Shown: positions 1-64,000 of the stretch, one piece after another
Numbering within the stretch: position 1 is the stretch's first letter
Layout of the letters: the number at the start of each line of letters is the position of its first letter
DNA from: Anaerolineae bacterium
Lineage (GTDB): Bacteria; Chloroflexota; Anaerolineae; Aggregatilineales; UBA2796
Direction: 5' to 3'
Assembly: GCA_019637555.1 (NCBI GenBank)
Contig: JAHBVK010000027.1
Span: 1 to 64,000, forward strand
Length of the DNA stretch: 64,000 nucleotides
Notes under the pieces: generated by a model
The model's database searches: none
What the model was told of the DNA's origin: nothing
The model's input: the letters and a program-made list of their open reading frames with translations, nothing else
Position numbers and translations under genes: made by a program

Positions 1-88
1 TGGAAGCGAATGCTTGCGTGACGACGAGCAACGCGGCAAAAAGCGAAAAGACAATGACAGCAAAACGAGCATTGTGGAACTTGTGCAT
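1..88 (-). CDS. Secreted protein, N-terminal fragment (signal peptide only)
   Basis: An open frame starts at the ATG at 88-86 and runs off the left edge (29 codons visible). The residues form a textbook Sec signal peptide: MHKFHNARF, then a hydrophobic stretch AVIVFSLFAALLVV, then TQAFAS as a likely cleavage region. An AAAGG element lies 9 nt upstream of the ATG. The frame stays open back to an earlier ATG at 196, but that start has no spaced ribosome site and would bury the signal peptide, so 88 is preferred. A good promoter lies at 239-267. The mature protein is outside the window, so no function can be given. Confidence 0.6.
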   Translation of the reverse strand, partial: MHKFHNARFAVIVFSLFAALLVVTQAFAS

Positions 89-238
89 GAGGTAGAACCT
101 TTCAGTGTGAACCGAGGCAACCAGCGAAATAAGACGCCGCGGAAACGCAAGAACGGGGAATGCTATGACCCGCGCGTGTTCGTCTTTCAGGTTCATCCTA
201 AAAGCAAAATACGTATATTTCATTAATTCAATGCAGAT

Positions 239-267
239 TTCATATTCTTTTCACAATTCTTTGTCAA
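239..267 (-). promoter_or_regulatory. Sigma-70-type promoter of the truncated secreted-protein gene
   Basis: On the minus strand TTGACA (267-262) is separated by exactly 17 nt from TATGAA (244-239). The -35 is perfect and the -10 matches 4 of 6. It lies in the AT-rich gap between the guaA terminator and the secreted-protein start and points at that gene. Confidence 0.6.
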
Positions 268-300
268 TTAAATTTAGTGTCCGAAGTGCGCCATAGGTCA

Positions 301-334
301 ATAAAACAGGGGCAAGGGATTTCCCCTGCCCCTG
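301..334 (-). terminator. Intrinsic terminator after guaA
   Basis: Read on the minus strand, CAGGGGCAGGGG pairs with CCCTTGCCCCTG (12 bp, one mismatch, AAAT loop) at 334-307 and is followed by TTTTATT. It lies about 40 nt after the guaA stop and closes the plsX-TPR-xpt-guaA gene run. Confidence 0.85.
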
Positions 335-374
335 CTCTCTGAAGTTTAGCTTTAGGGTGCTGCGGCTGAAGCTT

Positions 375-1967
375 CTACTCCCACTCGATGGTGCCGGGGG
401 GTTTGCTGGTGATGTCGTAGGTGACACGGTTGACGCCGCGCACTTCGTTGACGATGCGGCTGCTGGCGCGGGCAAGCAGGTCGTAAGGCAGGCGCGCCCA
501 GTCCGCCGTCATGAAGTCGTCAGTGGTGACGGCACGCAAGGCAATGACTTCTTCGTAGGTACGGTTGTCGCCCATGACGCCGACGCTCTTGACGGGCAGG
601 AGCACCGCAAACGCCTGCGATGTGCCCGTGCGGAGCATCCCCGCGTTTTCCAGTTCTTCGCGGAAGATGGCATCGGCAGCACGCAGCGTTTCGAGACGTT
701 CCCACGTAATGTCACCGAGGCAGCGCACCGCCAAGCCGGGACCGGGGAACGGCTGCCGCCAGACGATCTCATCGGGCAAGCCGAGTTCAGTGCCGACCTT
801 GCGTACTTCATCCTTGAACAGATAGCGCAGCGGTTCGACCAGCTTGAACTTCATATCTTCCGGCAAGCCACCGACGTTGTGATGCGTCTTGATGCGATGT
901 GCGCCGGGGCGATCCTTCGCCGCGCTCTCGATTACGTCGGGATAGATAGTGCCTTGCGCCAGAAATTCCACGTCACCGAGTTTGTTCGCTTCCGCCTCGA
1001 AGGTACGCACGAACAATTCCCCGATGATTTTGCGCTTCCGTTCAGGATCGGTGACACCTTCCAACGCGCCGAGGAACGTCTCCGTGGCATCCACCGCCAC
1101 CAGATTGATCCCGAACTGAGCGCCGAAGGTGTTGATGATCTGCTCCGGCTCGTCTTTCCGCATCAAGCCGTGATTGACGAAGATGCAGGTCAGTTGATCG
1201 CCAATGGCGCGGTTGAGCAGCGCCGCCGCCACCGCCGAATCGACACCGCCGCTGAGTCCTAGCACCACGCGCCCGCTGCCTACTTGATCGCGCACCCGCG
1301 CTACGCTCTCCTCAATGATCGACGCGGCGTTCCAGTTGGCAGCGCAGCCACAGATGTCGATCACGAAGTTGCGCAGGATCGCTGTTCCTAATGGTGTGTG
1401 CGAGACTTCAGGATGAAACTGTACGCCGTAACGCTGCTTAGTGGTATCACCCATCGCGGCGAATGGCGAATTGCCCGACTGTGCCAGCGATTGCCACCCT
1501 TGCGGCAGCGATTCGATGCGATCTCCGTGACTCATCCACACATCCAGATGCGTCGGCAGTTCCTTGAACAACGGAGAGTCCGTCGCCGCTACTTCAACAC
1601 CAGCAGGACCGTACTCGCGTTCCTGTGCACCGACCACCTTACCACCGAGCGCCTGCGTCAGAAGCTGCATGCCGTAGCAAATGCCCAGCACAGGTACGCC
1701 AGATTTCAGCACATAAGCGGGCAGTGTTGGCGCGCTCTCGTCATAGACGCTGTTCGGTCCACCGCTGAGGATGATGCCGCGTGGTTCCAGCGCCAGCACC
1801 TGATCGGCATCGGTATCCCAGTGGAATAACTCCGCATAGACGCCAGACTCACGCACGCGGCGGGCGATCAACTGTGTATATTGCGAACCATAGTCGAGGA
1901 TGACGATGCCGCCACCGTGCGTGCTGGTAGCCAAGTGCTGAGTGTTGAGTGCTGAGTGCTGAGTCAT
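375..1967 (-). CDS. guaA: GMP synthase (glutamine-hydrolysing)
   Basis: Cytosolic enzyme that aminates XMP to GMP using ATP and glutamine-derived ammonia, the last step of guanine nucleotide synthesis. The 530 residues hold a class I glutamine amidotransferase domain (nucleophile Cys97 in GICYGM; His185 and Glu187 in QFHPE), an ATP-pyrophosphatase P-loop (GLSGGVDS, 237-244), and the C-terminal dimerisation domain ending in the conserved KPPGTIEWE. It starts 5 nt after the xpt stop; GGAG 8 nt upstream supports the ATG. Odd point: the first ~14 residues are encoded by a tract of TGAGTGC heptamer repeats (1939-1966) and are not conserved; the domain proper begins at [11 protein letters not shown]. 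An in-frame TTG (Leu12) is an alternative start. Confidence 0.97.
1939..1966. repeat. TGAGTGC heptamer tract overlapping the guaA start
   Basis: Four tandem heptamers (TGAGTGT, TGAGTGC, TGAGTGC, TGAGTCA) run from 1939 to 1966 and reach into the guaA start codon. The same unit recurs at 27183-27214 (4.6 copies) and in reduced form at 10748-10762, so it is a dispersed simple repeat in this genome. Confidence 0.8.
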
Positions 1968-1972
1968 GCGAT

Positions 1973-2545
1973 CTACTCCGCAAAGGTAATCTGACCGTTA
2001 TCCATTGAAGTGATCGTCGCCAGCGAACAGATCGGTACGCCGTAATGCTCCAACAACGCCCGCCCGCCCTCGAAATTCTTTTCTACTACGCAGGCAATGC
2101 CGACGCAAGTACTCTTTGCGCCGTGAATGATCCGCACCAGACTGCGGATTGTACGTCCTGAGGCGAGGAAGTCATCGACAATCAAAATGCGCTGACCGGA
2201 TGGCATAAACTCCGCTGCAACCAGCAAATTCACATCTACACCTTTGGTATGCGAGGGAGCTGTTTCCAGAAACACCGGACCGTACATGGTTATCGGCTTG
2301 ACTTTACGAGCATAAACTACGGGCACGCTGAGTGCCATGCCAGTCGCCAGCGCTGGAACGATGCCGGAAACCTCGGCGGTCAGAATGCGGTCAACACCAG
2401 CATCACGGAACTGCCGCGCGATCTCTTGCCCGCAGCGGGCGATCAAGCCAGCGTCGATCTGGTGGTTAAGGATGCTGTCAATCTTGAGGATACCATCGCC
2501 GAGGTTTTGCCCTTCCGCGAGGATACGGTCTTTCAACTCTTGCAT
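1973..2545 (-). CDS. xpt: Xanthine phosphoribosyltransferase
   Basis: Salvages xanthine with PRPP to XMP, the substrate of the next gene, guaA. The 190 residues match the Bacillus-type Xpt family in length and N-terminus ([21 protein letters not shown]). The PRPP-binding loop [12 protein letters not shown] lies at residues 119-130. GGGAG lies 5 nt before the ATG. The gap of 5 nt to guaA implies co-transcription, so xanthine can be taken to GMP by two adjacent genes. No purine-riboswitch core is evident in the 109 nt upstream. Confidence 0.93.
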
Positions 2546-2654
2546 CGAGTCTCCCTGAGTGCAGAATAATACGCTCCGATTCTATCCCTGCGCTTTGGAG
2601 ATGACGACTCGATACAGGCTTAGCTAAGCGGGCTTTGGGCAGATTGCTTATAAC

Positions 2655-3965
2655 CTATGTTCGCTTGGCAGCTTCCTCTTTGCGGCGGCGGGATAGCTCC
2701 TGCGCCGAGTTGAGATAAGTACGCAGTTCATCAAGCTGCTCGGCGCTCGGCGGGGCGAGGTCTAGTGCCTGCTGATAGTTGATCGCCGCCTCATCGAACT
2801 GGTTGACTGCAAAATGGGCGCTGGCAAGCATACTGAAAACACGGTAATCGGTAACAGGATTCTCGTCCTCCTGCGCTGCGTTCAGCATCTGACCGACAGC
2901 GGCGATAGTTTCCTCGTATTCCTTCTGCCGGAAATACGCCCGCGCAATCTGATAGTGGATCAGCACTTCCAGCGGATGATAAGGGTTGAAGGTCAGCGCC
3001 GCTTGATATGCCTCGATAGACTGATCGTAGCGTTCCAGCTTGAACCACAACTCGCCTATCGTTTCATAGACGCGCGACCATGTGACGTCAATCCCTTGCG
3101 GGCGGCGTGTGCCGCTGAGAAATTGCAGCAAATAGTCAATTGCTTCGCGTTCCCGTCCGGGCATAGTGGCTAAGGTTTCGCCCACCGCAAGATTGATCTC
3201 AGCCAGCGAGTAGCGATAGTCAGGATCGAGCAGCCGCACGCAGCGCAACGCCTCTTGTGCCGCCTCGATAGCACGCTCAAGCTGCTCCAGTTCACGGAAG
3301 GCGCGGCTGCGCATCAGATGTAAGCGCACCAGCCAGCCGCGTGGTTCTCCACGTGGATAAGCAAGCGCCGCACGCGAAAGCAGCACTAGCGCTTCTTCGG
3401 GATTGCGCTTCTCCATCAGTTCAATGAAGCCCAACCGCTCATAGCACAGGGCGGTCAGACTGGGATCGGTGGTTTGTTTGAACAGTGCCTCGTGGAATTT
3501 GGCTTCTGCTGCCGCCACCTGATCGCGGCTGAGCAGAATGCGCCCCCACTGATAGAGCACCCAACCGAGATTCTCATAACCCGATGTTTGCTCCGCTATG
3601 ACTTGATAGAAGTGCAGTGCTCGATCCGTATCTGCCCGATCCGCGAAGCCAGCGGGTGCGAGTTCAAAACGACTGAAATGCACGTCGCCAAGCAGCGAAC
3701 GCACATCAGCGCGGTCTTGCATGGTGGGAATAATCTCGCTCGCTTCTTGAATATCGGTCAGTGCTTCTTCCGGACGCGCGGTCAGCAAACGAGCGCGAGC
3801 ACGGCGCAGCAGCAGTTCCGCCTGCTGTTCTAGCGTCGGCTCCTCACGCATCAAACGAGCGATGTGCGCTTCGACGCGCTTGACTTCGCGCCGCGCCAAC
3901 CAGCGATCCAGATTGAGGATGTGGCGACTAAAGCGTTTTTCAGGAGATGGGAAGAAGTCTGTCAC
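2655..3965 (-). CDS. Tetratricopeptide-repeat protein
   Basis: A soluble, all-helical protein of 436 residues made of TPR-like repeats. The clearest are near residues 300-345 (ERYDQSIEAYQAALTFNPYHP, a canonical TPR with the Tyr/Ala/Pro signature) and near 375-410 (NQFDEAAINYQQALDLAP). No signal peptide or enzymatic domain is visible. The GTG start shares one base with the plsX stop and has GAGG 7 nt upstream, so it is translationally coupled to plsX. TPR proteins are protein-binding scaffolds; the partner is unknown. Position between plsX and xpt does not identify a role. Confidence 0.85.
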   Translation of the reverse strand: MTDFFPSPEKRFSRHILNLDRWLARREVKRVEAHIARLMREEPTLEQQAELLLRRARARLLTARPEEALTDIQEASEIIPTMQDRADVRSLLGDVHFSRFELAPAGFADRADTDRALHFYQVIAEQTSGYENLGWVLYQWGRILLSRDQVAAAEAKFHEALFKQTTDPSLTALCYERLGFIELMEKRNPEEALVLLSRAALAYPRGEPRGWLVRLHLMRSRAFRELEQLERAIEAAQEALRCVRLLDPDYRYSLAEINLAVGETLATMPGREREAIDYLLQFLSGTRRPQGIDVTWSRVYETIGELWFKLERYDQSIEAYQAALTFNPYHPLEVLIHYQIARAYFRQKEYEETIAAVGQMLNAAQEDENPVTDYRVFSMLASAHFAVNQFDEAAINYQQALDLAPPSAEQLDELRTYLNSAQELSRRRKEEAAKRT

Positions 3966-4984
3966 TATTCGACCTCATGCGTCTCAGTTACAAATTGGGT
4001 CATGCCCTCACGGATTGCAGCGATCAGATTGCCTTGCACCGCCTTCCGTGCCTGCCCGATAGCATTCTTGATCCCTTTGGCGTTGCTGCGTCCATGTCCG
4101 ATGATCACGACGCCATTGACGCCGAGCAGCGGCGCGCCGCCGATCTCGAAGGGATCGGCTTTGTGGTAGATACTGCGCAGCGCCGGGCGCATGAGCAGAG
4201 CGCCCAAGATCGCCAGCGGATTTCTTTTCACCTGTTCTTGCAGCAGTCGGAATAACATCGATCCTACTGCTTCCATCGACTTGATGCAGATGTTACCGAC
4301 GAAACCATCCGCCACCACCACATCGATCTTACCCGCCATCATGTCTTTCGGCTCAACGTTACCAACGAAGTTCAGCGAGGTTTGCCGCAACAGATCACCC
4401 GCCTCTTTGACCAGTGCGTTGCCTTTGGACTCTTCCTCGCCATTGGAAAGCAATGCTACGCTGGGGTTATGTCGTTCCATAACTCGCTGAGCGTACACAT
4501 TCGCCATGATTCCGAACTGCACCAGCCAATCTGCTTTGCAGTCGGTGTTCGCGCCAAGATCGACCAGCGCGACGGTTTCTCCGGCGGTGGGGACGAGTGA
4601 GGTCAGCGCGGGACGCTTGACGCCGGGAATGCGTCGCAGAGAGTGCAGTGTAGCGATTGCCAGCGCCGCTCCCGTGTTGCCCGCTGTGACGAAGGCATCC
4701 GCTTTACCGTCGCGCACCAGATTCATGCCTACTAGCATGGACGAGTCTTTCTTGGTGCGCCCAACGTCGCCGGGGTGATCTTCCATTGTCACATTTTGCG
4801 TGGTATGGACGATCTCGATCTTCAATCCTTGCGTATCATACTTCTTCAGTTCATTCTGGATTCTGGTCTGATCGCCAACCAGCACGATGTCATCAGCCGG
4901 ATAGAGTCTGGCTGCTTGTACCGCGCCTTCGACATCAGGCATAGGGAAGTTGTCACTACCCATCGCATCTACAACAATTCGCAT
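3965..4984 (-). CDS. plsX: Phosphate acyltransferase PlsX
   Basis: Converts acyl-ACP plus phosphate to acyl-phosphate, the acyl donor for PlsY, at the membrane surface at the entry to phospholipid synthesis. The length (339 aa) is typical. Family hallmarks are the N-terminus RIVVDAMGSDNFP, the segment FVTAGNTGAALA near residue 100, and GGAPLLGVNGVVIIGHG near 290-305. First gene of the minus-strand run plsX-TPR-xpt-guaA. It is divergent from phoU with 237 nt between. In many bacteria plsX sits with fab genes; here no fatty-acid gene follows. Confidence 0.95.
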   Translation of the reverse strand: MRIVVDAMGSDNFPMPDVEGAVQAARLYPADDIVLVGDQTRIQNELKKYDTQGLKIEIVHTTQNVTMEDHPGDVGRTKKDSSMLVGMNLVRDGKADAFVTAGNTGAALAIATLHSLRRIPGVKRPALTSLVPTAGETVALVDLGANTDCKADWLVQFGIMANVYAQRVMERHNPSVALLSNGEEESKGNALVKEAGDLLRQTSLNFVGNVEPKDMMAGKIDVVVADGFVGNICIKSMEAVGSMLFRLLQEQVKRNPLAILGALLMRPALRSIYHKADPFEIGGAPLLGVNGVVIIGHGRSNAKGIKNAIGQARKAVQGNLIAAIREGMTQFVTETHEVE

Positions 4985-5133
4985 AAGTGTCTTGTGATCG
5001 CTTTTGTGATTTCGGTATCAATCGTCGCCTAATGATAACGGAAGCAGCCCCGCGCCCCCAAAGATATATCCACCAGATTCCCTGTGTCGCGCTTGTTTCT
5101 GCTAAGTTCAGATTAAGGCTATTGTGTACTCAT

Positions 5134-5151
5134 TTAACGCTATGTTAAGCC
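5134..5151 (+). promoter_or_regulatory. Possible Pho-box-like direct repeat upstream of phoU
   Basis: TTAACGC (5134-5140) and TTAAGCC (5145-5151) are direct repeats with an 11-bp period immediately upstream of the phoU -35. PhoB-family regulators bind repeats of this period. Only two units are clear, so the call is tentative. Confidence 0.3.
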
Positions 5152-5164
5152 TTTACATTTACTG

Positions 5165-5193
5165 TTGATTAACGCCCTGCTCTACCGTATAGT
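5165..5193 (+). promoter_or_regulatory. Sigma-70-type promoter of phoU
   Basis: TTGATT (5165-5170), 17-nt spacer, TATAGT (5188-5193), followed by an AGGAAGGAA ribosome-binding region about 10 nt before the phoU ATG at 5222. Both hexamers differ from consensus at one or two positions. Confidence 0.65.
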
Positions 5194-5221
5194 AATGGGA
5201 CATCAGGAAGGAATTTAAGTA

Positions 5222-5878
5222 ATGCCAACGCGGACTGCGCTAGATCGTTCATTAGTTGAGGTCATTGACGACTTGCTGCGCCTTAGCAGCATGACCGAAC
5301 AAGCTATTGATAGCAGCATGAAAGCGCTGGCAGAACGTGATGCAAATCTGGCGACTCAGGTCAGCGCCAATGACGGTATGCTCAATGAAATCCGCTATAC
5401 CATCGAAGAGAAGTGCTACCGGATGATCGCCACACAAGCGCCAAACTCCACTGATCTGCGGATTGTGGTAGGCGCTGTCAGCGTGGCTACCAATCTGGAG
5501 CGCATCGGAGATCACGCCGCTGGTATCGCGCGTCTGACACTGCGGATGATCGATCAACCATTGCTCAAACCGCTGGTCGATCTGCCTCAAATGGCGGAGA
5601 TCGCGCGTGGCATGGTGCGCGATGCGGTCAAGGCGTTCTCCGAACGTGATGTGGCGCTGGCGGAAGCGGTCGTTAAGCGCGATGACACCATTGATGCACT
5701 GCATCGTCAGGTTTACAACGATCTGCTTGGCTACATGACTCGCGACACCTCGACCGTTGAGCGTGCTACCTTCCTGCTGTGGGTATCGCACAATTTGGAG
5801 CGCATCGGTGACCGCGCCTGCAATATCTGCGAACGTGCTATTTACGTAGCTACTGGTGAGTTGAAGGAAATTTCCTGA
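5222..5878 (+). CDS. phoU: Phosphate signalling regulator PhoU
   Basis: Cytosolic helical protein that links phosphate-transporter state to PhoR/PhoB signalling. The 218 residues form two three-helix PhoU repeats, each with the metal-binding signature: LERIGDHAAGIARL near residues 91-104 and LERIGDRACNICER near 194-207. No pst transporter or pho two-component genes lie nearby, so it is an orphan locus. Start chosen from the purine-rich AGGAAGG upstream. Its stop (5876-5878) overlaps the probable CTG start of queG. Confidence 0.95.
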   Translation: MPTRTALDRSLVEVIDDLLRLSSMTEQAIDSSMKALAERDANLATQVSANDGMLNEIRYTIEEKCYRMIATQAPNSTDLRIVVGAVSVATNLERIGDHAAGIARLTLRMIDQPLLKPLVDLPQMAEIARGMVRDAVKAFSERDVALAEAVVKRDDTIDALHRQVYNDLLGYMTRDTSTVERATFLLWVSHNLERIGDRACNICERAIYVATGELKEIS

Positions 5879-7056
5879 CGTCTCCGAAGCACCAACCAAC
5901 GATTTCCTACGCTTTTTCGAGTGCCGCCCTCAAGCACTATGCCCTTACGCTCGGCTTCAATCTGATCGGCATCGTACCTGCACAGCCATCGACGCGCTTG
6001 GACGCTTACCTGCGCTGGTTACAAGCCGAGATGCACGGCACGATGGGTTATTTAGCACGACCAGATCGGCAGGCGCGCCGCCGCGATCTCTCTGTGATTT
6101 TGTCGGACGCACGTTCACTGATCCTTGTTGGCGTGGATTACCACACGCGCTCACTGCCACCTGAGATAGTCAATGATCCTTCGCGCGGGCGGATCGCCAG
6201 TTATGCGTGGAACAGTGATTATCATGAAGTGCTGCTGCCTAAGTTGGAGCAGTTAGCGGCATGGTTGCAGGATAATTCGCAGCAGCAAGTGGCGCATCGC
6301 GCTTACGTCGATACGGGCGCGATCCTCGAACGCAGCCACGCGCAGCAAGCCGGACTCGGTTTCATCGGCAAGAATACGATGCTGATCCATCCACGACGGG
6401 GCAGCTATTTCTTCCTCGGTGATATCGTGACGGATCTGGCATTTGATGAGTACGATCAACCGCAGCGCGAAACAATGTGCGGCAACTGCACCCGCTGCCA
6501 ATCCGCTTGTCCTACCGACGCTTTTCCGCAGCCCTATGTACTCGATGCGCGGCGCTGCATCAGCTATCTGACCATTGAACACAAAGGTTGGATTGATCGG
6601 ACATTGCGTCCGCTGATGGGCAATTGGATTTTCGGCTGTGATGTCTGTCAAGACGTGTGCCCGTTCAATCGCTTCGCCCTGCCAACTGGCGAATCCGCGT
6701 TCTGGCAGCCGGATATGGAACGGATCGCGCCGTCACTACTTGATCTGCTGTGGTTGGATGGTGCCGATTTTCAGACGCGATTTGGTGGTTCACCGGTGCA
6801 GCGCATCGGGCGCGAACGGTTAGTGCGTAACGCCGCCATCGCCGCTGGCAATTGGGGCGACGCAGCAGCAGTCGATCCGCTGAACGCACTGCTGAGAAGT
6901 GATCCCACGCCGCTGGTGCGCGGTCATGCAGCGTGGGCATTGGGACGGATCGACGGCACACGCGATCTGCTGGCGGCGGCGCTGCTGCGTGAGACCGATG
7001 ATCAGGTGCGCGAGGAGATCAAGCTGGCGCTTACCGCCAACCCTAATATTTGTTAA
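5875..7056 (+). CDS. queG: Epoxyqueuosine reductase
   Basis: Iron-sulfur/cobalamin enzyme reducing epoxyqueuosine to queuosine in tRNA. Clear motifs: first 4Fe-4S cluster CGNCTRCQSACPTDA, second FGCDVCQDVCPFN, then a C-terminal HEAT-like region (NAAIAAGNWG onward). Conserved N-terminal sequence (ALTLGFNLIGIVPAQ) lies upstream of the first in-frame canonical start (TTG at 5998), so that start would truncate the enzyme. The frame is open back to 5860 with no ATG, GTG or TTG. CTG at 5875 overlaps the phoU stop as CTGA and has GAAGGA 6-7 nt upstream, so I place the start there (393 aa). ATT at 5902 is another option. Translation is probably coupled to phoU. Confidence 0.9.
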   Translation: MTSPKHQPTISYAFSSAALKHYALTLGFNLIGIVPAQPSTRLDAYLRWLQAEMHGTMGYLARPDRQARRRDLSVILSDARSLILVGVDYHTRSLPPEIVNDPSRGRIASYAWNSDYHEVLLPKLEQLAAWLQDNSQQQVAHRAYVDTGAILERSHAQQAGLGFIGKNTMLIHPRRGSYFFLGDIVTDLAFDEYDQPQRETMCGNCTRCQSACPTDAFPQPYVLDARRCISYLTIEHKGWIDRTLRPLMGNWIFGCDVCQDVCPFNRFALPTGESAFWQPDMERIAPSLLDLLWLDGADFQTRFGGSPVQRIGRERLVRNAAIAAGNWGDAAAVDPLNALLRSDPTPLVRGHAAWALGRIDGTRDLLAAALLRETDDQVREEIKLALTANPNIC

Positions 7057-7058
7057 AG

Positions 7059-7928
7059 CTACATCGCCGCAATCTCCGGCATCACCTCGTTCACCAGAAT
7101 TTCCAGCGCGGAAATTTCGTGCATGTTCGGCAGCATCAGCATGGCGTGTGTGAAGCCGAGCTTACCGACTTCCTTCAACTGCGCCACGATTTCCTTGCTG
7201 GCTTGTTCACCGGGATGTACCGTTCCCGCCGCCGTCAACGTGATCTCGCTGAAATCGCGTCCTACTTCATCGCAGTGCCGCTTGAGGACGTCCAGCTTTT
7301 CTTGCAGCGCTTGCGTACCCATGCTGAAGAATAAGTTGCAGGCATCGCCGTACTTTGCCACCAAACGCAGAGTCTTTTTCTCGCCGCCACCACCGATCAG
7401 AATCGGGGGATGTGGCTTGCTGATCGGCGCTGGATGGTTGATCGTCTCGGCAAGCTGATAGTGTTTGCCCTGATATGGCTTAGCTTCGCCCGACCACATC
7501 TGATGAATAACTTGAAGTGCCTCCTCTAGCATCTCGAAGCGATCTTTGACTACTGGGAAGGGAATGCCTAGTCCTTTCGCCTCGCGCTCGTTCCACGCCG
7601 CGCCGATGCCCAAGATTGCCCGCCCGCCGGAGAGTACATCCAGCGTAGTCACCTGCTTCGCGAGAATTCCCGGATAGCGGTAGATCACGCCCGTAACCAG
7701 CGCCAACAGTTTGATCCGTTCGGTAACTCCGGCGATATAACCGAGTGTGGTGTATGCTTCCAACATGTTCAGTTCCGGCGGACCGACGATCCCGATCTGG
7801 AAGAAGTGATCCATCACGCTGATGTCATAAAAGCCGTTAGCATCGGCGTACTGCACGATGTCCTTGAGTTGGGTATTGAGCGCCTTGCCGTGCTGCTCGA
7901 ACTCGATGATGTGTAATCCGAGATCCAT
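7059..7928 (-). CDS. LLM-class (probably F420-dependent) oxidoreductase
   Basis: A luciferase-like TIM-barrel flavin/F420 oxidoreductase of 289 residues. Typical features are the N-terminal strand MDLGLHIIEFE, the VMDHFFQ motif near residue 40, KQVTTLDVLSGGRAILGIGA near 90-110, and HPPILIGGGGEKKTLRL near 170-190. The substrate cannot be read from sequence; the cofactor is inferred from the subfamily style. It is tail-to-tail with queG (2 nt apart) and has its own promoter with a dyad in a 19-bp spacer (7971-8001), which suggests induction by a MerR-family activator, often seen with electrophile or aldehyde stress genes. Confidence 0.88.
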   Translation of the reverse strand: MDLGLHIIEFEQHGKALNTQLKDIVQYADANGFYDISVMDHFFQIGIVGPPELNMLEAYTTLGYIAGVTERIKLLALVTGVIYRYPGILAKQVTTLDVLSGGRAILGIGAAWNEREAKGLGIPFPVVKDRFEMLEEALQVIHQMWSGEAKPYQGKHYQLAETINHPAPISKPHPPILIGGGGEKKTLRLVAKYGDACNLFFSMGTQALQEKLDVLKRHCDEVGRDFSEITLTAAGTVHPGEQASKEIVAQLKEVGKLGFTHAMLMLPNMHEISALEILVNEVMPEIAAM

Positions 7929-7970
7929 GCTGTGCTGTCCTCTACCTCTATTGAGCGAGCCAATCTATCC

Positions 7971-8001
7971 ACTGTACAACTTAGAGTGTGCTCTAAGTCA
8001 A
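7971..8001 (-). promoter_or_regulatory. MerR-type promoter/operator (19-bp spacer with dyad)
   Basis: On the minus strand TTGACT (8001-7996) and TACAGT (7976-7971) are separated by 19 nt, and the perfect inverted repeat ACTTAGAGTGTGCTCTAAGT (7979-7998, 8-4-8) overlaps the -35 and fills the spacer. An over-long spacer containing a dyad is the defining architecture of MerR-family activated promoters. The promoter drives the LLM oxidoreductase; its regulator gene is not in the window. Confidence 0.7.
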
Positions 8002-8125
8002 GAGATCAGATTTCGAGTGCCTCGTCGACGTTCCGATGGAGTGAGGTATTTTTCTCGCTGACTGGTAGAATACGCTAACAACTAGACTGCGCTATCGGGT
8101 AATAAAGCACAATAGGACAAGCCAC

Positions 8126-9442
8126 ATGCACATCGGAATTATCGGGGCGGGTCCCGCGGGGATGACCGCCGCCTACGATCTCGTCAAAGCTGGACATCAG
8201 GTGACGATCTTTGAGGCAGGAGATCGCGTTGGCGGGTTGGCGGCAGGCTTCAAGGATGAAGGTTGGGACTGGCAACTAGAGAAGTTTTATCATCACTGGT
8301 TCCAATCCGATCATGACATCCTCAACTTGATCGCGGAACTTGGCTTGAGCGATCAGGTATTGTTCCCACGTCCCAAAACCTCAATGTGGTCGCGCGGCAA
8401 GATATTCCCCTTCGATAACGTCCGCGCATGGCTGAGTTTCCCGCATCTGCCGTTGATCCCCAAAGTGCGCTTCGGGTTGACGGGCTTATATATGCGGCTG
8501 ACGCGCAACTGGCAGCAAATGGAGAAGTACACTGCCCAAGAATGGCTGATCCGCTACATGGGTAAAGATGCCTACGAAACGCTGTGGCGTCCAATGCTGA
8601 TCGGCAAGTTCGGGGACTTATACAACCAAGTGACGATGGCGTGGTTCTGGGCACGCATCTACACTCGCACAGTTAATCTCGGTACTTTTGTCGGCGGCTT
8701 CCAGAAGTTTCTGGACACCTTCGCGCAAAAGCTGATCGAAATGGGTGTGACCATTCGCTTCAATGCGCCTGTGCAGAACGTTCGCCGCGAAGGATCGCAG
8801 TTGCAAGCCACTGCCAACGGTGAGACGCTCACCTTCGACGCCGTAATCAGCACTACTTCACCGCTCGCCTTACTCAAAATCGCTCCCGATATTCCCTCTC
8901 CCTACACCGATCAGCTACGCAAACTGCGGAGCATGGGCGCGGTAGTGCTGGTGGTGGCGCTGGATCGGCAGTTCATGACTGATGGCACTTACTGGCTAAA
9001 TCTGCCCGCCAGCAGTCCCGATAAATCCAAGAGCGATTTCCCATTCCTTGCGCTGGTGGAACACACTAATTACATGGATCGGGCGCACTACGGTGGCGAT
9101 CATCTGCTGTACTTAGGCGACTACGTACCCGCTGATCATGAATACTTCAAACTGAGCGAGAACGAACTGGCGGATCGCTTCATCGGCGCACTCGCAAAGG
9201 TTCGTCCTGATTTCAAACGGGAGTGGATTCGCCGCTGGTGGCTATACCGCGCCCCCTACGCGCAGCCGATCCCCGAAGTCAACCACTCACGCAACATCCC
9301 CGATCTGGCAACGCCAATCAAGGGATTGTATCTTGCCAGCATGAGCCAGATTTATCCGTGGGATCGCGGCACCAATTATGCCGTGATGTTAGGGCATCAG
9401 GTGGCGCAGCGCGTGCAGCAGGACGCCAATAAAGCCTCATGA
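8126..9442 (+). CDS. FAD/NAD(P)-dependent amine-oxidase-type oxidoreductase
   Basis: Flavoprotein of 438 residues with the N-terminal dinucleotide fold (GIIGAGPAGMTAAYDL, residues 4-19), the FEAGDRVGG extension near residues 31-39, and the C-terminal FAD segment (YLASMSQIYPWDRGTNYAV near 401-419). It belongs to the protoporphyrinogen oxidase / phytoene desaturase / HpnE superfamily, but the substrate is not determinable. AGGA lies about 10 nt before the ATG. The stop overlaps the start of the following SDR gene (ATGA, 4 nt), so the two are coupled and may act on the same compound. Confidence 0.85.
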   Translation: MHIGIIGAGPAGMTAAYDLVKAGHQVTIFEAGDRVGGLAAGFKDEGWDWQLEKFYHHWFQSDHDILNLIAELGLSDQVLFPRPKTSMWSRGKIFPFDNVRAWLSFPHLPLIPKVRFGLTGLYMRLTRNWQQMEKYTAQEWLIRYMGKDAYETLWRPMLIGKFGDLYNQVTMAWFWARIYTRTVNLGTFVGGFQKFLDTFAQKLIEMGVTIRFNAPVQNVRREGSQLQATANGETLTFDAVISTTSPLALLKIAPDIPSPYTDQLRKLRSMGAVVLVVALDRQFMTDGTYWLNLPASSPDKSKSDFPFLALVEHTNYMDRAHYGGDHLLYLGDYVPADHEYFKLSENELADRFIGALAKVRPDFKREWIRRWWLYRAPYAQPIPEVNHSRNIPDLATPIKGLYLASMSQIYPWDRGTNYAVMLGHQVAQRVQQDANKAS

Positions 9443-10182
9443 GAGCCGATCTTGATCCTCGCCCGCCGTTTCATGCCTTCGTCACGGGTGCGGATCGAGG
9501 TCTCGGCTTGGCGTTGTGCACCGGACTTCTGCGGCTAGGCTGGCGCGTCTTTGCTGGTCAGCATTTGACTGCATGGCATGAACTTGCTGAGTTAAGAAGC
9601 GCATACCCCGATAGATTGCACCTGATCCGGCTGGATGTTACCTCCATCGAATCGGCGCAAGCAGCGGCGCAAGCGGTAGCTTCGCTCGCCGATCACTTGG
9701 ACTTGCTGATCAACAACGCAGGCGTGAATACTCCGACCAAAACACGTCCGATTCGCGAGGCTCAAGACTACGACGAGATGAAACGCCTCTACGATGTCAA
9801 TGCGCTAGGATCGCTGCGTGCTGTCGAGGCGCTGCTGCCTCTGATGGAGCGGGGGACGTTGAAGCGGATGTGTTTCGTGTCTTCGGAAGCGGGGAGCATT
9901 GGTCGCGCCCAGCGCAAAGCGTGGTACGGCTACTGCATGTCCAAAGCAGCGCTGAATATGGCGACCCGCCTACTATTCAACTATCTGCGCCCTGATGGTT
10001 ACACCTTCCGCGTCTACCATCCGGGATGGATCAAATCGTATATCAGCGGCAGCAAGGGGACAGTTGGCGACATGGAACCAGAAGAAGCCGCTGCCCCTGC
10101 CTTGAACTACTTCCTTGAACCACTGGCAGACGAGGATCAACTCGTGATGCGCGATTGGCAGGGACAGCTTTGGGAGTGGTGA
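9439..10182 (+). CDS. Short-chain dehydrogenase/reductase (SDR)
   Basis: Cytosolic NAD(P)-dependent oxidoreductase, 247 aa, classical SDR. The cofactor motif TGADRGLGLAL lies near residues 16-26, NNAG near 91-94, catalytic Ser in FVSSEAGS near 150, and Tyr/Lys in YGYCMSKAAL near 174-183. It overlaps the preceding flavoenzyme by 4 nt (ATGA). The C-terminal EPEEAAAPALNYFLEP resembles SDRs of carbonyl-reductase type. Substrate unknown. Confidence 0.9.
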   Translation: MRADLDPRPPFHAFVTGADRGLGLALCTGLLRLGWRVFAGQHLTAWHELAELRSAYPDRLHLIRLDVTSIESAQAAAQAVASLADHLDLLINNAGVNTPTKTRPIREAQDYDEMKRLYDVNALGSLRAVEALLPLMERGTLKRMCFVSSEAGSIGRAQRKAWYGYCMSKAALNMATRLLFNYLRPDGYTFRVYHPGWIKSYISGSKGTVGDMEPEEAAAPALNYFLEPLADEDQLVMRDWQGQLWEW

Positions 10183-10205
10183 TCAGCTGTCAACACTGGA
10201 GGCTG

Positions 10206-10253
10206 GAGTCCCGCAGGGACTTTGTTCGTTCAACCCGACAATAAATTGCCGGG
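10206..10253 (-). repeat. 48-bp bipartite palindromic repeat, copy A
   Basis: Read on the minus strand: 20-bp hairpin CCCGGCAATTTATTGTCGGG, 13-nt linker, then GTCCCTGCGGGACTC. Same layout and exact length (48 bp) as copies at 21880, 26231 and 42635. It lies between convergent genes (SDR and VOC protein). Confidence 0.85.
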
Positions 10254-10278
10254 ATTCTAGATAACCTAGCTACTTGCT

Positions 10279-10686
10279 CTAACTGCTTTTACTCTCAGCG
10301 GCAGTTTCCTTTTCCTTCTTGCGGTTGTATTGGAATAACTGCCACTGGTTCAGTTCGGGATCGGAGAAATACACGAATTTACCCCAAGCGCGGGTCTGTA
10401 CTTCCATGTCGAAGTTGACACCGCGATCTTTCAAGGTTGCCACTGTCGCGTCTAGATCGCTAACATTGAAGCCGATCATCAGATGATTCTGGCTGGCGAG
10501 TAGCTGCTCGGCATTGGGCTGCTGTGCAGCATCGAAAATTTCGATCTGAAAGCCGTTTGCAGTTACGAACAACGTGCTGTCGTTATCTTCGCTCTGTAAC
10601 TTCAACTCCAGTGTGTCGCGCAGGAAAGCGACCATTTTCTTCCAATCTTTGACGTAAAACCCTAACCAGCGGTATAGCAAATCCAT
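10279..10686 (-). CDS. VOC/glyoxalase-fold protein
   Basis: A vicinal-oxygen-chelate superfamily protein of 135 residues with the paired beta-alpha-beta-beta-beta halves: WLGFYVKDWKKMVAFLRD at the N-terminus and NHLMIGFNVSDLDATVATL in the second half, ending WGKFVYFSDPELNQWQLFQ. The ATG at 10686 is chosen because GAGG lies just upstream; an extension to 10716 would add an unconserved MSTGDKERGN. Function could be an isomerase, a dioxygenase-like enzyme or a ligand-binding protein. Metal ligands are incomplete by eye. Confidence 0.82.
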   Translation of the reverse strand: MDLLYRWLGFYVKDWKKMVAFLRDTLELKLQSEDNDSTLFVTANGFQIEIFDAAQQPNAEQLLASQNHLMIGFNVSDLDATVATLKDRGVNFDMEVQTRAWGKFVYFSDPELNQWQLFQYNRKKEKETAAESKSS

Positions 10687-10747
10687 ATTTCCTCTTTCCT
10701 TGTCGCCAGTACTCATGGCATTTCTGGCACTCTGGTACTATCTTCCA

Positions 10748-10762
10748 TCAGCACTCAGCACT
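10748..10762. repeat. Short relic of the TGAGTGC heptamer repeat
   Basis: TCAGCACTCAGCACT is two units of the heptamer on the opposite strand, lying between the VOC and Nudix genes. Related imperfect units continue to about 10780. Confidence 0.5.
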
Positions 10763-10777
10763 TGTGGCACTCCAGCA

Positions 10778-11317
10778 CTATTTTTCCAGCTTCTGCCGCG
10801 CCATCATAATGGCAGAGATGGTCTTGGCATCCTGAATTTTGCCTTCCGCGATCTGTGCGATAATTTCGCTGAAACTGAGGCGCTTCACTTCGATGAACTC
10901 ATCTTCGTCCATATTCAGCGGCGACTCGACCAACTGGGTCGCCAGAAAGAGATGGATCAGTTCGGTGGAGTAGCCCGGAGCGAGGTAGATCGCCCCCAGT
11001 TTGACCAGTTTCCCCGGCTTATAGCCAGTTTCCTCTTGTAGCTCACGTTCAGCACAAACGACCACATCTTCATCGGGTTTCAATGTACCAGCGGGGATTT
11101 CCAGTGTCATTTTTCCGATGGTATAGCGGTACTGCTCCACCATGATGACGCGACCATCCGAATCGATTGGCACCATCGCCACCGCGCCCGGATGCTTGAT
11201 CACTTCGCGCTTAGAGGTCTGACCGTTGGGCAGTTCGACGGAATCAACTTGCAGCTTGATCACGCGTCCGCTGTAGATTGACTCACTATTCAATGTTTTC
11301 TCGGTGAAATCTGGCAT
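10778..11317 (-). CDS. Nudix hydrolase (ADP-ribose pyrophosphatase-like)
   Basis: Hydrolyses a nucleoside diphosphate linked to another group, most likely ADP-ribose, judging from the NUDT5/NudF-like layout. A complete Nudix box runs from Gly in AGTLKPDED through AERELQEETGY (pattern GX5EX7REXXEEXGX). The upstream segment HPGAVAMVPIDSDGRVIMVEQYR is also typical. I start it at the ATG at 11317 (179 aa); an upstream GTG at 11353 lies inside the terminator hairpin of the preceding LysM gene and is unlikely to be used. Confidence 0.9.
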   Translation of the reverse strand: MPDFTEKTLNSESIYSGRVIKLQVDSVELPNGQTSKREVIKHPGAVAMVPIDSDGRVIMVEQYRYTIGKMTLEIPAGTLKPDEDVVVCAERELQEETGYKPGKLVKLGAIYLAPGYSTELIHLFLATQLVESPLNMDEDEFIEVKRLSFSEIIAQIAEGKIQDAKTISAIMMARQKLEK

Positions 11318-11329
11318 GTTGACATCCGC

Positions 11330-11374
11330 TATAAACAAAACTCCCCTCTCCACTGCCGTAGCGATGGAGAGGGG
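11330..11374 (-). terminator. Intrinsic terminator after the LysM lipoprotein gene
   Basis: On the minus strand CCCCTCTCCA (11374-11365) and TGGAGAGGGG (11352-11343) form a perfect 10-bp stem followed by AGTTTTGTTT. It ends the LysM transcript 26 nt after its stop and separates it from the Nudix gene. Confidence 0.8.
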
Positions 11375-11399
11375 CTGAGAAGCGAAGCTAACTTTGTAC

Positions 11400-12722
11400 T
11401 TACGGAATCCGCAGCGTCTGACCCATGTAGATCAAGTTGATGTTGCTGATGCCGTTGAACTGCGCCAGAGCGGTGACGGTGACGCGGAAGCGCATGGCGA
11501 TGCTGAACAGGGTATCGCCTTCTTGCACCACATATGTTTGACCGCTGCCCGCGCTGCCGCTTGGCGTTGCCGTGATGATGATCACAGTGGCGTTCGGATC
11601 AAGCGTCGCGCCCGGAGCCAGCGTAATGCCAGCGGGCGGCACAACTGGCGGCGGAGTCGAGGTGACGTACGCGCCGGGGATACGCAACCGCTGTCCCGGT
11701 ACGATCAGCGTCGGATTGGTGATGCCGTTCGCTGCTGCGATAGCGTTAGCGGTGGTATTGAAGCGCCGTCCGATACTGTATAGTGTGTCACCGCTTTGCA
11801 CGGTATAGATGCCGTTGGCGTCAATTGGACCGGAAGCACCGGAACCCGGTGCACCCCATGTCCCCTGTGGCGTGGTGGTGATCACGATCTCACCTGGACC
11901 AGCCGTTGCACCGATTGGTGGGAACACATCCGTCGCGCCGGGGACAGAAACCATCGGTGTGCCAAGTGCCACCGAAGTCGCCGTCAAATTAATGCCTGCT
12001 TGCGCTGTCACAGTGGCAATGATCGCCGTTGCCTGTAGGTACAGTGCTTCCTGAGTTTGCTGTGCCGGATCGAGCTGCGCGACAGCGGTCACGGCGGGCT
12101 GAGTCGCAGCCGCGATAGAACCGGGCACCAGCGCTGGATCAAGCGTCGGGATGTACAGCGTTGGCGTCGGGAAACCAATCACCAGTGGCGGCTGCGTGGG
12201 CAGTTCCGCAATCAGAGTCGGGAATGGTGTGAAGGTCGGGAACGGCGTATAAGTCGGAAGCGGCGTTTGTGTCGGATACGGCGTCTGAGTAGGCTGCGGA
12301 GTCCATGTCGCTGCTTGGATAATCACCACTTCCGTCGCTGTTGAGGTTGGTAGTTGCGCTACTTCCTGCGGCGTATTGGTAGGAGCATCGAACGGCGGCA
12401 ACGTTGGCAAATCCGGTGTGGCAGTCTCAGCAAAGGTATCGCCCACTGGCGTTTCTGTGGGAATAGGAGCCAATGCCGTTTCGGTCAACGCAATGTTGGT
12501 GGCGTCAAGCGCTGCTTGATCTGCCGCCTGTGTCTGCTGCGCTGCTATCGCGGTGTTGGTCGCGTCGATGGTCAGCGGATCGATGGTGGGGATGGTGTCG
12601 TTACCCGGTACGCTGGTGGCTAACAAAGCCGCGCCAACAGCTTGAAAGCAGCCGCTAGCGCACAGCGCAAACACTAACAATCCGGCGATCCGGCTTAATT
12701 GACGAAAAAGCGTTCGACGCAT
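11400..12722 (-). CDS. Secreted LysM-domain lipoprotein
   Basis: A surface lipoprotein of 440 residues. N-terminal signal with lipobox-like ASGC (Cys25) after a hydrophobic run; a long low-complexity linker rich in Thr, Pro, Ala and Gln (about residues 30-300) including TPYPTQTPLPTYTPFPTFTP; and two C-terminal LysM modules (YTVQSGDTLYSIGRRF near 313 and YVVQEGDTLFSIAMRF near 399). LysM modules bind peptidoglycan or related GlcNAc polymers. The ATG at 12722 has GGAGG about 8 nt upstream and gives a clean signal peptide; a start 5 codons earlier is less likely. It is monocistronic with its own terminator. Confidence 0.9.
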   Translation of the reverse strand: MRRTLFRQLSRIAGLLVFALCASGCFQAVGAALLATSVPGNDTIPTIDPLTIDATNTAIAAQQTQAADQAALDATNIALTETALAPIPTETPVGDTFAETATPDLPTLPPFDAPTNTPQEVAQLPTSTATEVVIIQAATWTPQPTQTPYPTQTPLPTYTPFPTFTPFPTLIAELPTQPPLVIGFPTPTLYIPTLDPALVPGSIAAATQPAVTAVAQLDPAQQTQEALYLQATAIIATVTAQAGINLTATSVALGTPMVSVPGATDVFPPIGATAGPGEIVITTTPQGTWGAPGSGASGPIDANGIYTVQSGDTLYSIGRRFNTTANAIAAANGITNPTLIVPGQRLRIPGAYVTSTPPPVVPPAGITLAPGATLDPNATVIIITATPSGSAGSGQTYVVQEGDTLFSIAMRFRVTVTALAQFNGISNINLIYMGQTLRIP

Positions 12723-12921
12723 GTAGTTGTCCTCCACTGCGCGTAGATACGGCGTTGTGTTCTGCTGCCTTGCAGCGCGTTCTCAGCACAATAGCCGTAA
12801 ATGGGGATCAGCCTCACTTCACACTACTGTGGTTCAGTTTAGCATCACACCCGCGAACCAGCAACCATACTGTTACTACATTGAGGTACACTGTGCAGAC
12901 TGAGGATGGGTGCTGTAACCG

Positions 12922-14658
12922 ATGAGACGTTTGAATCTTCACACAATCGCTGTAATCTTCCTGTTGTTTTTCAGTTTCTCCGCTTCGATTTTCGTCAACC
13001 GCACGGTCTTCGAGCGGTTGCCACATCTGGAAGATGAGTTTGCCTATCTCTATCAGGCGCGGATTTTTGCCCGTCTGCAGGCATGGGTTCCCCGCAACGA
13101 ACCTGTCAAGATTTTCTGGCAGCCCTTCGTGATCCAGCCGGAACAAAGCAGCGATGGCGTTGCCAAGCGTTTTGGCAAATATACACCCGGCTGGCCCCTA
13201 CTGCTGGCAAGTGGAGCCGCTATCGACAGCCCTTGGATCGTGAATGCGTGGTTCGCCATGCTCAACGTCGCCTTAACCTACCGCTTGGGACGCGAAATAT
13301 TCGATAAAACGGTGGGCTTGGTCGGCAGTTTGCTGCTCGCACTCAGTCCGATGGCGCTGCTGCTCAACGCCACACTGATGAGTCACCCTTCCGCCATGTT
13401 CCTGACCTTGCTCTTTGTCTACGCCTATTGGCGCTTGCTAAAAACGGATCGCTGGCGCTATCACTGGGGCTTAGTGGCAGGAATCGCCTTGGGCTTGAAC
13501 GTCATCTCGCGCCCGCTAACGGCGGCAGCAATTGCCTTGCCCGTCGCTCTCCACGCTCTGCTCTATCTGATCGCCACGCTGATCCGCCAATCAACGCGCC
13601 AGCGTCTGCTCAAACTATTCGTGCCGCTAGTCGTGCTGACGATCTGCGCCGCGCCAGTTGCCGCGCTGTGGCCCCTCTTCAATTACATCTGGACGGGAGA
13701 CTGGCGCACCAATGTCTACACACTTCAATGGTCCTATGACCGCGTCGGCTTTGGCATCGGCTACGGACCGAATCAGCAGGAAGGGCACACGCTAACCAAA
13801 GGCTGGCGTAACGCTCGCAACGATCTGCAATTCTACTTCCGTGATCTTAATGGCTTCACACTAGATCCTAGCTTAGAGCGCATCATCGCTAAGATGACGG
13901 GCTGGGGTGCTGGTGCAGGCTTAGCGTGGCTGCTGATCGCCCTCGGCTTGCTGGCGGGTCATCGGCGGGTCTGGATCTGGCTGCTCTTTGCACTGCTGGT
14001 TAGCATTGTGATGGCACAGATGGCGTACTGGATCGGCTCATCGGTCAACGGATCAGCGGCATATAGTGTGCGCTATTACTACGAGGCGACTTTTGCAATT
14101 TGTTTGGTCTCCGCCTATGGCATCGTGGCGCTGGCACGGCTATTGAATGGTAAGTTGGCATCAACCGCCGCCAATGCAGCTTTTGTTACGAAATTGAAAG
14201 CGGCTTGGCAGAGTTGGAGTCCGGTCTACGTTCTGCTATTGATCTGTTGTGGACTGAGCTTAGTTGGTTTTACGCCAGCACGCTTGCGCCAACCTCTGCC
14301 ACCCGAATGGAATGACGGCTTATGGCGTTATAATAAAGTAGGCGGTGAACAGATCGCGCAGATCGAGGCGATGCGCCAGCAGTACGGACAGCCGGGACAG
14401 CAGATTTTGATCGTGGTACTGCGGAATCCTGATCCCACGATTAAGGATAACTGGCGCGATCATGCGACGGCAATGGCACTGACCAGCCCCTTCCTCGATA
14501 GTGATGTAATTGTCGCCCGTGTCTTTGAAGTTGCGGATATTTCCGAATTTACGCGACGCTTTCCGCAACGTTTGGTGTTATATCAGATAGGGGAACACCT
14601 TTATTCGTCAGTCGAAGCCGCATTGCGCGGCGCAGCACAGGATACAGCGGGTTCATGA
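12922..14658 (+). CDS. GT39-like polytopic membrane glycosyltransferase
   Basis: Integral membrane protein of 578 residues with about 10-12 hydrophobic segments. It resembles the dolichyl/undecaprenyl-phosphate-sugar transferases (GT39/ArnT/PMT fold): the first periplasmic loop carries the acidic pair in LEDEFAYLYQARIFA (residues 36-50), followed by PWIVNAW and a LPVALHALLYL segment. Such enzymes move a sugar from a polyprenyl-phosphate donor to a lipid or protein outside the membrane. The acceptor is unknown. Its stop overlaps the next gene by 4 nt (ATGA), which couples it to a degenerate receiver-domain protein. Confidence 0.85.
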   Translation: MRRLNLHTIAVIFLLFFSFSASIFVNRTVFERLPHLEDEFAYLYQARIFARLQAWVPRNEPVKIFWQPFVIQPEQSSDGVAKRFGKYTPGWPLLLASGAAIDSPWIVNAWFAMLNVALTYRLGREIFDKTVGLVGSLLLALSPMALLLNATLMSHPSAMFLTLLFVYAYWRLLKTDRWRYHWGLVAGIALGLNVISRPLTAAAIALPVALHALLYLIATLIRQSTRQRLLKLFVPLVVLTICAAPVAALWPLFNYIWTGDWRTNVYTLQWSYDRVGFGIGYGPNQQEGHTLTKGWRNARNDLQFYFRDLNGFTLDPSLERIIAKMTGWGAGAGLAWLLIALGLLAGHRRVWIWLLFALLVSIVMAQMAYWIGSSVNGSAAYSVRYYYEATFAICLVSAYGIVALARLLNGKLASTAANAAFVTKLKAAWQSWSPVYVLLLICCGLSLVGFTPARLRQPLPPEWNDGLWRYNKVGGEQIAQIEAMRQQYGQPGQQILIVVLRNPDPTIKDNWRDHATAMALTSPFLDSDVIVARVFEVADISEFTRRFPQRLVLYQIGEHLYSSVEAALRGAAQDTAGS

Positions 14659-15113
14659 GTGCGCTTGCCATTACCATCAACGATAAGGACAGGGACAGGG
14701 ATGCAGGCTCTAGCTTTTCTCCAAGCGGGCGCATCCTTAAAGTCTATAAACCATCTTCAACGCTCGATCCTTACCATGATCGCTTAGCCTCAATCGGCTA
14801 CGACGTGATTGAAGCAGATAGTTACGATCAAGGTATTGAACTGGCACATCAGCATCACCCGGATTTGATCGTTGCTTACGACGATCCAGAGACTGGTTTC
14901 GATGCCTTATTGTGGTTGGAAAAGCAGCACAACGACAGATTCTCGTGGCTTGCCACCACACCTTTGATGATCCTCGCGGACGTCAGCCGTTTATCTCAAT
15001 TGCGGTTGGAAGAACTGCCGGATCGTGTAGTCGTCTTGCAGCGTCGTGCTGATACCCTGAACCAACTTACGCGCATGGTGCGACGCTTATTAGTGGCGAA
15101 CCGCTGGGATTGA
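14655..15113 (+). CDS. Degenerate response-regulator receiver-like protein
   Basis: A 152-residue protein with a CheY-like pattern: strand RILKVYKPSS, helix PYHDRLASIGYDVIEADSYDQ, then PDLIVAYDDPETGFDALLWL, and a C-terminal MVRRLL helix. At the position of the phosphoacceptor Asp (usually DLILLD) there is Tyr (DLIVAY) followed by two Asp, and the first-loop acidic pair is missing, so it is probably a pseudo-receiver that binds partners without phosphorylation. Translationally coupled to the GT39-like gene, which is unusual. No output domain is present. Confidence 0.6.
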   Translation: MSALAITINDKDRDRDAGSSFSPSGRILKVYKPSSTLDPYHDRLASIGYDVIEADSYDQGIELAHQHHPDLIVAYDDPETGFDALLWLEKQHNDRFSWLATTPLMILADVSRLSQLRLEELPDRVVVLQRRADTLNQLTRMVRRLLVANRWD

Positions 15114-15217
15114 TCGCGCCGCGCAACCTTCCGATATTTTTCTAACGCTTCTCTGCTACAATAAATAATTCTGAAGTCCAGTTCGTTCAACATTAACGTG
15201 GTAATGGTGGTTCAACT

Positions 15218-15550
15218 ATGCCGGTTTATGAGTATCAGTGCAAAACTTGTGGAGTACGCTTCGAGCGCACACAATCATTCAAAGATGCTCCGATCAAAGT
15301 TTGCCCGGAGTGCGGCGGCGAAACTCACCGCGTAATTGGTGCAACGGGCATCATCTTCAAGGGATCGGGCTTCTACATTAACGATAGCAAGAGCAAAAGC
15401 GTATCCTCTAGCCCTGCCAAAGCCGAAAAGTCGGAAAGCAAGACCGAGGGTGCGTCGGAAACGAAAAGCGAGACCAAGACGGAATCCAAGTCGGAGAGCA
15501 GTACCGCTTCGACGACCTCTACCTCCTCGACATCAACTGCCGCCACGTAA
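15218..15550 (+). CDS. FmdB-family zinc-ribbon protein with Ser/Thr/Lys-rich tail
   Basis: Small soluble protein (110 aa). Residues 1-50 are an FmdB/CxxC zinc ribbon with two knuckles: YQCKTCGV and KVCPECGG, then GSGFYIND. Residues 55-110 are low complexity, almost only Ser, Lys, Glu, Thr and Ala, and probably disordered. The family is named from the methylotroph FmdB regulator, but the function of these short forms is unknown. It is followed by a strong terminator, so it is a single-gene unit. Confidence 0.88.
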   Translation: MPVYEYQCKTCGVRFERTQSFKDAPIKVCPECGGETHRVIGATGIIFKGSGFYINDSKSKSVSSSPAKAEKSESKTEGASETKSETKTESKSESSTASTTSTSSTSTAAT

Positions 15551-15584
15551 CAAGCGGTTAGGATGAATAAAGTGTGCAAACGCA

Positions 15585-15609
15585 GCCGGAAGCTAACTTC
15601 CGGCTTTTT
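15585..15609 (+). terminator. Intrinsic terminator after the FmdB-family gene
   Basis: GCCGGAAG (15585-15592), CTAA loop, CTTCCGGC (15597-15604), then TTTTT. Perfect 8-bp stem. Its presence rules out a start for the next gene upstream of here. Confidence 0.92.
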
Positions 15610-15643
15610 CGTTCCAAGCTGCTCACGACGTTACAATCGAGTC

Positions 15644-16681
15644 ATGAAAACACGATTACTCTTGGTACTGCTTCTGCTTTGTGCGGGTTGCGGATCGGGG
15701 ATTCCCGTGCCAATGACTTCCTCGCTGATCCGTGCGACGGATGATGCCACCGGACTCGCATTGCCAGATGGCTGGCACGCTTCGATCATGGTCCGCGACT
15801 TGCGCCAGCCAACGCACGCTGCCTTCGCCCCTGACGGCACGTTGTACATCACCCAGCTAAACAGTGGCGAGAATGATGCCGCTGGTCAAGTGCTGCGCCT
15901 CAATGCGGATGGCACAACCACTGTCGTAATTAGCGGATTGCTCAAGCCGACGGGGTTAGCATGGGCAGATGGCGCGATCTACATCGTCTCGCGTGAGTAC
16001 GTGTTAATGAGCCGCCCTGATGCGTCTGGCGCGTTTAGTGCTCCACAGCAAGTGACTGAAGCGCTGCCCTTCAATGGTCGCAGCAATGGGCAGATTGCCA
16101 TTGGTCCTGATGGCTTACTCTATTTTCAAAGCACTGGCAACGAGAATTTTCCTGATAGTTCTGGTCTGATCTATGCTGCCAAGCCGGACGAACCGTCGCT
16201 GCAACTGGAACGTGTGGCACGCGGCTTGAAGAATGCCTACTCTTTCGCGTGGAATCCTGACAACGGGCGTATGTATGCAACGGAAATTGGTGATGGAGCC
16301 ATCGCAGGAGTTGGGCAACCGCCGGAAGAGTTGAACGTGGTGCGGCGCGGCGGCAATTATGGCTGGCCCCGCTGCTACGACAATCAGAAAGAGAATGCGG
16401 CATTCGGTGGCGAACGTACGTATTGCGCCGATACCGATGTGCCACTGGCGACCTTTCCGCCGCAGTCAACGCCCACTGGATTAGCATTCTACGACGGCAA
16501 CCTGATCGTGTCATTGTGGGGCTTGCAGAAGCTAGTCAGTGTCGATCCCAAATCTGGCGGCGTCAGCGATCTGGTGCTGGGCTTCCAGCGACCTGTCGCC
16601 CTCGTCGTGACGCCGGATCGCGCGGCGTTGCTAGTCATCGACATTGATGCCGGTGTGATCTACAGTCTAAACCGATCTTAG
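15644..16681 (+). CDS. PQQ/sorbosone-dehydrogenase-type beta-propeller lipoprotein
   Basis: Exported lipoprotein of 345 residues. N-terminal hydrophobic signal LLLVLLLLCAGC with lipobox Cys16. The rest is a six-bladed beta-propeller of the GSDH/SGL type: LRQPTHAAFAPDGTLYITQ, LLKPTGLAWADGAIYIV, GQIAIGPDGLLYFQ, ELNVVRRGGNYGWPRCYD and PTGLAFYDGNLIVSLWG. The GGNYGWP motif is the hallmark of soluble PQQ-glucose dehydrogenase relatives. It may oxidise sugars extracytoplasmically; PQQ binding is not proven. The ATG at 15644 is preferred because the longer frame runs through a terminator. The stop overlaps that of the convergent LacI-like gene. Confidence 0.85.
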   Translation: MKTRLLLVLLLLCAGCGSGIPVPMTSSLIRATDDATGLALPDGWHASIMVRDLRQPTHAAFAPDGTLYITQLNSGENDAAGQVLRLNADGTTTVVISGLLKPTGLAWADGAIYIVSREYVLMSRPDASGAFSAPQQVTEALPFNGRSNGQIAIGPDGLLYFQSTGNENFPDSSGLIYAAKPDEPSLQLERVARGLKNAYSFAWNPDNGRMYATEIGDGAIAGVGQPPEELNVVRRGGNYGWPRCYDNQKENAAFGGERTYCADTDVPLATFPPQSTPTGLAFYDGNLIVSLWGLQKLVSVDPKSGGVSDLVLGFQRPVALVVTPDRAALLVIDIDAGVIYSLNRS

Positions 16682-17535
16682 CTATGGATCGGTCCCGTAG
16701 ATCGCCGGATGATCAAGGCGGTTTCGACAGTACGTTCATTCTCGGTCAAACAGCCGTCGATCAAATCCCCAATCAAGTGGGCTGCTTGCCTTGCGATCTC
16801 CTCAATCGGTTGACGTATCGTGGTTAGCGGCGGATTACTCTCCCGCGCGAACGGCATATCATCGAATCCGATCACCGAGACATCCCTACCCGGCTCTAGT
16901 CCCCGTGAACGGATCGCTGCCATCATAGCAAGCGCCGCCGTATCGTTGAAGGCGATTAATGCGGTGGGCGGATTAGGTAGCGACAGCAATTCTAGCGCCA
17001 TCTGGTGACCACTGTCCCAATTGGCGTCACTATAACGACATAACCCAGGCTCAAAGGGAATATGGGCGTACTGTAAGCCGTGTTTATAACCCTCTAAACG
17101 CTGCTGTGCGGCGGGATTCTCAGGTCTTCCTGTTACCATCCCGATCCGTCGATGTCCGATATCAACAAGATGATCTACTGCCGCTAGTATTGCGCCACGA
17201 TTATTGATCTTTACTGTAGGGCAAGCATCCTCGTCGGATTGCTTGTGGTGATCAATTTGCACGCAAGGCAGCCTGCTCTGCTGACACAACGAGACCACAC
17301 CAGCATAGTTATTGCTGGTAATGTTGACGATGCCGCTGACAGCAGATTTCTCAATCCATTCACGTAAGCCGGGCAAATCGATCAGTTGCTCGGCGCGCAA
17401 GAATAGCAAGACTTTGCGTCTTGACAGCGCCAGCTCATTTTCTAGCCCGCGCAGCATCCGAAGATAGTAATCGCTATTGAGTGCCTCGCCCATATAATCC
17501 GGCGCGACAATCCCCACAACCGAACTGTACGGCAT
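16678..17535 (-). CDS. LacI-type ligand-binding protein lacking the DNA-binding domain
   Basis: The 285 residues cover the full LacI/periplasmic-binding-protein-like effector domain: GIVAPDYM at the N-terminal strand, GIVNITSNN, DHLVDIGHRRIGMVTG, ERLEGY-like RLEGYKHGLQ, FNDTAALAMMAAIRSRGLEPGRDVSVIGFDD, and LTTIRQPIEEIARQAA. The usual ~60-residue N-terminal HTH is absent. Only about 88 bp separate it from the next gene, too little to hide an HTH, and no signal peptide is seen. GGGAG lies before the ATG. It could be a cytoplasmic sugar sensor acting through another protein, or a decayed repressor. Confidence 0.85.
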   Translation of the reverse strand: MPYSSVVGIVAPDYMGEALNSDYYLRMLRGLENELALSRRKVLLFLRAEQLIDLPGLREWIEKSAVSGIVNITSNNYAGVVSLCQQSRLPCVQIDHHKQSDEDACPTVKINNRGAILAAVDHLVDIGHRRIGMVTGRPENPAAQQRLEGYKHGLQYAHIPFEPGLCRYSDANWDSGHQMALELLSLPNPPTALIAFNDTAALAMMAAIRSRGLEPGRDVSVIGFDDMPFARESNPPLTTIRQPIEEIARQAAHLIGDLIDGCLTENERTVETALIIRRSTGPIHS

Positions 17536-17623
17536 AACATCACGCTCCCACGAACTCTATCATAATAGGGATGCTGAGAAAGTTGACGCCGCAGACACCG
17601 AAAACTTTGTGAATTGTGTGTTG

Positions 17624-18181
17624 TTAGCTATCTGCCCACATTCCCCGCTTATTTTCTCTGGCTTCTTTCATCAATGCAGTGAACTCTGCCTGATGCGCCA
17701 CATCCGGTGGAAAAGTGGCAGCGCTGGCGAGTCCCTGCCGCACTAATTCGGCATTCACGAAAATGCCGTCGGCATAGACATAACGTAGCAAACGCCCATA
17801 GCGATCCGTTTCGGAAACATCACGAACTAGCAGCACTTGCCTGCCCTGCACCAACGACTTATTGAACTCGTAAGCCTCATGTGCGAACGGCTCATTCTTG
17901 CCGAAGGTCATCTCTGGCGTATCCATACCGATGTAACGCACTGAGTACACCTGCCCATTCAGATTGACTTTGATCGTGTCTCCGTCGACCACATCAACCA
18001 CTGTCGCATACGCCTCATTGGGATTGCTGCCAACAACTGGTGGCAGTGTCGGCATGTCAATTTGGATCGTCGGCGCTATCGGTTGACCGGGCTGCGGACT
18101 AGCAGAAATATCCACGCTCACGTTACACGCAAGTGAAACCACCAGCAGCAGGAAAACTGACAGTACAGATTTACGTTTCAT
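17624..18181 (-). CDS. Secreted thermonuclease-family lipoprotein
   Basis: Extracytoplasmic staphylococcal-nuclease-fold (SNase, OB-fold) enzyme of 185 aa that would cut DNA/RNA in a calcium-dependent way. Signal with lipobox Cys19 (VSLAC), a Pro-rich spacer, then the nuclease domain from residue 58: VVDVVDGDTIKVNLNG, RYIGMDTPE (catalytic Arg, Asp and Glu equivalents) and SETDRYGRLLRYVY (second Arg). Start overlaps the end of the upstream methyltransferase gene by 4 nt, so the two are coupled. Confidence 0.92.
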   Translation of the reverse strand: MKRKSVLSVFLLLVVSLACNVSVDISASPQPGQPIAPTIQIDMPTLPPVVGSNPNEAYATVVDVVDGDTIKVNLNGQVYSVRYIGMDTPEMTFGKNEPFAHEAYEFNKSLVQGRQVLLVRDVSETDRYGRLLRYVYADGIFVNAELVRQGLASAATFPPDVAHQAEFTALMKEARENKRGMWADS

Positions 18182-18987
18182 AATCGCTTCAACTCAATCC
18201 AATAATGATCACCAATACGCTTGAAAAGCGGTAATGCAGCAGTCAAGCGTTCTAGCCTTAGCAAGAATTTAGCAAACGCGGGGCGCTTCGCCACCACAGG
18301 CTGAATGTCGCTTGGCGGCAGAAAGACGCCGAGTCCGCGCAGACTCTGTACTTCAAACGCCGATCCCAGATCGCGCCTCAAGCGCTGTGGCGCCGGATAA
18401 TATACCGGAAAGCGGACACCCTCGATCTGAGCCATGCTTTGCCCGCGCCAACGCCTAGTTGCCGTCTTGAGATCGCCGTGCGTGGCGTGCCACAGGCTTT
18501 CCCAAACACAAAATGGTGGCATCACCACAAATCCGATCTTTCCGCCCGGACGCACCGCCGCTGCCAGCGCCACACCGAGATCGCGCCACTGCTCCACGCA
18601 GTTTAATGCACCGAAGTTCGAGTATGCACCGTCAAACGAGCTGCCGGGCAACTCCCAGTGAGCCGCCTGTGCCAGATCAAGTTGCAGAAAACTGATTCTA
18701 TCTGCTACCTCTTCGCGTTCTGCTTTGCGTTGCGCCTGTACCAACATCTCCGTGCTGACGTCGCTAGCGGTGACGTGGACACCCTGCTTCGCCAGCCAGA
18801 CTGCATCTTCGCCCGTTCCGCAACCAATCTCCAATACGCGCGACCCCGCCGGATATAGGCTTGCCAGCCATTTCCACACGCGACCCCGCAGCCAGCGACT
18901 GATCAGCGGATCGGTTGCTTCGCTATCGTAGCGTGCAGCTACGGCATCAAACGGGCTTGCTGGTGTGTTATCCATCTGCCCGATCAT
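18178..18987 (-). CDS. Class I SAM-dependent methyltransferase
   Basis: Rossmann-fold methyltransferase of 269 aa (methyltransferase-11/25 type). SAM-binding motif I is VLEIGCGTGEDAVWLA near residues 46-61, motif II around VTASDVSTEML, and motif III around DGAYSNFGALNCVEQW. The C-terminal part contains a small hydrophobic segment (GKIGFVVMPPFCVWESLW), common in lipid or quinone/small-molecule methyltransferases. Substrate unknown. An internal ATG four codons later is an equally possible start. Confidence 0.85.
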   Translation of the reverse strand: MIGQMDNTPASPFDAVAARYDSEATDPLISRWLRGRVWKWLASLYPAGSRVLEIGCGTGEDAVWLAKQGVHVTASDVSTEMLVQAQRKAEREEVADRISFLQLDLAQAAHWELPGSSFDGAYSNFGALNCVEQWRDLGVALAAAVRPGGKIGFVVMPPFCVWESLWHATHGDLKTATRRWRGQSMAQIEGVRFPVYYPAPQRLRRDLGSAFEVQSLRGLGVFLPPSDIQPVVAKRPAFAKFLLRLERLTAALPLFKRIGDHYWIELKRL

Positions 18988-19113
18988 ACTCCAACTTCAG
19001 CTATCGCTAGAACTCCCCTCGTTTTTGGGGGTACAGTCTGTCTACTGCTTTTGCTAACTTTTGTACAGTGAATACCGAGAGCTTTATCGTATGTTTCAAT
19101 GGAGGGATGTTAG

Positions 19114-19401
19114 ATGTTGTGTCCGGTCTGTTCAACGGTGGATTTAAAGATCGCCGATCGTCAGGGCGTCGAGATTGACTACTGCCCGCAGTGTCGCGGT
19201 GTATGGTTGGATCGCGGTGAACTGGACAAGATTATCGAACGCTCGGCGTCTCATCTGCGCACCGCAGAGGTGGATGATGATGATGACGACTATCGCCGCA
19301 CCACCAATACCAGCTACCCCGACTCGGAGTCACGTAGCTATCCTTACAAAGAGAAACGCAAACGTGGATTTCTCAGCGACATCTTTGATGTCTTCGACTA
19401 A
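19114..19401 (+). CDS. TFIIB-type zinc-ribbon protein
   Basis: A 95-residue soluble protein with a zf-TFIIB domain: LCPVCSTVDL and IDYCPQCRGVWLDRGELDKI are the two zinc knuckles and the diagnostic GVWLDRGEL. The C-terminal half is acidic then basic (DDDDDYRR, YKEKRKRGFLSDIFDVFD), ending in an amphipathic segment. Function of this family is unknown. A GGAGGG sits 9 nt before the ATG. Followed by a strong terminator. Confidence 0.88.
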   Translation: MLCPVCSTVDLKIADRQGVEIDYCPQCRGVWLDRGELDKIIERSASHLRTAEVDDDDDDYRRTTNTSYPDSESRSYPYKEKRKRGFLSDIFDVFD

Positions 19402-19434
19402 ACCTCGTTGACCGTTTACCATCGTTTTTAAGAC

Positions 19435-19474
19435 AGGGCTGCTCTATCGGTAAAAATAGAGCAGCCCTTGATTT
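19435..19474 (+). terminator. Intrinsic terminator after the zinc-ribbon gene
   Basis: AGGGCTGCTCTAT (19435-19447) pairs perfectly with ATAGAGCAGCCCT (19456-19468), 13 bp with an 8-nt loop, followed by TGATTTTT. Confidence 0.93.
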
Positions 19475-19701
19475 TTAACCGGAATCCACCCGGAATTCAT
19501 GAAAAATCATTGCTTTTACTCTAGAATTTATGCAAAATCAGCTCGTTTTGAGTAGTTTTTCTGTGATTCGGTACTTTACCCGAAAAACTCCGACTCTTTT
19601 TCTGACAGGTTATCCCAAGTCAAACCCCATCGCTGCTTCTTATACTAGGCATTATCCCGTTCTTTACGGACTTTGCAGCGATTTTTTAGGAGCAAACTTA
19701 G

Positions 19702-21129
19702 ATGGCACAAAGCACGCTAACACCCGGTTCGAGCGTCAATACGCCTACCGAGCTGCTCACATGGGCATCAAATCAGGGCATTGAGGAAATTGATGTCAAG
19801 TTCGTAGATGTGCGTGGCGTATGGCAGCACTTCAGCATCCCCTTTAGCAGCTTTGATGCCGATGCGTTTGACGAGGGAATTGGTTTTGACGGCTCCTCGA
19901 TTCGCGGTTTTCAGGACATCAACGAATCGGACATGCTGCTGTTCCCCGATGTCAGCAGTGCCTTCATCGATCCGGTGATGGCAACCAAGACCTTAAGCCT
20001 AACTTGCGATGTGCATGACGTCAGCAAAGTTCCCTACAGCCGCGATCCGCGTGGTGTCGCCAAGCGCGCCGAAGCCTATTTGAAGTCGACGGGTATTGCG
20101 GACACCGTATTTTTCGGACCCGAAGCGGAGTTCTTCATCTTCACGGGCGTGCGCTACGGTAATTCGATGCACAGCTCGTTTTACGAAGTCTCCTCTGACG
20201 AGTCGCCGTGGGCAACTGGCGATATGGGTTTAGGCTTCCGTAACCGCGTCAAAGAGGGCTATTTCCCTGTTCCGCCCTCCGACAAGCTGCAAAACCTGCG
20301 CTCCCTGATGGTCAAAACGCTGATGTCCGTCGGCATCGAGGTGGAAGTACATCACCACGAGGTCGCCGCCGCTGGTCAGGCGGAGATCGACATGCGCTTC
20401 AACACGCTCACGCGCATGGCGGATCAACTGTTGATCTACAAGTACATCATCAAGAATGTCGCCATGATGAATGGCTACACCGTGACCTTCATGCCCAAAC
20501 CACTGTTCGGTGATAACGGCAGCGGTATGCACTGCCACCAGAGCCTGTGGAAGGGTGGCAAGCCGCTGTTCTTTGATAAGGACGGCTACGCACTGTTGAG
20601 CAAGTTGGCGATCAACTACATCGGCGGCATCCTCAAGCACGCGCCCGCGCTGCTGGCATTCTGTGCGCCGACCACCAATAGCTATCGTCGTCTGGTCCCC
20701 GGCTACGAAGCGCCTGTCAATCTGGTCTATTCGGCGCGTAACCGATCCGCCGCCGTGCGTATCCCGATGTACAGCGATAATCCCAAGGCGAAGCGCATCG
20801 AGTTCCGCGCTCCCGATCCGATGGCGAATCCCTATCTGGCGTTCTCCGCTATGCTGATGGCTGGTCTAGATGGCATCGAGAAAGGCATCGATCCCGGCAA
20901 GCCGTCTGACTTCGATCTGTACACAGCGGGCAAGAAGACTCCTGTTGCTCCCGGCAGCTTGCACGAATCGCTGGCGGCGCTGCAAAAGGATCACGACTTC
21001 CTGCTCAAGGGTGATGTGTTCACTCCTGACCTGATCGATAAGTACTACGAGTGGAAGAAGTTCAGCGAAGCGGATCCCGTATCGATGCGTCCGCATCCCT
21101 ACGAGTTCGAGCTGTACTTCGACTATTAA
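19702..21129 (+). CDS. glnA: Glutamine synthetase, type I
   Basis: Cytosolic ATP-dependent ammonia-assimilation enzyme that makes glutamine from glutamate; acts as a dodecamer. The length (475 aa) and motifs fit [12 protein letters not shown] near residues 61-69, [11 protein letters not shown] near 136-146 (metal ligands), [14 protein letters not shown] near 272-285, and [21 protein letters not shown] near 371-391. AGGAG lies 9 nt upstream of the ATG. In the adenylylation loop the Tyr is present (FDLYTAGKK) but the usual LPPEE following it is replaced, so control by GlnE adenylylation is uncertain. A 71-nt imperfect hairpin follows the gene. Confidence 0.95.
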
Positions 21130-21161
21130 ATCGACGACCTGTTTATAACAATGCGAGCTTC

Positions 21162-21232
21162 CAGTTTTCCTCCTGTTGAGGTGAGAGTCGGGCGGTTGAG
21201 GGGCTTCCCGGCTCTCCCCTCAGGGGAAACTG
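21162..21232 (+). other. Long imperfect hairpin in the glnA 3' region
   Basis: The arms CAGTTTTCC...GAGAGTCGGG (from 21162) and CCCGGCTCTC...GGAAACTG (to 21232) pair over more than 20 bp with small bulges. No T-tract follows, so a plain terminator is unlikely. It could be a 3' stability element, a processed small RNA or a degenerate mobile palindrome. Confidence 0.5.
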
Positions 21233-21261
21233 ATACAAATCATCACGAGGATTGCTGATCA

Positions 21262-21723
21262 ATGTCCGACATCACAGTAGAGATGACCACCCCGGATCGT
21301 CCCGATGTGATCACCATGATCAACGAACTCGACCACTACCTCACTCAGCTTTACCCCGCCGAAAGCAATCATCTGCTCGACATCAGCGCCCTAATGCAGC
21401 CTAACATCCGCTTTCTCGTCGCCAGCCACCAGAATGAAACTGTCGGTTGCGGTGCGATCCGCGTGCATGATGACTATGCCGAGATCAAGCGCATGTACGT
21501 CAAGCCGTCGGCACGTGGTAAGGGCATCGCTTCCCGCGTGCTCGACCACTTAGAAGCGTTAGCGCGCGAATCCGGTATCAATACGCTGCGCCTCGAAACG
21601 GGGATCAGCCAACCAGAAGCATTGGCGCTATACGAGCGTCGTGGCTACACGCGCTGCGATCCGTTCGGTGACTACACCCACGATCCTCTGAGCTTGTTCT
21701 ACGAAAAACGCCTCGACTCCTAG
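21262..21723 (+). CDS. GNAT-family N-acetyltransferase
   Basis: Cytosolic acetyl-CoA-dependent acetyltransferase of 153 aa. The acetyl-CoA loop is AEIKRMYVKPSARGKGIASRVLDHLEAL (R/Q-x-x-G-x-G/A near residues 84-92) and the C-terminal strand is YERRGYTRCDPFGDY. Overall similar to small PhnO/YjcF-type enzymes acting on amino acids or polyamines; the substrate cannot be told. It is downstream of glnA, but a long hairpin separates the two. Confidence 0.88.
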   Translation: MSDITVEMTTPDRPDVITMINELDHYLTQLYPAESNHLLDISALMQPNIRFLVASHQNETVGCGAIRVHDDYAEIKRMYVKPSARGKGIASRVLDHLEALARESGINTLRLETGISQPEALALYERRGYTRCDPFGDYTHDPLSLFYEKRLDS

Positions 21724-21733
21724 TACAAATTGA

Positions 21734-21773
21734 CGCCCATTAAAACCCATTTTTTTAATGGGAAAAATGGGCG
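21734..21773 (+). terminator. Two-tier hairpin after the GNAT gene
   Basis: Outer stem CGCCCAT (21734-21740) with ATGGGCG (21767-21773) encloses an inner stem CCCATT/AATGGG with a T-rich loop. It lies 10 nt after the stop and probably ends or stabilises the GNAT transcript. Confidence 0.5.
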
Positions 21774-21879
21774 AAAAATGGGTTATGGTAGGCATAAATT
21801 GGAATTCCGTTGGGAAGGCACTAACTATCAGCGTTTAGACCGTAACAGTGGGCTGCATAGGCGTAGTGGCAAAACAAAA

Positions 21880-21927
21880 CCCGGTAACGAATTACCGGGC
21901 TGAGTGAACAGAGTCCCTACGCGACTC
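21880..21927 (+). repeat. 48-bp bipartite palindromic repeat, copy C (also a terminator on the minus strand)
   Basis: Hairpin CCCGGTAACGAATTACCGGG (21880-21899), 13-nt linker, then GTCCCTACGCGACTC (21913-21927). On the minus strand the first hairpin is followed by TTTTGTTTTG, which gives a good intrinsic terminator for the allene-oxide-cyclase-like gene ending at 21949. Confidence 0.85.
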
Positions 21928-21948
21928 CAGCTATCGCTGAACAATCCT

Positions 21949-22392
21949 CTATTGCAGTTCGTACTCAAAATCGTATTCAGATCCCTTGTCATCGCGGGCA
22001 TGCAGCTTCATCTGACCGCGCACGCCAGCATACTCGCCAGTACCGCCTGTGATCGCCAGCACGGAGTCGCCCTTATCAAGGAATGGTCCTTCCACCACGA
22101 TCTGACCGTCCTCCAGTGTAAGCGTCCAGTTACACTCCCACGAGACGCCTACCGCTACGCGCAAGCAATAGCCTTGATCGCTTCCAACTACGTTTTTGTT
22201 GTCGGCATCGTACACTTCATTGGCGAAGGTAAGGACGTCCCCTACCGAATCACCTGTTTCACCAATATCAGTTATGGCGTCGGTGGTGGCGCGCTCGACA
22301 ACTTTAACTGTGGTGCTGGGCGTCTGCGATCTCCACGCGGCGACGGTAACGACGGCTAGAACGGCGATGAGGATTGGAAAATAGCGTTTCAT
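21949..22392 (-). CDS. Secreted allene-oxide-cyclase/dirigent-like barrel protein
   Basis: A 147-residue protein with one N-terminal membrane/signal segment (ILIAVLAVVTVAA) followed by an allene oxide cyclase barrel-like domain: VVERATTDAITDIGETGDSVGDVLTFAN, GYCLRVAVGVSWECNWTLTL, and GDSVLAITGGTGEYAGVRGQM. The SVLAITGGTGxYAGARG signature matches the bacterial members of this fold. Their activity is unknown; plant homologues cyclise lipids or couple phenolics. The ATG at 22392 has AGGAG 6 nt upstream and gives the signal segment directly; a 23-codon N-terminal extension is unlikely. Confidence 0.8.
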   Translation of the reverse strand: MKRYFPILIAVLAVVTVAAWRSQTPSTTVKVVERATTDAITDIGETGDSVGDVLTFANEVYDADNKNVVGSDQGYCLRVAVGVSWECNWTLTLEDGQIVVEGPFLDKGDSVLAITGGTGEYAGVRGQMKLHARDDKGSEYDFEYELQ

Positions 22393-22516
22393 GATAAGCT
22401 CCTGAACGAAATCCCTGAGCGCAATTGAGTGTCGCTCGATTTCAGGAGGAGGGGGTAACATATTTCAAAGTCCGTATACTACTCCCATTTATATCGCTGG
22501 AAAGGAAGTGATCGCC

Positions 22517-22927
22517 ATGTCCGAGTCTTCAGATTCCCTACACGCCGTCGCCCACGCCTTCCCACAGGCATTTGCCATAAAGGACGTAGAGCAGATCGTC
22601 AGTTTCTTTGCCGATGATAGCATCTCCATGTATCCGGGCTATCCTCTGCCAGCCTATGGCAAGGAAGGGAGTCGGACGACATGGACGAACTACTTCAACA
22701 ACTACGCCACTCATCCAGTGACGACGGATAGCGTGGTGGTAGCTGACTCAAACGATGTCGGCTATTCCACTGGTCGGTGGGCGAGTGCCGAGCAGGAAGG
22801 CGAGGGCGTATTCGCGGGACGTTATACAGCGGTCTGGCGGCACAGGGATGGCAAGTGGGAGATCGTGATCATCGCCGCGCACGTTCATCAGGATATTCGC
22901 CCGTTCCCATCGGGAACGCACGGCTAA
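22517..22927 (+). CDS. SnoaL/NTF2-like (DUF4440-type) protein
   Basis: Small cone-shaped alpha+beta barrel protein of about 136 aa: AVAHAFPQAFAIKDVEQIVSFFADDSISMYPG is the typical N-terminal helix pair plus first strand, and GRYTAVWRHRDGKWEIVIIAAH is the C-terminal sheet. Family members bind small molecules or act as isomerases and dehydratases. The ATG at 22517 has AGGAAG 8 nt upstream; the GTG at 22508 is a possible alternative. Divergent from the barrel protein gene. Confidence 0.8.
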   Translation: MSESSDSLHAVAHAFPQAFAIKDVEQIVSFFADDSISMYPGYPLPAYGKEGSRTTWTNYFNNYATHPVTTDSVVVADSNDVGYSTGRWASAEQEGEGVFAGRYTAVWRHRDGKWEIVIIAAHVHQDIRPFPSGTHG

Positions 22928-23033
22928 CAGCACGGTGATGGTTTCGCTAAATCCCCCCACAATGCCCGATTACTGTTCTACGAAAACCTCTCGACGCCTC
23001 AATGAGTAACAAGCGGCGATGTATTTCACCTCA

Positions 23034-24155
23034 TCACTCGTTTTCCCCATACACCGCCGCCACCCTCTCCACCATCTTGCTTACCGCGAACACGCGTTCC
23101 AGCCGATCCCGCCCCCGCTGTCCCATCGTCTGAGCCGCCGTTGGATCGTCCGCGATCCGCTTCAGGCGTGCCGCCAACGCCTCGACATCGCGCGGTGCTG
23201 CCAGATAGCCAGTCTCGCCATCGATCACGATCTCCGGCAGCGCGGACACATTCGAGGCGATGATGGGCAGTCGTGCCGCCATCGCTTCCAGCGCTACCAA
23301 GCCAAATCCTTCCCACAGCGAAGGCATCAGGAAGGCATCGAACGCCGGATACAACGCCCGCGCATCCTGCCGCCAACCCGTGAAATGAACGCGATCCGCT
23401 ATACCGAGGGCGGCAGCTTCGGCACGCAGCGAGTCGCGCAGACCGCCATCACCGACGATCACGTAATGCGCCGATCCAAGCTGTGCCTGTGCGAAAGCGC
23501 GGATCGCGTAGATCAGCCCCTTCTGCTCGACCAATCTGCATACTGAGCCAAATACCAGCGCATCGGCGGGAATCCCCAGTTCGGCGCGGAGTCTTTCGTG
23601 AATACCAGCAATCGCGGGCATCTCGGTGGGATCAAAGCCGTAATGAATGGTCTGAATCTTCGACGCTGGCGCGAACTCGGTGTGGATCAGGAATTGGCGT
23701 ACTGCCTCGCTGATGGCAACGCCCGCCGTCATCTGCCGCCAGAAGAATGCCTGAAACAAGCGCACAGGCAGCAGTTTGCGGAAACCATCATCGTTGTGGG
23801 CGGTGGAGTAGATGCGCTTGACGCCCGCCAGCGTCGCCGCCAACCAGCCGTGCAGATCGGCGTGGATCAGGTGCGTGTGTACAGCGGTGATGCCATCGCT
23901 GCGGAGCTTACGTACCAACTTGCGGATCAACGCCGGATCGAAGTCGCGGGCGATGATCATCGACTCGGCAGACACGCCGCGACGGTTCATTTCCGCGAGA
24001 TACGTCGTCATCGGCTTGTCTGGCTCGGTGAGGACGACTAGACGCACATCTAAGCCGCGTTCACGCAATCCGGGCAACAGCAGCAGCAGATGGTTCTCCA
24101 TCCCCGCCGCGCCCGTCATCTTGGCGATGTGGAGGAGTCTTGATCCTTGAACCAT
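23034..24155 (-). CDS. Glycosyltransferase family 4 (GT-B)
   Basis: Retaining GT-B glycosyltransferase of 373 aa, likely at the inner face of the membrane. N-terminal acceptor domain begins RLLHIAKMTGAAGMENHLL; the C-terminal donor domain has FGSVCRLVEQKGLIYAI and the E-x7-E motif in PSLWEGFGLVALEAMA, plus ETGYLAAPRD. Third gene of a minus-strand run (WecA/MraY-like, epimerase, GT4); its 5' end overlaps the epimerase gene by 40 nt. It probably adds a sugar to an undecaprenyl-linked surface glycan. Confidence 0.93.
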   Translation of the reverse strand: MVQGSRLLHIAKMTGAAGMENHLLLLLPGLRERGLDVRLVVLTEPDKPMTTYLAEMNRRGVSAESMIIARDFDPALIRKLVRKLRSDGITAVHTHLIHADLHGWLAATLAGVKRIYSTAHNDDGFRKLLPVRLFQAFFWRQMTAGVAISEAVRQFLIHTEFAPASKIQTIHYGFDPTEMPAIAGIHERLRAELGIPADALVFGSVCRLVEQKGLIYAIRAFAQAQLGSAHYVIVGDGGLRDSLRAEAAALGIADRVHFTGWRQDARALYPAFDAFLMPSLWEGFGLVALEAMAARLPIIASNVSALPEIVIDGETGYLAAPRDVEALAARLKRIADDPTAAQTMGQRGRDRLERVFAVSKMVERVAAVYGENE

Positions 24156-25075
24156 GCCACCGTCTTTGCCAGTCCATCCTCGAAGGAGATGCGCTGTTCA
24201 TAGCCGAGCAATTCGCCCGCCTTACTGATATCGGCGCGCGAGTGTTTGATGTCACCGGATCGGGCTGGCTCGAAGATCGGCTGGCAGTCAGTTCCCAATA
24301 GAGCGTTGATGCCATCGACCAGTTGCAGTAGCGAAGTGCGATCCCCGCACGCCAGATTCATTACCTGCCCGCTGACCTTCGCGGCATCCGCATGACACGC
24401 CAGCAGATTGCCGTGCAGCACGTTGTCGATGTAAGTGAAATCGCGGGATTGCGTGCCGTCCCCATAAATGACGGGGCTTTCGCCGCGCAGCATCCGCGTG
24501 GCGAACAGCGGGATCACCGCCGAGTATGGCGAGTTGGGGTCTTGGCGCGGACCAAAGACGTTAAAGTACCGTAGCGCGACGGTGGACAATCCGTAAATGC
24601 GATGGAACACCGAACAATACTGCTCACCGATCAGTTTGGCGACGGCATAAGGCGACATTGGCTGCGGCTGCATCGTCTCCACTTTGAACTCGCCTGCGAT
24701 GTCGCCGTAAGCAGAGGAAGATGCGGCATAGACGAAGCGTTTGACTCCGGCGTCCCGCGCCGCGATCAACATATTCAGCGTACCCGTCGCGCAAGTTTCA
24801 TGCGTCGCCAGCGGATCGGCTACCGAGCGCGGTACGGAGGGGATCGCCGCCTGATGCAGCACGTAATCGACGCCGCGTAGGGGTTCGCGCAGCGCGTTCA
24901 GATCGCGGATGTCTACTTCGTACAGATCGATCTTATCGAGGTTGTGCGCCAGATTATTGAGCTTGCCTGTGCTGAAGTTGTCGATCACGCGGACTTGTTC
25001 GCCGCGCCGCACCAGTTCATCGACCAGATGCGATCCGATGAACCCGCCGCCCCCTGTGACCAGATAAATTGCCAT
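24116..25075 (-). CDS. NAD-dependent nucleotide-sugar epimerase/dehydratase (GalE/WbpP-like)
   Basis: Extended SDR of 319 aa acting on a UDP-sugar, probably a C4 epimerase. NAD motif TGGGGFIGSHLVDEL (residues 7-21), VIDNFSTGK near 35, catalytic Ser in YAASSSAYGD, and Tyr/Lys in SPYAVAKL; also YFNVFGPRQDPNSPYSAVIP and QSRDFTYIDNV, typical of WbpP/Gne-type enzymes. Starts 6 nt after the upstream gene's stop, and its 3' end overlaps the GT4 gene by 40 nt, so the three form one operon for surface polysaccharide synthesis. Confidence 0.93.
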   Translation of the reverse strand: MAIYLVTGGGGFIGSHLVDELVRRGEQVRVIDNFSTGKLNNLAHNLDKIDLYEVDIRDLNALREPLRGVDYVLHQAAIPSVPRSVADPLATHETCATGTLNMLIAARDAGVKRFVYAASSSAYGDIAGEFKVETMQPQPMSPYAVAKLIGEQYCSVFHRIYGLSTVALRYFNVFGPRQDPNSPYSAVIPLFATRMLRGESPVIYGDGTQSRDFTYIDNVLHGNLLACHADAAKVSGQVMNLACGDRTSLLQLVDGINALLGTDCQPIFEPARSGDIKHSRADISKAGELLGYEQRISFEDGLAKTVAWFKDQDSSTSPR

Positions 25076-25081
25076 TGCTGC

Positions 25082-26107
25082 TCAGGATTGCGCCTTTCGC
25101 TGCTTTTCGCGCACCAGTTCCAGCCAGATAAAGACCAGCAACACCAGCGCCACTACCACCGCGCCGATCCGGTAGGCATCCTCGACGCTGGCACGGCTGA
25201 CCAATAGCGCCGCCACGCCGAACAGAATGCACGCCAGATAGCAGACGAACACCACTTGCTTGGTCTTTAGTCCGATGAACGCCAGCCGATGCGAGGTGTG
25301 ATCCTTGCCCGCTTGCGCCGGAGAGCGTCCCTCGCGCAGTCGCGTGATAGTGACTAGAGTGGTGTCGAAGATCGGCAATCCGAGCACCAGCAGCGGGATC
25401 ATCCAACTGACCGACAGCGGTTGCGTTGGGAAGCGCAGTTTGATCGCGCACACCGCCAGCAAAAAGCCCAAGACATGCGAACCGAGATCGCCCATGAAGG
25501 TAGTGGCAGGGTTGAAGTTGTAGAGCAAGAAGCCAATCGCTGCTCCGCACAATGCCGCCGACAAGCTGCTGACCATTTCTTGCCCTTGCGACACCGACAG
25601 GATGAACATGAAGAAAGCAGCGATGGCGCTAACGCCTGTTGCCAGACCGTCCATGTTGTCGAGGAAGTTGGTAGCGTTGATGATGCCGACGATCCATACC
25701 AGCGAGATCAACCAGTCCAGTGGACTCTGAAACAGATCGACGCGCACACCAGCCAACATCACGCCAAGCGCACCTAAAATCTGAGCGCCGAGCTTCAGAC
25801 GCGGCGAGAGTTCGTAGCGGTCATCAATGAAGCCCACCACTGCCAGAAAGGTCGTCGCCAGCACGATTGCCGAGAGTTCAAGGATATGTCGGGGCCAACC
25901 GTTGAATAGCAACAGTGCGAGGATGAAACCACCGTAGATCGCTAATCCGCCCATCAATGGGATCGGCGTGCGATGAATTTTGCGTGCACTCGGTTTGTCA
26001 ACCAGACCAATGCGCTGCGCGAGCTGGCGTGTGACGGGCGTCAGACCTACCGATGCCGCGAACCCAACCACGAGAATAGGCACGAAATCGATCATATTGA
26101 GAGCCAT
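25082..26107 (-). CDS. Undecaprenyl-phosphate sugar-1-phosphate transferase (WecA/MraY family)
   Basis: Polytopic membrane enzyme (341 aa, about 10-11 TM segments) that transfers a GlcNAc-1-P-type unit to undecaprenyl phosphate, the first step of a lipid-linked glycan. Diagnostic motifs: DKPSARKIHRTPIPLMGG near residues 37-54, NATNFLDNMDGLATGVS, FMGDLGSHVLGF, and KDHTSHRL. I start at the ATG at 26107, which follows AAGGAC; the longer frame adds 27 unconserved residues. First gene of the operon with the epimerase and GT4. It is distinct from peptidoglycan MraY by its WecA-like motifs. Confidence 0.92.
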   Translation of the reverse strand: MALNMIDFVPILVVGFAASVGLTPVTRQLAQRIGLVDKPSARKIHRTPIPLMGGLAIYGGFILALLLFNGWPRHILELSAIVLATTFLAVVGFIDDRYELSPRLKLGAQILGALGVMLAGVRVDLFQSPLDWLISLVWIVGIINATNFLDNMDGLATGVSAIAAFFMFILSVSQGQEMVSSLSAALCGAAIGFLLYNFNPATTFMGDLGSHVLGFLLAVCAIKLRFPTQPLSVSWMIPLLVLGLPIFDTTLVTITRLREGRSPAQAGKDHTSHRLAFIGLKTKQVVFVCYLACILFGVAALLVSRASVEDAYRIGAVVVALVLLVFIWLELVREKQRKAQS

Positions 26108-26230
26108 AATGTCCTTAAGCGCAGCCAAGCGGTGGGGATTGTAATGTAACGACTCTGTGTTTGCCACCCTTAGCCGGAAACGCTTCACCTACGCTACACT
26201 GTCCGCCGTCACCGTCACTGGTCAACGTAA

Positions 26231-26278
26231 CCCGGTAATGAATTGCCGGGCTGAACGAACGAAGTCCCTGCGGGACTC
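26231..26278 (+). repeat. 48-bp bipartite palindromic repeat, copy B
   Basis: CCCGGTAATGAATTGCCGGG (26231-26250), 13-nt linker CTGAACGAACGAA, then GTCCCTGCGGGACTC (26264-26278). Closest to the consensus of the family. It lies in the 211-nt divergent gap between the WecA-like gene and the prepilin peptidase gene, 40 nt before the latter. Confidence 0.9.
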
Positions 26279-26318
26279 AAGCAATAGAATCGCAGAAGCG
26301 TCAAATAGAGTATCGTCT

Positions 26319-27185
26319 ATGGCTCTCATCATCGCCTGTGTTCTGGGCTTACTTCTCGGCGTGGTAGTCAATCTTCTAGCGGACTTTCTGCCTGCACGCC
26401 GTCACTACGAGATCGCGCGGAGCAGTCCCTTCACTACCGTCAAACCGACACTGCCGGGCTTCTTCCCCCACCGTGCAGATGGATCACGTTGGTCGCCAGT
26501 CTATTGGTCAGGCTTGATCACGGCACTGCATCATCAGCCAGTTTACGATCCGCCGCGCACCTTCCGCCGTGTACTGGTGGAAGTAGGCATGAGTGTCAGT
26601 TTCGCGTTGATTGTAGCTGCCTATCAGAACGATCCGGCGATGGGATCGCATGTGCCGTTCTTACTGCTCTACTTGCCGCCGCTGGTGCTGATCGCGGTGA
26701 TCGATCTGGAGCATCGATTCGTGATGATCGAGACGCTGCTTGCTACCGTCCTGATTGTGATTGCCGAGCAAGTGATCAATCCGCGCTATCCACTGTGGCT
26801 GATCCTGCAAGGCGCGGAATATGCCTTCATCGCTACCGTTGGCATCTATCTGCTCGGCATCGTCTTCGGTGGACTGATCCAGTTGATCAGCGGACGACGT
26901 ATCGGGCGCACCATCTTCGGCTTCGGTGATGTGGAGATCGCAACGCTCGGCGGACTGATCTTAGGTACGAGTCTGCTCATTCCTGCACTGTTCATCATGA
27001 TCTTCAGCGGCGGGATCGGATCACTGCTGTTCATCTTGCTGCGTAAACGCCGACGTGGAAAATATCGCCGCTTCTCCGCGATCCCTTACGGACCGTTCAT
27101 TTGTCTGGGCGTCGCGGTGGCGCTGTATCTGCCCAACATCGCGGTGATCGTGACCGTGCTGGTGTTCGGGTACAATCCCTTTTGA
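26319..27185 (+). CDS. A24-family prepilin peptidase-like membrane protein
   Basis: Polytopic membrane aspartic protease of 288 aa that would process type IV pilin-like signal peptides. The two catalytic Asp regions are seen: VLIAVIDLEHRFVMIE near residues 126-141 and GFGDVEIATLGG (GxGD motif) near 205-216, followed by the IPYGPFICLGVAVAL stretch typical of the family. The N-terminal cytosolic zinc/methyltransferase loop with CxxC pairs is absent, so it may only cleave. The ATG at 26319 gives the first TM directly. No pilin or pilus assembly genes lie in the window. Confidence 0.85.
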   Translation: MALIIACVLGLLLGVVVNLLADFLPARRHYEIARSSPFTTVKPTLPGFFPHRADGSRWSPVYWSGLITALHHQPVYDPPRTFRRVLVEVGMSVSFALIVAAYQNDPAMGSHVPFLLLYLPPLVLIAVIDLEHRFVMIETLLATVLIVIAEQVINPRYPLWLILQGAEYAFIATVGIYLLGIVFGGLIQLISGRRIGRTIFGFGDVEIATLGGLILGTSLLIPALFIMIFSGGIGSLLFILLRKRRRGKYRRFSAIPYGPFICLGVAVALYLPNIAVIVTVLVFGYNPF

Positions 27186-27214
27186 GTGCTGAGTGCTGAG
27201 TGCTGAGTGCTGAG
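27183..27214. repeat. TGAGTGC heptamer tract
   Basis: Four perfect TGAGTGC units plus TGAG run from 27183 (inside the prepilin-peptidase stop codon) to 27214. Same unit as in the guaA start region. It fills the short gap before the phosphoesterase gene. Confidence 0.85.
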
Positions 27215-27255
27215 AAGAATGTGTCGGAATGCTGAAGTATGGTGAGAGCTGAGCA

Positions 27256-27930
27256 ATGAAGCTAGGGATCATCTCCGATGTTCATGCCGATCTACCGTCG
27301 TTGATTGCGGCGCTGGAACTGCTGACCAAACGCGGCGCAGATCGGATCATCTGCGCGGGCGATTTGGTGGAGCGCGGACCTGACGGCGAAGCAGTGGTGC
27401 AAACCTTCAAGAGCCGCGAGATTCCCAGTGTGCGCGGCAATCACGATCTGGCGGTGATCGCTAACCAGCGTTGGCTGCGGGAAGCGTTCTATGCGGGCGA
27501 TCCGCGTGTCACATCGCGCTTACTGACTGAGGAAGCACTTCAATATTTGCATGAACTGCCGCCCACGATGAATCTGGTTTTGGGCGATGAGGGATCAGAG
27601 GAGCAAACGCATCTCGTGGTAGCGCACGGCATTCCCTCCAGTGATGCGGTCTATTTGTACACGCACAGCAACCGCCGCGCCTTCAACAATGCCATCAACG
27701 ACGCCCGCGACATCGATCCGCAGGTGCGGGTGCTGATCTTGGGGCACACTCACCAGCCGATGATCGCGCAGGTAGGTGATGTATACGTGATCAACCCCGG
27801 CTCGGTTTGTGGAGTACACACGCAGGGATCGAGTTCTTGTGGTCTGCTCACACTGCCAGAGTTTCGCTTCGAGGTTTTTGATCTGGTGACGGGGATGAGA
27901 ATCGTTGCACCCATGATCGAACCTAGCTAA
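27256..27930 (+). CDS. Calcineurin-like metallophosphoesterase (YfcE-like)
   Basis: Cytosolic dinuclear-metal phosphoesterase of 224 aa. All five metal-binding blocks are visible: GIISDVHAD (residues 4-12), CAGDLVERGP (about 36-45), VRGNHDLAV (about 59-67), VVAHGIPS (about 124), and LILGHTHQPM with VINPGSVCG near the C-terminus. Such enzymes hydrolyse phosphodiesters; the substrate is not evident. The ATG follows closely on a GAGAGCTGAGC sequence. Confidence 0.9.
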   Translation: MKLGIISDVHADLPSLIAALELLTKRGADRIICAGDLVERGPDGEAVVQTFKSREIPSVRGNHDLAVIANQRWLREAFYAGDPRVTSRLLTEEALQYLHELPPTMNLVLGDEGSEEQTHLVVAHGIPSSDAVYLYTHSNRRAFNNAINDARDIDPQVRVLILGHTHQPMIAQVGDVYVINPGSVCGVHTQGSSSCGLLTLPEFRFEVFDLVTGMRIVAPMIEPS

Positions 27931-27963
27931 AACCCCGTCTGTATAACAAAGTTTCAGATCAAC

Positions 27964-27992
27964 TTGCAAAAAACCTGTAACGTTTCTACAAT
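27964..27992 (+). promoter_or_regulatory. Sigma-70-type promoter of the MBL hydrolase gene
   Basis: TTGCAA (27964-27969), 17-nt spacer, TACAAT (27987-27992). The predicted start near 28000 leaves about 32 nt of leader to the ATG at 28032. Confidence 0.65.
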
Positions 27993-28031
27993 GGTCGTTT
28001 ATTGTTTCGGCATGAGGATGTGCGACAGGCT

Positions 28032-28646
28032 ATGATTGATCGTATCGAGTGGCTTGGTCACGCCAGTTTTCGCATCATCGGTTCGCCGCTGATTTATATC
28101 GACCCTTGGCGTGTCACGAGACGCGATACCCCCGCCGACATCATCCTCCTGACTCACGATCACTACGATCATTGCTCTCCCGCAGATATTGAGAAACTGC
28201 GCGGTCCCAATACCGTGATCATCGGTAACGCGATGGTGGCAACGCTGGTCGATGGCGTCACGATCTTGCGTCCGTGGCAGGTAATGAACGTGGAGCGCGT
28301 CTGCATCAAGGCTGTTCCCGCCTACAACAGCCATCATCCGCAGCAATTCGGCGGCTTGGGCTACGTCATCTCGGTAGATCACTACGACGTGTACTACGCG
28401 GGCGATACCGATGTGATTCCAGAGATGCCCAAAATCCGCTGCGATGTGGCGATCCTACCTATCGGCGGACGGCAGACGATGGATGCCAATAACGCTGTCG
28501 AGGCGGTACGGGTGCTGCGTCCGCGATGGGTGATCCCTAGCCACTGGGGTAATCCCTCCGAAGGCGGCACGCTGGTGGATGTTAAGCAGTTCCGTCAGGG
28601 TGTGGAATCGTTAGCAGAAATCGTGCTGCCAGAGCGCGTGCGCTAA
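28032..28646 (+). CDS. UlaG-like metallo-beta-lactamase-fold hydrolase
   Basis: MBL-fold metal-dependent hydrolase of 204 aa. The N-terminal IEWLGHASFRI is the hallmark of the UlaG/RomA-like group; metal ligands are in LTHDHYDHCSP (HxHxDH), YAGDTDVIPEM (Asp) and VIPSHWGNPSEG (C-terminal His). Role unknown; relatives include lactonases and stress proteins. I choose the ATG at 28032; a TTG at 28002 lies at the predicted transcription start and is unlikely. Confidence 0.9.
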   Translation: MIDRIEWLGHASFRIIGSPLIYIDPWRVTRRDTPADIILLTHDHYDHCSPADIEKLRGPNTVIIGNAMVATLVDGVTILRPWQVMNVERVCIKAVPAYNSHHPQQFGGLGYVISVDHYDVYYAGDTDVIPEMPKIRCDVAILPIGGRQTMDANNAVEAVRVLRPRWVIPSHWGNPSEGGTLVDVKQFRQGVESLAEIVLPERVR

Positions 28647-28704
28647 ACCACTCCATAGTTTTCACTACTCCGCGATTTATTCTTCGATACGTCTGTTTTG
28701 CCTA

Positions 28705-28733
28705 TTGACCCTCTATTGGGGCGATGGTAACTT
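28705..28733 (+). promoter_or_regulatory. Possible promoter of the AspRS gene
   Basis: TTGACC (28705-28710), 17-nt spacer, TAACTT (28728-28733). Good -35, weak -10. It sits 58 nt before the start codon in the gap after the MBL hydrolase. Confidence 0.4.
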
Positions 28734-28790
28734 AGCGGGACTTTGTTTTTTCCAGCCTTTTGCAATGTTATTAAGGGATGAAATTGCCTC

Positions 28791-30104
28791 ATGACCTCAA
28801 CACTTCCCCGCGTCTTCACCTCGGATATTAAGACGCACATCGGTCAGCAAGTGCGTCTGCTCGGCTGGATGCATCGCCTACGTGCGATGGGCGGCGTCAA
28901 TTTTCTGCTGCTGCGAGATCGCAGTGGTGTGGCACAAGCGGTGTTGAATGCGGATGAGGTCAAGGTGCTAGAAGGAATGCTGGCGGAGACGGTGCTGGAA
29001 TTGGTCGGCACGGTAGTGGCATCGGCGCAAGCGCCCGGTGGCGTTGAGCTAACGCAGTGCAGCATTACGGTAATCACACCCGTCACCGAAGCGACGCCCT
29101 TCGAGTTGTACAAAAAGAATATCAAGGCGACGCTGCCTGTTTTCCTCGATCACGCAGTTGTCGGACACCGTGCTTTAGAGAAACGCGCCGTCCTGAAACT
29201 GGCATCTGGCGTGATGGCAGGCTTTCGGCAGACGCTAAACGATCACCACTTCACCGAGATTCAGACACCTAAACTAGTCGGATCAGCGACGGAAAGCGGT
29301 GCTAACGTATTTCCGGTGGAATACTTCGGGCGGACTGCCTATCTAGCGCAGAGTCCGCAGTTCTATAAGCAGATCATGGTTGGCGTGTTCGAGCGCGTAT
29401 TCGAAGTTGGTCCGGTATTCCGCGCCGAGCCACATGCCACCACCCGCCATATCAACCAGTATGTCAGTCTTGATGTGGAATTTGGCTTCATCCACGATCA
29501 TTTCGACGTGATGTCGATGGCGACTAATGTAGTGCGCGGCATTCTCAACCATCTAGCGCAGCACTATCAAACGGAACTTGTGCTGCTGGAAGCAGAAATG
29601 CCCGCGTTGCCGGAGTCGATCCCGTGGATTTATTTCCCCACTGCGCAGCAGATGCTGCACGATCAATTCGGCGTCAAAGATGCGCTGGGCGAACCCGACC
29701 TCGCGCCGGAGCATGAGCGCATCCTCGGTGAGTGGGCGAAGAAGGAATACAACAGCGATTTTCTGTTCGTCACAGGCTACCCGATGGTCAAGCGTCCCTT
29801 CTATACACATGCCAATCCCGACGATCCAAAGCACTCCAACAGCTTTGACTTGCTCTTTCGCGGCTTGGAACTGATCACAGGTGGTCAGCGCTTGCACCGC
29901 TACGAGGATTATGTCGCAGCCGCACAGCGCTTCAAGTATTCGCTGGATGCCTTCGCTGAGTACTTCGAGGCGTTCAAGTACGGAATGCCGCCGCATGGTG
30001 GATTCGCCATCGGTATGGAGCGCTTCCTGACGCAGTTGCTGTGCCTCGACAATGTGCGACAGGCGACACTGTTCCCGCGCGATATTCACCGTTTGACACC
30101 GTAA
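28791..30104 (+). CDS. aspS: Aspartyl-tRNA synthetase, archaeal type (possibly non-discriminating)
   Basis: Class IIb aminoacyl-tRNA synthetase of 437 aa charging tRNA with Asp. N-terminal OB-fold anticodon domain (QQVRLLGWMHRLRAMGGVNFLLLRDRSG) and class II core: motif 2 region RVFEVGPVFRAEPHATTRHINQ and motif 3 GGFAIGMERFLTQL, ending LFPRDIHRLTP. At 437 residues it lacks the bacterial GAD insertion (bacterial AspRS is about 590 aa) and is of the archaeal/AspS2 kind. These often also charge tRNA-Asn for GatCAB transamidation; whether this one does cannot be told here. Confidence 0.93.
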   Translation: MTSTLPRVFTSDIKTHIGQQVRLLGWMHRLRAMGGVNFLLLRDRSGVAQAVLNADEVKVLEGMLAETVLELVGTVVASAQAPGGVELTQCSITVITPVTEATPFELYKKNIKATLPVFLDHAVVGHRALEKRAVLKLASGVMAGFRQTLNDHHFTEIQTPKLVGSATESGANVFPVEYFGRTAYLAQSPQFYKQIMVGVFERVFEVGPVFRAEPHATTRHINQYVSLDVEFGFIHDHFDVMSMATNVVRGILNHLAQHYQTELVLLEAEMPALPESIPWIYFPTAQQMLHDQFGVKDALGEPDLAPEHERILGEWAKKEYNSDFLFVTGYPMVKRPFYTHANPDDPKHSNSFDLLFRGLELITGGQRLHRYEDYVAAAQRFKYSLDAFAEYFEAFKYGMPPHGGFAIGMERFLTQLLCLDNVRQATLFPRDIHRLTP

Positions 30105-30118
30105 CAACCAAGCCGATC

Positions 30119-30892
30119 ATGATCCGTCGGCGCGGGCTGCTTCTCGTATTTGCCGCGATCCTGCTGCTGATCGCTGGACTGACGGTATCGCTCTACCTCA
30201 ATTGGTTTCTGTTTGGTCTGGCGCGCGGCTATTACAACGAGATCGGCAGTGTGCGCCTCGATCCTTATGAACTGGCGCAGTATCCGCAGACTGAACGTCC
30301 CGTTCTTCTTGCTTCTGATCGGCTGGTGTTGTTCTATGGTGATTCCCGTGCCGAAAGCTGGACTCCGCCGCAGATCGCTGGCTTTAGTTTCATCACTCGC
30401 GGGATCGTGGCGCAGACGACTGCTCAGGTGTTAGGACGCTTTGATCAACACGTTGTGCCCTTGCATCCTGACGTGATAGTGCTTCAGGTCGGCATCAACG
30501 ATCTGCGCTTCGTGCCGATCTTCCCCGAACGTGCCGAGCAGATCATCAGTGATTGCATCAGCAACATAGACGCACTGATCGCTCGCAGCCGCGAGGTAGG
30601 CGCTATGGTCGTGATCACGACCATATTTCCGGCAGCAGAGACGCCTTTTCAACGCCGCTGGCAGTGGTCAGATGCTGCTTATGAAGCGATCAAGCGCGTA
30701 AACGATCACCTTCGCAGTTTGCAGCGTGAGGGGGTTTACGTTCTGGATAGCTACACCATTCTGGTTGATCCAGCGACCGAATTAGTGCAGCCGCCCTATG
30801 TAGACAGCTTTATGCACATTAATGATGCTGGCTATAAGGCGCTGAACAATACACTTGCCGCGCTGTTGACGAAACTGGCAAATACCCCTTGA
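30119..30892 (+). CDS. Membrane-anchored SGNH/GDSL hydrolase
   Basis: An esterase-type hydrolase of 257 aa anchored by an N-terminal TM segment (GLLLVFAAILLLIAGLTVSLYL). SGNH blocks are clear: block I FYGDSRAESW (catalytic Ser), block II region RGIVAQTTAQ, block III VGINDL (Asn), and block V DSFMHINDAGY (Asp and His). It probably removes acyl groups from surface lipids or glycans. The ATG at 30119 (MIRRRG) starts the TM helix; the longer frame overlaps the AspRS gene. It lies 14 nt after aspS and is likely co-transcribed. Confidence 0.88.
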   Translation: MIRRRGLLLVFAAILLLIAGLTVSLYLNWFLFGLARGYYNEIGSVRLDPYELAQYPQTERPVLLASDRLVLFYGDSRAESWTPPQIAGFSFITRGIVAQTTAQVLGRFDQHVVPLHPDVIVLQVGINDLRFVPIFPERAEQIISDCISNIDALIARSREVGAMVVITTIFPAAETPFQRRWQWSDAAYEAIKRVNDHLRSLQREGVYVLDSYTILVDPATELVQPPYVDSFMHINDAGYKALNNTLAALLTKLANTP

Positions 30893-30894
30893 AG

Positions 30895-30928
30895 AATCCA
30901 CCCCTAGTGGTAAGGCTAGAGGTGGATT
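30895..30928. terminator. Hairpin between convergent genes
   Basis: AATCCACC-C-CTAG pairs with CTAG-A-GGTGGATT (13 bp with one mismatch, 8-nt loop). It lies 3 nt after the SGNH hydrolase stop and 18 nt before the mgsA stop. T-tracts are short on both strands, so termination strength is uncertain. Confidence 0.5.
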
Positions 30929-30945
30929 AAAAGGACGGTGCGATG

Positions 30946-31425
30946 TTATTGAATTAGGGTTTGTGGAATCTCGGCAGTGGGTGTCAGCTCGCTCAGGGCA
31001 TCAGCCGCCATGGCGACCTCTTCGTAATCGGGGATGTAGCGTTGATATTCCGCTGACATCAGCGGCGAGGTGATGATGAAATCCGCTGAGGCACGGTTGC
31101 AAGCAACAGGCACATTCCACACTACAGCAATGCGAATCAGTGCCCGCACATCGGAGTCGTGCGGCTGTGGTTCCAACGGATCCCAGAAAAAGACTAACAG
31201 ATCGAGCTGTCCCTCGCTGATCTTAGCGCCGATCTGCTGATCACCGCCAAGCGGTCCGCTCCGCAGCTTATTGATCGTTAACCCCAGTTCTTGCTCTAGC
31301 ATTTTGCCAGTCGAGGCAGTTGAATACAACTCATGCTGCGTTAACAACGCTCGATTGAATTGTGCCCATTCCAGTAGATCCGGCTTCTTGTTGGTGTGTG
31401 CGACCAGCGCAATACGCTTTTGCAT
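30946..31425 (-). CDS. mgsA: Methylglyoxal synthase
   Basis: Converts dihydroxyacetone phosphate to methylglyoxal plus phosphate, a bypass relieving sugar-phosphate stress. The 159 residues carry the family motifs: IALVAHTNKKPDL near the N-terminus, STASTGKML, GPLGGDQQIGA (catalytic Asp), and FFWDPLEPQPHDSDV (His and Asp). The ATG at 31425 has GGGAG 8 nt upstream; the frame extends 6 codons further without need. Single gene, convergent with the SGNH hydrolase. Confidence 0.93.
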   Translation of the reverse strand: MQKRIALVAHTNKKPDLLEWAQFNRALLTQHELYSTASTGKMLEQELGLTINKLRSGPLGGDQQIGAKISEGQLDLLVFFWDPLEPQPHDSDVRALIRIAVVWNVPVACNRASADFIITSPLMSAEYQRYIPDYEEVAMAADALSELTPTAEIPQTLIQ

Positions 31426-31764
31426 ATTGTCTCTCCCATTCATTGACGATCCACGTCGCAGTTACGCTAAGGTATTGATTACCTAGGCGACAACGCGACA
31501 ATCAGCCTATCAAAGTTTATTGATAGGTTTCTCAAAAAAGAATTTCTGTGTAGGGAGAAAATCTAAACAGTCGTGAAGGAAGGTGAAACAGGTAAGCGAG
31601 CGTTCATTGTCGGCATTATAGAGCAAGCCGGGCGTATTTCCAAATCTACACACCTTCTACACAGGGAAAACCCCTGTTTGTTGTGCGCGTGTTAGGCTAT
31701 ATTCAATCAATAAGCAGAGTTATTTCTAATTATCACTTACTGTACTACTCTGCCGGAGGTCGTT
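31426..31764. other. Non-coding gap of 339 bp between mgsA and the CHAD gene
   Basis: Holds the divergent regulatory regions of mgsA and the CHAD gene. The only clear structure is a small dyad, CCTATCAA (31506-31513) with TTGATAGG (31520-31527), about 80 bp upstream of mgsA. No convincing -35/-10 pair, RNA gene or coding frame was found. Confidence 0.5.
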
Positions 31765-32742
31765 GTGCCTATCCTTTCCGCTGAAGATCGCCTCACTTTA
31801 CTTGAACCGCGGGACAAGCCGGGTGTGCTGCCCGACGATACGATGAGCGAAGCGGGGCGGAAAATCTTCGCTTTTCACTGCGCGCGGATGATTTCCAAAG
31901 AGGCGGGCGTGCGCGAGGGCAGCGATCCCAAGGATGTACACGATATGCGGGTGGCGACGCGGCGGATGCGCAGTGCCATCCCGATCTTCGAGGACTATTA
32001 CAGAGGTCCGATGATTAAGCAGGCACGAAAGATGCTGCGTCGCGTCGCCCGCGCGTTAGGCGATGTGCGTGATGTTGATGTGCTGCGGCTAAAGACGACG
32101 AAATACGCCGAGAAATATGATCAGAATGTTCACGACGGTTTGCAGCCGTTGCTTGACGCGTGGGATCAGCAGCAAGAGGCAGCACGCATTGAATTAGAAA
32201 ATCTGCTGGATAGTGAATCCTTCGAGCAGTTCTTGATCAATTTCACACAGTTTCTGAATACATCCCAACAGGATGCCGTCGATAACGATCCTGATGTGAC
32301 CGAACCGCTGCCGATGCTGGTACGGACGGTAGTGCCGCGCGTGTTGTACGAAAAGCTAGAAGCTGCGCGCGCTTACGAGACGATCCTCGACAACGCCACC
32401 TTTGATGCCCTGCACGCGCTGCGAATCAAGGCGAAAGAATTGCGTTATGCGTTGGAAGCCTTTGAGGAAGTGCTCTCGCAGGAATCCAAAACTGTGATCG
32501 ACGCCGCCAAAGCACTGCAAGATCATCTTGGCGAGCTTCAGGATGCGCGTGTGGCTACAGCACGGATGCATAACTATCTGGCGGATGCCGATGAAACACA
32601 GCCGATGACGGTAGTGCTGCATTATCTGGCGACGCGGCAAGCAGAAAAGCAGAAATTACGCAACGAGGTCAACCTCAGTTGGCGGCTGTTCAACCGCATT
32701 GAGGTACGTCGCGCCCTAGCGAATAGCATCGCCGCGTTGTAA
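31765..32742 (+). CDS. CHAD-domain protein
   Basis: A helical protein of 325 aa with the conserved-histidine alpha-helical (CHAD) domain: KDVHDMRVATRRMRSAIPIFEDYYRG near residues 52-77, ALGDVRDVDVL near 95-105, and DALHALRIKAKELRYALEAFEEVL near 217-240. CHAD domains bind inorganic polyphosphate through conserved His and basic residues and target polyphosphate granules. No CYTH (triphosphatase) domain is fused, so a binding rather than catalytic role is likely. Starts at GTG with GGAGG 5 nt upstream. No polyphosphate kinase is nearby. Confidence 0.9.
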   Translation: MPILSAEDRLTLLEPRDKPGVLPDDTMSEAGRKIFAFHCARMISKEAGVREGSDPKDVHDMRVATRRMRSAIPIFEDYYRGPMIKQARKMLRRVARALGDVRDVDVLRLKTTKYAEKYDQNVHDGLQPLLDAWDQQQEAARIELENLLDSESFEQFLINFTQFLNTSQQDAVDNDPDVTEPLPMLVRTVVPRVLYEKLEAARAYETILDNATFDALHALRIKAKELRYALEAFEEVLSQESKTVIDAAKALQDHLGELQDARVATARMHNYLADADETQPMTVVLHYLATRQAEKQKLRNEVNLSWRLFNRIEVRRALANSIAAL

Positions 32743-32767
32743 ATAGTGATTGTGCCGAACTGAAAAT

Positions 32768-34111
32768 TTACTCTCCCGCCTGTTCGCTGCTCGTAGCGAT
32801 GGGTTGCGCGGCGGGATCATCCATGTACAGGGTGTCGTCCTCGAAGAAGAATAGTTCGGCGTAACGTCCCCAATTGACGGCGGTATCCAACTGGCGTTCC
32901 ACTTCATCGGGCGAGAATTCCAACGCCAATGCTGTCTGGAACACATCCCAATGCAGACTGCGATCCCTAGCAGCGCTTAGCATGCTGCGAATCCAGCGGA
33001 TCACAGGAACGCGGCGGATGCGGGCGGCGAAGATCTCTTTGCGTGCCTGAATACTCGCTTCCGCGAACGTCTGACCAAGTGGCGTCAGAGTCAGATCGCC
33101 TGCTTCCACTTTGGCAAAACCGAGCATCTCCGCCGCTTCCACGGACGGCAGCATGTCATCCAACGGCTCATCCAGCTCATCCGCCAGCCGATACAGATCG
33201 ATGCGATCTGCGAATTCCTCGTTAACGCGCTCCAGCAAACCGGAGATCGCGCTGATCGGCGCGTGCGGTAGAGCGCGAGTTTTGCCCGGCTCGCCCGGTG
33301 CGGAGCCTAGTTCTTCGGCTTCCGTCTGCGTCTTACCTGCGATCAGCGCGTAGACCTGATCTACCAGTTGCAGGAAGGGACGATCCTTACGGCGACGCGG
33401 ATGCGGCAGCTTCACGCTGATGTCACCAATCACATGTCCGGGACTCTTATCCAGCACGATCAGACGATCCGCCATTAGCAGCGCTTCTTCGATGTTATGG
33501 CTGACCATCAACACAGATTTGGTTGGCAGCGTGCCACTGACCCATAGTTCCATGATCTCACCGCGCAACGACTCGGCGGAGAGTACGTCCAGCGTCGAGA
33601 ACGGCTCGTCAAGGCAGAGCAGTTCCGGCTCTACCGCCAGCGCCCGCGCGATGCCAACTTTCTGGCGCATCCCGCCGGAGAGTTCGCGCGGATATGCCGT
33701 CTCGAAGCCATCTAAGCCCACGCGATCCAGTAAGGAGAGCGCCCGTTTGGTGCGTTCCAGAGAACTGAAGCCCAATGGTTTGAGCGCCACTTCGACGTTA
33801 TCTTGCACGGTTAGCCATGGGAACAGCGCGAACGCCTGAAAGACAATCGCCGTGTGCGGATTGACGCCTTGCAGCGATTTACCGCGATAGAGCATCTGCC
33901 CTTTGCTCGGCTCCACCAGTCCAGCGATGATACGCAGGATCGTTGATTTGCCAGAGCCGGAAGGTCCTAGCAGCGCCACGAATTCACCTGCTTTGATGGT
34001 CAGGTTGATGTCGTGCAGCGCTTCCAGCGAACGTTCACCATGCCCGTAGGTCTTGTCCACGCTGATCAGGTGAACGAGTTCGTCTTGGGTATCCCGCGTA
34101 ACTAAAGACAT
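32768..34111 (-). CDS. NitT/TauT-type ABC transporter ATPase with C-terminal AAA-associated domain
   Basis: ATPase of the nitrate/sulfonate/taurine class, 447 aa. Residues 1-260: Walker A GPSGSGKST, Q-loop FQAFALFPWLTV, signature LSGGMRQKVGIARAL, Walker B LLCLDEPFSTLD, and H-loop VSHN. Residues 310-440 form the extra C-terminal domain (AAA-associated) with winged-helix-like content (LLERVNEEFADRIDLYRLADEL, LTPLGQTFAEASIQARKEIFA). The permease and binding protein are not adjacent on either side, so it is an orphan here. Substrate is unknown. Confidence 0.9.
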   Translation of the reverse strand: MSLVTRDTQDELVHLISVDKTYGHGERSLEALHDINLTIKAGEFVALLGPSGSGKSTILRIIAGLVEPSKGQMLYRGKSLQGVNPHTAIVFQAFALFPWLTVQDNVEVALKPLGFSSLERTKRALSLLDRVGLDGFETAYPRELSGGMRQKVGIARALAVEPELLCLDEPFSTLDVLSAESLRGEIMELWVSGTLPTKSVLMVSHNIEEALLMADRLIVLDKSPGHVIGDISVKLPHPRRRKDRPFLQLVDQVYALIAGKTQTEAEELGSAPGEPGKTRALPHAPISAISGLLERVNEEFADRIDLYRLADELDEPLDDMLPSVEAAEMLGFAKVEAGDLTLTPLGQTFAEASIQARKEIFAARIRRVPVIRWIRSMLSAARDRSLHWDVFQTALALEFSPDEVERQLDTAVNWGRYAELFFFEDDTLYMDDPAAQPIATSSEQAGE

Positions 34112-34190
34112 AGGCAGCCGCCTCTACTCTTGGCGTGGACATAATTCGTTGATTCTAGCGCGGATGGACAGCGGAGGCACGACTAGAATG

Positions 34191-34221
34191 CAAAACGGGC
34201 AAGACAGTTACTGCCTTGCCC
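34191..34221 (-). terminator. Intrinsic terminator after the FAD oxidase gene
   Basis: On the minus strand GGGCAAG (34221-34215) and CTTGCCC (34203-34197) pair, extended by CAGT/ACTG inside, and are followed by GTTTTGC. It lies about 28 nt after the stop. Confidence 0.75.
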
Positions 34222-34248
34222 GCCTGAGTTGATGTTTGTTAGCGCGAT

Positions 34249-35655
34249 TTACTTGGCTTTCGGCGCGATGTTGTGATTGCGACGGAAGAAGTTGGTGGGA
34301 TCGTACTTCGCCTTGATCTCTGCCAGCCGTTCAAACGTCGCATCGGGATACGCTTGGTGAACGCGCGCCTGCCCCTCGTTGGCGACGAAGTTGACGTAGA
34401 CGCCCGCATCCTGTTCCAGAGCAGCCAGCGCCTTACTTGCCCACGCGCTGTGAATGTCCGCCTCATCGCGGTTGGCATACTCAACAATGAAGTTGACCAT
34501 CGCGCGGCTGGAGCGCAGCGCGAAAGCGGTAGCATCAGCAGGCACGCGTGCCATCGCCCCACCCAGCACACGGAACTGCGCGATCCGCACCGGAGCATCC
34601 GAGCTATTTAGCTGATCCAGCATGATCTGTGCCGTCCGTTCATCGATCTGATTGATAAACTTGGAACGGATCGCCGCCGCTGCAATGTGATTGGGGTCTT
34701 CGGGCAGGTACATAGCTGGATAAGGCATCGGATTGATCAGATCGACGATGGGTTCTGCCAGCTTGCGGAAGGGCGCGACCACGCGCAGTCCTTCTTCGAC
34801 ATCGCCCGTGTAGACCAGCAGCGCCAGTGCTACGAGCTGCCCATGAAACTGCGGCGGGATGAACGGCAGCGGTGGCGCGGGCATCACGTTGACAATTGTA
34901 GATAGCTCATCCGGCGCAGCTTCAGCCTGTGCAGCGAACGCGGCAAGCACATCTGCCTGCGCGGGCAGCACTAGAATACCGCCGACGATGATATTCACCG
35001 GATGCAGACGGAACTTGAACTTGGTCACGATACCGAAGTTGCTACCGCCGCCGCGAATCGCCCAGAACAGATCGGGATCATTGTTGGCGTCCACGTAGCG
35101 GATTCGTCCGTCAGCGGTGACGACTTCCGCTGCCAGCACATTGTCAATGGTCATGCCGTACTTGCGGACGAGGAAACCGATGCCACCGCCAGTGGTCAAG
35201 CCTCCGATACCGACGGAAGCAGCGTCGCCGAAACCAGTCGCCAGTCCATATTTCGCCATCTCGTTGGTAAATTCGCCTGCTGTTAGACCTGTCTCTGCCC
35301 AGACGGTGCGATCTGAAACGTCAATATCCATCACTTTCATCTGCGAAAGGTCGAGTACGATGCCGCCTTCGCTGGTGCTAAATCCCGCCAGACTGTGACC
35401 GCCGCTGCGGATCGCCAGTTCCATGCCCGCCTCATTTGCCAGCGTGACGACGTGCGCCACATCGTTGCTGTCCATTGCGCGGACGATCAAGGCGGGACGG
35501 CGCACCGAATCACGGCTGATACCGATCCGCACGGCGTCGTAGTCGGCGTCTTGGGGCGTGATCACGCGTCCCTTCAACTTGGAGCGAAGTCGGGAAATCG
35601 AAATGCTTGGCGTCGCAACGGGAGTGCCCATATAGATACTGGTGATGAGAGACAT
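34249..35655 (-). CDS. Berberine-bridge-type FAD-linked oxidase
   Basis: FAD-dependent oxidase of 468 aa (PCMH-type FAD domain plus C-terminal BBE segment). FAD contacts: PALIVRAMDSNDVAHVV, IRSGGHSLAG with the covalent-FAD His near residue 87, GLTTGGGIGFLVRKYGMTIDNV, and ADGRIRYVDAN; the BBE end is VYVNFVANEG then YDPTNFFRRNHNI. The Cys that makes the second covalent FAD bond in many members is replaced (MTIDNV), so attachment is probably single. Substrates of relatives are sugars or alkaloids. The ATG at 35655 has AAGG 8-9 nt upstream. Confidence 0.92.
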   Translation of the reverse strand: MSLITSIYMGTPVATPSISISRLRSKLKGRVITPQDADYDAVRIGISRDSVRRPALIVRAMDSNDVAHVVTLANEAGMELAIRSGGHSLAGFSTSEGGIVLDLSQMKVMDIDVSDRTVWAETGLTAGEFTNEMAKYGLATGFGDAASVGIGGLTTGGGIGFLVRKYGMTIDNVLAAEVVTADGRIRYVDANNDPDLFWAIRGGGSNFGIVTKFKFRLHPVNIIVGGILVLPAQADVLAAFAAQAEAAPDELSTIVNVMPAPPLPFIPPQFHGQLVALALLVYTGDVEEGLRVVAPFRKLAEPIVDLINPMPYPAMYLPEDPNHIAAAAIRSKFINQIDERTAQIMLDQLNSSDAPVRIAQFRVLGGAMARVPADATAFALRSSRAMVNFIVEYANRDEADIHSAWASKALAALEQDAGVYVNFVANEGQARVHQAYPDATFERLAEIKAKYDPTNFFRRNHNIAPKAK

Positions 35656-35839
35656 GTTAACCACCTTTTTGTTTCTGGCTTAATTGGTAGTATCGAACCA
35701 TGCCTAACATTGTGCGGATAAACGGGTTTGAGCAGAACAATCGAAAGCCTGAACATGTGCCAGTAAAATGGACGGAGATTTTGTCTCAAACTTTAGTTGG
35801 ATATGGATTGACTAAGCTTCATCATCATCGAGCAACACT

Positions 35840-36997
35840 ATGCATATTCTGCATTTGACTCCCTACTACGCGCCCGCCATTGCCTTCGGCGGCGTGGTCA
35901 GCGCCGTGACCGGATTAGCGATGGCACAAGCGGCACTCGGTCATCGCGTCAGCGTGCTGACTACGGATGCACTGGATCGGGCGACGCGGATCGATAAGCA
36001 ACGTGAACGGATCGACGGCGTGGAGGTATTCCGCGTTCGCAATCTGCTTCCTGCGTTGCGGGCGCGGGTAAATCTTTCGACGCCCTTGGGTATCGGGCGG
36101 ATGGTGCGTCAGTTGCAGCCAGACGTGATCCATATTCACGAATTACGCACGGTGGAAAACCTGCTGACCTTGCTGCCGACTTCGCCCGCACCCGTGATCC
36201 TCTCACCGCATGGCACTTTGCCCTATTCAACAGGTAGTAGGGCAAACAAACGCGGTTGGGATGCTTTGTTTGGCAAGCCTCTGATGCGACGGATTAACGC
36301 TGTGACGGCATTGACGGAGGCTGAAGCAGAAGACGTGCGTAACTTGTGGCAAGAATTGCATCTGCACGTACCGTCGATCACGGTGATCCCTAACGGCGTC
36401 CGACTCGATATGCCGACGACTGGTGATCTGCGCGCCCGTTATAGCATTCCCGCCGATGCAGTTGTGGTGCTGTTTTTGGGGCGCTTACACGAACGCAAAG
36501 GCATACAGCTATTGATCCCCGCCTTCGCGCAAGCAACTAATGGATCGAACGCCCGCTTGCTGATCGCTGGTCCTGACGAGGGAATGCTAACCGAATTACA
36601 GCGGATCGCGTCTGAACAGGAGATCGCAGATCGGGTGATCTTTGCAGGGATACTCACTGGTGCGGATCGGGATGCAGCGCTGCGGACGGCGGATATATTC
36701 GCGCTGCCTGCTATTGGTGAAGGGCTGTCGATGGCTTCACTGGAAGCAATGGCGGCAGGCATCCCTATGCTGCTAACGCCCGGCTGCAATCTGCCGGAGG
36801 TGGAGTCGCGCGGCGCTGGTCTGCTGGTCGAACGCGAAATCGGAGCGTTGGCGGCGGGACTAGCGCGGCTTCTGAACCTGCCAGAAGCCGCGCGGCGGAA
36901 ACTTGGTGAACATGCTCAAGCATGGATGCGTGAGTCGTTCGGTTGGCACAGCATCGCTGAACGCACGCTGGAGTGCTATCGACAGCTAATCAGCTAA
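35840..36997 (+). CDS. Glycosyltransferase family 4 (GT-B)
   Basis: GT4 glycosyltransferase of 385 aa. N-terminal Gly-rich acceptor domain MHILHLTPYYAPAIAFGGVV, IHIHELRT and ILSPHGTLPY; donor domain VLFLGRLHERKGIQLLIPAF and the E-x7-E motif in LPAIGEGLSMASLEAMAAG. Lone gene; the last 8 nt overlap the end of the convergent CAP-domain gene. Sugar and acceptor unknown. Confidence 0.93.
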   Translation: MHILHLTPYYAPAIAFGGVVSAVTGLAMAQAALGHRVSVLTTDALDRATRIDKQRERIDGVEVFRVRNLLPALRARVNLSTPLGIGRMVRQLQPDVIHIHELRTVENLLTLLPTSPAPVILSPHGTLPYSTGSRANKRGWDALFGKPLMRRINAVTALTEAEAEDVRNLWQELHLHVPSITVIPNGVRLDMPTTGDLRARYSIPADAVVVLFLGRLHERKGIQLLIPAFAQATNGSNARLLIAGPDEGMLTELQRIASEQEIADRVIFAGILTGADRDAALRTADIFALPAIGEGLSMASLEAMAAGIPMLLTPGCNLPEVESRGAGLLVEREIGALAAGLARLLNLPEAARRKLGEHAQAWMRESFGWHSIAERTLECYRQLIS

Positions 36998-38288
36998 CTC
37001 CTTTGGCGAAAATGTAAACCAGATAATAGGTATCGTCTTTGACGGTCATGCCAACACCGATGCTGCTCCAGTCTGCACCGCGAATTAATGCCGCACGATC
37101 TCCTTTGCCTAACAGGTACTCTAGGGCTTCGGCTGGCTTTCCAACGAGGAAGATGCTGCCAACCTTGACGTCATCTGTGGAGTAGCCTGCAATTTGAATG
37201 TCCGTCCACATGCTGTCGGGATACTTCCGAGTTTCCGCGATATAGGCGCTGGTTGTTGCCGCGATCTCCATCAGCTTCGGATCGATCCTTAAGGCAGCTA
37301 AGCCTTCCTTTTCACGTAGTTCGTTTACGAGCGTGGCAAATTCCGTAGCGTAATCATTGCTGCTGATGTTTTCGAACGGCACCGCAAAGACTTGTGTGTA
37401 ATAGAACTCGTTCAGTTTAGGATTACAGGTGAACGCCAGACCCATTTCCGTCACTTCTTCGCCCAAGATATTCGCTTTATGCAAGGGGCTGTGCCACCAT
37501 TGATCGAACGCACCCTCAGCACTCAGGTCGTGGCGCATCAGGATATTTTCTCGCACGCCGATATAGTTGTAGCCAGTGCGTCCCACGCGATCATGCGGTT
37601 CAGAGCCGTCTGTACCGCGATGGGGAATCTTGGGATAGCCGTTCAGCTTCATATCTTCGCCATAGATTCGCGCGGCTTCGTTCAGCAGCGGATTCAAGGT
37701 CAGCGGTGTCAAGCCCTCTTTAATGCGTGCCTCATTGGTCAGTTTTAGCACTGTTTCCGCTTGTGCGAGCTGTACCGCTTGCACCTCTTCCTGAATAGCT
37801 GGGTCGCAGGTCAGCGAGACATCAACGGGTTCCGCAGCGATCAGCAGCACGGCGATCCAGTCGGCATCTTGGGCAATGCCGATACCAATTTCGCTTAGTT
37901 CCTCATTTCGCCACAGGCGGCTAGCCGCATTGATCACCCGCGCTACAACATCGTCGGGTGTAGCATTGCTGCTCACACTCACCGCCCCCGCGTCTGCGGA
38001 GTGATAGAAGTATTTCGCGGTTTGCAAATCATCCCAGATTGTGTTCGGAATTTGATTTTTCTTAAGCAGTGATTCACTCGCCTTGGCTGCCACTTCTGAC
38101 AGCGCTGGATGAAGCACGAAAGGAGCTATCTTGGCGTCTTCACGTTCATCATTCAAACCTTCCAGAATCGCCTCTACATAGGCATCCTGCGGATCGCTTC
38201 CTTGTGCATAAGTAGGGACAGCGAGAGGAGTGGAGACAAACACATGAAAGATTAGGACAAGGCAACAGAACAGCAGTCGCTTGCGCAT
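36990..38288 (-). CDS. Secreted protein with three tandem CAP/SCP-like domains
   Basis: A 432-residue exported protein. Signal peptide of about 28 residues (LLFCCLVLIFHVFVS...TYAQG), then three CAP-like units: about 35-155 (ILEGLNDEREDAKIAPFVLHPALSEVAAKAS), about 180-310 (TNEARIKEGLTPLTLNPLLNEAARIYGEDM, RENILM, WWHSPLHKANIL), and about 315-432 (LVNELREKEGLAALRIDPKLMEIAA). Only the middle unit keeps the full CAP cavity motifs (GEN-like ENI and H-x-x-N). CAP proteins bind lipids or act as extracellular effectors; this role is unknown. Confidence 0.85.
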   Translation of the reverse strand: MRKRLLFCCLVLIFHVFVSTPLAVPTYAQGSDPQDAYVEAILEGLNDEREDAKIAPFVLHPALSEVAAKASESLLKKNQIPNTIWDDLQTAKYFYHSADAGAVSVSSNATPDDVVARVINAASRLWRNEELSEIGIGIAQDADWIAVLLIAAEPVDVSLTCDPAIQEEVQAVQLAQAETVLKLTNEARIKEGLTPLTLNPLLNEAARIYGEDMKLNGYPKIPHRGTDGSEPHDRVGRTGYNYIGVRENILMRHDLSAEGAFDQWWHSPLHKANILGEEVTEMGLAFTCNPKLNEFYYTQVFAVPFENISSNDYATEFATLVNELREKEGLAALRIDPKLMEIAATTSAYIAETRKYPDSMWTDIQIAGYSTDDVKVGSIFLVGKPAEALEYLLGKGDRAALIRGADWSSIGVGMTVKDDTYYLVYIFAKGVS

Positions 38289-38462
38289 TATTTCTCCGAT
38301 GCTACTGATATAAGGCGGGAGTTACCCATACAGTATATGCACATGTCGGCAGGGAGCAATTCGATGAACATCACAAAGCTGAGCGGCATGAGCTAGAGCT
38401 AACTTACAGCTATCGCATGCGTGTGTCCTGATAACATCGTAAGCCACTACCATTGATTCTGC

Positions 38463-39281
38463 TCAATTTGCTCGTAAGCGTCGCTCAAAAGTTGAGCGCA
38501 ATGCCATCCCCAAATACGGCACTTCGTCCCCATCTGGATGCCCAATGGCACAACCCTGCAAATTCCGTTCTGTTATCGTGGTCACCTCTATGCAACTAAA
38601 GTAGTTCTCATTCCAGTTGAGAGTAAAGCCGTTTCCGGCAAAAGCCACTTGTAGCATTTGCGACTGATAGGTGAGGTACAAAAAATCACGCCCATATTGC
38701 ACATAATAGCTTGAGGGTTGCGGCAAACTCACCGTTTGCGGCGCACCTAATGTCGCCAGTACTCGTTTGAATGTAGCCCGCTGCCAGATAGCGCGGAGTT
38801 CCGAGGTCAGCGCTGGAAGCTGATATCCCTTGTGTGGCGATGTCCACATCATTTGATCGTACTGCTGCCGATCCAGCGAATCAAGCTTGACGATCACCAC
38901 CTGATCGGGATTGTTCATTGGTGGGTCAGCGGGGAAATTCGAGCGTGAAGCATTAGTGTACAACCTCAACAGCACCACCTGATCATTTGCTTCCGCCACG
39001 AATAAGCCTACTTCATTGTGGAACAATCCGCCCTCACCCCACGGGATCTGTTTCATGCTGCCCGTCAATGGATGAGTGCGGATCAGTTGAACCGCTTCGG
39101 CGAGTCTGGTCACACCGGGGCGAATACCGAACAGACACGGCATTTCGCAGGCTGTGTCGTTGGGATTGGTGAACAGCGCGAGGATAGGATTTGAGCGTGT
39201 ACCGCCGACCACTCTCACTGTCAACAAGCACAGTGACCCGATCAGCGTCAGCGCGATCATCCGTCGGATTAACCAGCGCAT
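38463..39281 (-). CDS. Exported protein of unknown function
   Basis: A 272-residue protein not assigned to a named family. It has one N-terminal membrane/signal segment (MIALTLIGSLCLLTVRVVGG) and then a mixed alpha/beta extracytoplasmic part beginning CEMPCLFGIRPGVTRLAEAVQLI, a motif (P-C-x-x-G-I-x-P-G-x-T) common to small secreted proteins in this lineage in my recollection. Later Cys residues (SCIEV, GCAIG) may pair with the first two. The ATG at 39281 is preferred over the TTG three codons upstream. No functional clue from neighbours. Confidence 0.7.
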   Translation of the reverse strand: MRWLIRRMIALTLIGSLCLLTVRVVGGTRSNPILALFTNPNDTACEMPCLFGIRPGVTRLAEAVQLIRTHPLTGSMKQIPWGEGGLFHNEVGLFVAEANDQVVLLRLYTNASRSNFPADPPMNNPDQVVIVKLDSLDRQQYDQMMWTSPHKGYQLPALTSELRAIWQRATFKRVLATLGAPQTVSLPQPSSYYVQYGRDFLYLTYQSQMLQVAFAGNGFTLNWNENYFSCIEVTTITERNLQGCAIGHPDGDEVPYLGMALRSTFERRLRAN

Positions 39282-39382
39282 CGGTAACAACTCGGACTAT
39301 TTGGATCGATGATTCCGAGTCTAGGAGTTGTCGGTCGCGCTGCTGGACGCTTACATGCCGATGGACATTCGCATTACAGACG

Positions 39383-39835
39383 TTAATCGCGCAGCGGACT
39401 CGCCTTCGCCTCGCTGACGCCCAACGCCGACAGTCGATCCAGTGCCCCCGTCAAGACTTGTGTGTCCTCGGTCAGATGATCCTCAACAATCTTGCCCCAC
39501 TGAATACGTAATATCTGCAAGCCCGCATTGCGATACGGCGTGCCATCGGGCAGCGTGTAGTTCACCTCGAAGTTGGTCACGGCAGTGATGTTCCACGGCA
39601 AACCAAGCACGCGAACCTTACGCGCCTCGATCTTCAGTGTGGGGAATAAGCGATGGAATCGTTCAAACCACTGCTGCACGGTGTCGCGCCGATGGAACTC
39701 GCCGCCGATCGCATGATTGCCCATGAACGAAAAGTGGATCGAGGGCGAGAACTGCGCTAACACAGGCGCGAAATCCCCGCTGCTGATCTGGCGGAATCCA
39801 TCTCGGATTTTGGTTTCGATCATGCGCTGCAACAT
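39383..39835 (-). CDS. SnoaL-like NTF2-fold protein
   Basis: Small cytosolic protein of 150 aa with NTF2/SnoaL layout: IRDGFRQISSGDFAPVLAQFSPSIHFSFMGNHAIGGEFHRRDTVQQWFERF (helices, first strand, conserved His and Arg region), then NFEVNYTLPDGTPYRNAGLQILRIQWGKIVEDHLTED. The ATG at 39835 has AGGAG 9 nt upstream. It begins 11 nt after the PadR gene's stop, so it is probably co-transcribed with that regulator and may bind or convert the same small molecule. Confidence 0.82.
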   Translation of the reverse strand: MLQRMIETKIRDGFRQISSGDFAPVLAQFSPSIHFSFMGNHAIGGEFHRRDTVQQWFERFHRLFPTLKIEARKVRVLGLPWNITAVTNFEVNYTLPDGTPYRNAGLQILRIQWGKIVEDHLTEDTQVLTGALDRLSALGVSEAKASPLRD

Positions 39836-39846
39836 GCTGATTACTC

Positions 39847-40416
39847 CTACTTTTGGGAATCGTCCGACAAAGTTTGTTCCAGCACTCGGATCGACTCTTC
39901 GATCCAACGCACGTAAGTTTCCTCGTACATCACGCCGAAGCGTCGCGCCAAATCCCACAACAGTGCGTGATCCGCGATCTCCGGCTGATCTTCCAGAAAG
40001 CGCAGCATTTCTAACGGCGTTTCTTCTTCATACAATCGTTGTTGTTGGCGGTGCAGATCAAGCTGTAAGCGGAGCTGTGTCAGTAATGCCTGTTTGCCTG
40101 CGGGCAAGCCGAAAAACATCTTCAGCAGCAGCGTATCCTTCTTGATCTCGTGTTCGATTAGTGGCGCACGAAGCCATGCCATTAGCTCGGCTTTGCCTGC
40201 CTCCGTGATCGTGTAGACACGTCGATCCGGTCTGCTGGTTCCCGCTTCGACATGCGACGTGATCAGCGCCTCTGCTTCCATACTTTTCAGCGTGGTGTAA
40301 ATCTGGCTCAACTTGGCGTGCCAGAAATGCCCCGTCGATGCCTTGATCCACAGTTCCAGATCGTAACCTGTCATCGGACGGTAATTGAGAAACCCGAGCA
40401 GTGCGTATTTGAGCAT
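39847..40416 (-). CDS. PadR-family transcriptional regulator
   Basis: Winged-helix repressor of 189 aa. Residues 1-85 form the PadR wHTH (LKYALLGFLNYRPMTGYDLELWI, LSQIYTTLKSMEAEALITSH, RVYTITEAGKAELMAWL); residues 95-185 form the C-terminal helical dimerisation (Vir_act_alpha_C) domain. An AT-rich dyad (40425-40448) lies just upstream and is the likely autoregulatory site. The ABC-2 exporter operon starts divergently 288 nt away and is a plausible target, as PadR proteins often control multidrug exporters. Confidence 0.92.
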   Translation of the reverse strand: MLKYALLGFLNYRPMTGYDLELWIKASTGHFWHAKLSQIYTTLKSMEAEALITSHVEAGTSRPDRRVYTITEAGKAELMAWLRAPLIEHEIKKDTLLLKMFFGLPAGKQALLTQLRLQLDLHRQQQRLYEEETPLEMLRFLEDQPEIADHALLWDLARRFGVMYEETYVRWIEESIRVLEQTLSDDSQK

Positions 40417-40424
40417 GATATGAT

Positions 40425-40448
40425 TTATATATCAAAAGTTATATATAA
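40425..40448. promoter_or_regulatory. AT-rich inverted repeat, probable PadR operator
   Basis: TTATATAT (40425-40432), 8-nt centre, ATATATAA (40441-40448): a perfect 8-bp dyad, 9 nt upstream of the padR start codon. PadR-family operators are typically AT-rich dyads of this size. Confidence 0.55.
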
Positions 40449-40488
40449 GAATATGGAAACATGTATAAATGTCAAGTAACGCATTAGA

Positions 40489-40505
40489 AAATCCCTGCTG
40501 GACTC
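40489..40505 (+). repeat. Partial bipartite repeat (second hairpin only), copy F
   Basis: AAATCCCTGCTGGACTC matches the distal element of the 48-bp repeat (compare GTCCCTGCTGGACTC in copy D on the other strand). The 20-bp first hairpin is missing. Confidence 0.45.
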
Positions 40506-40703
40506 CTATCACCCTTTAAGTTATACTCTTAACATTGTCCAGGTTCTTACATCACTGGTGTGGTGATGACCATCCATTCGTTCGCCGCCTCTACGTGTAG
40601 GTCTTCCTGACGGAAATCCGCCCGCGCGTGGTATCTCACCAATACTGCGCGCCTCATGAGAGTCACCTATAGTTTTGACATTACCTATACTGAGGGAGAT
40701 TCC

Positions 40704-41747
40704 ATGCCGTCCATTATTCGTGTTGAGGACGCTCGGAAGGTCTATCGCATTGCCCAGAAAGACCCCGGTTTAAAGGGTGCGTTCAAGGCGCTGTTTCGAC
40801 CACGCTACACTGATAAGGTCGCCGTCGATGGCATCAATTTCAATATCGATGAAGGCGAGATCGTAGGCTATATCGGCGTCAACGGCGCAGGCAAAAGCAC
40901 CACCATCAAGATGCTGACGGGCATCCTCGTGCCGACCAGCGGCGAGGTGCGCGTGCTAGAACGTGATCCGCATCGGGATCGCGTCGCCAACGCCCGCGAC
41001 ATCGGCGTCGTCTTCGGACAGCGCACACAGTTATGGTGGGATCTGGCGCTGATCGAATCGTTGAACACTATCTCAAAACTCTACGAAGTCCCCGCCGCCC
41101 GCTATAAGCAGTTACTAGAAGAATTCAACGAGACGCTCAACCTCAAAGAACTGCTTCATGTCCCCATCCGCAGCATGTCGCTCGGACAGAAGATGCGCGC
41201 TGAACTCGCCGCCACGTTGATCCACGAACCGAAGATTGTTTATCTCGATGAACCGACTATCGGACTCGATCTGATCGTCAAAGAACGAATCCGCGAGTTT
41301 ATCAAGCAGCAGAACCGTGAGAAACGCGCCACCGTGATACTGACCACACACGACCTCGGAGACATCGAGGAATTGTGCAAGCGCGTACTGATCATTGACG
41401 CTGGCAAGTTGATCTATGACGGACCATTGAGCACGATCCGCGAACGCTTCGGCAAGTACCGCACCATCACCTTCGAGACAGCGGCAAAAGTTGGCAACTA
41501 TCATCTGCCCGAAGGCGTGGAAATGGAAGTTGAGGAGGAGCGCAAGCTGGTACTGCGCTTTGATCGCACGATTACCACCGCCAGCCGTGTCGCCGCCAAC
41601 CTGATGCAGCAGATCGAAGTTAGTGACTTCTCGCTCACCGAACCTGATCTCAGTTCGATCATCAAGCAAATTTACAACGGTGCGCTCAAGCAAGCTGAAT
41701 CGCTAGTTGAGCCGGTTGCCGCGCCCGTATTGGAGGGTGCGCGATGA
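40704..41747 (+). CDS. ABC-2 exporter ATP-binding protein
   Basis: ATPase subunit of 347 aa (COG4586 style). Walker A GVNGAGKST, Q-loop VVFGQRTQLWWDLAL (the long QRTQLWWDL form is characteristic of this subgroup), signature MSLGQKMRAELAATL, Walker B IVYLDEPTIGLD, H-loop LTTHDL; C-terminal regulatory region to 347. The ATG at 40704 has GGGAG 6 nt upstream; the longer frame to 40656 is not needed. Its stop overlaps the first permease (ATGA). With the two permeases it forms a complete exporter of unknown substrate. Confidence 0.93.
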   Translation: MPSIIRVEDARKVYRIAQKDPGLKGAFKALFRPRYTDKVAVDGINFNIDEGEIVGYIGVNGAGKSTTIKMLTGILVPTSGEVRVLERDPHRDRVANARDIGVVFGQRTQLWWDLALIESLNTISKLYEVPAARYKQLLEEFNETLNLKELLHVPIRSMSLGQKMRAELAATLIHEPKIVYLDEPTIGLDLIVKERIREFIKQQNREKRATVILTTHDLGDIEELCKRVLIIDAGKLIYDGPLSTIRERFGKYRTITFETAAKVGNYHLPEGVEMEVEEERKLVLRFDRTITTASRVAANLMQQIEVSDFSLTEPDLSSIIKQIYNGALKQAESLVEPVAAPVLEGAR

Positions 41748-42565
41748 CTCAAGCCATAAGTCTAATAAAGCGTCGTGCCTCAATCTGGTGGAGCTTTGCC
41801 TCTGTGCAGCCAAAATTCTTCCTGCAATACACCAATTGGGTATATATGGAACTATTCACGCGCACGCTAGGCATGGCGGGCATTACCTTCTTCTGGTACG
41901 CCGTCTATGCCAGCACCACCTCGATCAGCGGGATGAGCTTGCAGCAAACCATTAACTATATTTTGTTAGCGCAGTTATTTTCTGGTCTGACCGGACAAAG
42001 TGTGATGTGGTGGCTCGGCTGGTCGATCCGCGAAGGGGCAATCGCCATCGATCTGCTGCGCCCCGTCGACCTGCAGATCCAGTACTACATGCAAGTGGTG
42101 GCACAAACGTGGATCACCTTCATCTTCAGCATACCATTGGCGATAGTGGCGCTGCTCTTTTTCGGCTTGCAACTGCCCACCAATCCGCTGGTCTGGCTCT
42201 GTTTCCTGATCGCCGCCCTGCTCGGTCAACTGGTTGTCTTTTTCTTCGATTGGATGATCGGCTGTCTGGCGTTTTACACCACCGAGGTGTGGGGACTCGG
42301 CGTGATGCGTAACGGCATCGCTTCCTTCCTCAGCGGCGCGATTGTGCCACTGCAAATGATGCCTGATTGGTTGCGCGGACTGGCAGCGATCTTCCCCTTC
42401 GCGCAGGCGCTTTATGTGCCAGTCTCAATCCTCAGCGGCGCGACTCCTCTCGAACAAGTCCCTCAACTATGGGCAATACAACTTCTCTGGATCCTCGTGC
42501 TGGCGGTAATCTCTCGCCGCGTCTTTAACTTCACCGTCCGCAAAGTTACGGTACAGGGAGGTTAA
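41744..42565 (+). CDS. ABC-2 family permease (PF06182 type), subunit 1
   Basis: Integral membrane protein of 273 aa with six predicted TM segments (for example ITFFWYAVYASTT, FIFSIPLAIVALLFFG, LVWLCFLIAALLGQLVVFFF and LLWILVLAVISRRVF). The N-terminal RASIWWSFASVQPKFFLQY and the central LLRPVDLQIQYY are typical of the PF06182 permease pairs. Start overlaps the ATPase gene by 4 nt. The second permease is 137 nt downstream, with a palindromic repeat in between. Confidence 0.9.
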   Translation: MTQAISLIKRRASIWWSFASVQPKFFLQYTNWVYMELFTRTLGMAGITFFWYAVYASTTSISGMSLQQTINYILLAQLFSGLTGQSVMWWLGWSIREGAIAIDLLRPVDLQIQYYMQVVAQTWITFIFSIPLAIVALLFFGLQLPTNPLVWLCFLIAALLGQLVVFFFDWMIGCLAFYTTEVWGLGVMRNGIASFLSGAIVPLQMMPDWLRGLAAIFPFAQALYVPVSILSGATPLEQVPQLWAIQLLWILVLAVISRRVFNFTVRKVTVQGG

Positions 42566-42634
42566 AACCTGATGATGACTTCTAACTATCCAACTGAAGT
42601 AACCAAGTTGGTTAAACCTGACGCGAGAGATGTT

Positions 42635-42682
42635 GAGTCCAGCAGGGACTTCGTTCATTCAGCACGGCAATTCATTGCTGTG
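42635..42682 (-). repeat. 48-bp bipartite palindromic repeat, copy D (inside the exporter operon)
   Basis: On the minus strand: CACAGCAATGAATTGCCGTG (42682-42663), 13-nt linker, GTCCCTGCTGGACTC (42649-42635). Lies between the two permease genes, 20 nt before the second one, so it would be transcribed within the operon mRNA as two adjacent hairpins. Confidence 0.85.
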
Positions 42683-42702
42683 ACATCAGCGGAGCAGCAA
42701 CT

Positions 42703-43500
42703 ATGAAAACCCTCTGGCGGCATATCAAGCTGTACGGCGTCTTTTTGCGGCAGCACTTCAAAACGCTCATGGAATACCGCGCTAACTTCCTGATCGGCGC
42801 GACCAGCACCATCGCGGAACAGAGTGCTGGTCTGCTGACCATCTACGTGGTCATGCGCCAGATTCCCAGTCTGCGCGGCTGGAATTTCGAGGAAGTTTTG
42901 CTCGTTTATGGCTTATTGCTGGTATCCAAGTCGCTCAACCACATGTTCGCGGATAACCTATGGACATTGGGGCGCAGTTACATTCGTGCCGGTGGATTCG
43001 AACGCTTTCTGGTGCGTCCCGTCAATCCGCTGTTTCATCTGCTGGCGGATCGGTTCTGTCAGGATGGACTTGGCTATTTCTTCGTCGGCACCTATCTGAT
43101 CATCCGTGCGATGGTCAATCTGGCGATTCCCTTCAGCGTGCAGAACGTTGTTTTTGTGCTGATCGGCGTAATCAGCGGTGGGCTGATCTTCTTCGCGCTC
43201 AACCTGATCACGGCGACCTCCTCGTTTTGGCTGATGGATTCGATCCCCGTCACACGCGCGGTGTTCGATAACAACGAGTTCGCCAAGTATCCGTTGACCA
43301 TCTTCCCTAGCTGGATTCGTGGCGCGCTGACGTGGCTGATCCCCTACGGCTTTGCCTCGTTCTATCCAGCGACGCTGTTGTTGGGGCGAGATCCCGGCAT
43401 CCTGCCGTATCTCGGTCCTGTGGTGGCAATCGCGCTGTGTGTCATCGGCTATCGCGTCTGGCTAATGGGGTTGCGACACTACAGCGGCACGGGGAGCTGA
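42703..43500 (+). CDS. ABC-2 family permease (PF06182 type), subunit 2
   Basis: Integral membrane protein of 265 aa, six TM segments, paralogous in layout to subunit 1: LYGVFLRQHFKTLMEYRANFLIG at the N-terminus, LVRPVNPLFHLLADRF as the central loop, and a C-terminal GPVVAIALCVIGYRVWLMGLRHY. COG3694-like. It probably dimerises with subunit 1 and uses the ATPase encoded at 40704. Separated from subunit 1 by repeat copy D. Confidence 0.9.
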   Translation: MKTLWRHIKLYGVFLRQHFKTLMEYRANFLIGATSTIAEQSAGLLTIYVVMRQIPSLRGWNFEEVLLVYGLLLVSKSLNHMFADNLWTLGRSYIRAGGFERFLVRPVNPLFHLLADRFCQDGLGYFFVGTYLIIRAMVNLAIPFSVQNVVFVLIGVISGGLIFFALNLITATSSFWLMDSIPVTRAVFDNNEFAKYPLTIFPSWIRGALTWLIPYGFASFYPATLLLGRDPGILPYLGPVVAIALCVIGYRVWLMGLRHYSGTGS

Positions 43501-43547
43501 AGCACCGAACTCAATTATCGTCGAACCTCGAGATCAGATTTCTTCAG

Positions 43548-43567
43548 CCCGGTACATTAATACCGGG
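43548..43567. repeat. Single 20-bp hairpin related to the bipartite repeat, copy E
   Basis: CCCGGTACATTAATACCGGG, flanked by AG and CT to give an 9-10 bp stem. It is the first hairpin of the 48-bp family without the second. Lies between the convergent exporter and SRPBCC genes and may act as a bidirectional transcript end. Confidence 0.6.
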
Positions 43568-43580
43568 CTTGAAAAATCGC

Positions 43581-44018
43581 CTATTTCTCCACCACTTTCT
43601 TCAGCCCTTCGAGCATCTTGCTCCAATTCTGCTCCGCCTCTTGACGCTCCTCATCCGACGCATTATTGTCTTGTGTTAGCGCTACGATTGTCTGTTCACT
43701 TGCTGGAGAAAGATTGATCGTTACAATGTGATAGTTTTGCGGGATGTCGGCAGCACCTGAAAGCGGGCTGAAATGGCTGTACACCAAAAGGTGTTCTTTC
43801 TCCATCTTCAGGATTTTGCCCTTATCCTCATATTTCTTCCCTTGCCATTCGCCCTTCCACACAATCGGATCGCCAACGTTCCAATCCGAAACTACCGTCG
43901 TTCCAAACATATACTGCTTGATCATTGCGGGATTGGTCAACGCATCCCATACCTTGTTGGCTGGTGCATTGATCGTTGTCGAGGATTTGGCGATCGTTGC
44001 CGTGTTTGCTGTACTCAT
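43581..44018 (-). CDS. SRPBCC (AHSA1-like START fold) protein
   Basis: Cytosolic ligand-binding protein of 145 aa with the helix-grip fold: SSTTINAPANKVWDALTNPAMIKQYMFGT is the N-terminal signature, then VSDWNVGDPIVWKGEWQGK, and a long C-terminal helix (AEQNWSKMLEGLKKVVEK). AHSA1-like proteins are often ligand-binding or stress proteins next to regulators. Start at 44018 is preferred as GGAG lies 9 nt upstream; three codons earlier is possible. Confidence 0.88.
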   Translation of the reverse strand: MSTANTATIAKSSTTINAPANKVWDALTNPAMIKQYMFGTTVVSDWNVGDPIVWKGEWQGKKYEDKGKILKMEKEHLLVYSHFSPLSGAADIPQNYHIVTINLSPASEQTIVALTQDNNASDEERQEAEQNWSKMLEGLKKVVEK

Positions 44019-44203
44019 AAGATTCATGCTCCAAAATCACACTACATCGTGTAGAAATACCAACTCGATATTTCCAGTTTTAGCACACTGACGTGAAGTT
44101 TCGCCCCCTCATTTTGCGGGTCAAAGAAATTAGGATCAATCTCATCCTCTTAAGCTCCTATAGTGGCTTTGTAACGAGATTACGCGGCTATAGGAGCAAG
44201 CTC

Positions 44204-44698
44204 ATGCAAATCCAAGAAGATGTCCAAATTCAAGATGGTCGTCACGACTTCGATTTTCTGATCGGTAAATGGCGTGGGCATCAACGCCGACTGCGTGCGC
44301 GGCTCAAAGGATCAACGGAGTGGGAGGAGTTCGAGAGCAGCAGCGAAATGCGCCCCATACTCGGTGGTCTCGGCAATATCGACGAAGTGACCATGTATCG
44401 GGAATCGGGCGAATTGCGCGGCGCGACTTTCCGCGTCTTCGATGCCAGTGTACGGCAGTGGTACATCGTCTGGGCAGATAATGTAAATCCCTTCTCACCA
44501 GTCCCCATGATCGGCAGTTTTAAGGATGGTCGCGGCGAGTTCTACGCTCAAGAACCATTTGAGGGTAAGGCAATATTCGTGCGCTTCATCTGGACGGTGA
44601 ATACACACGATTCCTGCCGTTGGGAGCAGGCATTCTCGGAAGATGGCGGCAAAACGTGGGAAACCAACTGGACAATGGATTTCACGCGCTTGGAGTAG
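44204..44698 (+). CDS. DUF1579-like protein
   Basis: A 164-residue cytosolic protein with the DUF1579-like beginning HDFDFLIGKWRGHQRRLRARLKGSTEWEEFESSSEMRPI trimmed here to its key parts HDFDFLIGKW and EEFESSSEM, followed by a beta-rich barrel (GELRGATFRVFDASVRQWYIVW, CRWEQAFSEDGGKTWETNW). The fold is probably lipocalin-like. No known activity. The ATG at 44204 has AGGAG 7 nt upstream; the longer frame is unlikely. Lies 71 nt before a WYL regulator in the same direction. Confidence 0.78.
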   Translation: MQIQEDVQIQDGRHDFDFLIGKWRGHQRRLRARLKGSTEWEEFESSSEMRPILGGLGNIDEVTMYRESGELRGATFRVFDASVRQWYIVWADNVNPFSPVPMIGSFKDGRGEFYAQEPFEGKAIFVRFIWTVNTHDSCRWEQAFSEDGGKTWETNWTMDFTRLE

Positions 44699-44769
44699 CG
44701 ATATGTGCCATTACGGCGTAACATCCCGAACATCAGATCGCAAGGATCCAAAGGGATGTACGCCGAGCT

Positions 44770-45729
44770 ATGTATCACCCCACTACGCGCGTGCTTGCCG
44801 TATTGTCGCTGCTGCAATCACACGGAAGGTTAACTGGCGCACAGTTGGCAGAACGCCTGGAAGTGAATATCCGCACGGTGCGCACTTACGTCACCATGCT
44901 GCAAGATTTAGGAGCACCGATCTTCGCCGAGCGCGGGCGCAGTGGCGCTTACGAATTGGAGGCACAATTCAAATTACCGCCGATGATGTTTACTAACGAC
45001 GAAGCGGTGGCGCTGGCAATTGGCTTGCTTGCTGCACACCGGTTAGCGCCAGCAGATTCGGTAGCGGCAATTGCTAGCGCCCGCGCCAAATTGGAAGAAG
45101 TCTTACCTGCCGATCTCAAGGCGCGGGTGCAAGCGCTCACAGCAACGATCAGCCTCGATGTGCCAGCGGTAGAGACAGCCTCCGCTTCTCAAGTGATGTT
45201 GACCATGAGCAGCGCGGCGCAATCACAGCATCGCGTCCACATGAGCTATCGATCCCGCCAATATCACGATACCGAACGCGATTTCGATCCTTACGGCTTG
45301 GCTTACCATCACGGCGAATGGTACGTGGTCGGACGCTGCCACTTACGGCACGATCTGCGATCCTTTCGACTTGATCGGATTACGCACGCGGCGTTGACTA
45401 CTACCCACTTTGATCGCCCAAAGAGCTTCGATGCCTTGCGGCATGTGGTAGAAAGCATCGCCACCTTGCCGCGCAAATTTGAGTTTGAACTCCTCCTAAA
45501 AACGGATTTGACTACCGCACATAAGGAAATTACAGGCATCTTTGGCTTGTTGGAGCCGGATACCGAAGGTATCGTGTTTCACGGCAGCACTGACGATCTC
45601 GATTGGCTGGCACGCCAGATCGCGGGATTCTCATTCGACTTCGTGATCCATGAACCAGCGGCGCTGTGTGAAGCACTGCGGCAGCGCGCAGATCAATTAC
45701 TCAAGCTGGCAGTTACGGGCAAACAATAA
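44770..45729 (+). CDS. YafY-type WYL-domain transcriptional regulator, paralogue 1
   Basis: A 319-residue regulator: N-terminal DeoR-type HTH (TRVLAVLSLLQSHGRLTGAQLAERLEVNIRTVRTYVTMLQD split as AQLAERLEVNIRTVRTYV for the recognition part), a linker with FTNDEAVALAIGLLAA, and a WYL domain near residues 155-215 (YHHGEWYVVGRCHLRHDLRSF). WYL domains sense small molecules or nucleic acids. A second paralogue lies convergently at 46254, with a VOC gene in between. Confidence 0.9.
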   Translation: MYHPTTRVLAVLSLLQSHGRLTGAQLAERLEVNIRTVRTYVTMLQDLGAPIFAERGRSGAYELEAQFKLPPMMFTNDEAVALAIGLLAAHRLAPADSVAAIASARAKLEEVLPADLKARVQALTATISLDVPAVETASASQVMLTMSSAAQSQHRVHMSYRSRQYHDTERDFDPYGLAYHHGEWYVVGRCHLRHDLRSFRLDRITHAALTTTHFDRPKSFDALRHVVESIATLPRKFEFELLLKTDLTTAHKEITGIFGLLEPDTEGIVFHGSTDDLDWLARQIAGFSFDFVIHEPAALCEALRQRADQLLKLAVTGKQ

Positions 45730-45782
45730 GGCTGATGATCAGCCGCGATAAGTCCGATCATCAGCCTATTCCTACCGATCCC

Positions 45783-46151
45783 CTAGCTGCGGAAGCGATA
45801 CACCGAGAGGTAATGACCTTCAACATCCTTCGCCATGAAATAGCGTCCGAACGGCAGATCCAGCGGTTCGGTGATCATCTCTACGCCGTTCTGTTGCCAC
45901 TGCTTCCACGTCGCATCAACGTCATCGGCAGCGAAGCTCAGTTCCACAGTTCCCGGCTGTGTTTCATCACGCGGCGGCAATTGCGACGCGCTCTTATCTT
46001 GCAAGCCAATCATCGCGCCGCTATCGGAACTCAGCGTGACGAATGTGGGACTTGAGTGAGCCTCCACAATGCTCATCCCTAACGCCTCGATGTAGAACTT
46101 CGTCATCTTGTTGATGTCATTTGCGTAGACGATGATGTAATTCAGGTTCAC
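45783..46151 (-). CDS. VOC-family protein
   Basis: Glyoxalase/bleomycin-resistance-fold protein of 122 aa: NYIIVYANDINKMTKFYIEALGM and the second half GTVELSFAADDVDATWKQWQQNG, ending GRYFMAKDVEGHYLSVYRF with a Glu-like metal position. Start at GTG 46151 is chosen because GGAG lies 8 nt upstream. Function could be an isomerase or resistance protein; unknown. Confidence 0.85.
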   Translation of the reverse strand: MNLNYIIVYANDINKMTKFYIEALGMSIVEAHSSPTFVTLSSDSGAMIGLQDKSASQLPPRDETQPGTVELSFAADDVDATWKQWQQNGVEMITEPLDLPFGRYFMAKDVEGHYLSVYRFRS

Positions 46152-46253
46152 GGTTAGCTCTCCCACTTGCTTGTGTTTTTCAACTACAAAATCATTCTAA
46201 GAGAGCCAAGTGACAACAGTATGTCAGCAGCGTTTTGGGGTTTTAGAAATTGG

Positions 46254-47189
46254 TCAGCTATGCTTTTCCAAGATGCCTTGTGCCTCGCGGATCACCATCT
46301 GGCGCAGCGATTCCGGCTCTAGCACGCGCACATGTGATCCCCAGCCGAGTAGCCAGTTCAACACATCAGACTCGTGCCGCACCATCAGCGTGATCAGCAC
46401 GCCGTCCGCCCGATCTTCTGCTGCCACCTGATAGAACGACGGCGACTCCTTCGCCCGTCGCGCCGTATCGTGATCGAACAACGCCCGCACTGTAATCGAG
46501 CGGTCGTCTTGATTACCCCGCCGAATCTGGAAAGTGGAAGGTCGCTTGAAGGTTTTATCGAGCAAGCTCACCTCCTCCATCCGATCAAGGCGGAAGTGGC
46601 GGCGATCCTTACGCAGGTGACAGTACGCAGCAAGCATCCACACGCCACTGAAAAACACGATGGCATAAGGATCGGCGTCGCGTAGGCTGACCTCACTGGC
46701 ATTGCCGTCGCCCTGACGGGCGTAATAGCGGAAGCGTACCGTTCGTCGCTGGATGATTGCCCGCCTCAGCAATTGCAGTGTTTCTGGCGACGATGGCGCA
46801 TTGACGGCAAAAAAGCGAATGCTGCTTTGCAGATATTCGACCTCTTGGCGCAGTTGATCAGGCAGCACAGCGATAATCTTATGATTCGCGGATTGCGCGG
46901 CGGCGCGATATTGCGCGTCGAAGTTCTGACCTACGAAATCGCTGCCCAGCAGCAGCATGATAGCTTCGTCGGCGTTGAAGGTCAGTGGTGGCAGAAAGTA
47001 ACCTTCGACCAGTGAATAGCCTTGCCCCGGAATCGCCACCACAGGCACGCCCGACTCAGCCAGCGCCAACACATCGCGGTAAATAGTGCGCTTGCTCACC
47101 TCAAACGTCGCTGCCAAGTCTTCCGCACGCACCTGTTTCTTGGCTTGCAGTTCTAGCACGATAGCAAGCAGTCTATCCGTTCGATTCAT
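46254..47189 (-). CDS. YafY-type WYL-domain transcriptional regulator, paralogue 2
   Basis: A 311-residue regulator: HTH near residues 1-55 (LQAKKQVRAEDLAATFEVSKRTIYRDV), linker FNADEAIMLLLGSDFVG, and WYL domain (FFSGVWMLAAYCHLRKDRRHF), C-terminal WCX-like part (LNWLLGWGSHVRVLEPESL). About the same architecture as the paralogue at 44770 but not close in sequence. The ATG at 47189 is preferred; a GTG at 47207 adds six residues. Divergent from lipA. Confidence 0.9.
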   Translation of the reverse strand: MNRTDRLLAIVLELQAKKQVRAEDLAATFEVSKRTIYRDVLALAESGVPVVAIPGQGYSLVEGYFLPPLTFNADEAIMLLLGSDFVGQNFDAQYRAAAQSANHKIIAVLPDQLRQEVEYLQSSIRFFAVNAPSSPETLQLLRRAIIQRRTVRFRYYARQGDGNASEVSLRDADPYAIVFFSGVWMLAAYCHLRKDRRHFRLDRMEEVSLLDKTFKRPSTFQIRRGNQDDRSITVRALFDHDTARRAKESPSFYQVAAEDRADGVLITLMVRHESDVLNWLLGWGSHVRVLEPESLRQMVIREAQGILEKHS

Positions 47190-47303
47190 GGCGGCGCTCA
47201 ACCTCACTGGCAGATCATCTCTGACAATTGTATATGATGGATTGCGTTCGTAAGTTCGCTATAATTCAGATCGTCTACGCATCAACACCGATGTATTGTT
47301 TAG

Positions 47304-47325
47304 CCCGGACTTGATTCGCGCCGGG
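47304..47325. repeat. Diverged hairpin related to the bipartite repeat, copy G
   Basis: CCCGG and CCGGG separated by 12 nt, with the same flanking AG/TT context as other copies. Lies 18 nt before the lipA start. Assignment to the 48-bp family is tentative. Confidence 0.35.
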
Positions 47326-47343
47326 TTCTAAGGACTACCCACG

Positions 47344-48351
47344 TTGACAGACCTCATAACTCCCAACGACATCGGCATGGTCGAGCCACAGAGCGAGATC
47401 ACCCGTGATCGTGTGACGCCCACCGAGGCGGTTACAACGGATCGTCCGCAGCGTCGTCCGCCTTGGATTCGCGTGCGTGCGCCAAGCGGCGAAACCTTTG
47501 AACAAGTGCGCGGCTTGATGCGCAGCAAAACGCTGCACACCGTCTGTGAAGAAGCCCACTGTCCTAATATCGGCGAATGTTGGGGACGCGGTACGGCGAC
47601 GTTCCTGATGATGGGTGATGTCTGCACGCGCTCCTGCGGTTTCTGCGACATCAAAACCGGACGCCCGAATCCGCTGGACTGGGCGGAACCGATCCGCGTG
47701 GCAGATGCGGTCAAAGCGATGAATCTGCGTCACGTCGTGATTACCAGCGTGAACCGCGATGAGCGTCCCGACGGCGGTGCGCCGATCTTTGCGATGGTCA
47801 TCCGTCGCATCCGTCAGGTACACCCCGGTTGCAGTATCGAAGTGCTGATCCCCGATTTCAAGGGCAAGGCGGACGCGCTGCAAATCGTCATGAATGCGCA
47901 GCCGGAAATCCTCAATCACAATGTGGAGACCGTGCCCCGGCTGTTCAAGAAAGTGCAGCCGCAGGATAAGTATGATTGGGCACTGACTACGCTGCGTAAC
48001 GCTAAGTCAATGGATCCGCTGGTGTTGACCAAGACGGGCATTATGCTCGGACTCGGTGAAACTTTCGATGAAGTAGTAGAAGTCATGCGCGATCTGGCGG
48101 GCGTCGGTACAGACATCCTCACGCTCGGTCAGTACTTGCAACCGAGCAAGAAGCATCTACCCGTCGAGCGTTACTACGAACCGCAGGAATTCGACGATCT
48201 CAAGCGGATCGGGCTGGAACTCGGTTTCAAGTGGGTGGAAAGTGGACCACTGGTACGCAGTTCCTACCGTGCTGAGACGCAGGTACGCGAACTCTCTAAG
48301 CTCAACTTTATCCACATGCGCAGCGAAAGCACCGCCAGCGTTGGTGGCTAA
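47344..48351 (+). CDS. lipA: Lipoyl synthase
   Basis: Radical-SAM enzyme that inserts two sulfurs into the octanoyl chain on lipoyl-dependent enzymes. 335 aa. Auxiliary cluster [12 protein letters not shown] near residues 69-80, radical-SAM cluster CTRSCGFC near 95-102, then [16 protein letters not shown] and [11 protein letters not shown], and C-terminal [12 protein letters not shown] with the Ser that ligates the auxiliary cluster. Starts at TTG with AAGGA about 10 nt upstream; an internal ATG 11 codons later is a weaker option. No lipB nearby. A strong terminator follows. Confidence 0.96.
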
Positions 48352-48389
48352 CATCGCTCCACGCAACAAATGATTGTGATTCAGTACAT

Positions 48390-48425
48390 GGCGCTAATGG
48401 TTATTGCCGTTAGCGCCTTTGTTTT
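48390..48425 (+). terminator. Intrinsic terminator after lipA
   Basis: GGCGCTAATGG pairs with CCGTTAGCGCC (one mismatch, 6-nt loop, 48390-48417) and is followed by TTTGTTTT. Ends the lipA transcript. Confidence 0.88.
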
Positions 48426-48475
48426 GTAAGGTGAGGTAATTTACAGCTTCCGTCTCAATCAAAAGGAGAATACAC

Positions 48476-49249
48476 ATGACCAGCCAACTCGATCTGGCAA
48501 CCCAATTTGCCAAGCTGCACATCAAAGGTGATCCGCTAATCCTGTTTAACGTCTGGGATGCAGGCAGCGCAAAGGCGATCCGCGACATCGGCGCAAAGGC
48601 GATTGCCACCGGTAGTTGGTCGGTAGCAGCGGCGCACGGCTACGAGGATGGTGAAAAGCTGCCCTTCAATTGGGCGCTGGCGAACCTTCGCCGCATCGTG
48701 GCAAGCGTCGATCTGCCCGTCACCTTCGATATGGAAGGCGGTTACGGTGTTTCACCTGCCGAGATCAAGGTGAACGTTGCCGAGGCAATCGAAGCGGGCG
48801 CGATTGGTATGAACTTCGAGGATCAGATCATCAATGGCGATGGACTTTACTCGATTGATGATCAATGCCAGCGCATCGACGCCGCGCGGCAAGCGGCTGA
48901 GGAGTCGGGCATCCCCTTCTTCATCAACGCCCGTACCGATATCTACCTTCTTGCTGCACCAGACACACACAACGATGACCACCTCGCAGAAGCGATCACC
49001 CGTTCCGCTGCTTACGCCGAAGCTGGAGCAAGCGGGTTCTTCGCCCCCGGCTTATTCGACATCACGCGGATCGAAACGCTGTGCCAGCAGTCGAAGCTGC
49101 CTGTCAACATCATGGTCATGGGCAACACACCGCCGTTAAAGGAAATGGCGCAAGCAGGCGTGGCACGGATCAGTCACGGTGCGACACCTTATCGCCTCGC
49201 CATGATCGCCTTGCAAGAAGCCGGACGCCGAGCGCTGGCGCTGGGCTAA
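48476..49249 (+). CDS. Isocitrate lyase/PEP mutase family enzyme (PrpB-like)
   Basis: TIM-barrel lyase of 257 aa. Motifs: FNVWDAGSAKAIRDIGAKAIATGS near residues 23-47, LPVTFDMEGGYG (metal-binding Asp/Glu) near 82-93, GAIGMNFEDQI near 112-122, and FFINARTD near 151-158. The Cys of classical isocitrate lyase is absent (KKCGH not seen), so the enzyme is likelier an oxaloacetate decarboxylase, a 2-methylisocitrate-like lyase or another C-C lyase of short acids. AAGGAG lies 8 nt upstream. First gene of the catabolic region. Confidence 0.88.
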   Translation: MTSQLDLATQFAKLHIKGDPLILFNVWDAGSAKAIRDIGAKAIATGSWSVAAAHGYEDGEKLPFNWALANLRRIVASVDLPVTFDMEGGYGVSPAEIKVNVAEAIEAGAIGMNFEDQIINGDGLYSIDDQCQRIDAARQAAEESGIPFFINARTDIYLLAAPDTHNDDHLAEAITRSAAYAEAGASGFFAPGLFDITRIETLCQQSKLPVNIMVMGNTPPLKEMAQAGVARISHGATPYRLAMIALQEAGRRALALG

Positions 49250-49348
49250 CCAAACTTCCAGCATTCCTTGATTGGGAAGATCACGCCGCTGCGTTAAGCT
49301 TAATGCCCTTAACACACCAATTGATCAACCGATCAAGGAGTTTTGCAC

Positions 49349-50449
49349 ATGGCGGATCCACGTCACGAAAAGCTAGCAAAAGTCATCATCAATTACTCGC
49401 TCGGCATCAAACCGGGCGACAAGCTGCAAATCGCTGGCGCAGACATTGCCGCGCCGTTTATCCTCTGCCTCTACCGCGAAGCGATCCGCGCTGGTGCGCA
49501 TGTACGGGTCGAGGTCGGTATCGACGGTCTCACCCGCATTTTCTACGACGAGGCAAGTGAAGATCAGCTTAAATTTCAGTCTGAACTACGGATGCAGGAG
49601 ACAGAATACTTCGACGCTTTCCTGAGCATCTGGGCGGATCACAACACGAAGTCCATGACGGGCATCGATCCTAAGAAGATCGCCTTGAGGCAGTCCTCGG
49701 GGTCGGCGGCATTCAAGCGGTTCTTAGAGCGTATGCAGAGCAAGGAACTCCGCTGGACTGGCACTTTGTTCCCCGTCAATGCCAACGCTCAAGACGCGGG
49801 TATGTCGCTGACGGACTACGAAAACTTCGTTTATGGCGCAGGTTTGCTCGATCACGATGATCCGATTGCCTCGTGGAAGAAAGTTCAGGTAGACCAGCAG
49901 AAAATTGTTGATTTCTTGGATCAGAAAAAAGAAATCCACATCGTCGCGCCAGATACAGACATCACTTACCGCACCGATGGGCGAACTTGGGTGAACTGCT
50001 GCGGTCACGAGAACTTCCCCGACGGCGAAGTATTCACCGGACCTGTCGAAAACTCGGTTAACGGCACAGTGCGTTTCAGTTATCCTGCCGTCTACAACAA
50101 TAATGAAGTGGTGGATGTACGTCTCACCTTCCAAGATGGTAAGGTTGTCGAAGCGAGCGCTGCCAAAGGTCAGGATTTTCTGCTGGCGATGCTCGACATG
50201 GACGCCGGCTCGCGCACACTTGGCGAAGCGGCGTTCGGCATGAACTACGGCGTTAAGGAATTCACCAACAACACCCTCTTTGACGAAAAAATCGGCGGCA
50301 CGATGCACATGGCGCTTGGTCAGTCGCTGCCGGATACAGGTGGTGTCAACCAGTCTGGGTTGCACTGGGATATGGTTTGCGATCTGCGCGAGGGCAAAGT
50401 CTACGCCGATGGCGACCTCGTTTACGAAGGCGGAAAATTCATCATTTAA
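49349..50449 (+). CDS. M29-family metallo-aminopeptidase
   Basis: Aminopeptidase T/PepS-type, 366 aa, co-catalytic dimetal enzyme. Family signatures: ADPRHEKLAKVIINYSLGI at the N-terminus, TDITYRTDGRTWVNCCGHENFPDGEVFTGP (Glu ligand in GEVFTGP near residue 233), GMNYGV near 297, and GTMHMALG with SGLHWDMVCD near the C-terminus (His/Asp ligands). The ATG at 49349 has AGGAG 8 nt upstream. Works on short peptides in the cytosol. Confidence 0.92.
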   Translation: MADPRHEKLAKVIINYSLGIKPGDKLQIAGADIAAPFILCLYREAIRAGAHVRVEVGIDGLTRIFYDEASEDQLKFQSELRMQETEYFDAFLSIWADHNTKSMTGIDPKKIALRQSSGSAAFKRFLERMQSKELRWTGTLFPVNANAQDAGMSLTDYENFVYGAGLLDHDDPIASWKKVQVDQQKIVDFLDQKKEIHIVAPDTDITYRTDGRTWVNCCGHENFPDGEVFTGPVENSVNGTVRFSYPAVYNNNEVVDVRLTFQDGKVVEASAAKGQDFLLAMLDMDAGSRTLGEAAFGMNYGVKEFTNNTLFDEKIGGTMHMALGQSLPDTGGVNQSGLHWDMVCDLREGKVYADGDLVYEGGKFII

Positions 50450-50598
50450 GGACATCTCATGAGTGGTGAGCACCTTCATCACTCATGATTACCCCTCAGC
50501 AGTAGCCTATCTCGTCTGAACTCGCCCACGAAGCCACCAGAAAGCGGTACAGTAGAGTGTGTGTTCACGCATTGGATCGAAGGGGGAAATCGTAACTT

Positions 50599-50922
50599 AT
50601 GAAGCGTGTTGGCTTTCTGCTCAAGGTCAAGCAAGATAAGATCGTTGAATACAAGAAGCACCATGAATCAGTCTGGCAAGAGATGCAAGACGCGCTGCGG
50701 CGCACTGGCTGGCACAATTACTCGCTGTTCATCCGCCCCGATGGCTTGATCTTCGGGTATGTCGAAGCAGAAGAAAGTCTGCAAGCCTCACTCAATGGCA
50801 TGGCGAATGAGCCGATCAACCAGCGCTGGCAGGAGTTTATGGCTCCCTACTTCGAGGGCATCGGTGGCGCGCGCCCCGACGAAACCATGATCGAACTAGA
50901 GGAATACTTCCACCTCGATTAA
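50599..50922 (+). CDS. rhaM: L-rhamnose mutarotase
   Basis: Interconverts alpha- and beta-L-rhamnose. 107 aa matches the RhaM/DUF718 family: KRVGFLLKVKQDKIVEYKKHHESVW (His22-equivalent), TGWHNYSLFIR, and NQRWQEFM near residue 74. Faces the IclR gene; their stop codons overlap. Other rhamnose genes (isomerase, kinase, aldolase) are not present, so it may serve the oxidative sugar genes next door. Confidence 0.88.
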   Translation: MKRVGFLLKVKQDKIVEYKKHHESVWQEMQDALRRTGWHNYSLFIRPDGLIFGYVEAEESLQASLNGMANEPINQRWQEFMAPYFEGIGGARPDETMIELEEYFHLD

Positions 50923-51728
50923 CGCGAGGCGATGTAACCCAACTGCCGCGATAGTGCCACTGCCACTCGCATCACCTGTGCTGCTAGCTGCGTTAACTGC
51001 TCGATGGTCAGCCGATAGGCGGGTCCTGCGATGCTCATCGCTGCGATCACTTGTCCGCTGCTGTCGAACACAGGCGCGGCTACACAGCGCGTACCATCAT
51101 CCACCTCGCGGTCATCAAGGGCGTAGCCCTGCCCTCTGATCAACTCCATCTCCCGCTTCAGCACAGTTAGATCAGTGATCGTCTGTGCCGTATACGCCTT
51201 TAACGGCGTCGTACGCTCCAGAATCGCCTGTACCTGATCTGCGGTTAAATGCGCTAGTATCGCTTTGCCCATACTGGTGCTGTGCAGCATCACCCGCGTA
51301 CCAACCGTCGAGCGCATCTGCACGAACACAGGGGAGAGCGAGTTCTGTACGCTCTCCTCCTTGCCAATGTATAGCAGCTCCGTACCATCCAGAATGGCAA
51401 GATTAGCGGTTTCGTTGGAAAGCTGGCACAACTCATGCAGATACGGACGTGCCAGTTCTTGCAGGTCGATACTATCCAGCACAATCTTGCCCAATGACAG
51501 GAACTTCGTACCCAGTGAATAGTTGTAATCACTATCGCTGCGCACGAATCCCCGCGAGAGCAGCGTAGCCAGCAACCGATACGTCGTCGGGCGTGACATG
51601 CCGCAGACTCTAGCGATCTCTTGTGTCGTCATCGGGCGGCGATGCTGCGCCAGACAGTCCAGCACATCCAGCGCCTTGATCACCGTTCCCGAATAATTTG
51701 CCTCGCTCACATCACGATCATCGGTCAT
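50919..51728 (-). CDS. IclR-family transcriptional regulator
   Basis: A 269-residue regulator: N-terminal winged HTH (ALDVLDCLAQHRRPMTTQEIARVCGMSRPTTYRLLATL with the helix MSRPTTYRLL near residues 48-57) and C-terminal GAF-like effector domain (GTRVMLHSTSMGKAILAHL, GQGYALDDREVDDGTRCVAAPVFDSSGQVIAAMSIAGP). Divergent from the lactonase gene; a perfect 8-3-8 dyad (51815-51833) lies in the 145-nt gap. It probably controls the lactonase-FAH-dehydrogenase genes in response to a sugar acid. Confidence 0.94.
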   Translation of the reverse strand: MTDDRDVSEANYSGTVIKALDVLDCLAQHRRPMTTQEIARVCGMSRPTTYRLLATLLSRGFVRSDSDYNYSLGTKFLSLGKIVLDSIDLQELARPYLHELCQLSNETANLAILDGTELLYIGKEESVQNSLSPVFVQMRSTVGTRVMLHSTSMGKAILAHLTADQVQAILERTTPLKAYTAQTITDLTVLKREMELIRGQGYALDDREVDDGTRCVAAPVFDSSGQVIAAMSIAGPAYRLTIEQLTQLAAQVMRVAVALSRQLGYIASR

Positions 51729-51814
51729 CAGTGCAACCTATTTCTCTGCTCTAACGTCGTTGACAGACCTATTTCCAGATGCTACGATCTGTTGCTGTTC
51801 GTTTATTGATTATA

Positions 51815-51833
51815 CTGTTCAACTATTGAACAG
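51815..51833. promoter_or_regulatory. Perfect dyad, probable IclR operator
   Basis: CTGTTCAA (51815-51822), CTA centre, TTGAACAG (51826-51833). It overlaps a TATACT -10-like hexamer (51811-51816) on the plus strand, a geometry that fits repression of the catabolic operon by the divergent IclR protein. Confidence 0.65.
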
Positions 51834-51873
51834 CCCATTGTTCGCATCCGCGCCACGCAAAGAGAATTACATC

Positions 51874-52782
51874 ATGACCAAGAAATTTGAAGTTTACGAC
51901 AACCGTTTTCTTGCGCTGCTACGTCCCGATTCCACTCTGGAGCACATCTACTGGGGCGCGATCTGGGCAGAAGGTCCCGTGTATTTTTCCGAAGGCGATT
52001 ACTTGCTCTGGAGCGACATCCCTAACAATCGCATCCTGCGCTGGTCAGCCAAAGACGGCTTGAGCACCTTCCGCGAACCTTCTAACTTCACCAATGGTCA
52101 CACGCGCGATTTACAAGGACGCCTGATCAGCTGCGAACACGGCGGACGCCGCGTTACGCGCACCGAAGCCGACGGCAGGATCACCGTCCTCGTCGATAAT
52201 TACAAGGGCAAGAAGCTGAACTCACCAAACGATGTGGTAGTCAAATCCGACGGCACAATTTGGTTCACCGATCCTCCCTACGGCATCATGCAGCCGCGCG
52301 AAGGCTATCACGGCTTGTGCGAAGTGGGCGGCAATTTCGTTTACCGTTTTGATCCAGAAAGCAAAGACATCAGCATCGTTGTCAATGACATGGAAAAGCC
52401 CAACGGGCTGGCTTTCTCGCCTGATGAGAGCATCCTCTACGTTGCCGATAGTGCCTCTTCCCATGATCAGTTCGCTAATCATCACGTCCGCGCCTACGAT
52501 GTGATCGATGGCAAGACCACCACCAATGGTCGCATTTTCGCCGTGATCAACCCCGGCTTACCTGATGGCTTCCGGCTCGATGTCAACGGCTATCTCTATA
52601 TCAGTTCCAAAGATAGCATTCAGGTGTACAGTCCGGCGGGCGAACTGCTTGGCAAAATTCTCGTTCCCGAACCAATAGCCAACTGTACGTTCGGCGGTTC
52701 CAACAAAGATCGTCTATTTATCGCCGCTACCTCTTCGATTTACGCCATCACGCTGAATACTCGCGGTATTCAGAAACCTTAA
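51874..52782 (+). CDS. SMP-30/gluconolactonase-family sugar lactonase
   Basis: Six-bladed beta-propeller lactonase of 302 aa that opens an aldonolactone to the aldonic acid. Signatures: WAEGPVYFSEGDYLLWSDIPNNRILRW split as AEGPVYF (metal Glu) and LLWSDIPNNRI; KKLNSPNDVVVKSDGTIWFTDPPYGI (Asn ligand in NSPNDVV); NGLAFSPDESILYVADS; and LPDGFRLDVNGYLYIS (Asp ligand). The ATG at 51874 is chosen since the longer frame covers the regulator dyad. First gene of the operon lactonase-FAH-dehydrogenase. Confidence 0.93.
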   Translation: MTKKFEVYDNRFLALLRPDSTLEHIYWGAIWAEGPVYFSEGDYLLWSDIPNNRILRWSAKDGLSTFREPSNFTNGHTRDLQGRLISCEHGGRRVTRTEADGRITVLVDNYKGKKLNSPNDVVVKSDGTIWFTDPPYGIMQPREGYHGLCEVGGNFVYRFDPESKDISIVVNDMEKPNGLAFSPDESILYVADSASSHDQFANHHVRAYDVIDGKTTTNGRIFAVINPGLPDGFRLDVNGYLYISSKDSIQVYSPAGELLGKILVPEPIANCTFGGSNKDRLFIAATSSIYAITLNTRGIQKP

Positions 52783-52808
52783 TTACGCTTGCATCAACGG
52801 GAATAAAC

Positions 52809-53696
52809 ATGAGCAACGACAAACTTTTTTTGAGGCAGTATCTGACCGCTACAGGTGTTCAAATTGGCTTGGATAACGGTCAAGAGCTGCGTACACTTGG
52901 CGAGTCTTCCAATCCGCTAAGTTTAGACTGGCTGCTCTCTGACCAACCTACTGCGCCGCGCGCCGCTAATTTGCTTGAGGTATTACATCAACAGCCCCAA
53001 ACGATAGTATCTCCAGCGGCAGCAGAGTTTCGCGCACCGGTCGGCAGACAGGAAATTTGGGCAGCAGGGGTTACCTACAAGCGTAGCGAAGAAGCCCGCG
53101 AGTCGGAATCTAACAACAGTACGGTCTACACACGCGTTTACAATGCCGCCCGCCCTGAATTGTTTTTCAAATCCCTCGGTCACGACGCCGTCGGCGCAAA
53201 CGATCAGATCGGCATCCGCTACGACGCAACGTGGTCGGTGCCGGAGCCGGAACTGGTGATCGTGCTCAATGCTCGCATGGAAGTAGTCGGCTTCACCATC
53301 GGCAACGACGTGAGTTCACGCGACATCGAAGGTGAGAATCCTCTGTATCTGCCACAGGCGAAAGTCTACGAGGCAGCTTGCGCTGTCGGACCGCGCATCT
53401 GGCTGCAACCCGGCGCAACAGTCTGGCCCCAACTCAAAATCGAACTGCAAATCGAACGTGAGGGGAAAACCGTCTTCTCTGGCGAGACCAGCACCGCCTC
53501 CATTCACCGCACCCTCAGTGATCTGGTCGAGTATCTAGGGCGCTGCAAGCGTTTCCCCAATGGTGCATTTTTGTTCACTGGTACTGGCATCGTGCCGCCT
53601 GATAACTTCACTTTGCAGGCAGGCGATGTCACCCGTATTCGCATCGATCCGATTGGCGAACTGGTCAACACCGTCCGCGTGATCGGCAAGAGATAG
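52809..53696 (+). CDS. FAH-superfamily enzyme, probable 2-keto-3-deoxy-sugar-acid dehydratase
   Basis: Fumarylacetoacetase-superfamily protein of 295 aa. Core motifs: AAGVTYKRSEEAR near residues 85-97, FFKSLG near 120, SVPEPELVIVL (metal Glu pair) near 140-150, and GFTIGNDVSSRDIEGENPLYLPQAKVYE (key Asp, Arg and Lys) near 160-187. This subtype clusters with sugar oxidation genes and can dehydrate 2-keto-3-deoxy-pentonates, or hydrolyse 2,4-diketo-3-deoxy acids in the oxidative rhamnose route. The neighbouring semialdehyde dehydrogenase favours the first option. 26 nt after the lactonase stop. Confidence 0.88.
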   Translation: MSNDKLFLRQYLTATGVQIGLDNGQELRTLGESSNPLSLDWLLSDQPTAPRAANLLEVLHQQPQTIVSPAAAEFRAPVGRQEIWAAGVTYKRSEEARESESNNSTVYTRVYNAARPELFFKSLGHDAVGANDQIGIRYDATWSVPEPELVIVLNARMEVVGFTIGNDVSSRDIEGENPLYLPQAKVYEAACAVGPRIWLQPGATVWPQLKIELQIEREGKTVFSGETSTASIHRTLSDLVEYLGRCKRFPNGAFLFTGTGIVPPDNFTLQAGDVTRIRIDPIGELVNTVRVIGKR

Positions 53697-53720
53697 AAAG
53701 CATAAGGAGTTAGCCGCACG

Positions 53721-55175
53721 ATGAAGCGTTACGAACTGTTTATTGATGGTCAGTGGGCAGCGCCAAGCAGCGGGAAATATCAGCCCAACATCAATCCTGC
53801 CAACACCAACGATGTGATCGGGGAGTTCGCCTCTGCCTCTCCCGAAGATGTCAACGCGGCGGTAGACGCTGCCAAACGTGCATTCCCCGCGTGGCGTGGA
53901 ATGCCCATGGTCAAACGTGGCGATATTTTGCACAAAGCTGCCAATCTTCTGGAAGCGCGTCTGGAGGAAGTGGCACAGGCAATGACTCGCGAAGAAGGCA
54001 AAACGCTGATCGAAGCGCGCGGTGAAACGGCTCGCGGCGTGGCGATCCTGCGTTACTTCGCTGGCGAAGCCTCACAGCCAGACGGCGAAGTCTATCCGAC
54101 GGCACTTCCCAACCGGATGCTCTACACGCGCCGCGAACCTGTTGGCGTCATCGGCTTGATCACCCCGTGGAACTTCCCTGTTGCCATCCCCGTGTGGAAG
54201 ATCGCGCCTGCACTGGTTTACGGCAATACGCTCGTATTCAAGCCTGCGGAAATTACACCCCTGACGGCATGGCATATTGTCGATGTGCTCAGTCAGGCGG
54301 GCTTGCCCAAAGGCGTGCTCAATCTGGTCAACGGATCGGGGCGCGTGGCAGGAAACGCGATGGTCAGCAACGAGGATGTCAAAGCGATCAGCTTCACTGG
54401 CTCAAACGGCGTCGGTCGCGACATCCAGCGCAAATTGCAGGAACGCGGCGGCAAGGCGCAGCTAGAAATGGGCGGCAAGAATCCTGTCGTCGTACTTAAC
54501 GATGCCGATATGAAGGTCGCTGTTGAGATGGTCACGCGCGGCGCGATGAAATCCACCGGACAGAAATGCACTGCGACCAGTCGCGTGTTTGTGCAGGAAG
54601 GCATCTACAAGCAGTTCAGCGATGCGCTCGTTGAGGCGGTCAAATCGCTGCGGATCGGCGATGGCATGGACGCCAACACCTATCTCGGTCCTGCCGTCTC
54701 CAAAGATCAGCAGCAATCCGTACTGGAGTATCTGGAGATCGGGCAGAAGGAAGGCTTGAAAGTTGGCGCGGGTGGATCACCACTAAGCGGTGGCACTTTC
54801 GATCAAGGCTTCTACGTTCCGCCGACAGTCTACCTTGATGCCGCACTCGACAGCCGTCTGATGAACGAAGAGATTTTCGGACCGGTCGTAGCACTTGCGC
54901 CCGTTGCGTCACTTGATCATGCTATCGAAGCCGCTAATAATGTCCCCTATGGACTCAGCGCCTCGATCATCAGTCAAGACATCGGCAAGATCATGCGCTT
55001 CATCGATGGCATCCAGGCTGGACTCGTCCACGTGAACGACGAGACAGCAGGCGCCGAACCACAAGTCCCCTTCGGCGGCTTCAAAGAATCCAGTTCGCAC
55101 TCTCGTGAACAGGGTAAAGCCGCTCGCGACTTCTACACCCAGATCAAAACCGTCTATCTTGACTATCCAGTGTAG
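53721..55175 (+). CDS. Aldehyde dehydrogenase, probable alpha-ketoglutaric semialdehyde dehydrogenase
   Basis: NAD(P)-dependent aldehyde dehydrogenase of 484 aa. Full set of motifs: [17 protein letters not shown] (oxyanion Asn) near residues 151-167, KPAE near 175, SFTGSNGVG near 228-236, general-base Glu in LEMGGKNP near 251, catalytic Cys in GQKCTATS near 285, and [10 protein letters not shown] near 385. The sequence style is that of 2,5-dioxovalerate (KGSA) dehydrogenases. Last gene of the operon; it would yield 2-oxoglutarate for the TCA cycle. A hairpin terminator follows. Confidence 0.93.
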
Positions 55176-55199
55176 TAAGCTCTCACCTCCCGGAATCGC

Positions 55200-55227
55200 G
55201 AAGGGCAGATTTAGAAACCTGCCCTTC
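55200..55227. terminator. Hairpin after the dehydrogenase gene (first of two)
   Basis: GAAGGGCAG (55200-55208) and CTGCCCTTC (55219-55227), a perfect 9-bp stem with a 10-nt loop. No T-tract; lies between convergent genes. Confidence 0.5.
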
Positions 55228-55256
55228 ATAACGAATTTACCGATACGACGCTGTAG

Positions 55257-55284
55257 GGGTGGGTTTCAAACCCACCCATTTTGG
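55257..55284 (+). terminator. Strong palindromic hairpin between convergent genes
   Basis: GGGTGGGTTT (55257-55266) and AAACCCACCC (55268-55277) are perfect inverted repeats, followed by ATTTTGG on the plus strand. It ends the sugar-acid operon and lies just before the stop of the convergent M20 gene. Confidence 0.65.
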
Positions 55285-55286
55285 TC

Positions 55287-56522
55287 TTATTGCCCCTGAA
55301 TCCATTTGATTGTCTTGCTCGCCAGCCGATCCAGCGCATCCACTGACATCAGAATATGTTCCTCTTTAGTGTCCTCGATCTTGTTGTGCGAAATTCCGTA
55401 CAGGCTCTGCACAAATAGCATGATTGTGGGAACGCCTGCTCGTGCCACTTCTGCCGCATCGTGTAGCGGACCGCTGGGCAAACGATATGAGCTACCACTT
55501 GCCTCCTTGATCGCTTCATCCGCAAACTCGATCAACTGCGGATCGAACAGAATCGGGTTGATCTCCCAGATTTTGTTCCATTCCACCGTCACTTTTTCTT
55601 CAGCGGCGAAGCGTTCGCTAGCATCCTTCGCCTCTTGCAGCATCTTTGCTAGCGCGGCGGCATCTAGATGGCGCTGATCGAGCGTCATGTCGCACTGTCC
55701 AACTACAGCAGTGACGATGCCCGGTTTCGTCTCCACACGACCAACCGTGCAAACACCGCCGTTTCGCTTGGCGATCTCGCGGATTTCCAGCGCCAGCTTC
55801 GCAGCAGCGCCCAACGCGTCACGCCGTTTATCCATCGGGGTCGAGCCGGAATGTGCCGCTTGTCCCACAAAGCGGATCGCATGACGTTCCACGCCGAATG
55901 TGCCCAACACCACGCCTAAGGGCAGATCAAGACTTTCCAGCACCGGACCTTGCTCGATGTGCAGTTCCAGATAAGCCTTAGCGTTCTTTAACTGCTTGCC
56001 CGCTTCCTTAGCGCGATCCAGATCGACTCCATACTTGGCAATGGCATCGACCAGTTTGATGCCGTCCTTATCGGTCAAGTTCCGCAGTTCATCTGGATTC
56101 AGATAGCCGGATACAGCACTCGACCCAAACAAACTGCGCCCGAATCGCGCACCCTCCTCATCCGCCCAATTCACCAACCGGATTGTGATCGGCGGTTTGC
56201 CTTCGCTGGCAATTCGTCGCAACACTTCCACACCTGCGATAACGTTCAGGCAGCCATCCAACCAACCGCCGTTGGGCACGGAATCGAGATGCCCGCCGAT
56301 CAGCAGTTCCTTCTCGGACTCGCCACGCAGCGTCGCCCACAAATTACCCGCTTCGTCGGTTTCTATCTCCACTGGCAGGTCGGCAAGCGTTTCTTTGTAC
56401 CAATCGAGTGCCCGCTGCCATACGTCAGTAAAGGCGACGCGCTGCGCTCCATCTTCGTTGCCCGTCAGACGGCGCAGTTCTTTCAACTCATCAACGGTGC
56501 GTTGTGGATTCAAAGTGCTCAT
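55287..56522 (-). CDS. M20-family Zn hydrolase (N-carbamoyl-amino-acid hydrolase / allantoate amidohydrolase type)
   Basis: Dinuclear-zinc amidohydrolase of 411 aa that removes carbamoyl or ureido groups. Metal and catalytic residues: IGGHLDSVPNGGWLDG (His and Asp), WADEEGARFG (Glu pair), YLELHIEQGPVLE (His), and SGPLHDA plus YGISHNKIEDT near the C-terminus (His). Dimerisation domain in the middle (HAIRFVGQAAHSGSTPMDKRRDA). Substrate class (hydantoin, allantoate, beta-ureidopropionate) cannot be separated by eye. Stands alone on the minus strand. Confidence 0.92.
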   Translation of the reverse strand: MSTLNPQRTVDELKELRRLTGNEDGAQRVAFTDVWQRALDWYKETLADLPVEIETDEAGNLWATLRGESEKELLIGGHLDSVPNGGWLDGCLNVIAGVEVLRRIASEGKPPITIRLVNWADEEGARFGRSLFGSSAVSGYLNPDELRNLTDKDGIKLVDAIAKYGVDLDRAKEAGKQLKNAKAYLELHIEQGPVLESLDLPLGVVLGTFGVERHAIRFVGQAAHSGSTPMDKRRDALGAAAKLALEIREIAKRNGGVCTVGRVETKPGIVTAVVGQCDMTLDQRHLDAAALAKMLQEAKDASERFAAEEKVTVEWNKIWEINPILFDPQLIEFADEAIKEASGSSYRLPSGPLHDAAEVARAGVPTIMLFVQSLYGISHNKIEDTKEEHILMSVDALDRLASKTIKWIQGQ

Positions 56523-56870
56523 GATGAATAATCCTAAATGTGTTCGAGGTTCAATAGCGAAAAGTGAAAACGAGATTACAAGAATCGCGCGGGATCGTCA
56601 AAGGCTCTGTCTTTCGCGGGAGGCTACAACACCGATTAGTTGACTAACTGAACGAACATGACCGCTTTTCATACTGAGCCTGCTGGTTTTAGCCTCAGGC
56701 GCTGCGCCAGTATAGATACTTGAGCTAGAGTGAAAGTGGCATTCCAAACTATATCGCTGAATTCTGTTTCACCAATCAAACCGTGCACCAACAATGCGCC
56801 TGAAACCGCCCTGTAATCCCTGCGAAGATCAGGCACTAATTTTTTGTCCTCACCCCATCTAGTCATTGCC
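56523..56870. other. Non-coding gap of 348 bp between the M20 and GNAT genes
   Basis: Contains only a 94-codon minus-strand frame (56669-56953) that overlaps the GNAT gene in another frame and has no family resemblance or ribosome site. I found no promoter pair, hairpin or RNA gene of note. Confidence 0.5.
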
Positions 56871-57755
56871 TTACAATTCGATCTTCCAGAAGGGCAAATC
56901 CTGCATCGTGCGCTCGAATCCGTAGCGTTCATACAATCGCTGTGATTGAACATTATGTTCCTGCGTGTTCACACTCACACTTTCGATGCCACGCCGCACG
57001 AAATGCCGCAGCATTGCGCCTAGCAGCGAGCCGCCTATACCATGACCTTGCACCTCAGGTAACACCGCTAGACGTGCCAGATGCCCACCATCACTGTGCT
57101 GGGTAGAAAGTTGATAGCCAACCAACTGCCCTTGTAGCTCCGCCAGTGAGAAACTTGCAGCCATGCGCGAGGCGTAACGGAGTGAGCGGCTGCCCATCTG
57201 CCACAACGGACCGAACGCCGCGTGATCGATAGCGACAACGGCGGGTAAATCATTCCAGTAGGCGGGGCGAATACGAACATCGTCATGCAGGGGTGGCAAG
57301 ATATCTGTGCCATAACGTCGCAGCGTGACAATATCTTCACCGTAATTGAAACCAAGCGCAGGCAAATGGTCGAGCAACCAGTTTCGGATTAGCAGCACAC
57401 CGACTTCGCGTACGCTGTTGACGATCAGCAGTGAACGTAGCGCGGACCATAATGCCGCCAATACCCCGGCAGGTTCAGCCAGATCGGCGACAGCCACTAA
57501 CCGCAGCCATGTCGCGCCGCCTAGCACCTCCGAAGTAGCGATCACGCCATGCAAAACGTTGTCACGCCATGCCATCAACATCAGCATAGTCGGATCGTCC
57601 AGCCAATCATCAACGCTTTGCCAGTCTAGATGGGTGTGCACTAGATAGGCTTCTGTCACTAAACGCATGGTTGCCCGACGATAGCGGCGTGCATACGGCA
57701 CGATATCGAAGCGAGCAGCGAAGTTGCTGCCCGTTCCCGCTGAATCGTTAGCCAT
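56871..57755 (-). CDS. GNAT-family N-acetyltransferase with N-terminal extension
   Basis: A 294-residue acetyltransferase. The GNAT domain is in the C-terminal half: DVRIRPAYWNDLPAVVAIDHAAFGPLW near residues 155-181, acetyl-CoA loop LARLAVLPEVQGHGIGGSLLGAML (Q-x-x-G-x-G), and YERYGFERTMQDLPFW. The N-terminal half (residues 15-145) looks like a second degenerate GNAT-like fold (RYRRATMRLVTEAYLVHTH, WLRLVAVADLAEPAGVLAALWSA). Similar to RimI-like two-domain enzymes of unknown substrate. It follows the MBL hydrolase gene by 2 nt and is likely co-transcribed. Confidence 0.85.
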   Translation of the reverse strand: MANDSAGTGSNFAARFDIVPYARRYRRATMRLVTEAYLVHTHLDWQSVDDWLDDPTMLMLMAWRDNVLHGVIATSEVLGGATWLRLVAVADLAEPAGVLAALWSALRSLLIVNSVREVGVLLIRNWLLDHLPALGFNYGEDIVTLRRYGTDILPPLHDDVRIRPAYWNDLPAVVAIDHAAFGPLWQMGSRSLRYASRMAASFSLAELQGQLVGYQLSTQHSDGGHLARLAVLPEVQGHGIGGSLLGAMLRHFVRRGIESVSVNTQEHNVQSQRLYERYGFERTMQDLPFWKIEL

Positions 57756-57757
57756 GT

Positions 57758-58462
57758 TTAGACACCGACCTTAGTGGCGAATACTCTCAGGGCGGCGCTT
57801 GCGTTGCCTATCATCGGTTTGCCATGCCCGAAGCACAGTATGTCGATGTCCATATCCGCGATCTTGCGGATCGAGCGTTTCGCCTGCGCCATATCTACCG
57901 TTGCGGGCGCAATCGGCAGCCTCATGCGGTCAAATACACCGACGGTGTCGCCGCAGAACATCAGGCGCAGCGACGGATACCAGAAAGCGACTTGACCGGG
58001 GCTGTGTCCCGGAGTCTCCACAAGCGTGAAACCGGGCAGCACTTCGTCCAGCTTATCGCCTTCCACTATCTCCCGATGTACAGGGGACGGGTCCATCTTG
58101 GGGTTGGGTAGTGCGCTAGCTAGAAATTTGGTTAATCCGGTCAGCGTTTTGGGATCGGGGCGCGTGATTGGCTCATCACCGCGTGTAGCCGCCGCATCAC
58201 GCGGATGTACATACACTTGAGCACCTGTCAGCTTCTGCACGGCTGCCAGACTGCCGATGTGATCTGGATGAGCGTGCGTGATCAAGATGCGTTTGATCTC
58301 TGAAAGCTGCCGCCCGATCTTGCCTAACTCACTGGTGATTTTGCCAACTGCACCGGGTACGGTGGCGTCGATCATGGTCAATCCGTCGCTGCCCACAATG
58401 ATGTACACGCGCCCGACAAACAAGCCATCCAGCGTATAAATGCCATCCGCGATCTTTTGCAT
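57758..58462 (-). CDS. Metallo-beta-lactamase-fold hydrolase
   Basis: MBL-fold hydrolase of 234 aa with a dinuclear metal centre: ILITHAHPDHIGSL (HxHxDH) near residues 60-73, VETPGHSPGQVAFW (His) near 150, FCGDTVGVFD (bridging Asp) near 170, and CFGHGKPMIGN (C-terminal His) near 212. Layout is that of glyoxalase-II/quorum-lactonase-like members. AAGGA lies 6-7 nt before the ATG. First gene of a two-gene unit with the GNAT. Confidence 0.92.
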   Translation of the reverse strand: MQKIADGIYTLDGLFVGRVYIIVGSDGLTMIDATVPGAVGKITSELGKIGRQLSEIKRILITHAHPDHIGSLAAVQKLTGAQVYVHPRDAAATRGDEPITRPDPKTLTGLTKFLASALPNPKMDPSPVHREIVEGDKLDEVLPGFTLVETPGHSPGQVAFWYPSLRLMFCGDTVGVFDRMRLPIAPATVDMAQAKRSIRKIADMDIDILCFGHGKPMIGNASAALRVFATKVGV

Positions 58463-58579
58463 ATGTTATCCTTATGTACAGGATACTAGACCTATCGTTT
58501 CTGGAATATAGCACCAGTTACGCTCAACGGTGTACTAAATAATCTTCCAATGTTAATAACAAAACACAGGAACTGATCG

Positions 58580-59809
58580 ATGATTCGGATGCTGCACTTC
58601 GCTGACGTGCATCTTGGCGTGGAAACCTACGGACGCTTCGACTCGCAGGCGGGCAACAGCAGGGTGCGTGACTTCTTGCAGCGCCTTGATGAGATGATCC
58701 GCTTTGCCCTCGCTAACGATGTCGATGTTGCCGTATTTGCGGGGGATGCCTTCAAGAACCGCCAGCCGAATCCCACCCTCCAGCGCGAATTCGCCTACCG
58801 CATCCGCGAGTTGGCAGATCGCTGCCCTGTGATCATGATCGCGGGCAACCATGATCTGCCCAATCTGGTCGAGCGCGCCCATAGTTTGGAGATATATCAA
58901 ACGCTAGCAGTTCCCAATGTACTGGTAGTGGGTAGTGAATATCAGGTCTATCCTGTCCAAACTAAAAGCGGAGGGTTACTCGTCGGCACCGCTCCCTATC
59001 CGGTGCGCGGATCACTGCTCAACTTCGAGGAAGCACAGGGCAAATCGATGGCACAGATCGACCTAATGCTGCAAGATCACTTACGCTTGCTACTGCGTGA
59101 CATGGTGCGGATCGTTGAGGAAGCGCCGGAACCGCGCGTGCTGATGGGGCATTTCACGGTACAGGGTGCCGAGTTTGGTACCGAGCGTAATGTGATGGTT
59201 GGGCGCGATGCCATCCTCTCGCTCGGTGACGTGGCTGATCCCGCGTGGGATTACGTGGCGCTCGGGCACATCCACAAGCATCAGAATCTAACGGCGACTA
59301 TGAAGGGCTACCCACCTGTCATTTACAGCGGTAGCCTTGAGCGCGTCGATTTCGGTGAGGAAGCTGATGATAAAGGCTTCTGTTGGGTGGAATTGGAACG
59401 CGGTGCAACGCAGTGGCGTTTTGTCAAAGTTGGTGCGCGTCCCTTTGTCACCTTGCGCGTTGATGTGCGCGGTGATCCCGATCCGATGGCACGGTTGGCA
59501 TCTGCGATCACGGAGCGCGGCGTGCAGGATGCTATCGTCCGCCTGATTCTAGTTGCTGATCTGGAAAGCGACGCCAAACTACGTGAAGCGGCGATTCTCG
59601 ATATGCTGCGCGATGCTGGTGCGTTCTACGTCGCTGGCGTGCAGCGTGAGGTCGAGCGTCCGACGCGCAGCCGCTTGGGCGCAAACGTAGAGGGTATGAC
59701 CTCGCGCGATCTGCTCAAACAATATCTGCGAACCAAGAAAGCGGAAGCTGATCACATTGAAGAGATTCTAGATCGCGCCGCACCTATTCTGGACGACGAC
59801 GGTAGTTGA
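58580..59809 (+). CDS. sbcD: SbcD/Mre11-like DNA exonuclease subunit
   Basis: Mn-dependent nuclease of 409 aa that normally works with the SMC-like ATPase SbcC to trim DNA ends and hairpins. Phosphoesterase blocks: LHFADVHLGVETYGRF (residues 5-20), VDVAVFAGDAFKNRQP (about 48-63), VIMIAGNHDLP (about 84-94), VLMGHFTVQGAEFG (about 188), and YVALGHIHKHQ (about 226-236); then YSGSLERVDFGE and a capping domain to residue 409. No sbcC gene follows; instead a small zinc-ribbon gene lies 48 nt downstream. AGGA sits about 9 nt before the ATG. Confidence 0.9.
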   Translation: MIRMLHFADVHLGVETYGRFDSQAGNSRVRDFLQRLDEMIRFALANDVDVAVFAGDAFKNRQPNPTLQREFAYRIRELADRCPVIMIAGNHDLPNLVERAHSLEIYQTLAVPNVLVVGSEYQVYPVQTKSGGLLVGTAPYPVRGSLLNFEEAQGKSMAQIDLMLQDHLRLLLRDMVRIVEEAPEPRVLMGHFTVQGAEFGTERNVMVGRDAILSLGDVADPAWDYVALGHIHKHQNLTATMKGYPPVIYSGSLERVDFGEEADDKGFCWVELERGATQWRFVKVGARPFVTLRVDVRGDPDPMARLASAITERGVQDAIVRLILVADLESDAKLREAAILDMLRDAGAFYVAGVQREVERPTRSRLGANVEGMTSRDLLKQYLRTKKAEADHIEEILDRAAPILDDDGS

Positions 59810-59857
59810 CTTCAGGTATAATAGAATCTTCAAAGAGTATGGAGGCAAGAAAATTCC

Positions 59858-60325
59858 ATGGGGCGCCTGCTGACTATTCACCCATGTAGTGTATGTAATT
59901 ATCACGTTGAGGATGAGTTGCACGAAGGTGGCAGCGGCAGCTCAACGTTGTTCCTGCATAATCATTACGTCTTGGCACTGTGTAACAACTGCCATCATCT
60001 CGTTTCTGTGCTCGCTCCCAATACCGCACAAGAAACGCAAGATGCGCTGCGTACCGCCCGCAGCGAGATTGTCCAACTGGAAGCGGACGCCGTGTTGGGC
60101 GATTTACGGGCAAAAGATATGCTGCCATTCTTCCGCGATGCGCTGGATAACTTCCGCGAGGATGATCCACCTGTCGCTACGATCCTCTGCACAAACTGCG
60201 GCAGCGATCAGGTTGAGATGCAACCCATTGAAGGAAATTTGTTCGATGAGCAAGATGCGTGGGTACACTGTCCGCGCTGCGAGGAAGGGCGTTTATTAGT
60301 GGAAACCACGGGTCAGTGGTCTTAG
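59858..60325 (+). CDS. Zinc-ribbon protein of unknown function
   Basis: A 155-residue soluble protein with two separate zinc-binding sites: PCSVCNYH with LCNNCHHL (residues about 9-16 and 42-49), and LCTNCGSDQ with HCPRCEEG (about 110-118 and 137-144). Between them is an acidic helical stretch (RTARSEIVQLEADAVLGDLRAKDMLPFFRDALDNF trimmed: EIVQLEADAVLGDL). I do not recognise the family. A consensus -10 (TATAAT, 59817-59822) lies upstream without a matching -35, and GGAGG lies 12 nt before the ATG. Possibly co-transcribed with sbcD. Confidence 0.72.
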   Translation: MGRLLTIHPCSVCNYHVEDELHEGGSGSSTLFLHNHYVLALCNNCHHLVSVLAPNTAQETQDALRTARSEIVQLEADAVLGDLRAKDMLPFFRDALDNFREDDPPVATILCTNCGSDQVEMQPIEGNLFDEQDAWVHCPRCEEGRLLVETTGQWS

Positions 60326-60339
60326 CTAGGCGGCAGTGA

Positions 60340-60963
60340 TCATGTCCGCTCAGTGCTGTCGTCAACCAATAATCGTTGTACGTTATCGGTAAGTTTGCTC
60401 AACATTTCGCTTAACGTTTGCTTTTCTTCCTCGCTGAAATTGCTAAACAGCCGATTCAGAAAGTTCTGATGCGAGGGTCCAATTTCTTCCAACAAGTTGC
60501 TTCCCTTGCGGGTAATCCGGATAACGCGCTTCCGCCGATCATGGGGGTGACGGGCTATTTCGATCCAGCCTGTGCGCGCCATGCTTACGATCAGCGAACT
60601 GATGGTATTAGGCATCACGCCGTGGAGCTTGCTCAGCTCCGAAGGCAGCATTCCTTCCTCTTGGCGCAACTGCAACCAGAACAGCAGCCTCAGCTTCGAC
60701 ATCGATAAGCCGTATCGATCTAGATTTTTGTCCGCTCCAGCAGTAATCATGCCGCTGACTTTCATCAAATTGCGGAAAGCATCCATGCTGCAAGCATCTT
60801 CGGGTTTCATTTGCTTGAGCAATTCAGCCTGCCGCGAACGCATGATGTCGGTGAATAGCGAATGCTCGGATTGCTCAGCAGCAGCGTCTTCCGAGCGCCC
60901 AGACGCGGACTTGGGCGAAAATGGTGTCCAATGGGGTCTGCGCGGTCTAGGGAAACGGGGCAT
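60340..60963 (-). CDS. MarR-family transcriptional regulator
   Basis: A 207-residue winged-helix regulator. MarR core near residues 80-190: LSMSKLRLLFWLQLRQEEG, PSELSKLHGVMPNTISSLIVSMARTGWIEIARHPHDRRKRVIRITRKG (HTH and wing with the DxR motif). An N-terminal basic/Pro-rich extension (MPRFPRPRRPHWTPFSPKS) precedes it, which is unusual. The ATG at 60963 has GGAG 5 nt upstream; the longer frame to 61098 would run through a perfect palindrome (61025-61044) that is the likely operator. Divergent from the GNAT-MFS genes. Confidence 0.9.
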   Translation of the reverse strand: MPRFPRPRRPHWTPFSPKSASGRSEDAAAEQSEHSLFTDIMRSRQAELLKQMKPEDACSMDAFRNLMKVSGMITAGADKNLDRYGLSMSKLRLLFWLQLRQEEGMLPSELSKLHGVMPNTISSLIVSMARTGWIEIARHPHDRRKRVIRITRKGSNLLEEIGPSHQNFLNRLFSNFSEEEKQTLSEMLSKLTDNVQRLLVDDSTERT

Positions 60964-61024
60964 TAGCACTCCGAACGAAGGGTTCAAACCTTCTATAAGT
61001 TTATACAGATTTCTGCAAGCATAG

Positions 61025-61044
61025 ATAGTTCTATATAGAACTAT
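61025..61044. promoter_or_regulatory. 20-bp perfect palindrome, probable MarR operator
   Basis: ATAGTTCTATATAGAACTAT is a perfect palindrome, 62 nt upstream of the marR start and 167 nt upstream of the divergent GNAT gene. Size and symmetry fit a MarR dimer site. Confidence 0.7.
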
Positions 61045-61210
61045 ATTACTGCCACTTAGTGAAACAGCCCATTTGAATCTGCCGCCTAACATCCTCAATT
61101 ATCCTGAAATATACCGCGAAATTCGTAAGAACGGAGAAAGCCTGCTACCATAGGATCAAGTGAGCTAGCCCAGAAGTATTAAGCATCTCAACTTAAGGTA
61201 AATAATCACC

Positions 61211-62374
61211 ATGGCTGCCGTCACGGTTCGCAAAGTTGAATCCGCCAGTGAATTGAAAACTTTCGTTGAATTTCCGTGGACGATCTACAAGGATGATCCG
61301 AACTGGGTTCCGCCGCTGGTCTCGCAGTGGCGCACCCTTTTTGATAAGGAAAAGAATCCCAGTTGGGAGTATCTGCAAGGTGATTACTTCATTGCGTGGC
61401 AGGGATCACAACCTGTGGGCACGGTTGCTGGGTTCATCAACCCGCGTCACAACCAGACATGGGATGAGAACGTTGGCTGGTTTGGTGCCTTTGAATGCAT
61501 CAATGATCAAGAAGTAGCAAACGCGTTGCTGAACACTGCTGCGGACTATGTGCGAACGCGCGCCAACTCCTCGATCCTGAGAGGACCTGCTACGTTTACC
61601 TGTAACGATCAGCAGTGGGGATTATTAATCGATAACTTCTCCGAACCTGTATTGTTGATGCCTTACAATCGCCCGTACTACCAGCAACTGATCGAGAACA
61701 GTGGCATGGGCTTGAACAAAGTTATGGATTTGTTCAGTTTCTTCTGCGACGCCCGGCGCATTCCTATTGATCATGCGGAAGTGCTAGGGCGCTATAAACG
61801 CGTTACCCAGCGCAGCATGGAACGGCACCAGATCACTTTACGCAAGCCAGTTGCCAGCAAGTTAAAGCAGGAACTTGCGCTGCTGCGCGATGTCTATGAA
61901 CAGGCATGGGAGCGGAACTGGGGCAATGTACCGCCTACTGACCACGAAATGGACCATCTGTTCACCGATCTAAAGGATTATTTCGATCCGGAATTGGCAG
62001 TATTTGCTTACGTCAAAGGGGAACTAGCCGGATTCTTCTTCAGTTTGCCCGATATGAATGAAGTGCTCAAACGCGCCGATCCAAATCCCAGTACTCCTGA
62101 ATTGATCACGTTGCTAAGAGCGCTGTGGCATTGGAAGATCCGACCGGTGATGACCCGACAGCGCTGCTTGCTGCTGGGCGTTAAACCCCAGTATCGCGGG
62201 CTAGGCGTGGACGTTGCCATGTTCCTCAACTACTTTGATCAAAGCACCAATTCCAGTTATCCCTTGATCGATGCTGGTTGGGTATTGGAAACGAACGAAG
62301 CACTGATTAAGCTACTAACTGGCGTGAGCGCTCAAGTGTACAAAAAGTATCGTATCTACCAGACCGCGCTCTAA
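61211..62374 (+). CDS. YghO-like GNAT-fold protein
   Basis: A 387-residue protein of the YghO-like GNAT group: N-terminal VRKVESASELKTFVEFPWTIYKDDPNWVPPLV split as ELKTFVEFPW and DDPNWVPPL, KNPSWEYLQGDYFIAWQG, FGAFECINDQEVANALL near 97, RGPATFTCNDQQWGLLIDNF near 124, and LGVKPQYRGLGVDVAMFLNYF near 319, the acetyl-CoA loop. Members lack a known substrate. Transcribed before the MFS exporter gene with 66 nt between; MarR regulator upstream and divergent. Confidence 0.85.
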   Translation: MAAVTVRKVESASELKTFVEFPWTIYKDDPNWVPPLVSQWRTLFDKEKNPSWEYLQGDYFIAWQGSQPVGTVAGFINPRHNQTWDENVGWFGAFECINDQEVANALLNTAADYVRTRANSSILRGPATFTCNDQQWGLLIDNFSEPVLLMPYNRPYYQQLIENSGMGLNKVMDLFSFFCDARRIPIDHAEVLGRYKRVTQRSMERHQITLRKPVASKLKQELALLRDVYEQAWERNWGNVPPTDHEMDHLFTDLKDYFDPELAVFAYVKGELAGFFFSLPDMNEVLKRADPNPSTPELITLLRALWHWKIRPVMTRQRCLLLGVKPQYRGLGVDVAMFLNYFDQSTNSSYPLIDAGWVLETNEALIKLLTGVSAQVYKKYRIYQTAL

Positions 62375-62422
62375 TTGTTGTAATGGTAAGGGGTTTACCC
62401 CAGAGTCAAACAGGATTTATGC

Positions 62423-62436
62423 AGGTAACGTTACCT
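62423..62436. promoter_or_regulatory. 14-bp perfect palindrome over the MFS ribosome-binding region
   Basis: AGGTAACGTTACCT ends 4 nt before the MFS start codon and takes the place of the expected Shine-Dalgarno. It may be an operator or an mRNA structure limiting initiation. Confidence 0.5.
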
Positions 62437-62440
62437 ATAC

Positions 62441-63832
62441 ATGGATAGCTTCGACCACCTTGATCAACAACTGGAGGAGAACATCGGCACTAACTCGCCC
62501 GATGAATATCTCGCCACCAGTGACACTCCTGCCGAAGCGCTTACCGTCGCTGCCAGCCTGACTGGCGAGACGCTGCGCTCGCTGCTGCGTAACCGTAACT
62601 TTCTACCGCTGTGGGTCGGTCAACTGGTTAGCTATATCGGCGACCAGTTCATCCTGATTGCCGTCGTCACCGTACTCACGATCATCAGCCGCCGTCCGGA
62701 TGGCACTACAGACGTTCTGCCTTTGGCGCTGTGGGGCATCTCGGTGGCGTCGCCACAGATCCTTTTCGGGTTGATCAGCGGTGTGCTGGTTGATAAAGCG
62801 GATCGCAAATGGACAATGATCGTCAGCGATCTGGTTCGTGCTGCCGTCATGTTCACATTTCTGCTCGTCGAGCGCGATCCCTCCCGTCTCTGGATTATCT
62901 ACTTGGGCATGTTCATTTTCGGCTCTGCCCAAATGCTCTTTTACCCCGCACGAGCATCAGCGCTGACCTCAATCATGGGCAAGCGTTACCTTGCAGGGGC
63001 AAACGCACTGTTGGAAGTCGGCTTCGTCGTCGCCCTCATTTTCGGATCGGGTGCTGCCGGTGTGCTGGTTGAGCAGTTGGGCGAGAATGCCGCCTTTGCC
63101 TTTAACGGTGTGGCGTTCATCTTCTCTGCCTTGATGATCTACTTGATGCGTATCCCCAGACGTGCTACCGAGTCCAACAGCTCGAACGGTAGCGCTATGG
63201 GTACATCCTTCGGGCAGGTCTTGACCGAACTGCGCGCGGGTCTATCCTATGTTTGGAATACACGCTCAATGCGCTATATCATGGGCTTGAGTGTGCTTGT
63301 GTCGGCGGCACTCGGTGCGGTTACCATCCTCGTGCTGGACTACCTGACGCAGGAGTTAAACATCGGTCCCAGCGGCTTCGGTGCGGTAATCGGCATTCTC
63401 GGTGTGGGTGTCGTGGTCGGTGGAATTTTGATTCAGCGGTTGTCCAAATTCTTGACGACCAACCGACTGGTCGCACTCTCCATGGTCATGGAAGCCATCG
63501 CTGTTGGTACGTTCGCCCTCAATCCTCCATTTATTGTGGTATTGTTGGTGACGGTACTAATCGGTTTTAGCCTGATCGTATCTCGCGCAGTCCTTAGCAC
63601 CCTGACTCAAGCGATTCCACCGGAGGAATTGCGTGGTCGGGTGCAGAGTGTGTTCAATCTGGTTTCACAGGCGCCAATGGCGGCAACTCTCGGTTTAGTC
63701 GGTGCACTGGTGCAGCTCACCAGCCGACCCGCTGTGATCATTGGATTTTGCGGCTTGCTCTTGCTCACAGCATGGTTTGCCGCTAACATGCTCAGAGGAA
63801 TTGACGACGCTATTTATAGCGATGCGTATTAA
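62441..63832 (+). CDS. MFS transporter (enterobactin-exporter-like)
   Basis: Major facilitator of 463 aa with 12 predicted TM segments: first LRNRNFLPLWVGQLVSYIGDQFILIAVV trimmed here to NFLPLWVGQLVSYIGDQF near residues 51-68, FGLISGVLVDKADRKW as the conserved loop 2-3 motif (near 109-124), and GRVQSVFNLVSQAPMAATLGLVGAL in the C-terminal half. A soluble acidic N-tail of about 45 residues precedes TM1. Probably a proton-driven exporter of small molecules. Ribosome site is not clear, and a 9-codon uORF overlaps the start. Confidence 0.9.
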   Translation: MDSFDHLDQQLEENIGTNSPDEYLATSDTPAEALTVAASLTGETLRSLLRNRNFLPLWVGQLVSYIGDQFILIAVVTVLTIISRRPDGTTDVLPLALWGISVASPQILFGLISGVLVDKADRKWTMIVSDLVRAAVMFTFLLVERDPSRLWIIYLGMFIFGSAQMLFYPARASALTSIMGKRYLAGANALLEVGFVVALIFGSGAAGVLVEQLGENAAFAFNGVAFIFSALMIYLMRIPRRATESNSSNGSAMGTSFGQVLTELRAGLSYVWNTRSMRYIMGLSVLVSAALGAVTILVLDYLTQELNIGPSGFGAVIGILGVGVVVGGILIQRLSKFLTTNRLVALSMVMEAIAVGTFALNPPFIVVLLVTVLIGFSLIVSRAVLSTLTQAIPPEELRGRVQSVFNLVSQAPMAATLGLVGALVQLTSRPAVIIGFCGLLLLTAWFAANMLRGIDDAIYSDAY

Positions 63833-63946
63833 GTGAACTGGCAGGGTTCCAGTGCTGCTGAGAGCCAGTACGAACGTTGTACTATGCGGATGGCTAACTG
63901 CTGCAAGGGCAGGATCATCGGACAAAACAGGCGTAAGTGAGGGATC

Positions 63947-64000
63947 GTGTTCAAGAAAATCCTAATTGTTGACGACGAAAAAGCTACAGTAGAACTGCTG
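63947..64000 (+). CDS. Response regulator receiver, N-terminal fragment
   Basis: GTG start at 63947 with GAGGG just upstream; 18 codons run to the right edge and read VFKKILIVDDEKATVELL. The ILIVDDE strand-loop with the acidic triad is diagnostic of a CheY-like receiver. The output domain lies beyond the window, so the regulator type is unknown. Confidence 0.75.
   Translation, partial: MFKKILIVDDEKATVELL

Follow-up and report, generated by a model that had tools for sequence, protein, structure and literature searches.

A MerR-type promoter ahead of an LLM oxidoreductase gene in an Anaerolineae bacterium, and its probable regulator on another contig

How is a gene for an LLM-class oxidoreductase controlled when the promoter in front of it looks like the target of a MerR-family activator, and no such activator is encoded nearby? 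The question is raised by a short site in a 64,000-nucleotide stretch of an Anaerolineae genome (the window, by which we mean the whole stretch analysed). We are fairly confident that this site is both promoter and operator of a MerR-family activator encoded elsewhere, 34 kb into contig C26, that it controls the LLM gene together with several reductase genes, and that the inducer is most likely a reactive carbonyl or electrophile. The LLM gene would very probably answer, together with other genes, to one detoxification switch, the general type of which is known. The features concerned are these:

7971-8001, minus strand: MerR-type promoter, TTGACTTAGAGCACACTCTAAGTTGTACAGT; the same promoter stands at five further loci of the genome
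7996-8001, minus strand: -35 element, TTGACT
7977-7995, minus strand: 19-bp spacer, TAGAGCACACTCTAAGTTG
7971-7976, minus strand: -10 element, TACAGT
7979-7998: putative operator dyad, ACTTAGAGTGTGCTCTAAGT, with 8-bp arms and a 4-bp centre
7963-7964, minus strand: predicted transcription start, 7-8 nt past the -10 element, by analogy with leaderless MerR genes that have the same promoter
7938-7943, minus strand: AGAGGA, Shine-Dalgarno-like, 9 nt upstream of the ATG as read from the sequence
7059-7928, minus strand: gene for an LLM-class oxidoreductase of 289 aa (Pfam PF00296 Bac_luciferase, 145 bits; TIGR03560, 298.8 bits)

The initial annotation had placed TTGACT and TACAGT 19 nt apart on the minus strand, and this is indeed what positions 7971-8001 contain. 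A spacer of 19-20 bp is the defining mark of MerR-type promoters (PMC9909328; PMC5045206), and the spacer of this site, at 19 bp, falls within that range. The accompanying claim of a perfect dyad holds for the two 8-bp arms, which are perfect inverted repeats, and is slightly overstated for the 4-bp centre, which is asymmetric rather than palindromic, leaving 16 of 20 positions symmetric. The promoter does precede an LLM oxidoreductase gene, as had been proposed, and lies 42 nt before its ATG at position 7928. A divergent gene on the plus strand (8126-9442) looks by eye like a FAD/NAD(P)-binding oxidoreductase; the site faces the LLM gene only.

Could the dyad be a product of chance, and the LLM gene be served by a constitutive or an unrelated promoter? 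We find this scarcely credible, even considering that the majority of LLM homologues lack the site. At up to three mismatches, the promoter pattern matches the window once and 100 dinucleotide shuffles of it not at all, whilst the dyad pattern alone gives one match against a mean of 0.07 in the control. Moreover, 29 of the 31 bases are common to the LLM site and a MerR gene's own promoter, and the reversed pattern has no match in the genome. On this likeness, the empty shuffles and the empty reversed-pattern control, a chance dyad was rejected.

The genome itself (6.5 Mb, 94% complete, 5% contaminated) contains eight sites within three mismatches of the 31-bp promoter, whereas the reversed pattern has none. 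Of the eight, those with 0-1 mismatch are strong; these six lie on contigs C22, C26, C28, C45, C47 and the window's own contig, C37, and a looser pattern recovered all of them together with the weak site on C81. The C26 site (C26:33935+) precedes a MerR gene followed by three aldo/keto reductases, that on C28 precedes another aldo/keto reductase, and that on C45 a short-chain dehydrogenase, whilst those on C47 and C22 stand ahead of small proteins without a confident family. The two weak sites (three mismatches), on C55 and C81, adjoin other MerR genes. This distribution bears on the earlier prediction of a stress regulon for electrophiles, oxidants or metals: the aldo/keto reductase and short-chain dehydrogenase targets favour carbonyl or electrophile stress, and metals become the less favoured part of that prediction. 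Two outcomes that the initial annotation had named as refuting it, the lack of any other gene and of any MerR gene with the site in this genome, did not arise, and as far as sequence can tell its interpretation is largely borne out.

That no MerR gene lies near the site, and that its regulator acts in trans, had been asserted from the window alone. Indeed, no MerR_1 domain was found on contig C37, all 13 matches in the genome being on other contigs, and the MerR gene on C26 carries the same spacer dyad in front of it, its site differing from that of the LLM gene at only 2 of 31 positions. Given this likeness, together with the co-occurrence of site and regulator in 154 genomes (see below), regulation in trans is the most likely arrangement. 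Another MerR paralogue, either the SoxR/MerR-like protein of C55 or that of C81, might instead bind the same promoter and place the LLM gene in a metal or superoxide regulon, a reading for which one could cite the 13 MerR_1 matches and the fact that the C55 and C81 genes each adjoin a related dyad promoter. We think this improbable, since 7 of the 18 dyad positions are unlike those of the LLM site in both cases, against 1 of 18 for the C26 dyad, and since in relatives the dyad class of the LLM site accompanies C26-type MerR genes. Over the full promoter, the C55 and C81 sites differ from the LLM site at 9 and 11 of 31 positions, respectively. Control by either protein was rejected on the dyad differences. 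Each of these MerR genes has a different dyad promoter of its own; by eye, the C55 site (locus L045, about 4850-4890) adjoins a small membrane-like ORF and the C81 site (L043, 5515-5545) a thioredoxin-like gene.

In 154 genomes of the order, the site and MerR proteins like that of C26 largely travel together. The site (up to three mismatches) was found in 59 genomes, with a single match to the reversed control across all 154, and a homologue of the C26 MerR protein in 58 (E 1e-20). Both occur in 54 genomes, the site alone in five, the MerR alone in four and neither in 91 (Fisher p 1.2e-30, uncorrected for phylogeny). From a selection of the site matches, mostly those of 0-2 mismatches, we retrieved 80 surrounding stretches and scored 86 sites in them; the first following gene to match a reference protein was a MerR gene at 45, an aldo/keto reductase at 33, an LLM gene at three and a short-chain dehydrogenase at one, with no such match at four. 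A scan of named genomes yielded 20 loci, among them Chloroflexota relatives that include Anaerolineae MAGs. Twelve are cyanobacterial, and in all 12 the site (up to four mismatches) lies immediately upstream of a MerR gene, followed at several loci by short-chain dehydrogenase or aldo/keto reductase genes. We found no description of this regulon in Chloroflexota in the open-access literature, which does not prove that none exists.

The position of the start codon offers a view of the promoter from its downstream end. It lies 6-7 nt past the -10 element in 33 of the 46 MerR genes linked to a site (32 ATG, one GTG), as does the ATG in 11 of 12 cyanobacterial MerR loci; for non-MerR genes with the site, the first start codon lies at this distance in 1 of 43. 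The merR gene of C26 (L039, 7973-8497) and its relatives in Chloroflexota and Cyanobacteria thus have a leaderless appearance, and the simplest reading would be a leaderless merR mRNA with +1 at the start codon. A +1 at this place, 6-7 nt past the -10, supports the assignment of that element. The objection that transcription of the LLM gene might begin elsewhere is thereby answered indirectly.

Leaderless regulators of this family need not be activators: the cyanobacterial MerR-type CvkR is a repressor made from a leaderless mRNA (PMC9938897). We might ask whether the C26 protein mainly represses these promoters, with the inducer simply relieving repression and no distortion-type activation taking place. 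MerR proteins do repress without inducer (PMC9909328); the same source describes a 19-bp spacer as poor without an activator, and the conserved 19-bp spacing is what one expects of promoters that require distortion. We consider a mainly repressing role of this kind very unlikely, and retain activation of an over-spaced promoter as the preferred reading.

What kind of MerR protein is this? The best NCBIfam match of the C26 protein (P0001) is NmlR (NF041849), at 100.4 bits against a cut-off of 175, which leaves it outside NmlR as there defined. Among its best solved relatives is H. influenzae HI_0186, which we take to be NmlR; the protein aligns with its structure (5e01) and with the related 5d8c and 5d90. 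In this alignment, Lys89 occupies the position of NmlR Cys54, and the sensor cysteine (Cys54/Cys52) is absent. Across 52 site-linked relatives, taken from the stretches fetched around sites and with uncurated ORF starts, the sensor position holds Lys in 36, Arg in eight, Cys in six, and Leu and His in one each, and 28 contain no cysteine at all. In the NmlR clade, according to a review, Cys54 is absolutely conserved and needed for the response to formaldehyde (PMC4776306). The score below the cut-off and the missing sensor cysteine mean that carbonyl sensing cannot simply be transferred from NmlR, although the C26 regulator may work in an NmlR-like manner without being classed as one.

We also considered a pairing of Cys-type MerR proteins with AdhC-type dehydrogenases and of Lys-type proteins with aldo/keto reductases, and rejected it. 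Genes of about 390 aa after Cys-type MerRs encode DUF362 proteins where scanned (L089), as does that after a MerR of the Lys type (L102), and the corresponding genes of L093 and L099 resemble the DUF362 genes by their first residues; after other Cys-type MerRs, aldo/keto reductases come next. The DUF362 genes that follow site-bearing merR genes in some relatives (L089, 3286-4449; L102, 3334-4500) are possible members of the regulon.

Two of the six sites in the genome, those of C22 and C47, count against the preferred reading, as the small proteins behind them do not obviously fit detoxification. By eye, these sites are followed by four small ORFs with good ribosome sites. Pfam gave no above-threshold match for the C47 protein or for all three C22 proteins (the first as a longer frame), and one of the latter has a sub-threshold match to HSP33 (E 0.005). 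Their likeness is only weak, both among themselves and to ORFs that follow MerR genes in relatives, and a four-row profile matched, in the genome, only the three C22 copies, all of them members of the profile. Small proteins of 70-120 aa without a confident family occur after a site or a merR gene at L044 (5751-6660, C22), L040 (10199-10558, C47), L136 (4149-4367), L137, L138, L139, L117 and L124; several end in a Cys or have one close to the C-terminus, and contain a short hydrophobic segment resembling a helix, and their mutual likeness is weak. A distant DNA search of plasmids returned a single, irrelevant match of 218 bases.

Turning to the enzyme, the LLM protein scores above the curated cut-off of the F420-dependent family TIGR03560 (231.4 bits). 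The genome also encodes CofD (310 bits; cut-off 257), so that F420 is probably made, rendering F420 use by the LLM enzyme plausible. Homologues (E 1e-50) occur at 47 places in 41 of the 154 genomes, and nine are preceded by the site at up to four mismatches; the other 38 have at least eight mismatches, with none intermediate, which counts against the preferred reading. The closest homologue (in G039, 68% identical) lacks the site. In a tree of the 47 proteins, the site label needs four changes, and well-supported branches force all four: six site-bearing LLM proteins group together (94/88 support), whilst that of the window pairs with the site-less G039 protein. In G141, of the same genus, the site precedes a different LLM gene and not the copy closer to ours, and in G059 the site (four mismatches) stands ahead of the LLM gene of a genome without a MerR match at E 1e-20. 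The label changes are consistent with repeated recruitment, and LLM genes appear to have joined the regulon more than once, though gains and losses are hard to separate with certainty.

Sequence analysis shows the promoter and its further copies, a regulator gene to match them, the tendency of site and regulator to occur in the same genomes, and the families of the proteins; from these we infer the following course of events. The MerR protein would lie on the over-long spacer (19 bp) in front of its own, presumably leaderless, gene, and likewise on the spacers of the aldo/keto reductase, short-chain dehydrogenase and LLM genes. Once it sensed its inducer, for which a reactive carbonyl or some other electrophile is the likeliest candidate, it would untwist the DNA such that RNA polymerase could use the -35 and -10 elements together; inducer-bound MerR proteins are described as kinking the dyad and realigning over-spaced promoters (PMC9909328). 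The LLM enzyme could then reduce such compounds with F420H2, beside the NAD(P)H-dependent reductases.

Considered in this way, an F420 LLM enzyme is tied to a probable carbonyl or electrophile regulon, and regulator, operator and inducer class all become testable. So does the sensing mechanism, in an NmlR-like group that lacks the cysteine regarded as indispensable for the formaldehyde response. One could go further, and picture a broad NmlR-like clade in Chloroflexota and Cyanobacteria that senses carbonyls without a sensor thiol, Lys or Arg replacing Cys and Lys perhaps trapping aldehydes as a Schiff base, its regulator, made from a leaderless mRNA, having repeatedly recruited unrelated reductases, among them F420-dependent LLM enzymes on several occasions, as well as small proteins that carry a C-terminal Cys. 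This wider picture is speculative, and we regard it as unlikely as a whole.

Where, finally, does the system stand among those already known? With the distortion promoters of CueR, MerR and SoxR it shares an operator dyad inside the 19-bp spacer of a sigma70-like promoter, whereas the C26 regulator has no metal or Fe-S cysteine pattern and only a single Cys near its C-terminus. With NmlR and AdhR, the formaldehyde and carbonyl sensors of H. influenzae and B. subtilis, it has in common a small MerR protein, promoters with 19-20-bp spacers and oxidoreductase targets; it differs in a score below the NmlR cut-off, in the Lys that replaces the sensor Cys, and in the targets themselves, which are aldo/keto reductases, a short-chain dehydrogenase and an LLM enzyme. 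The LLM protein resembles the F420-dependent TIGR03560 oxidoreductases of the Rv1855c type in its score above the curated cut-off and in the presence of CofD in the genome, and its gene differs from theirs in being placed under a MerR operator. The locus is a well-supported instance of a type of regulation already known, set apart by the unusual residue that its regulator has in the place of the sensor Cys and by a target that has been little explored.
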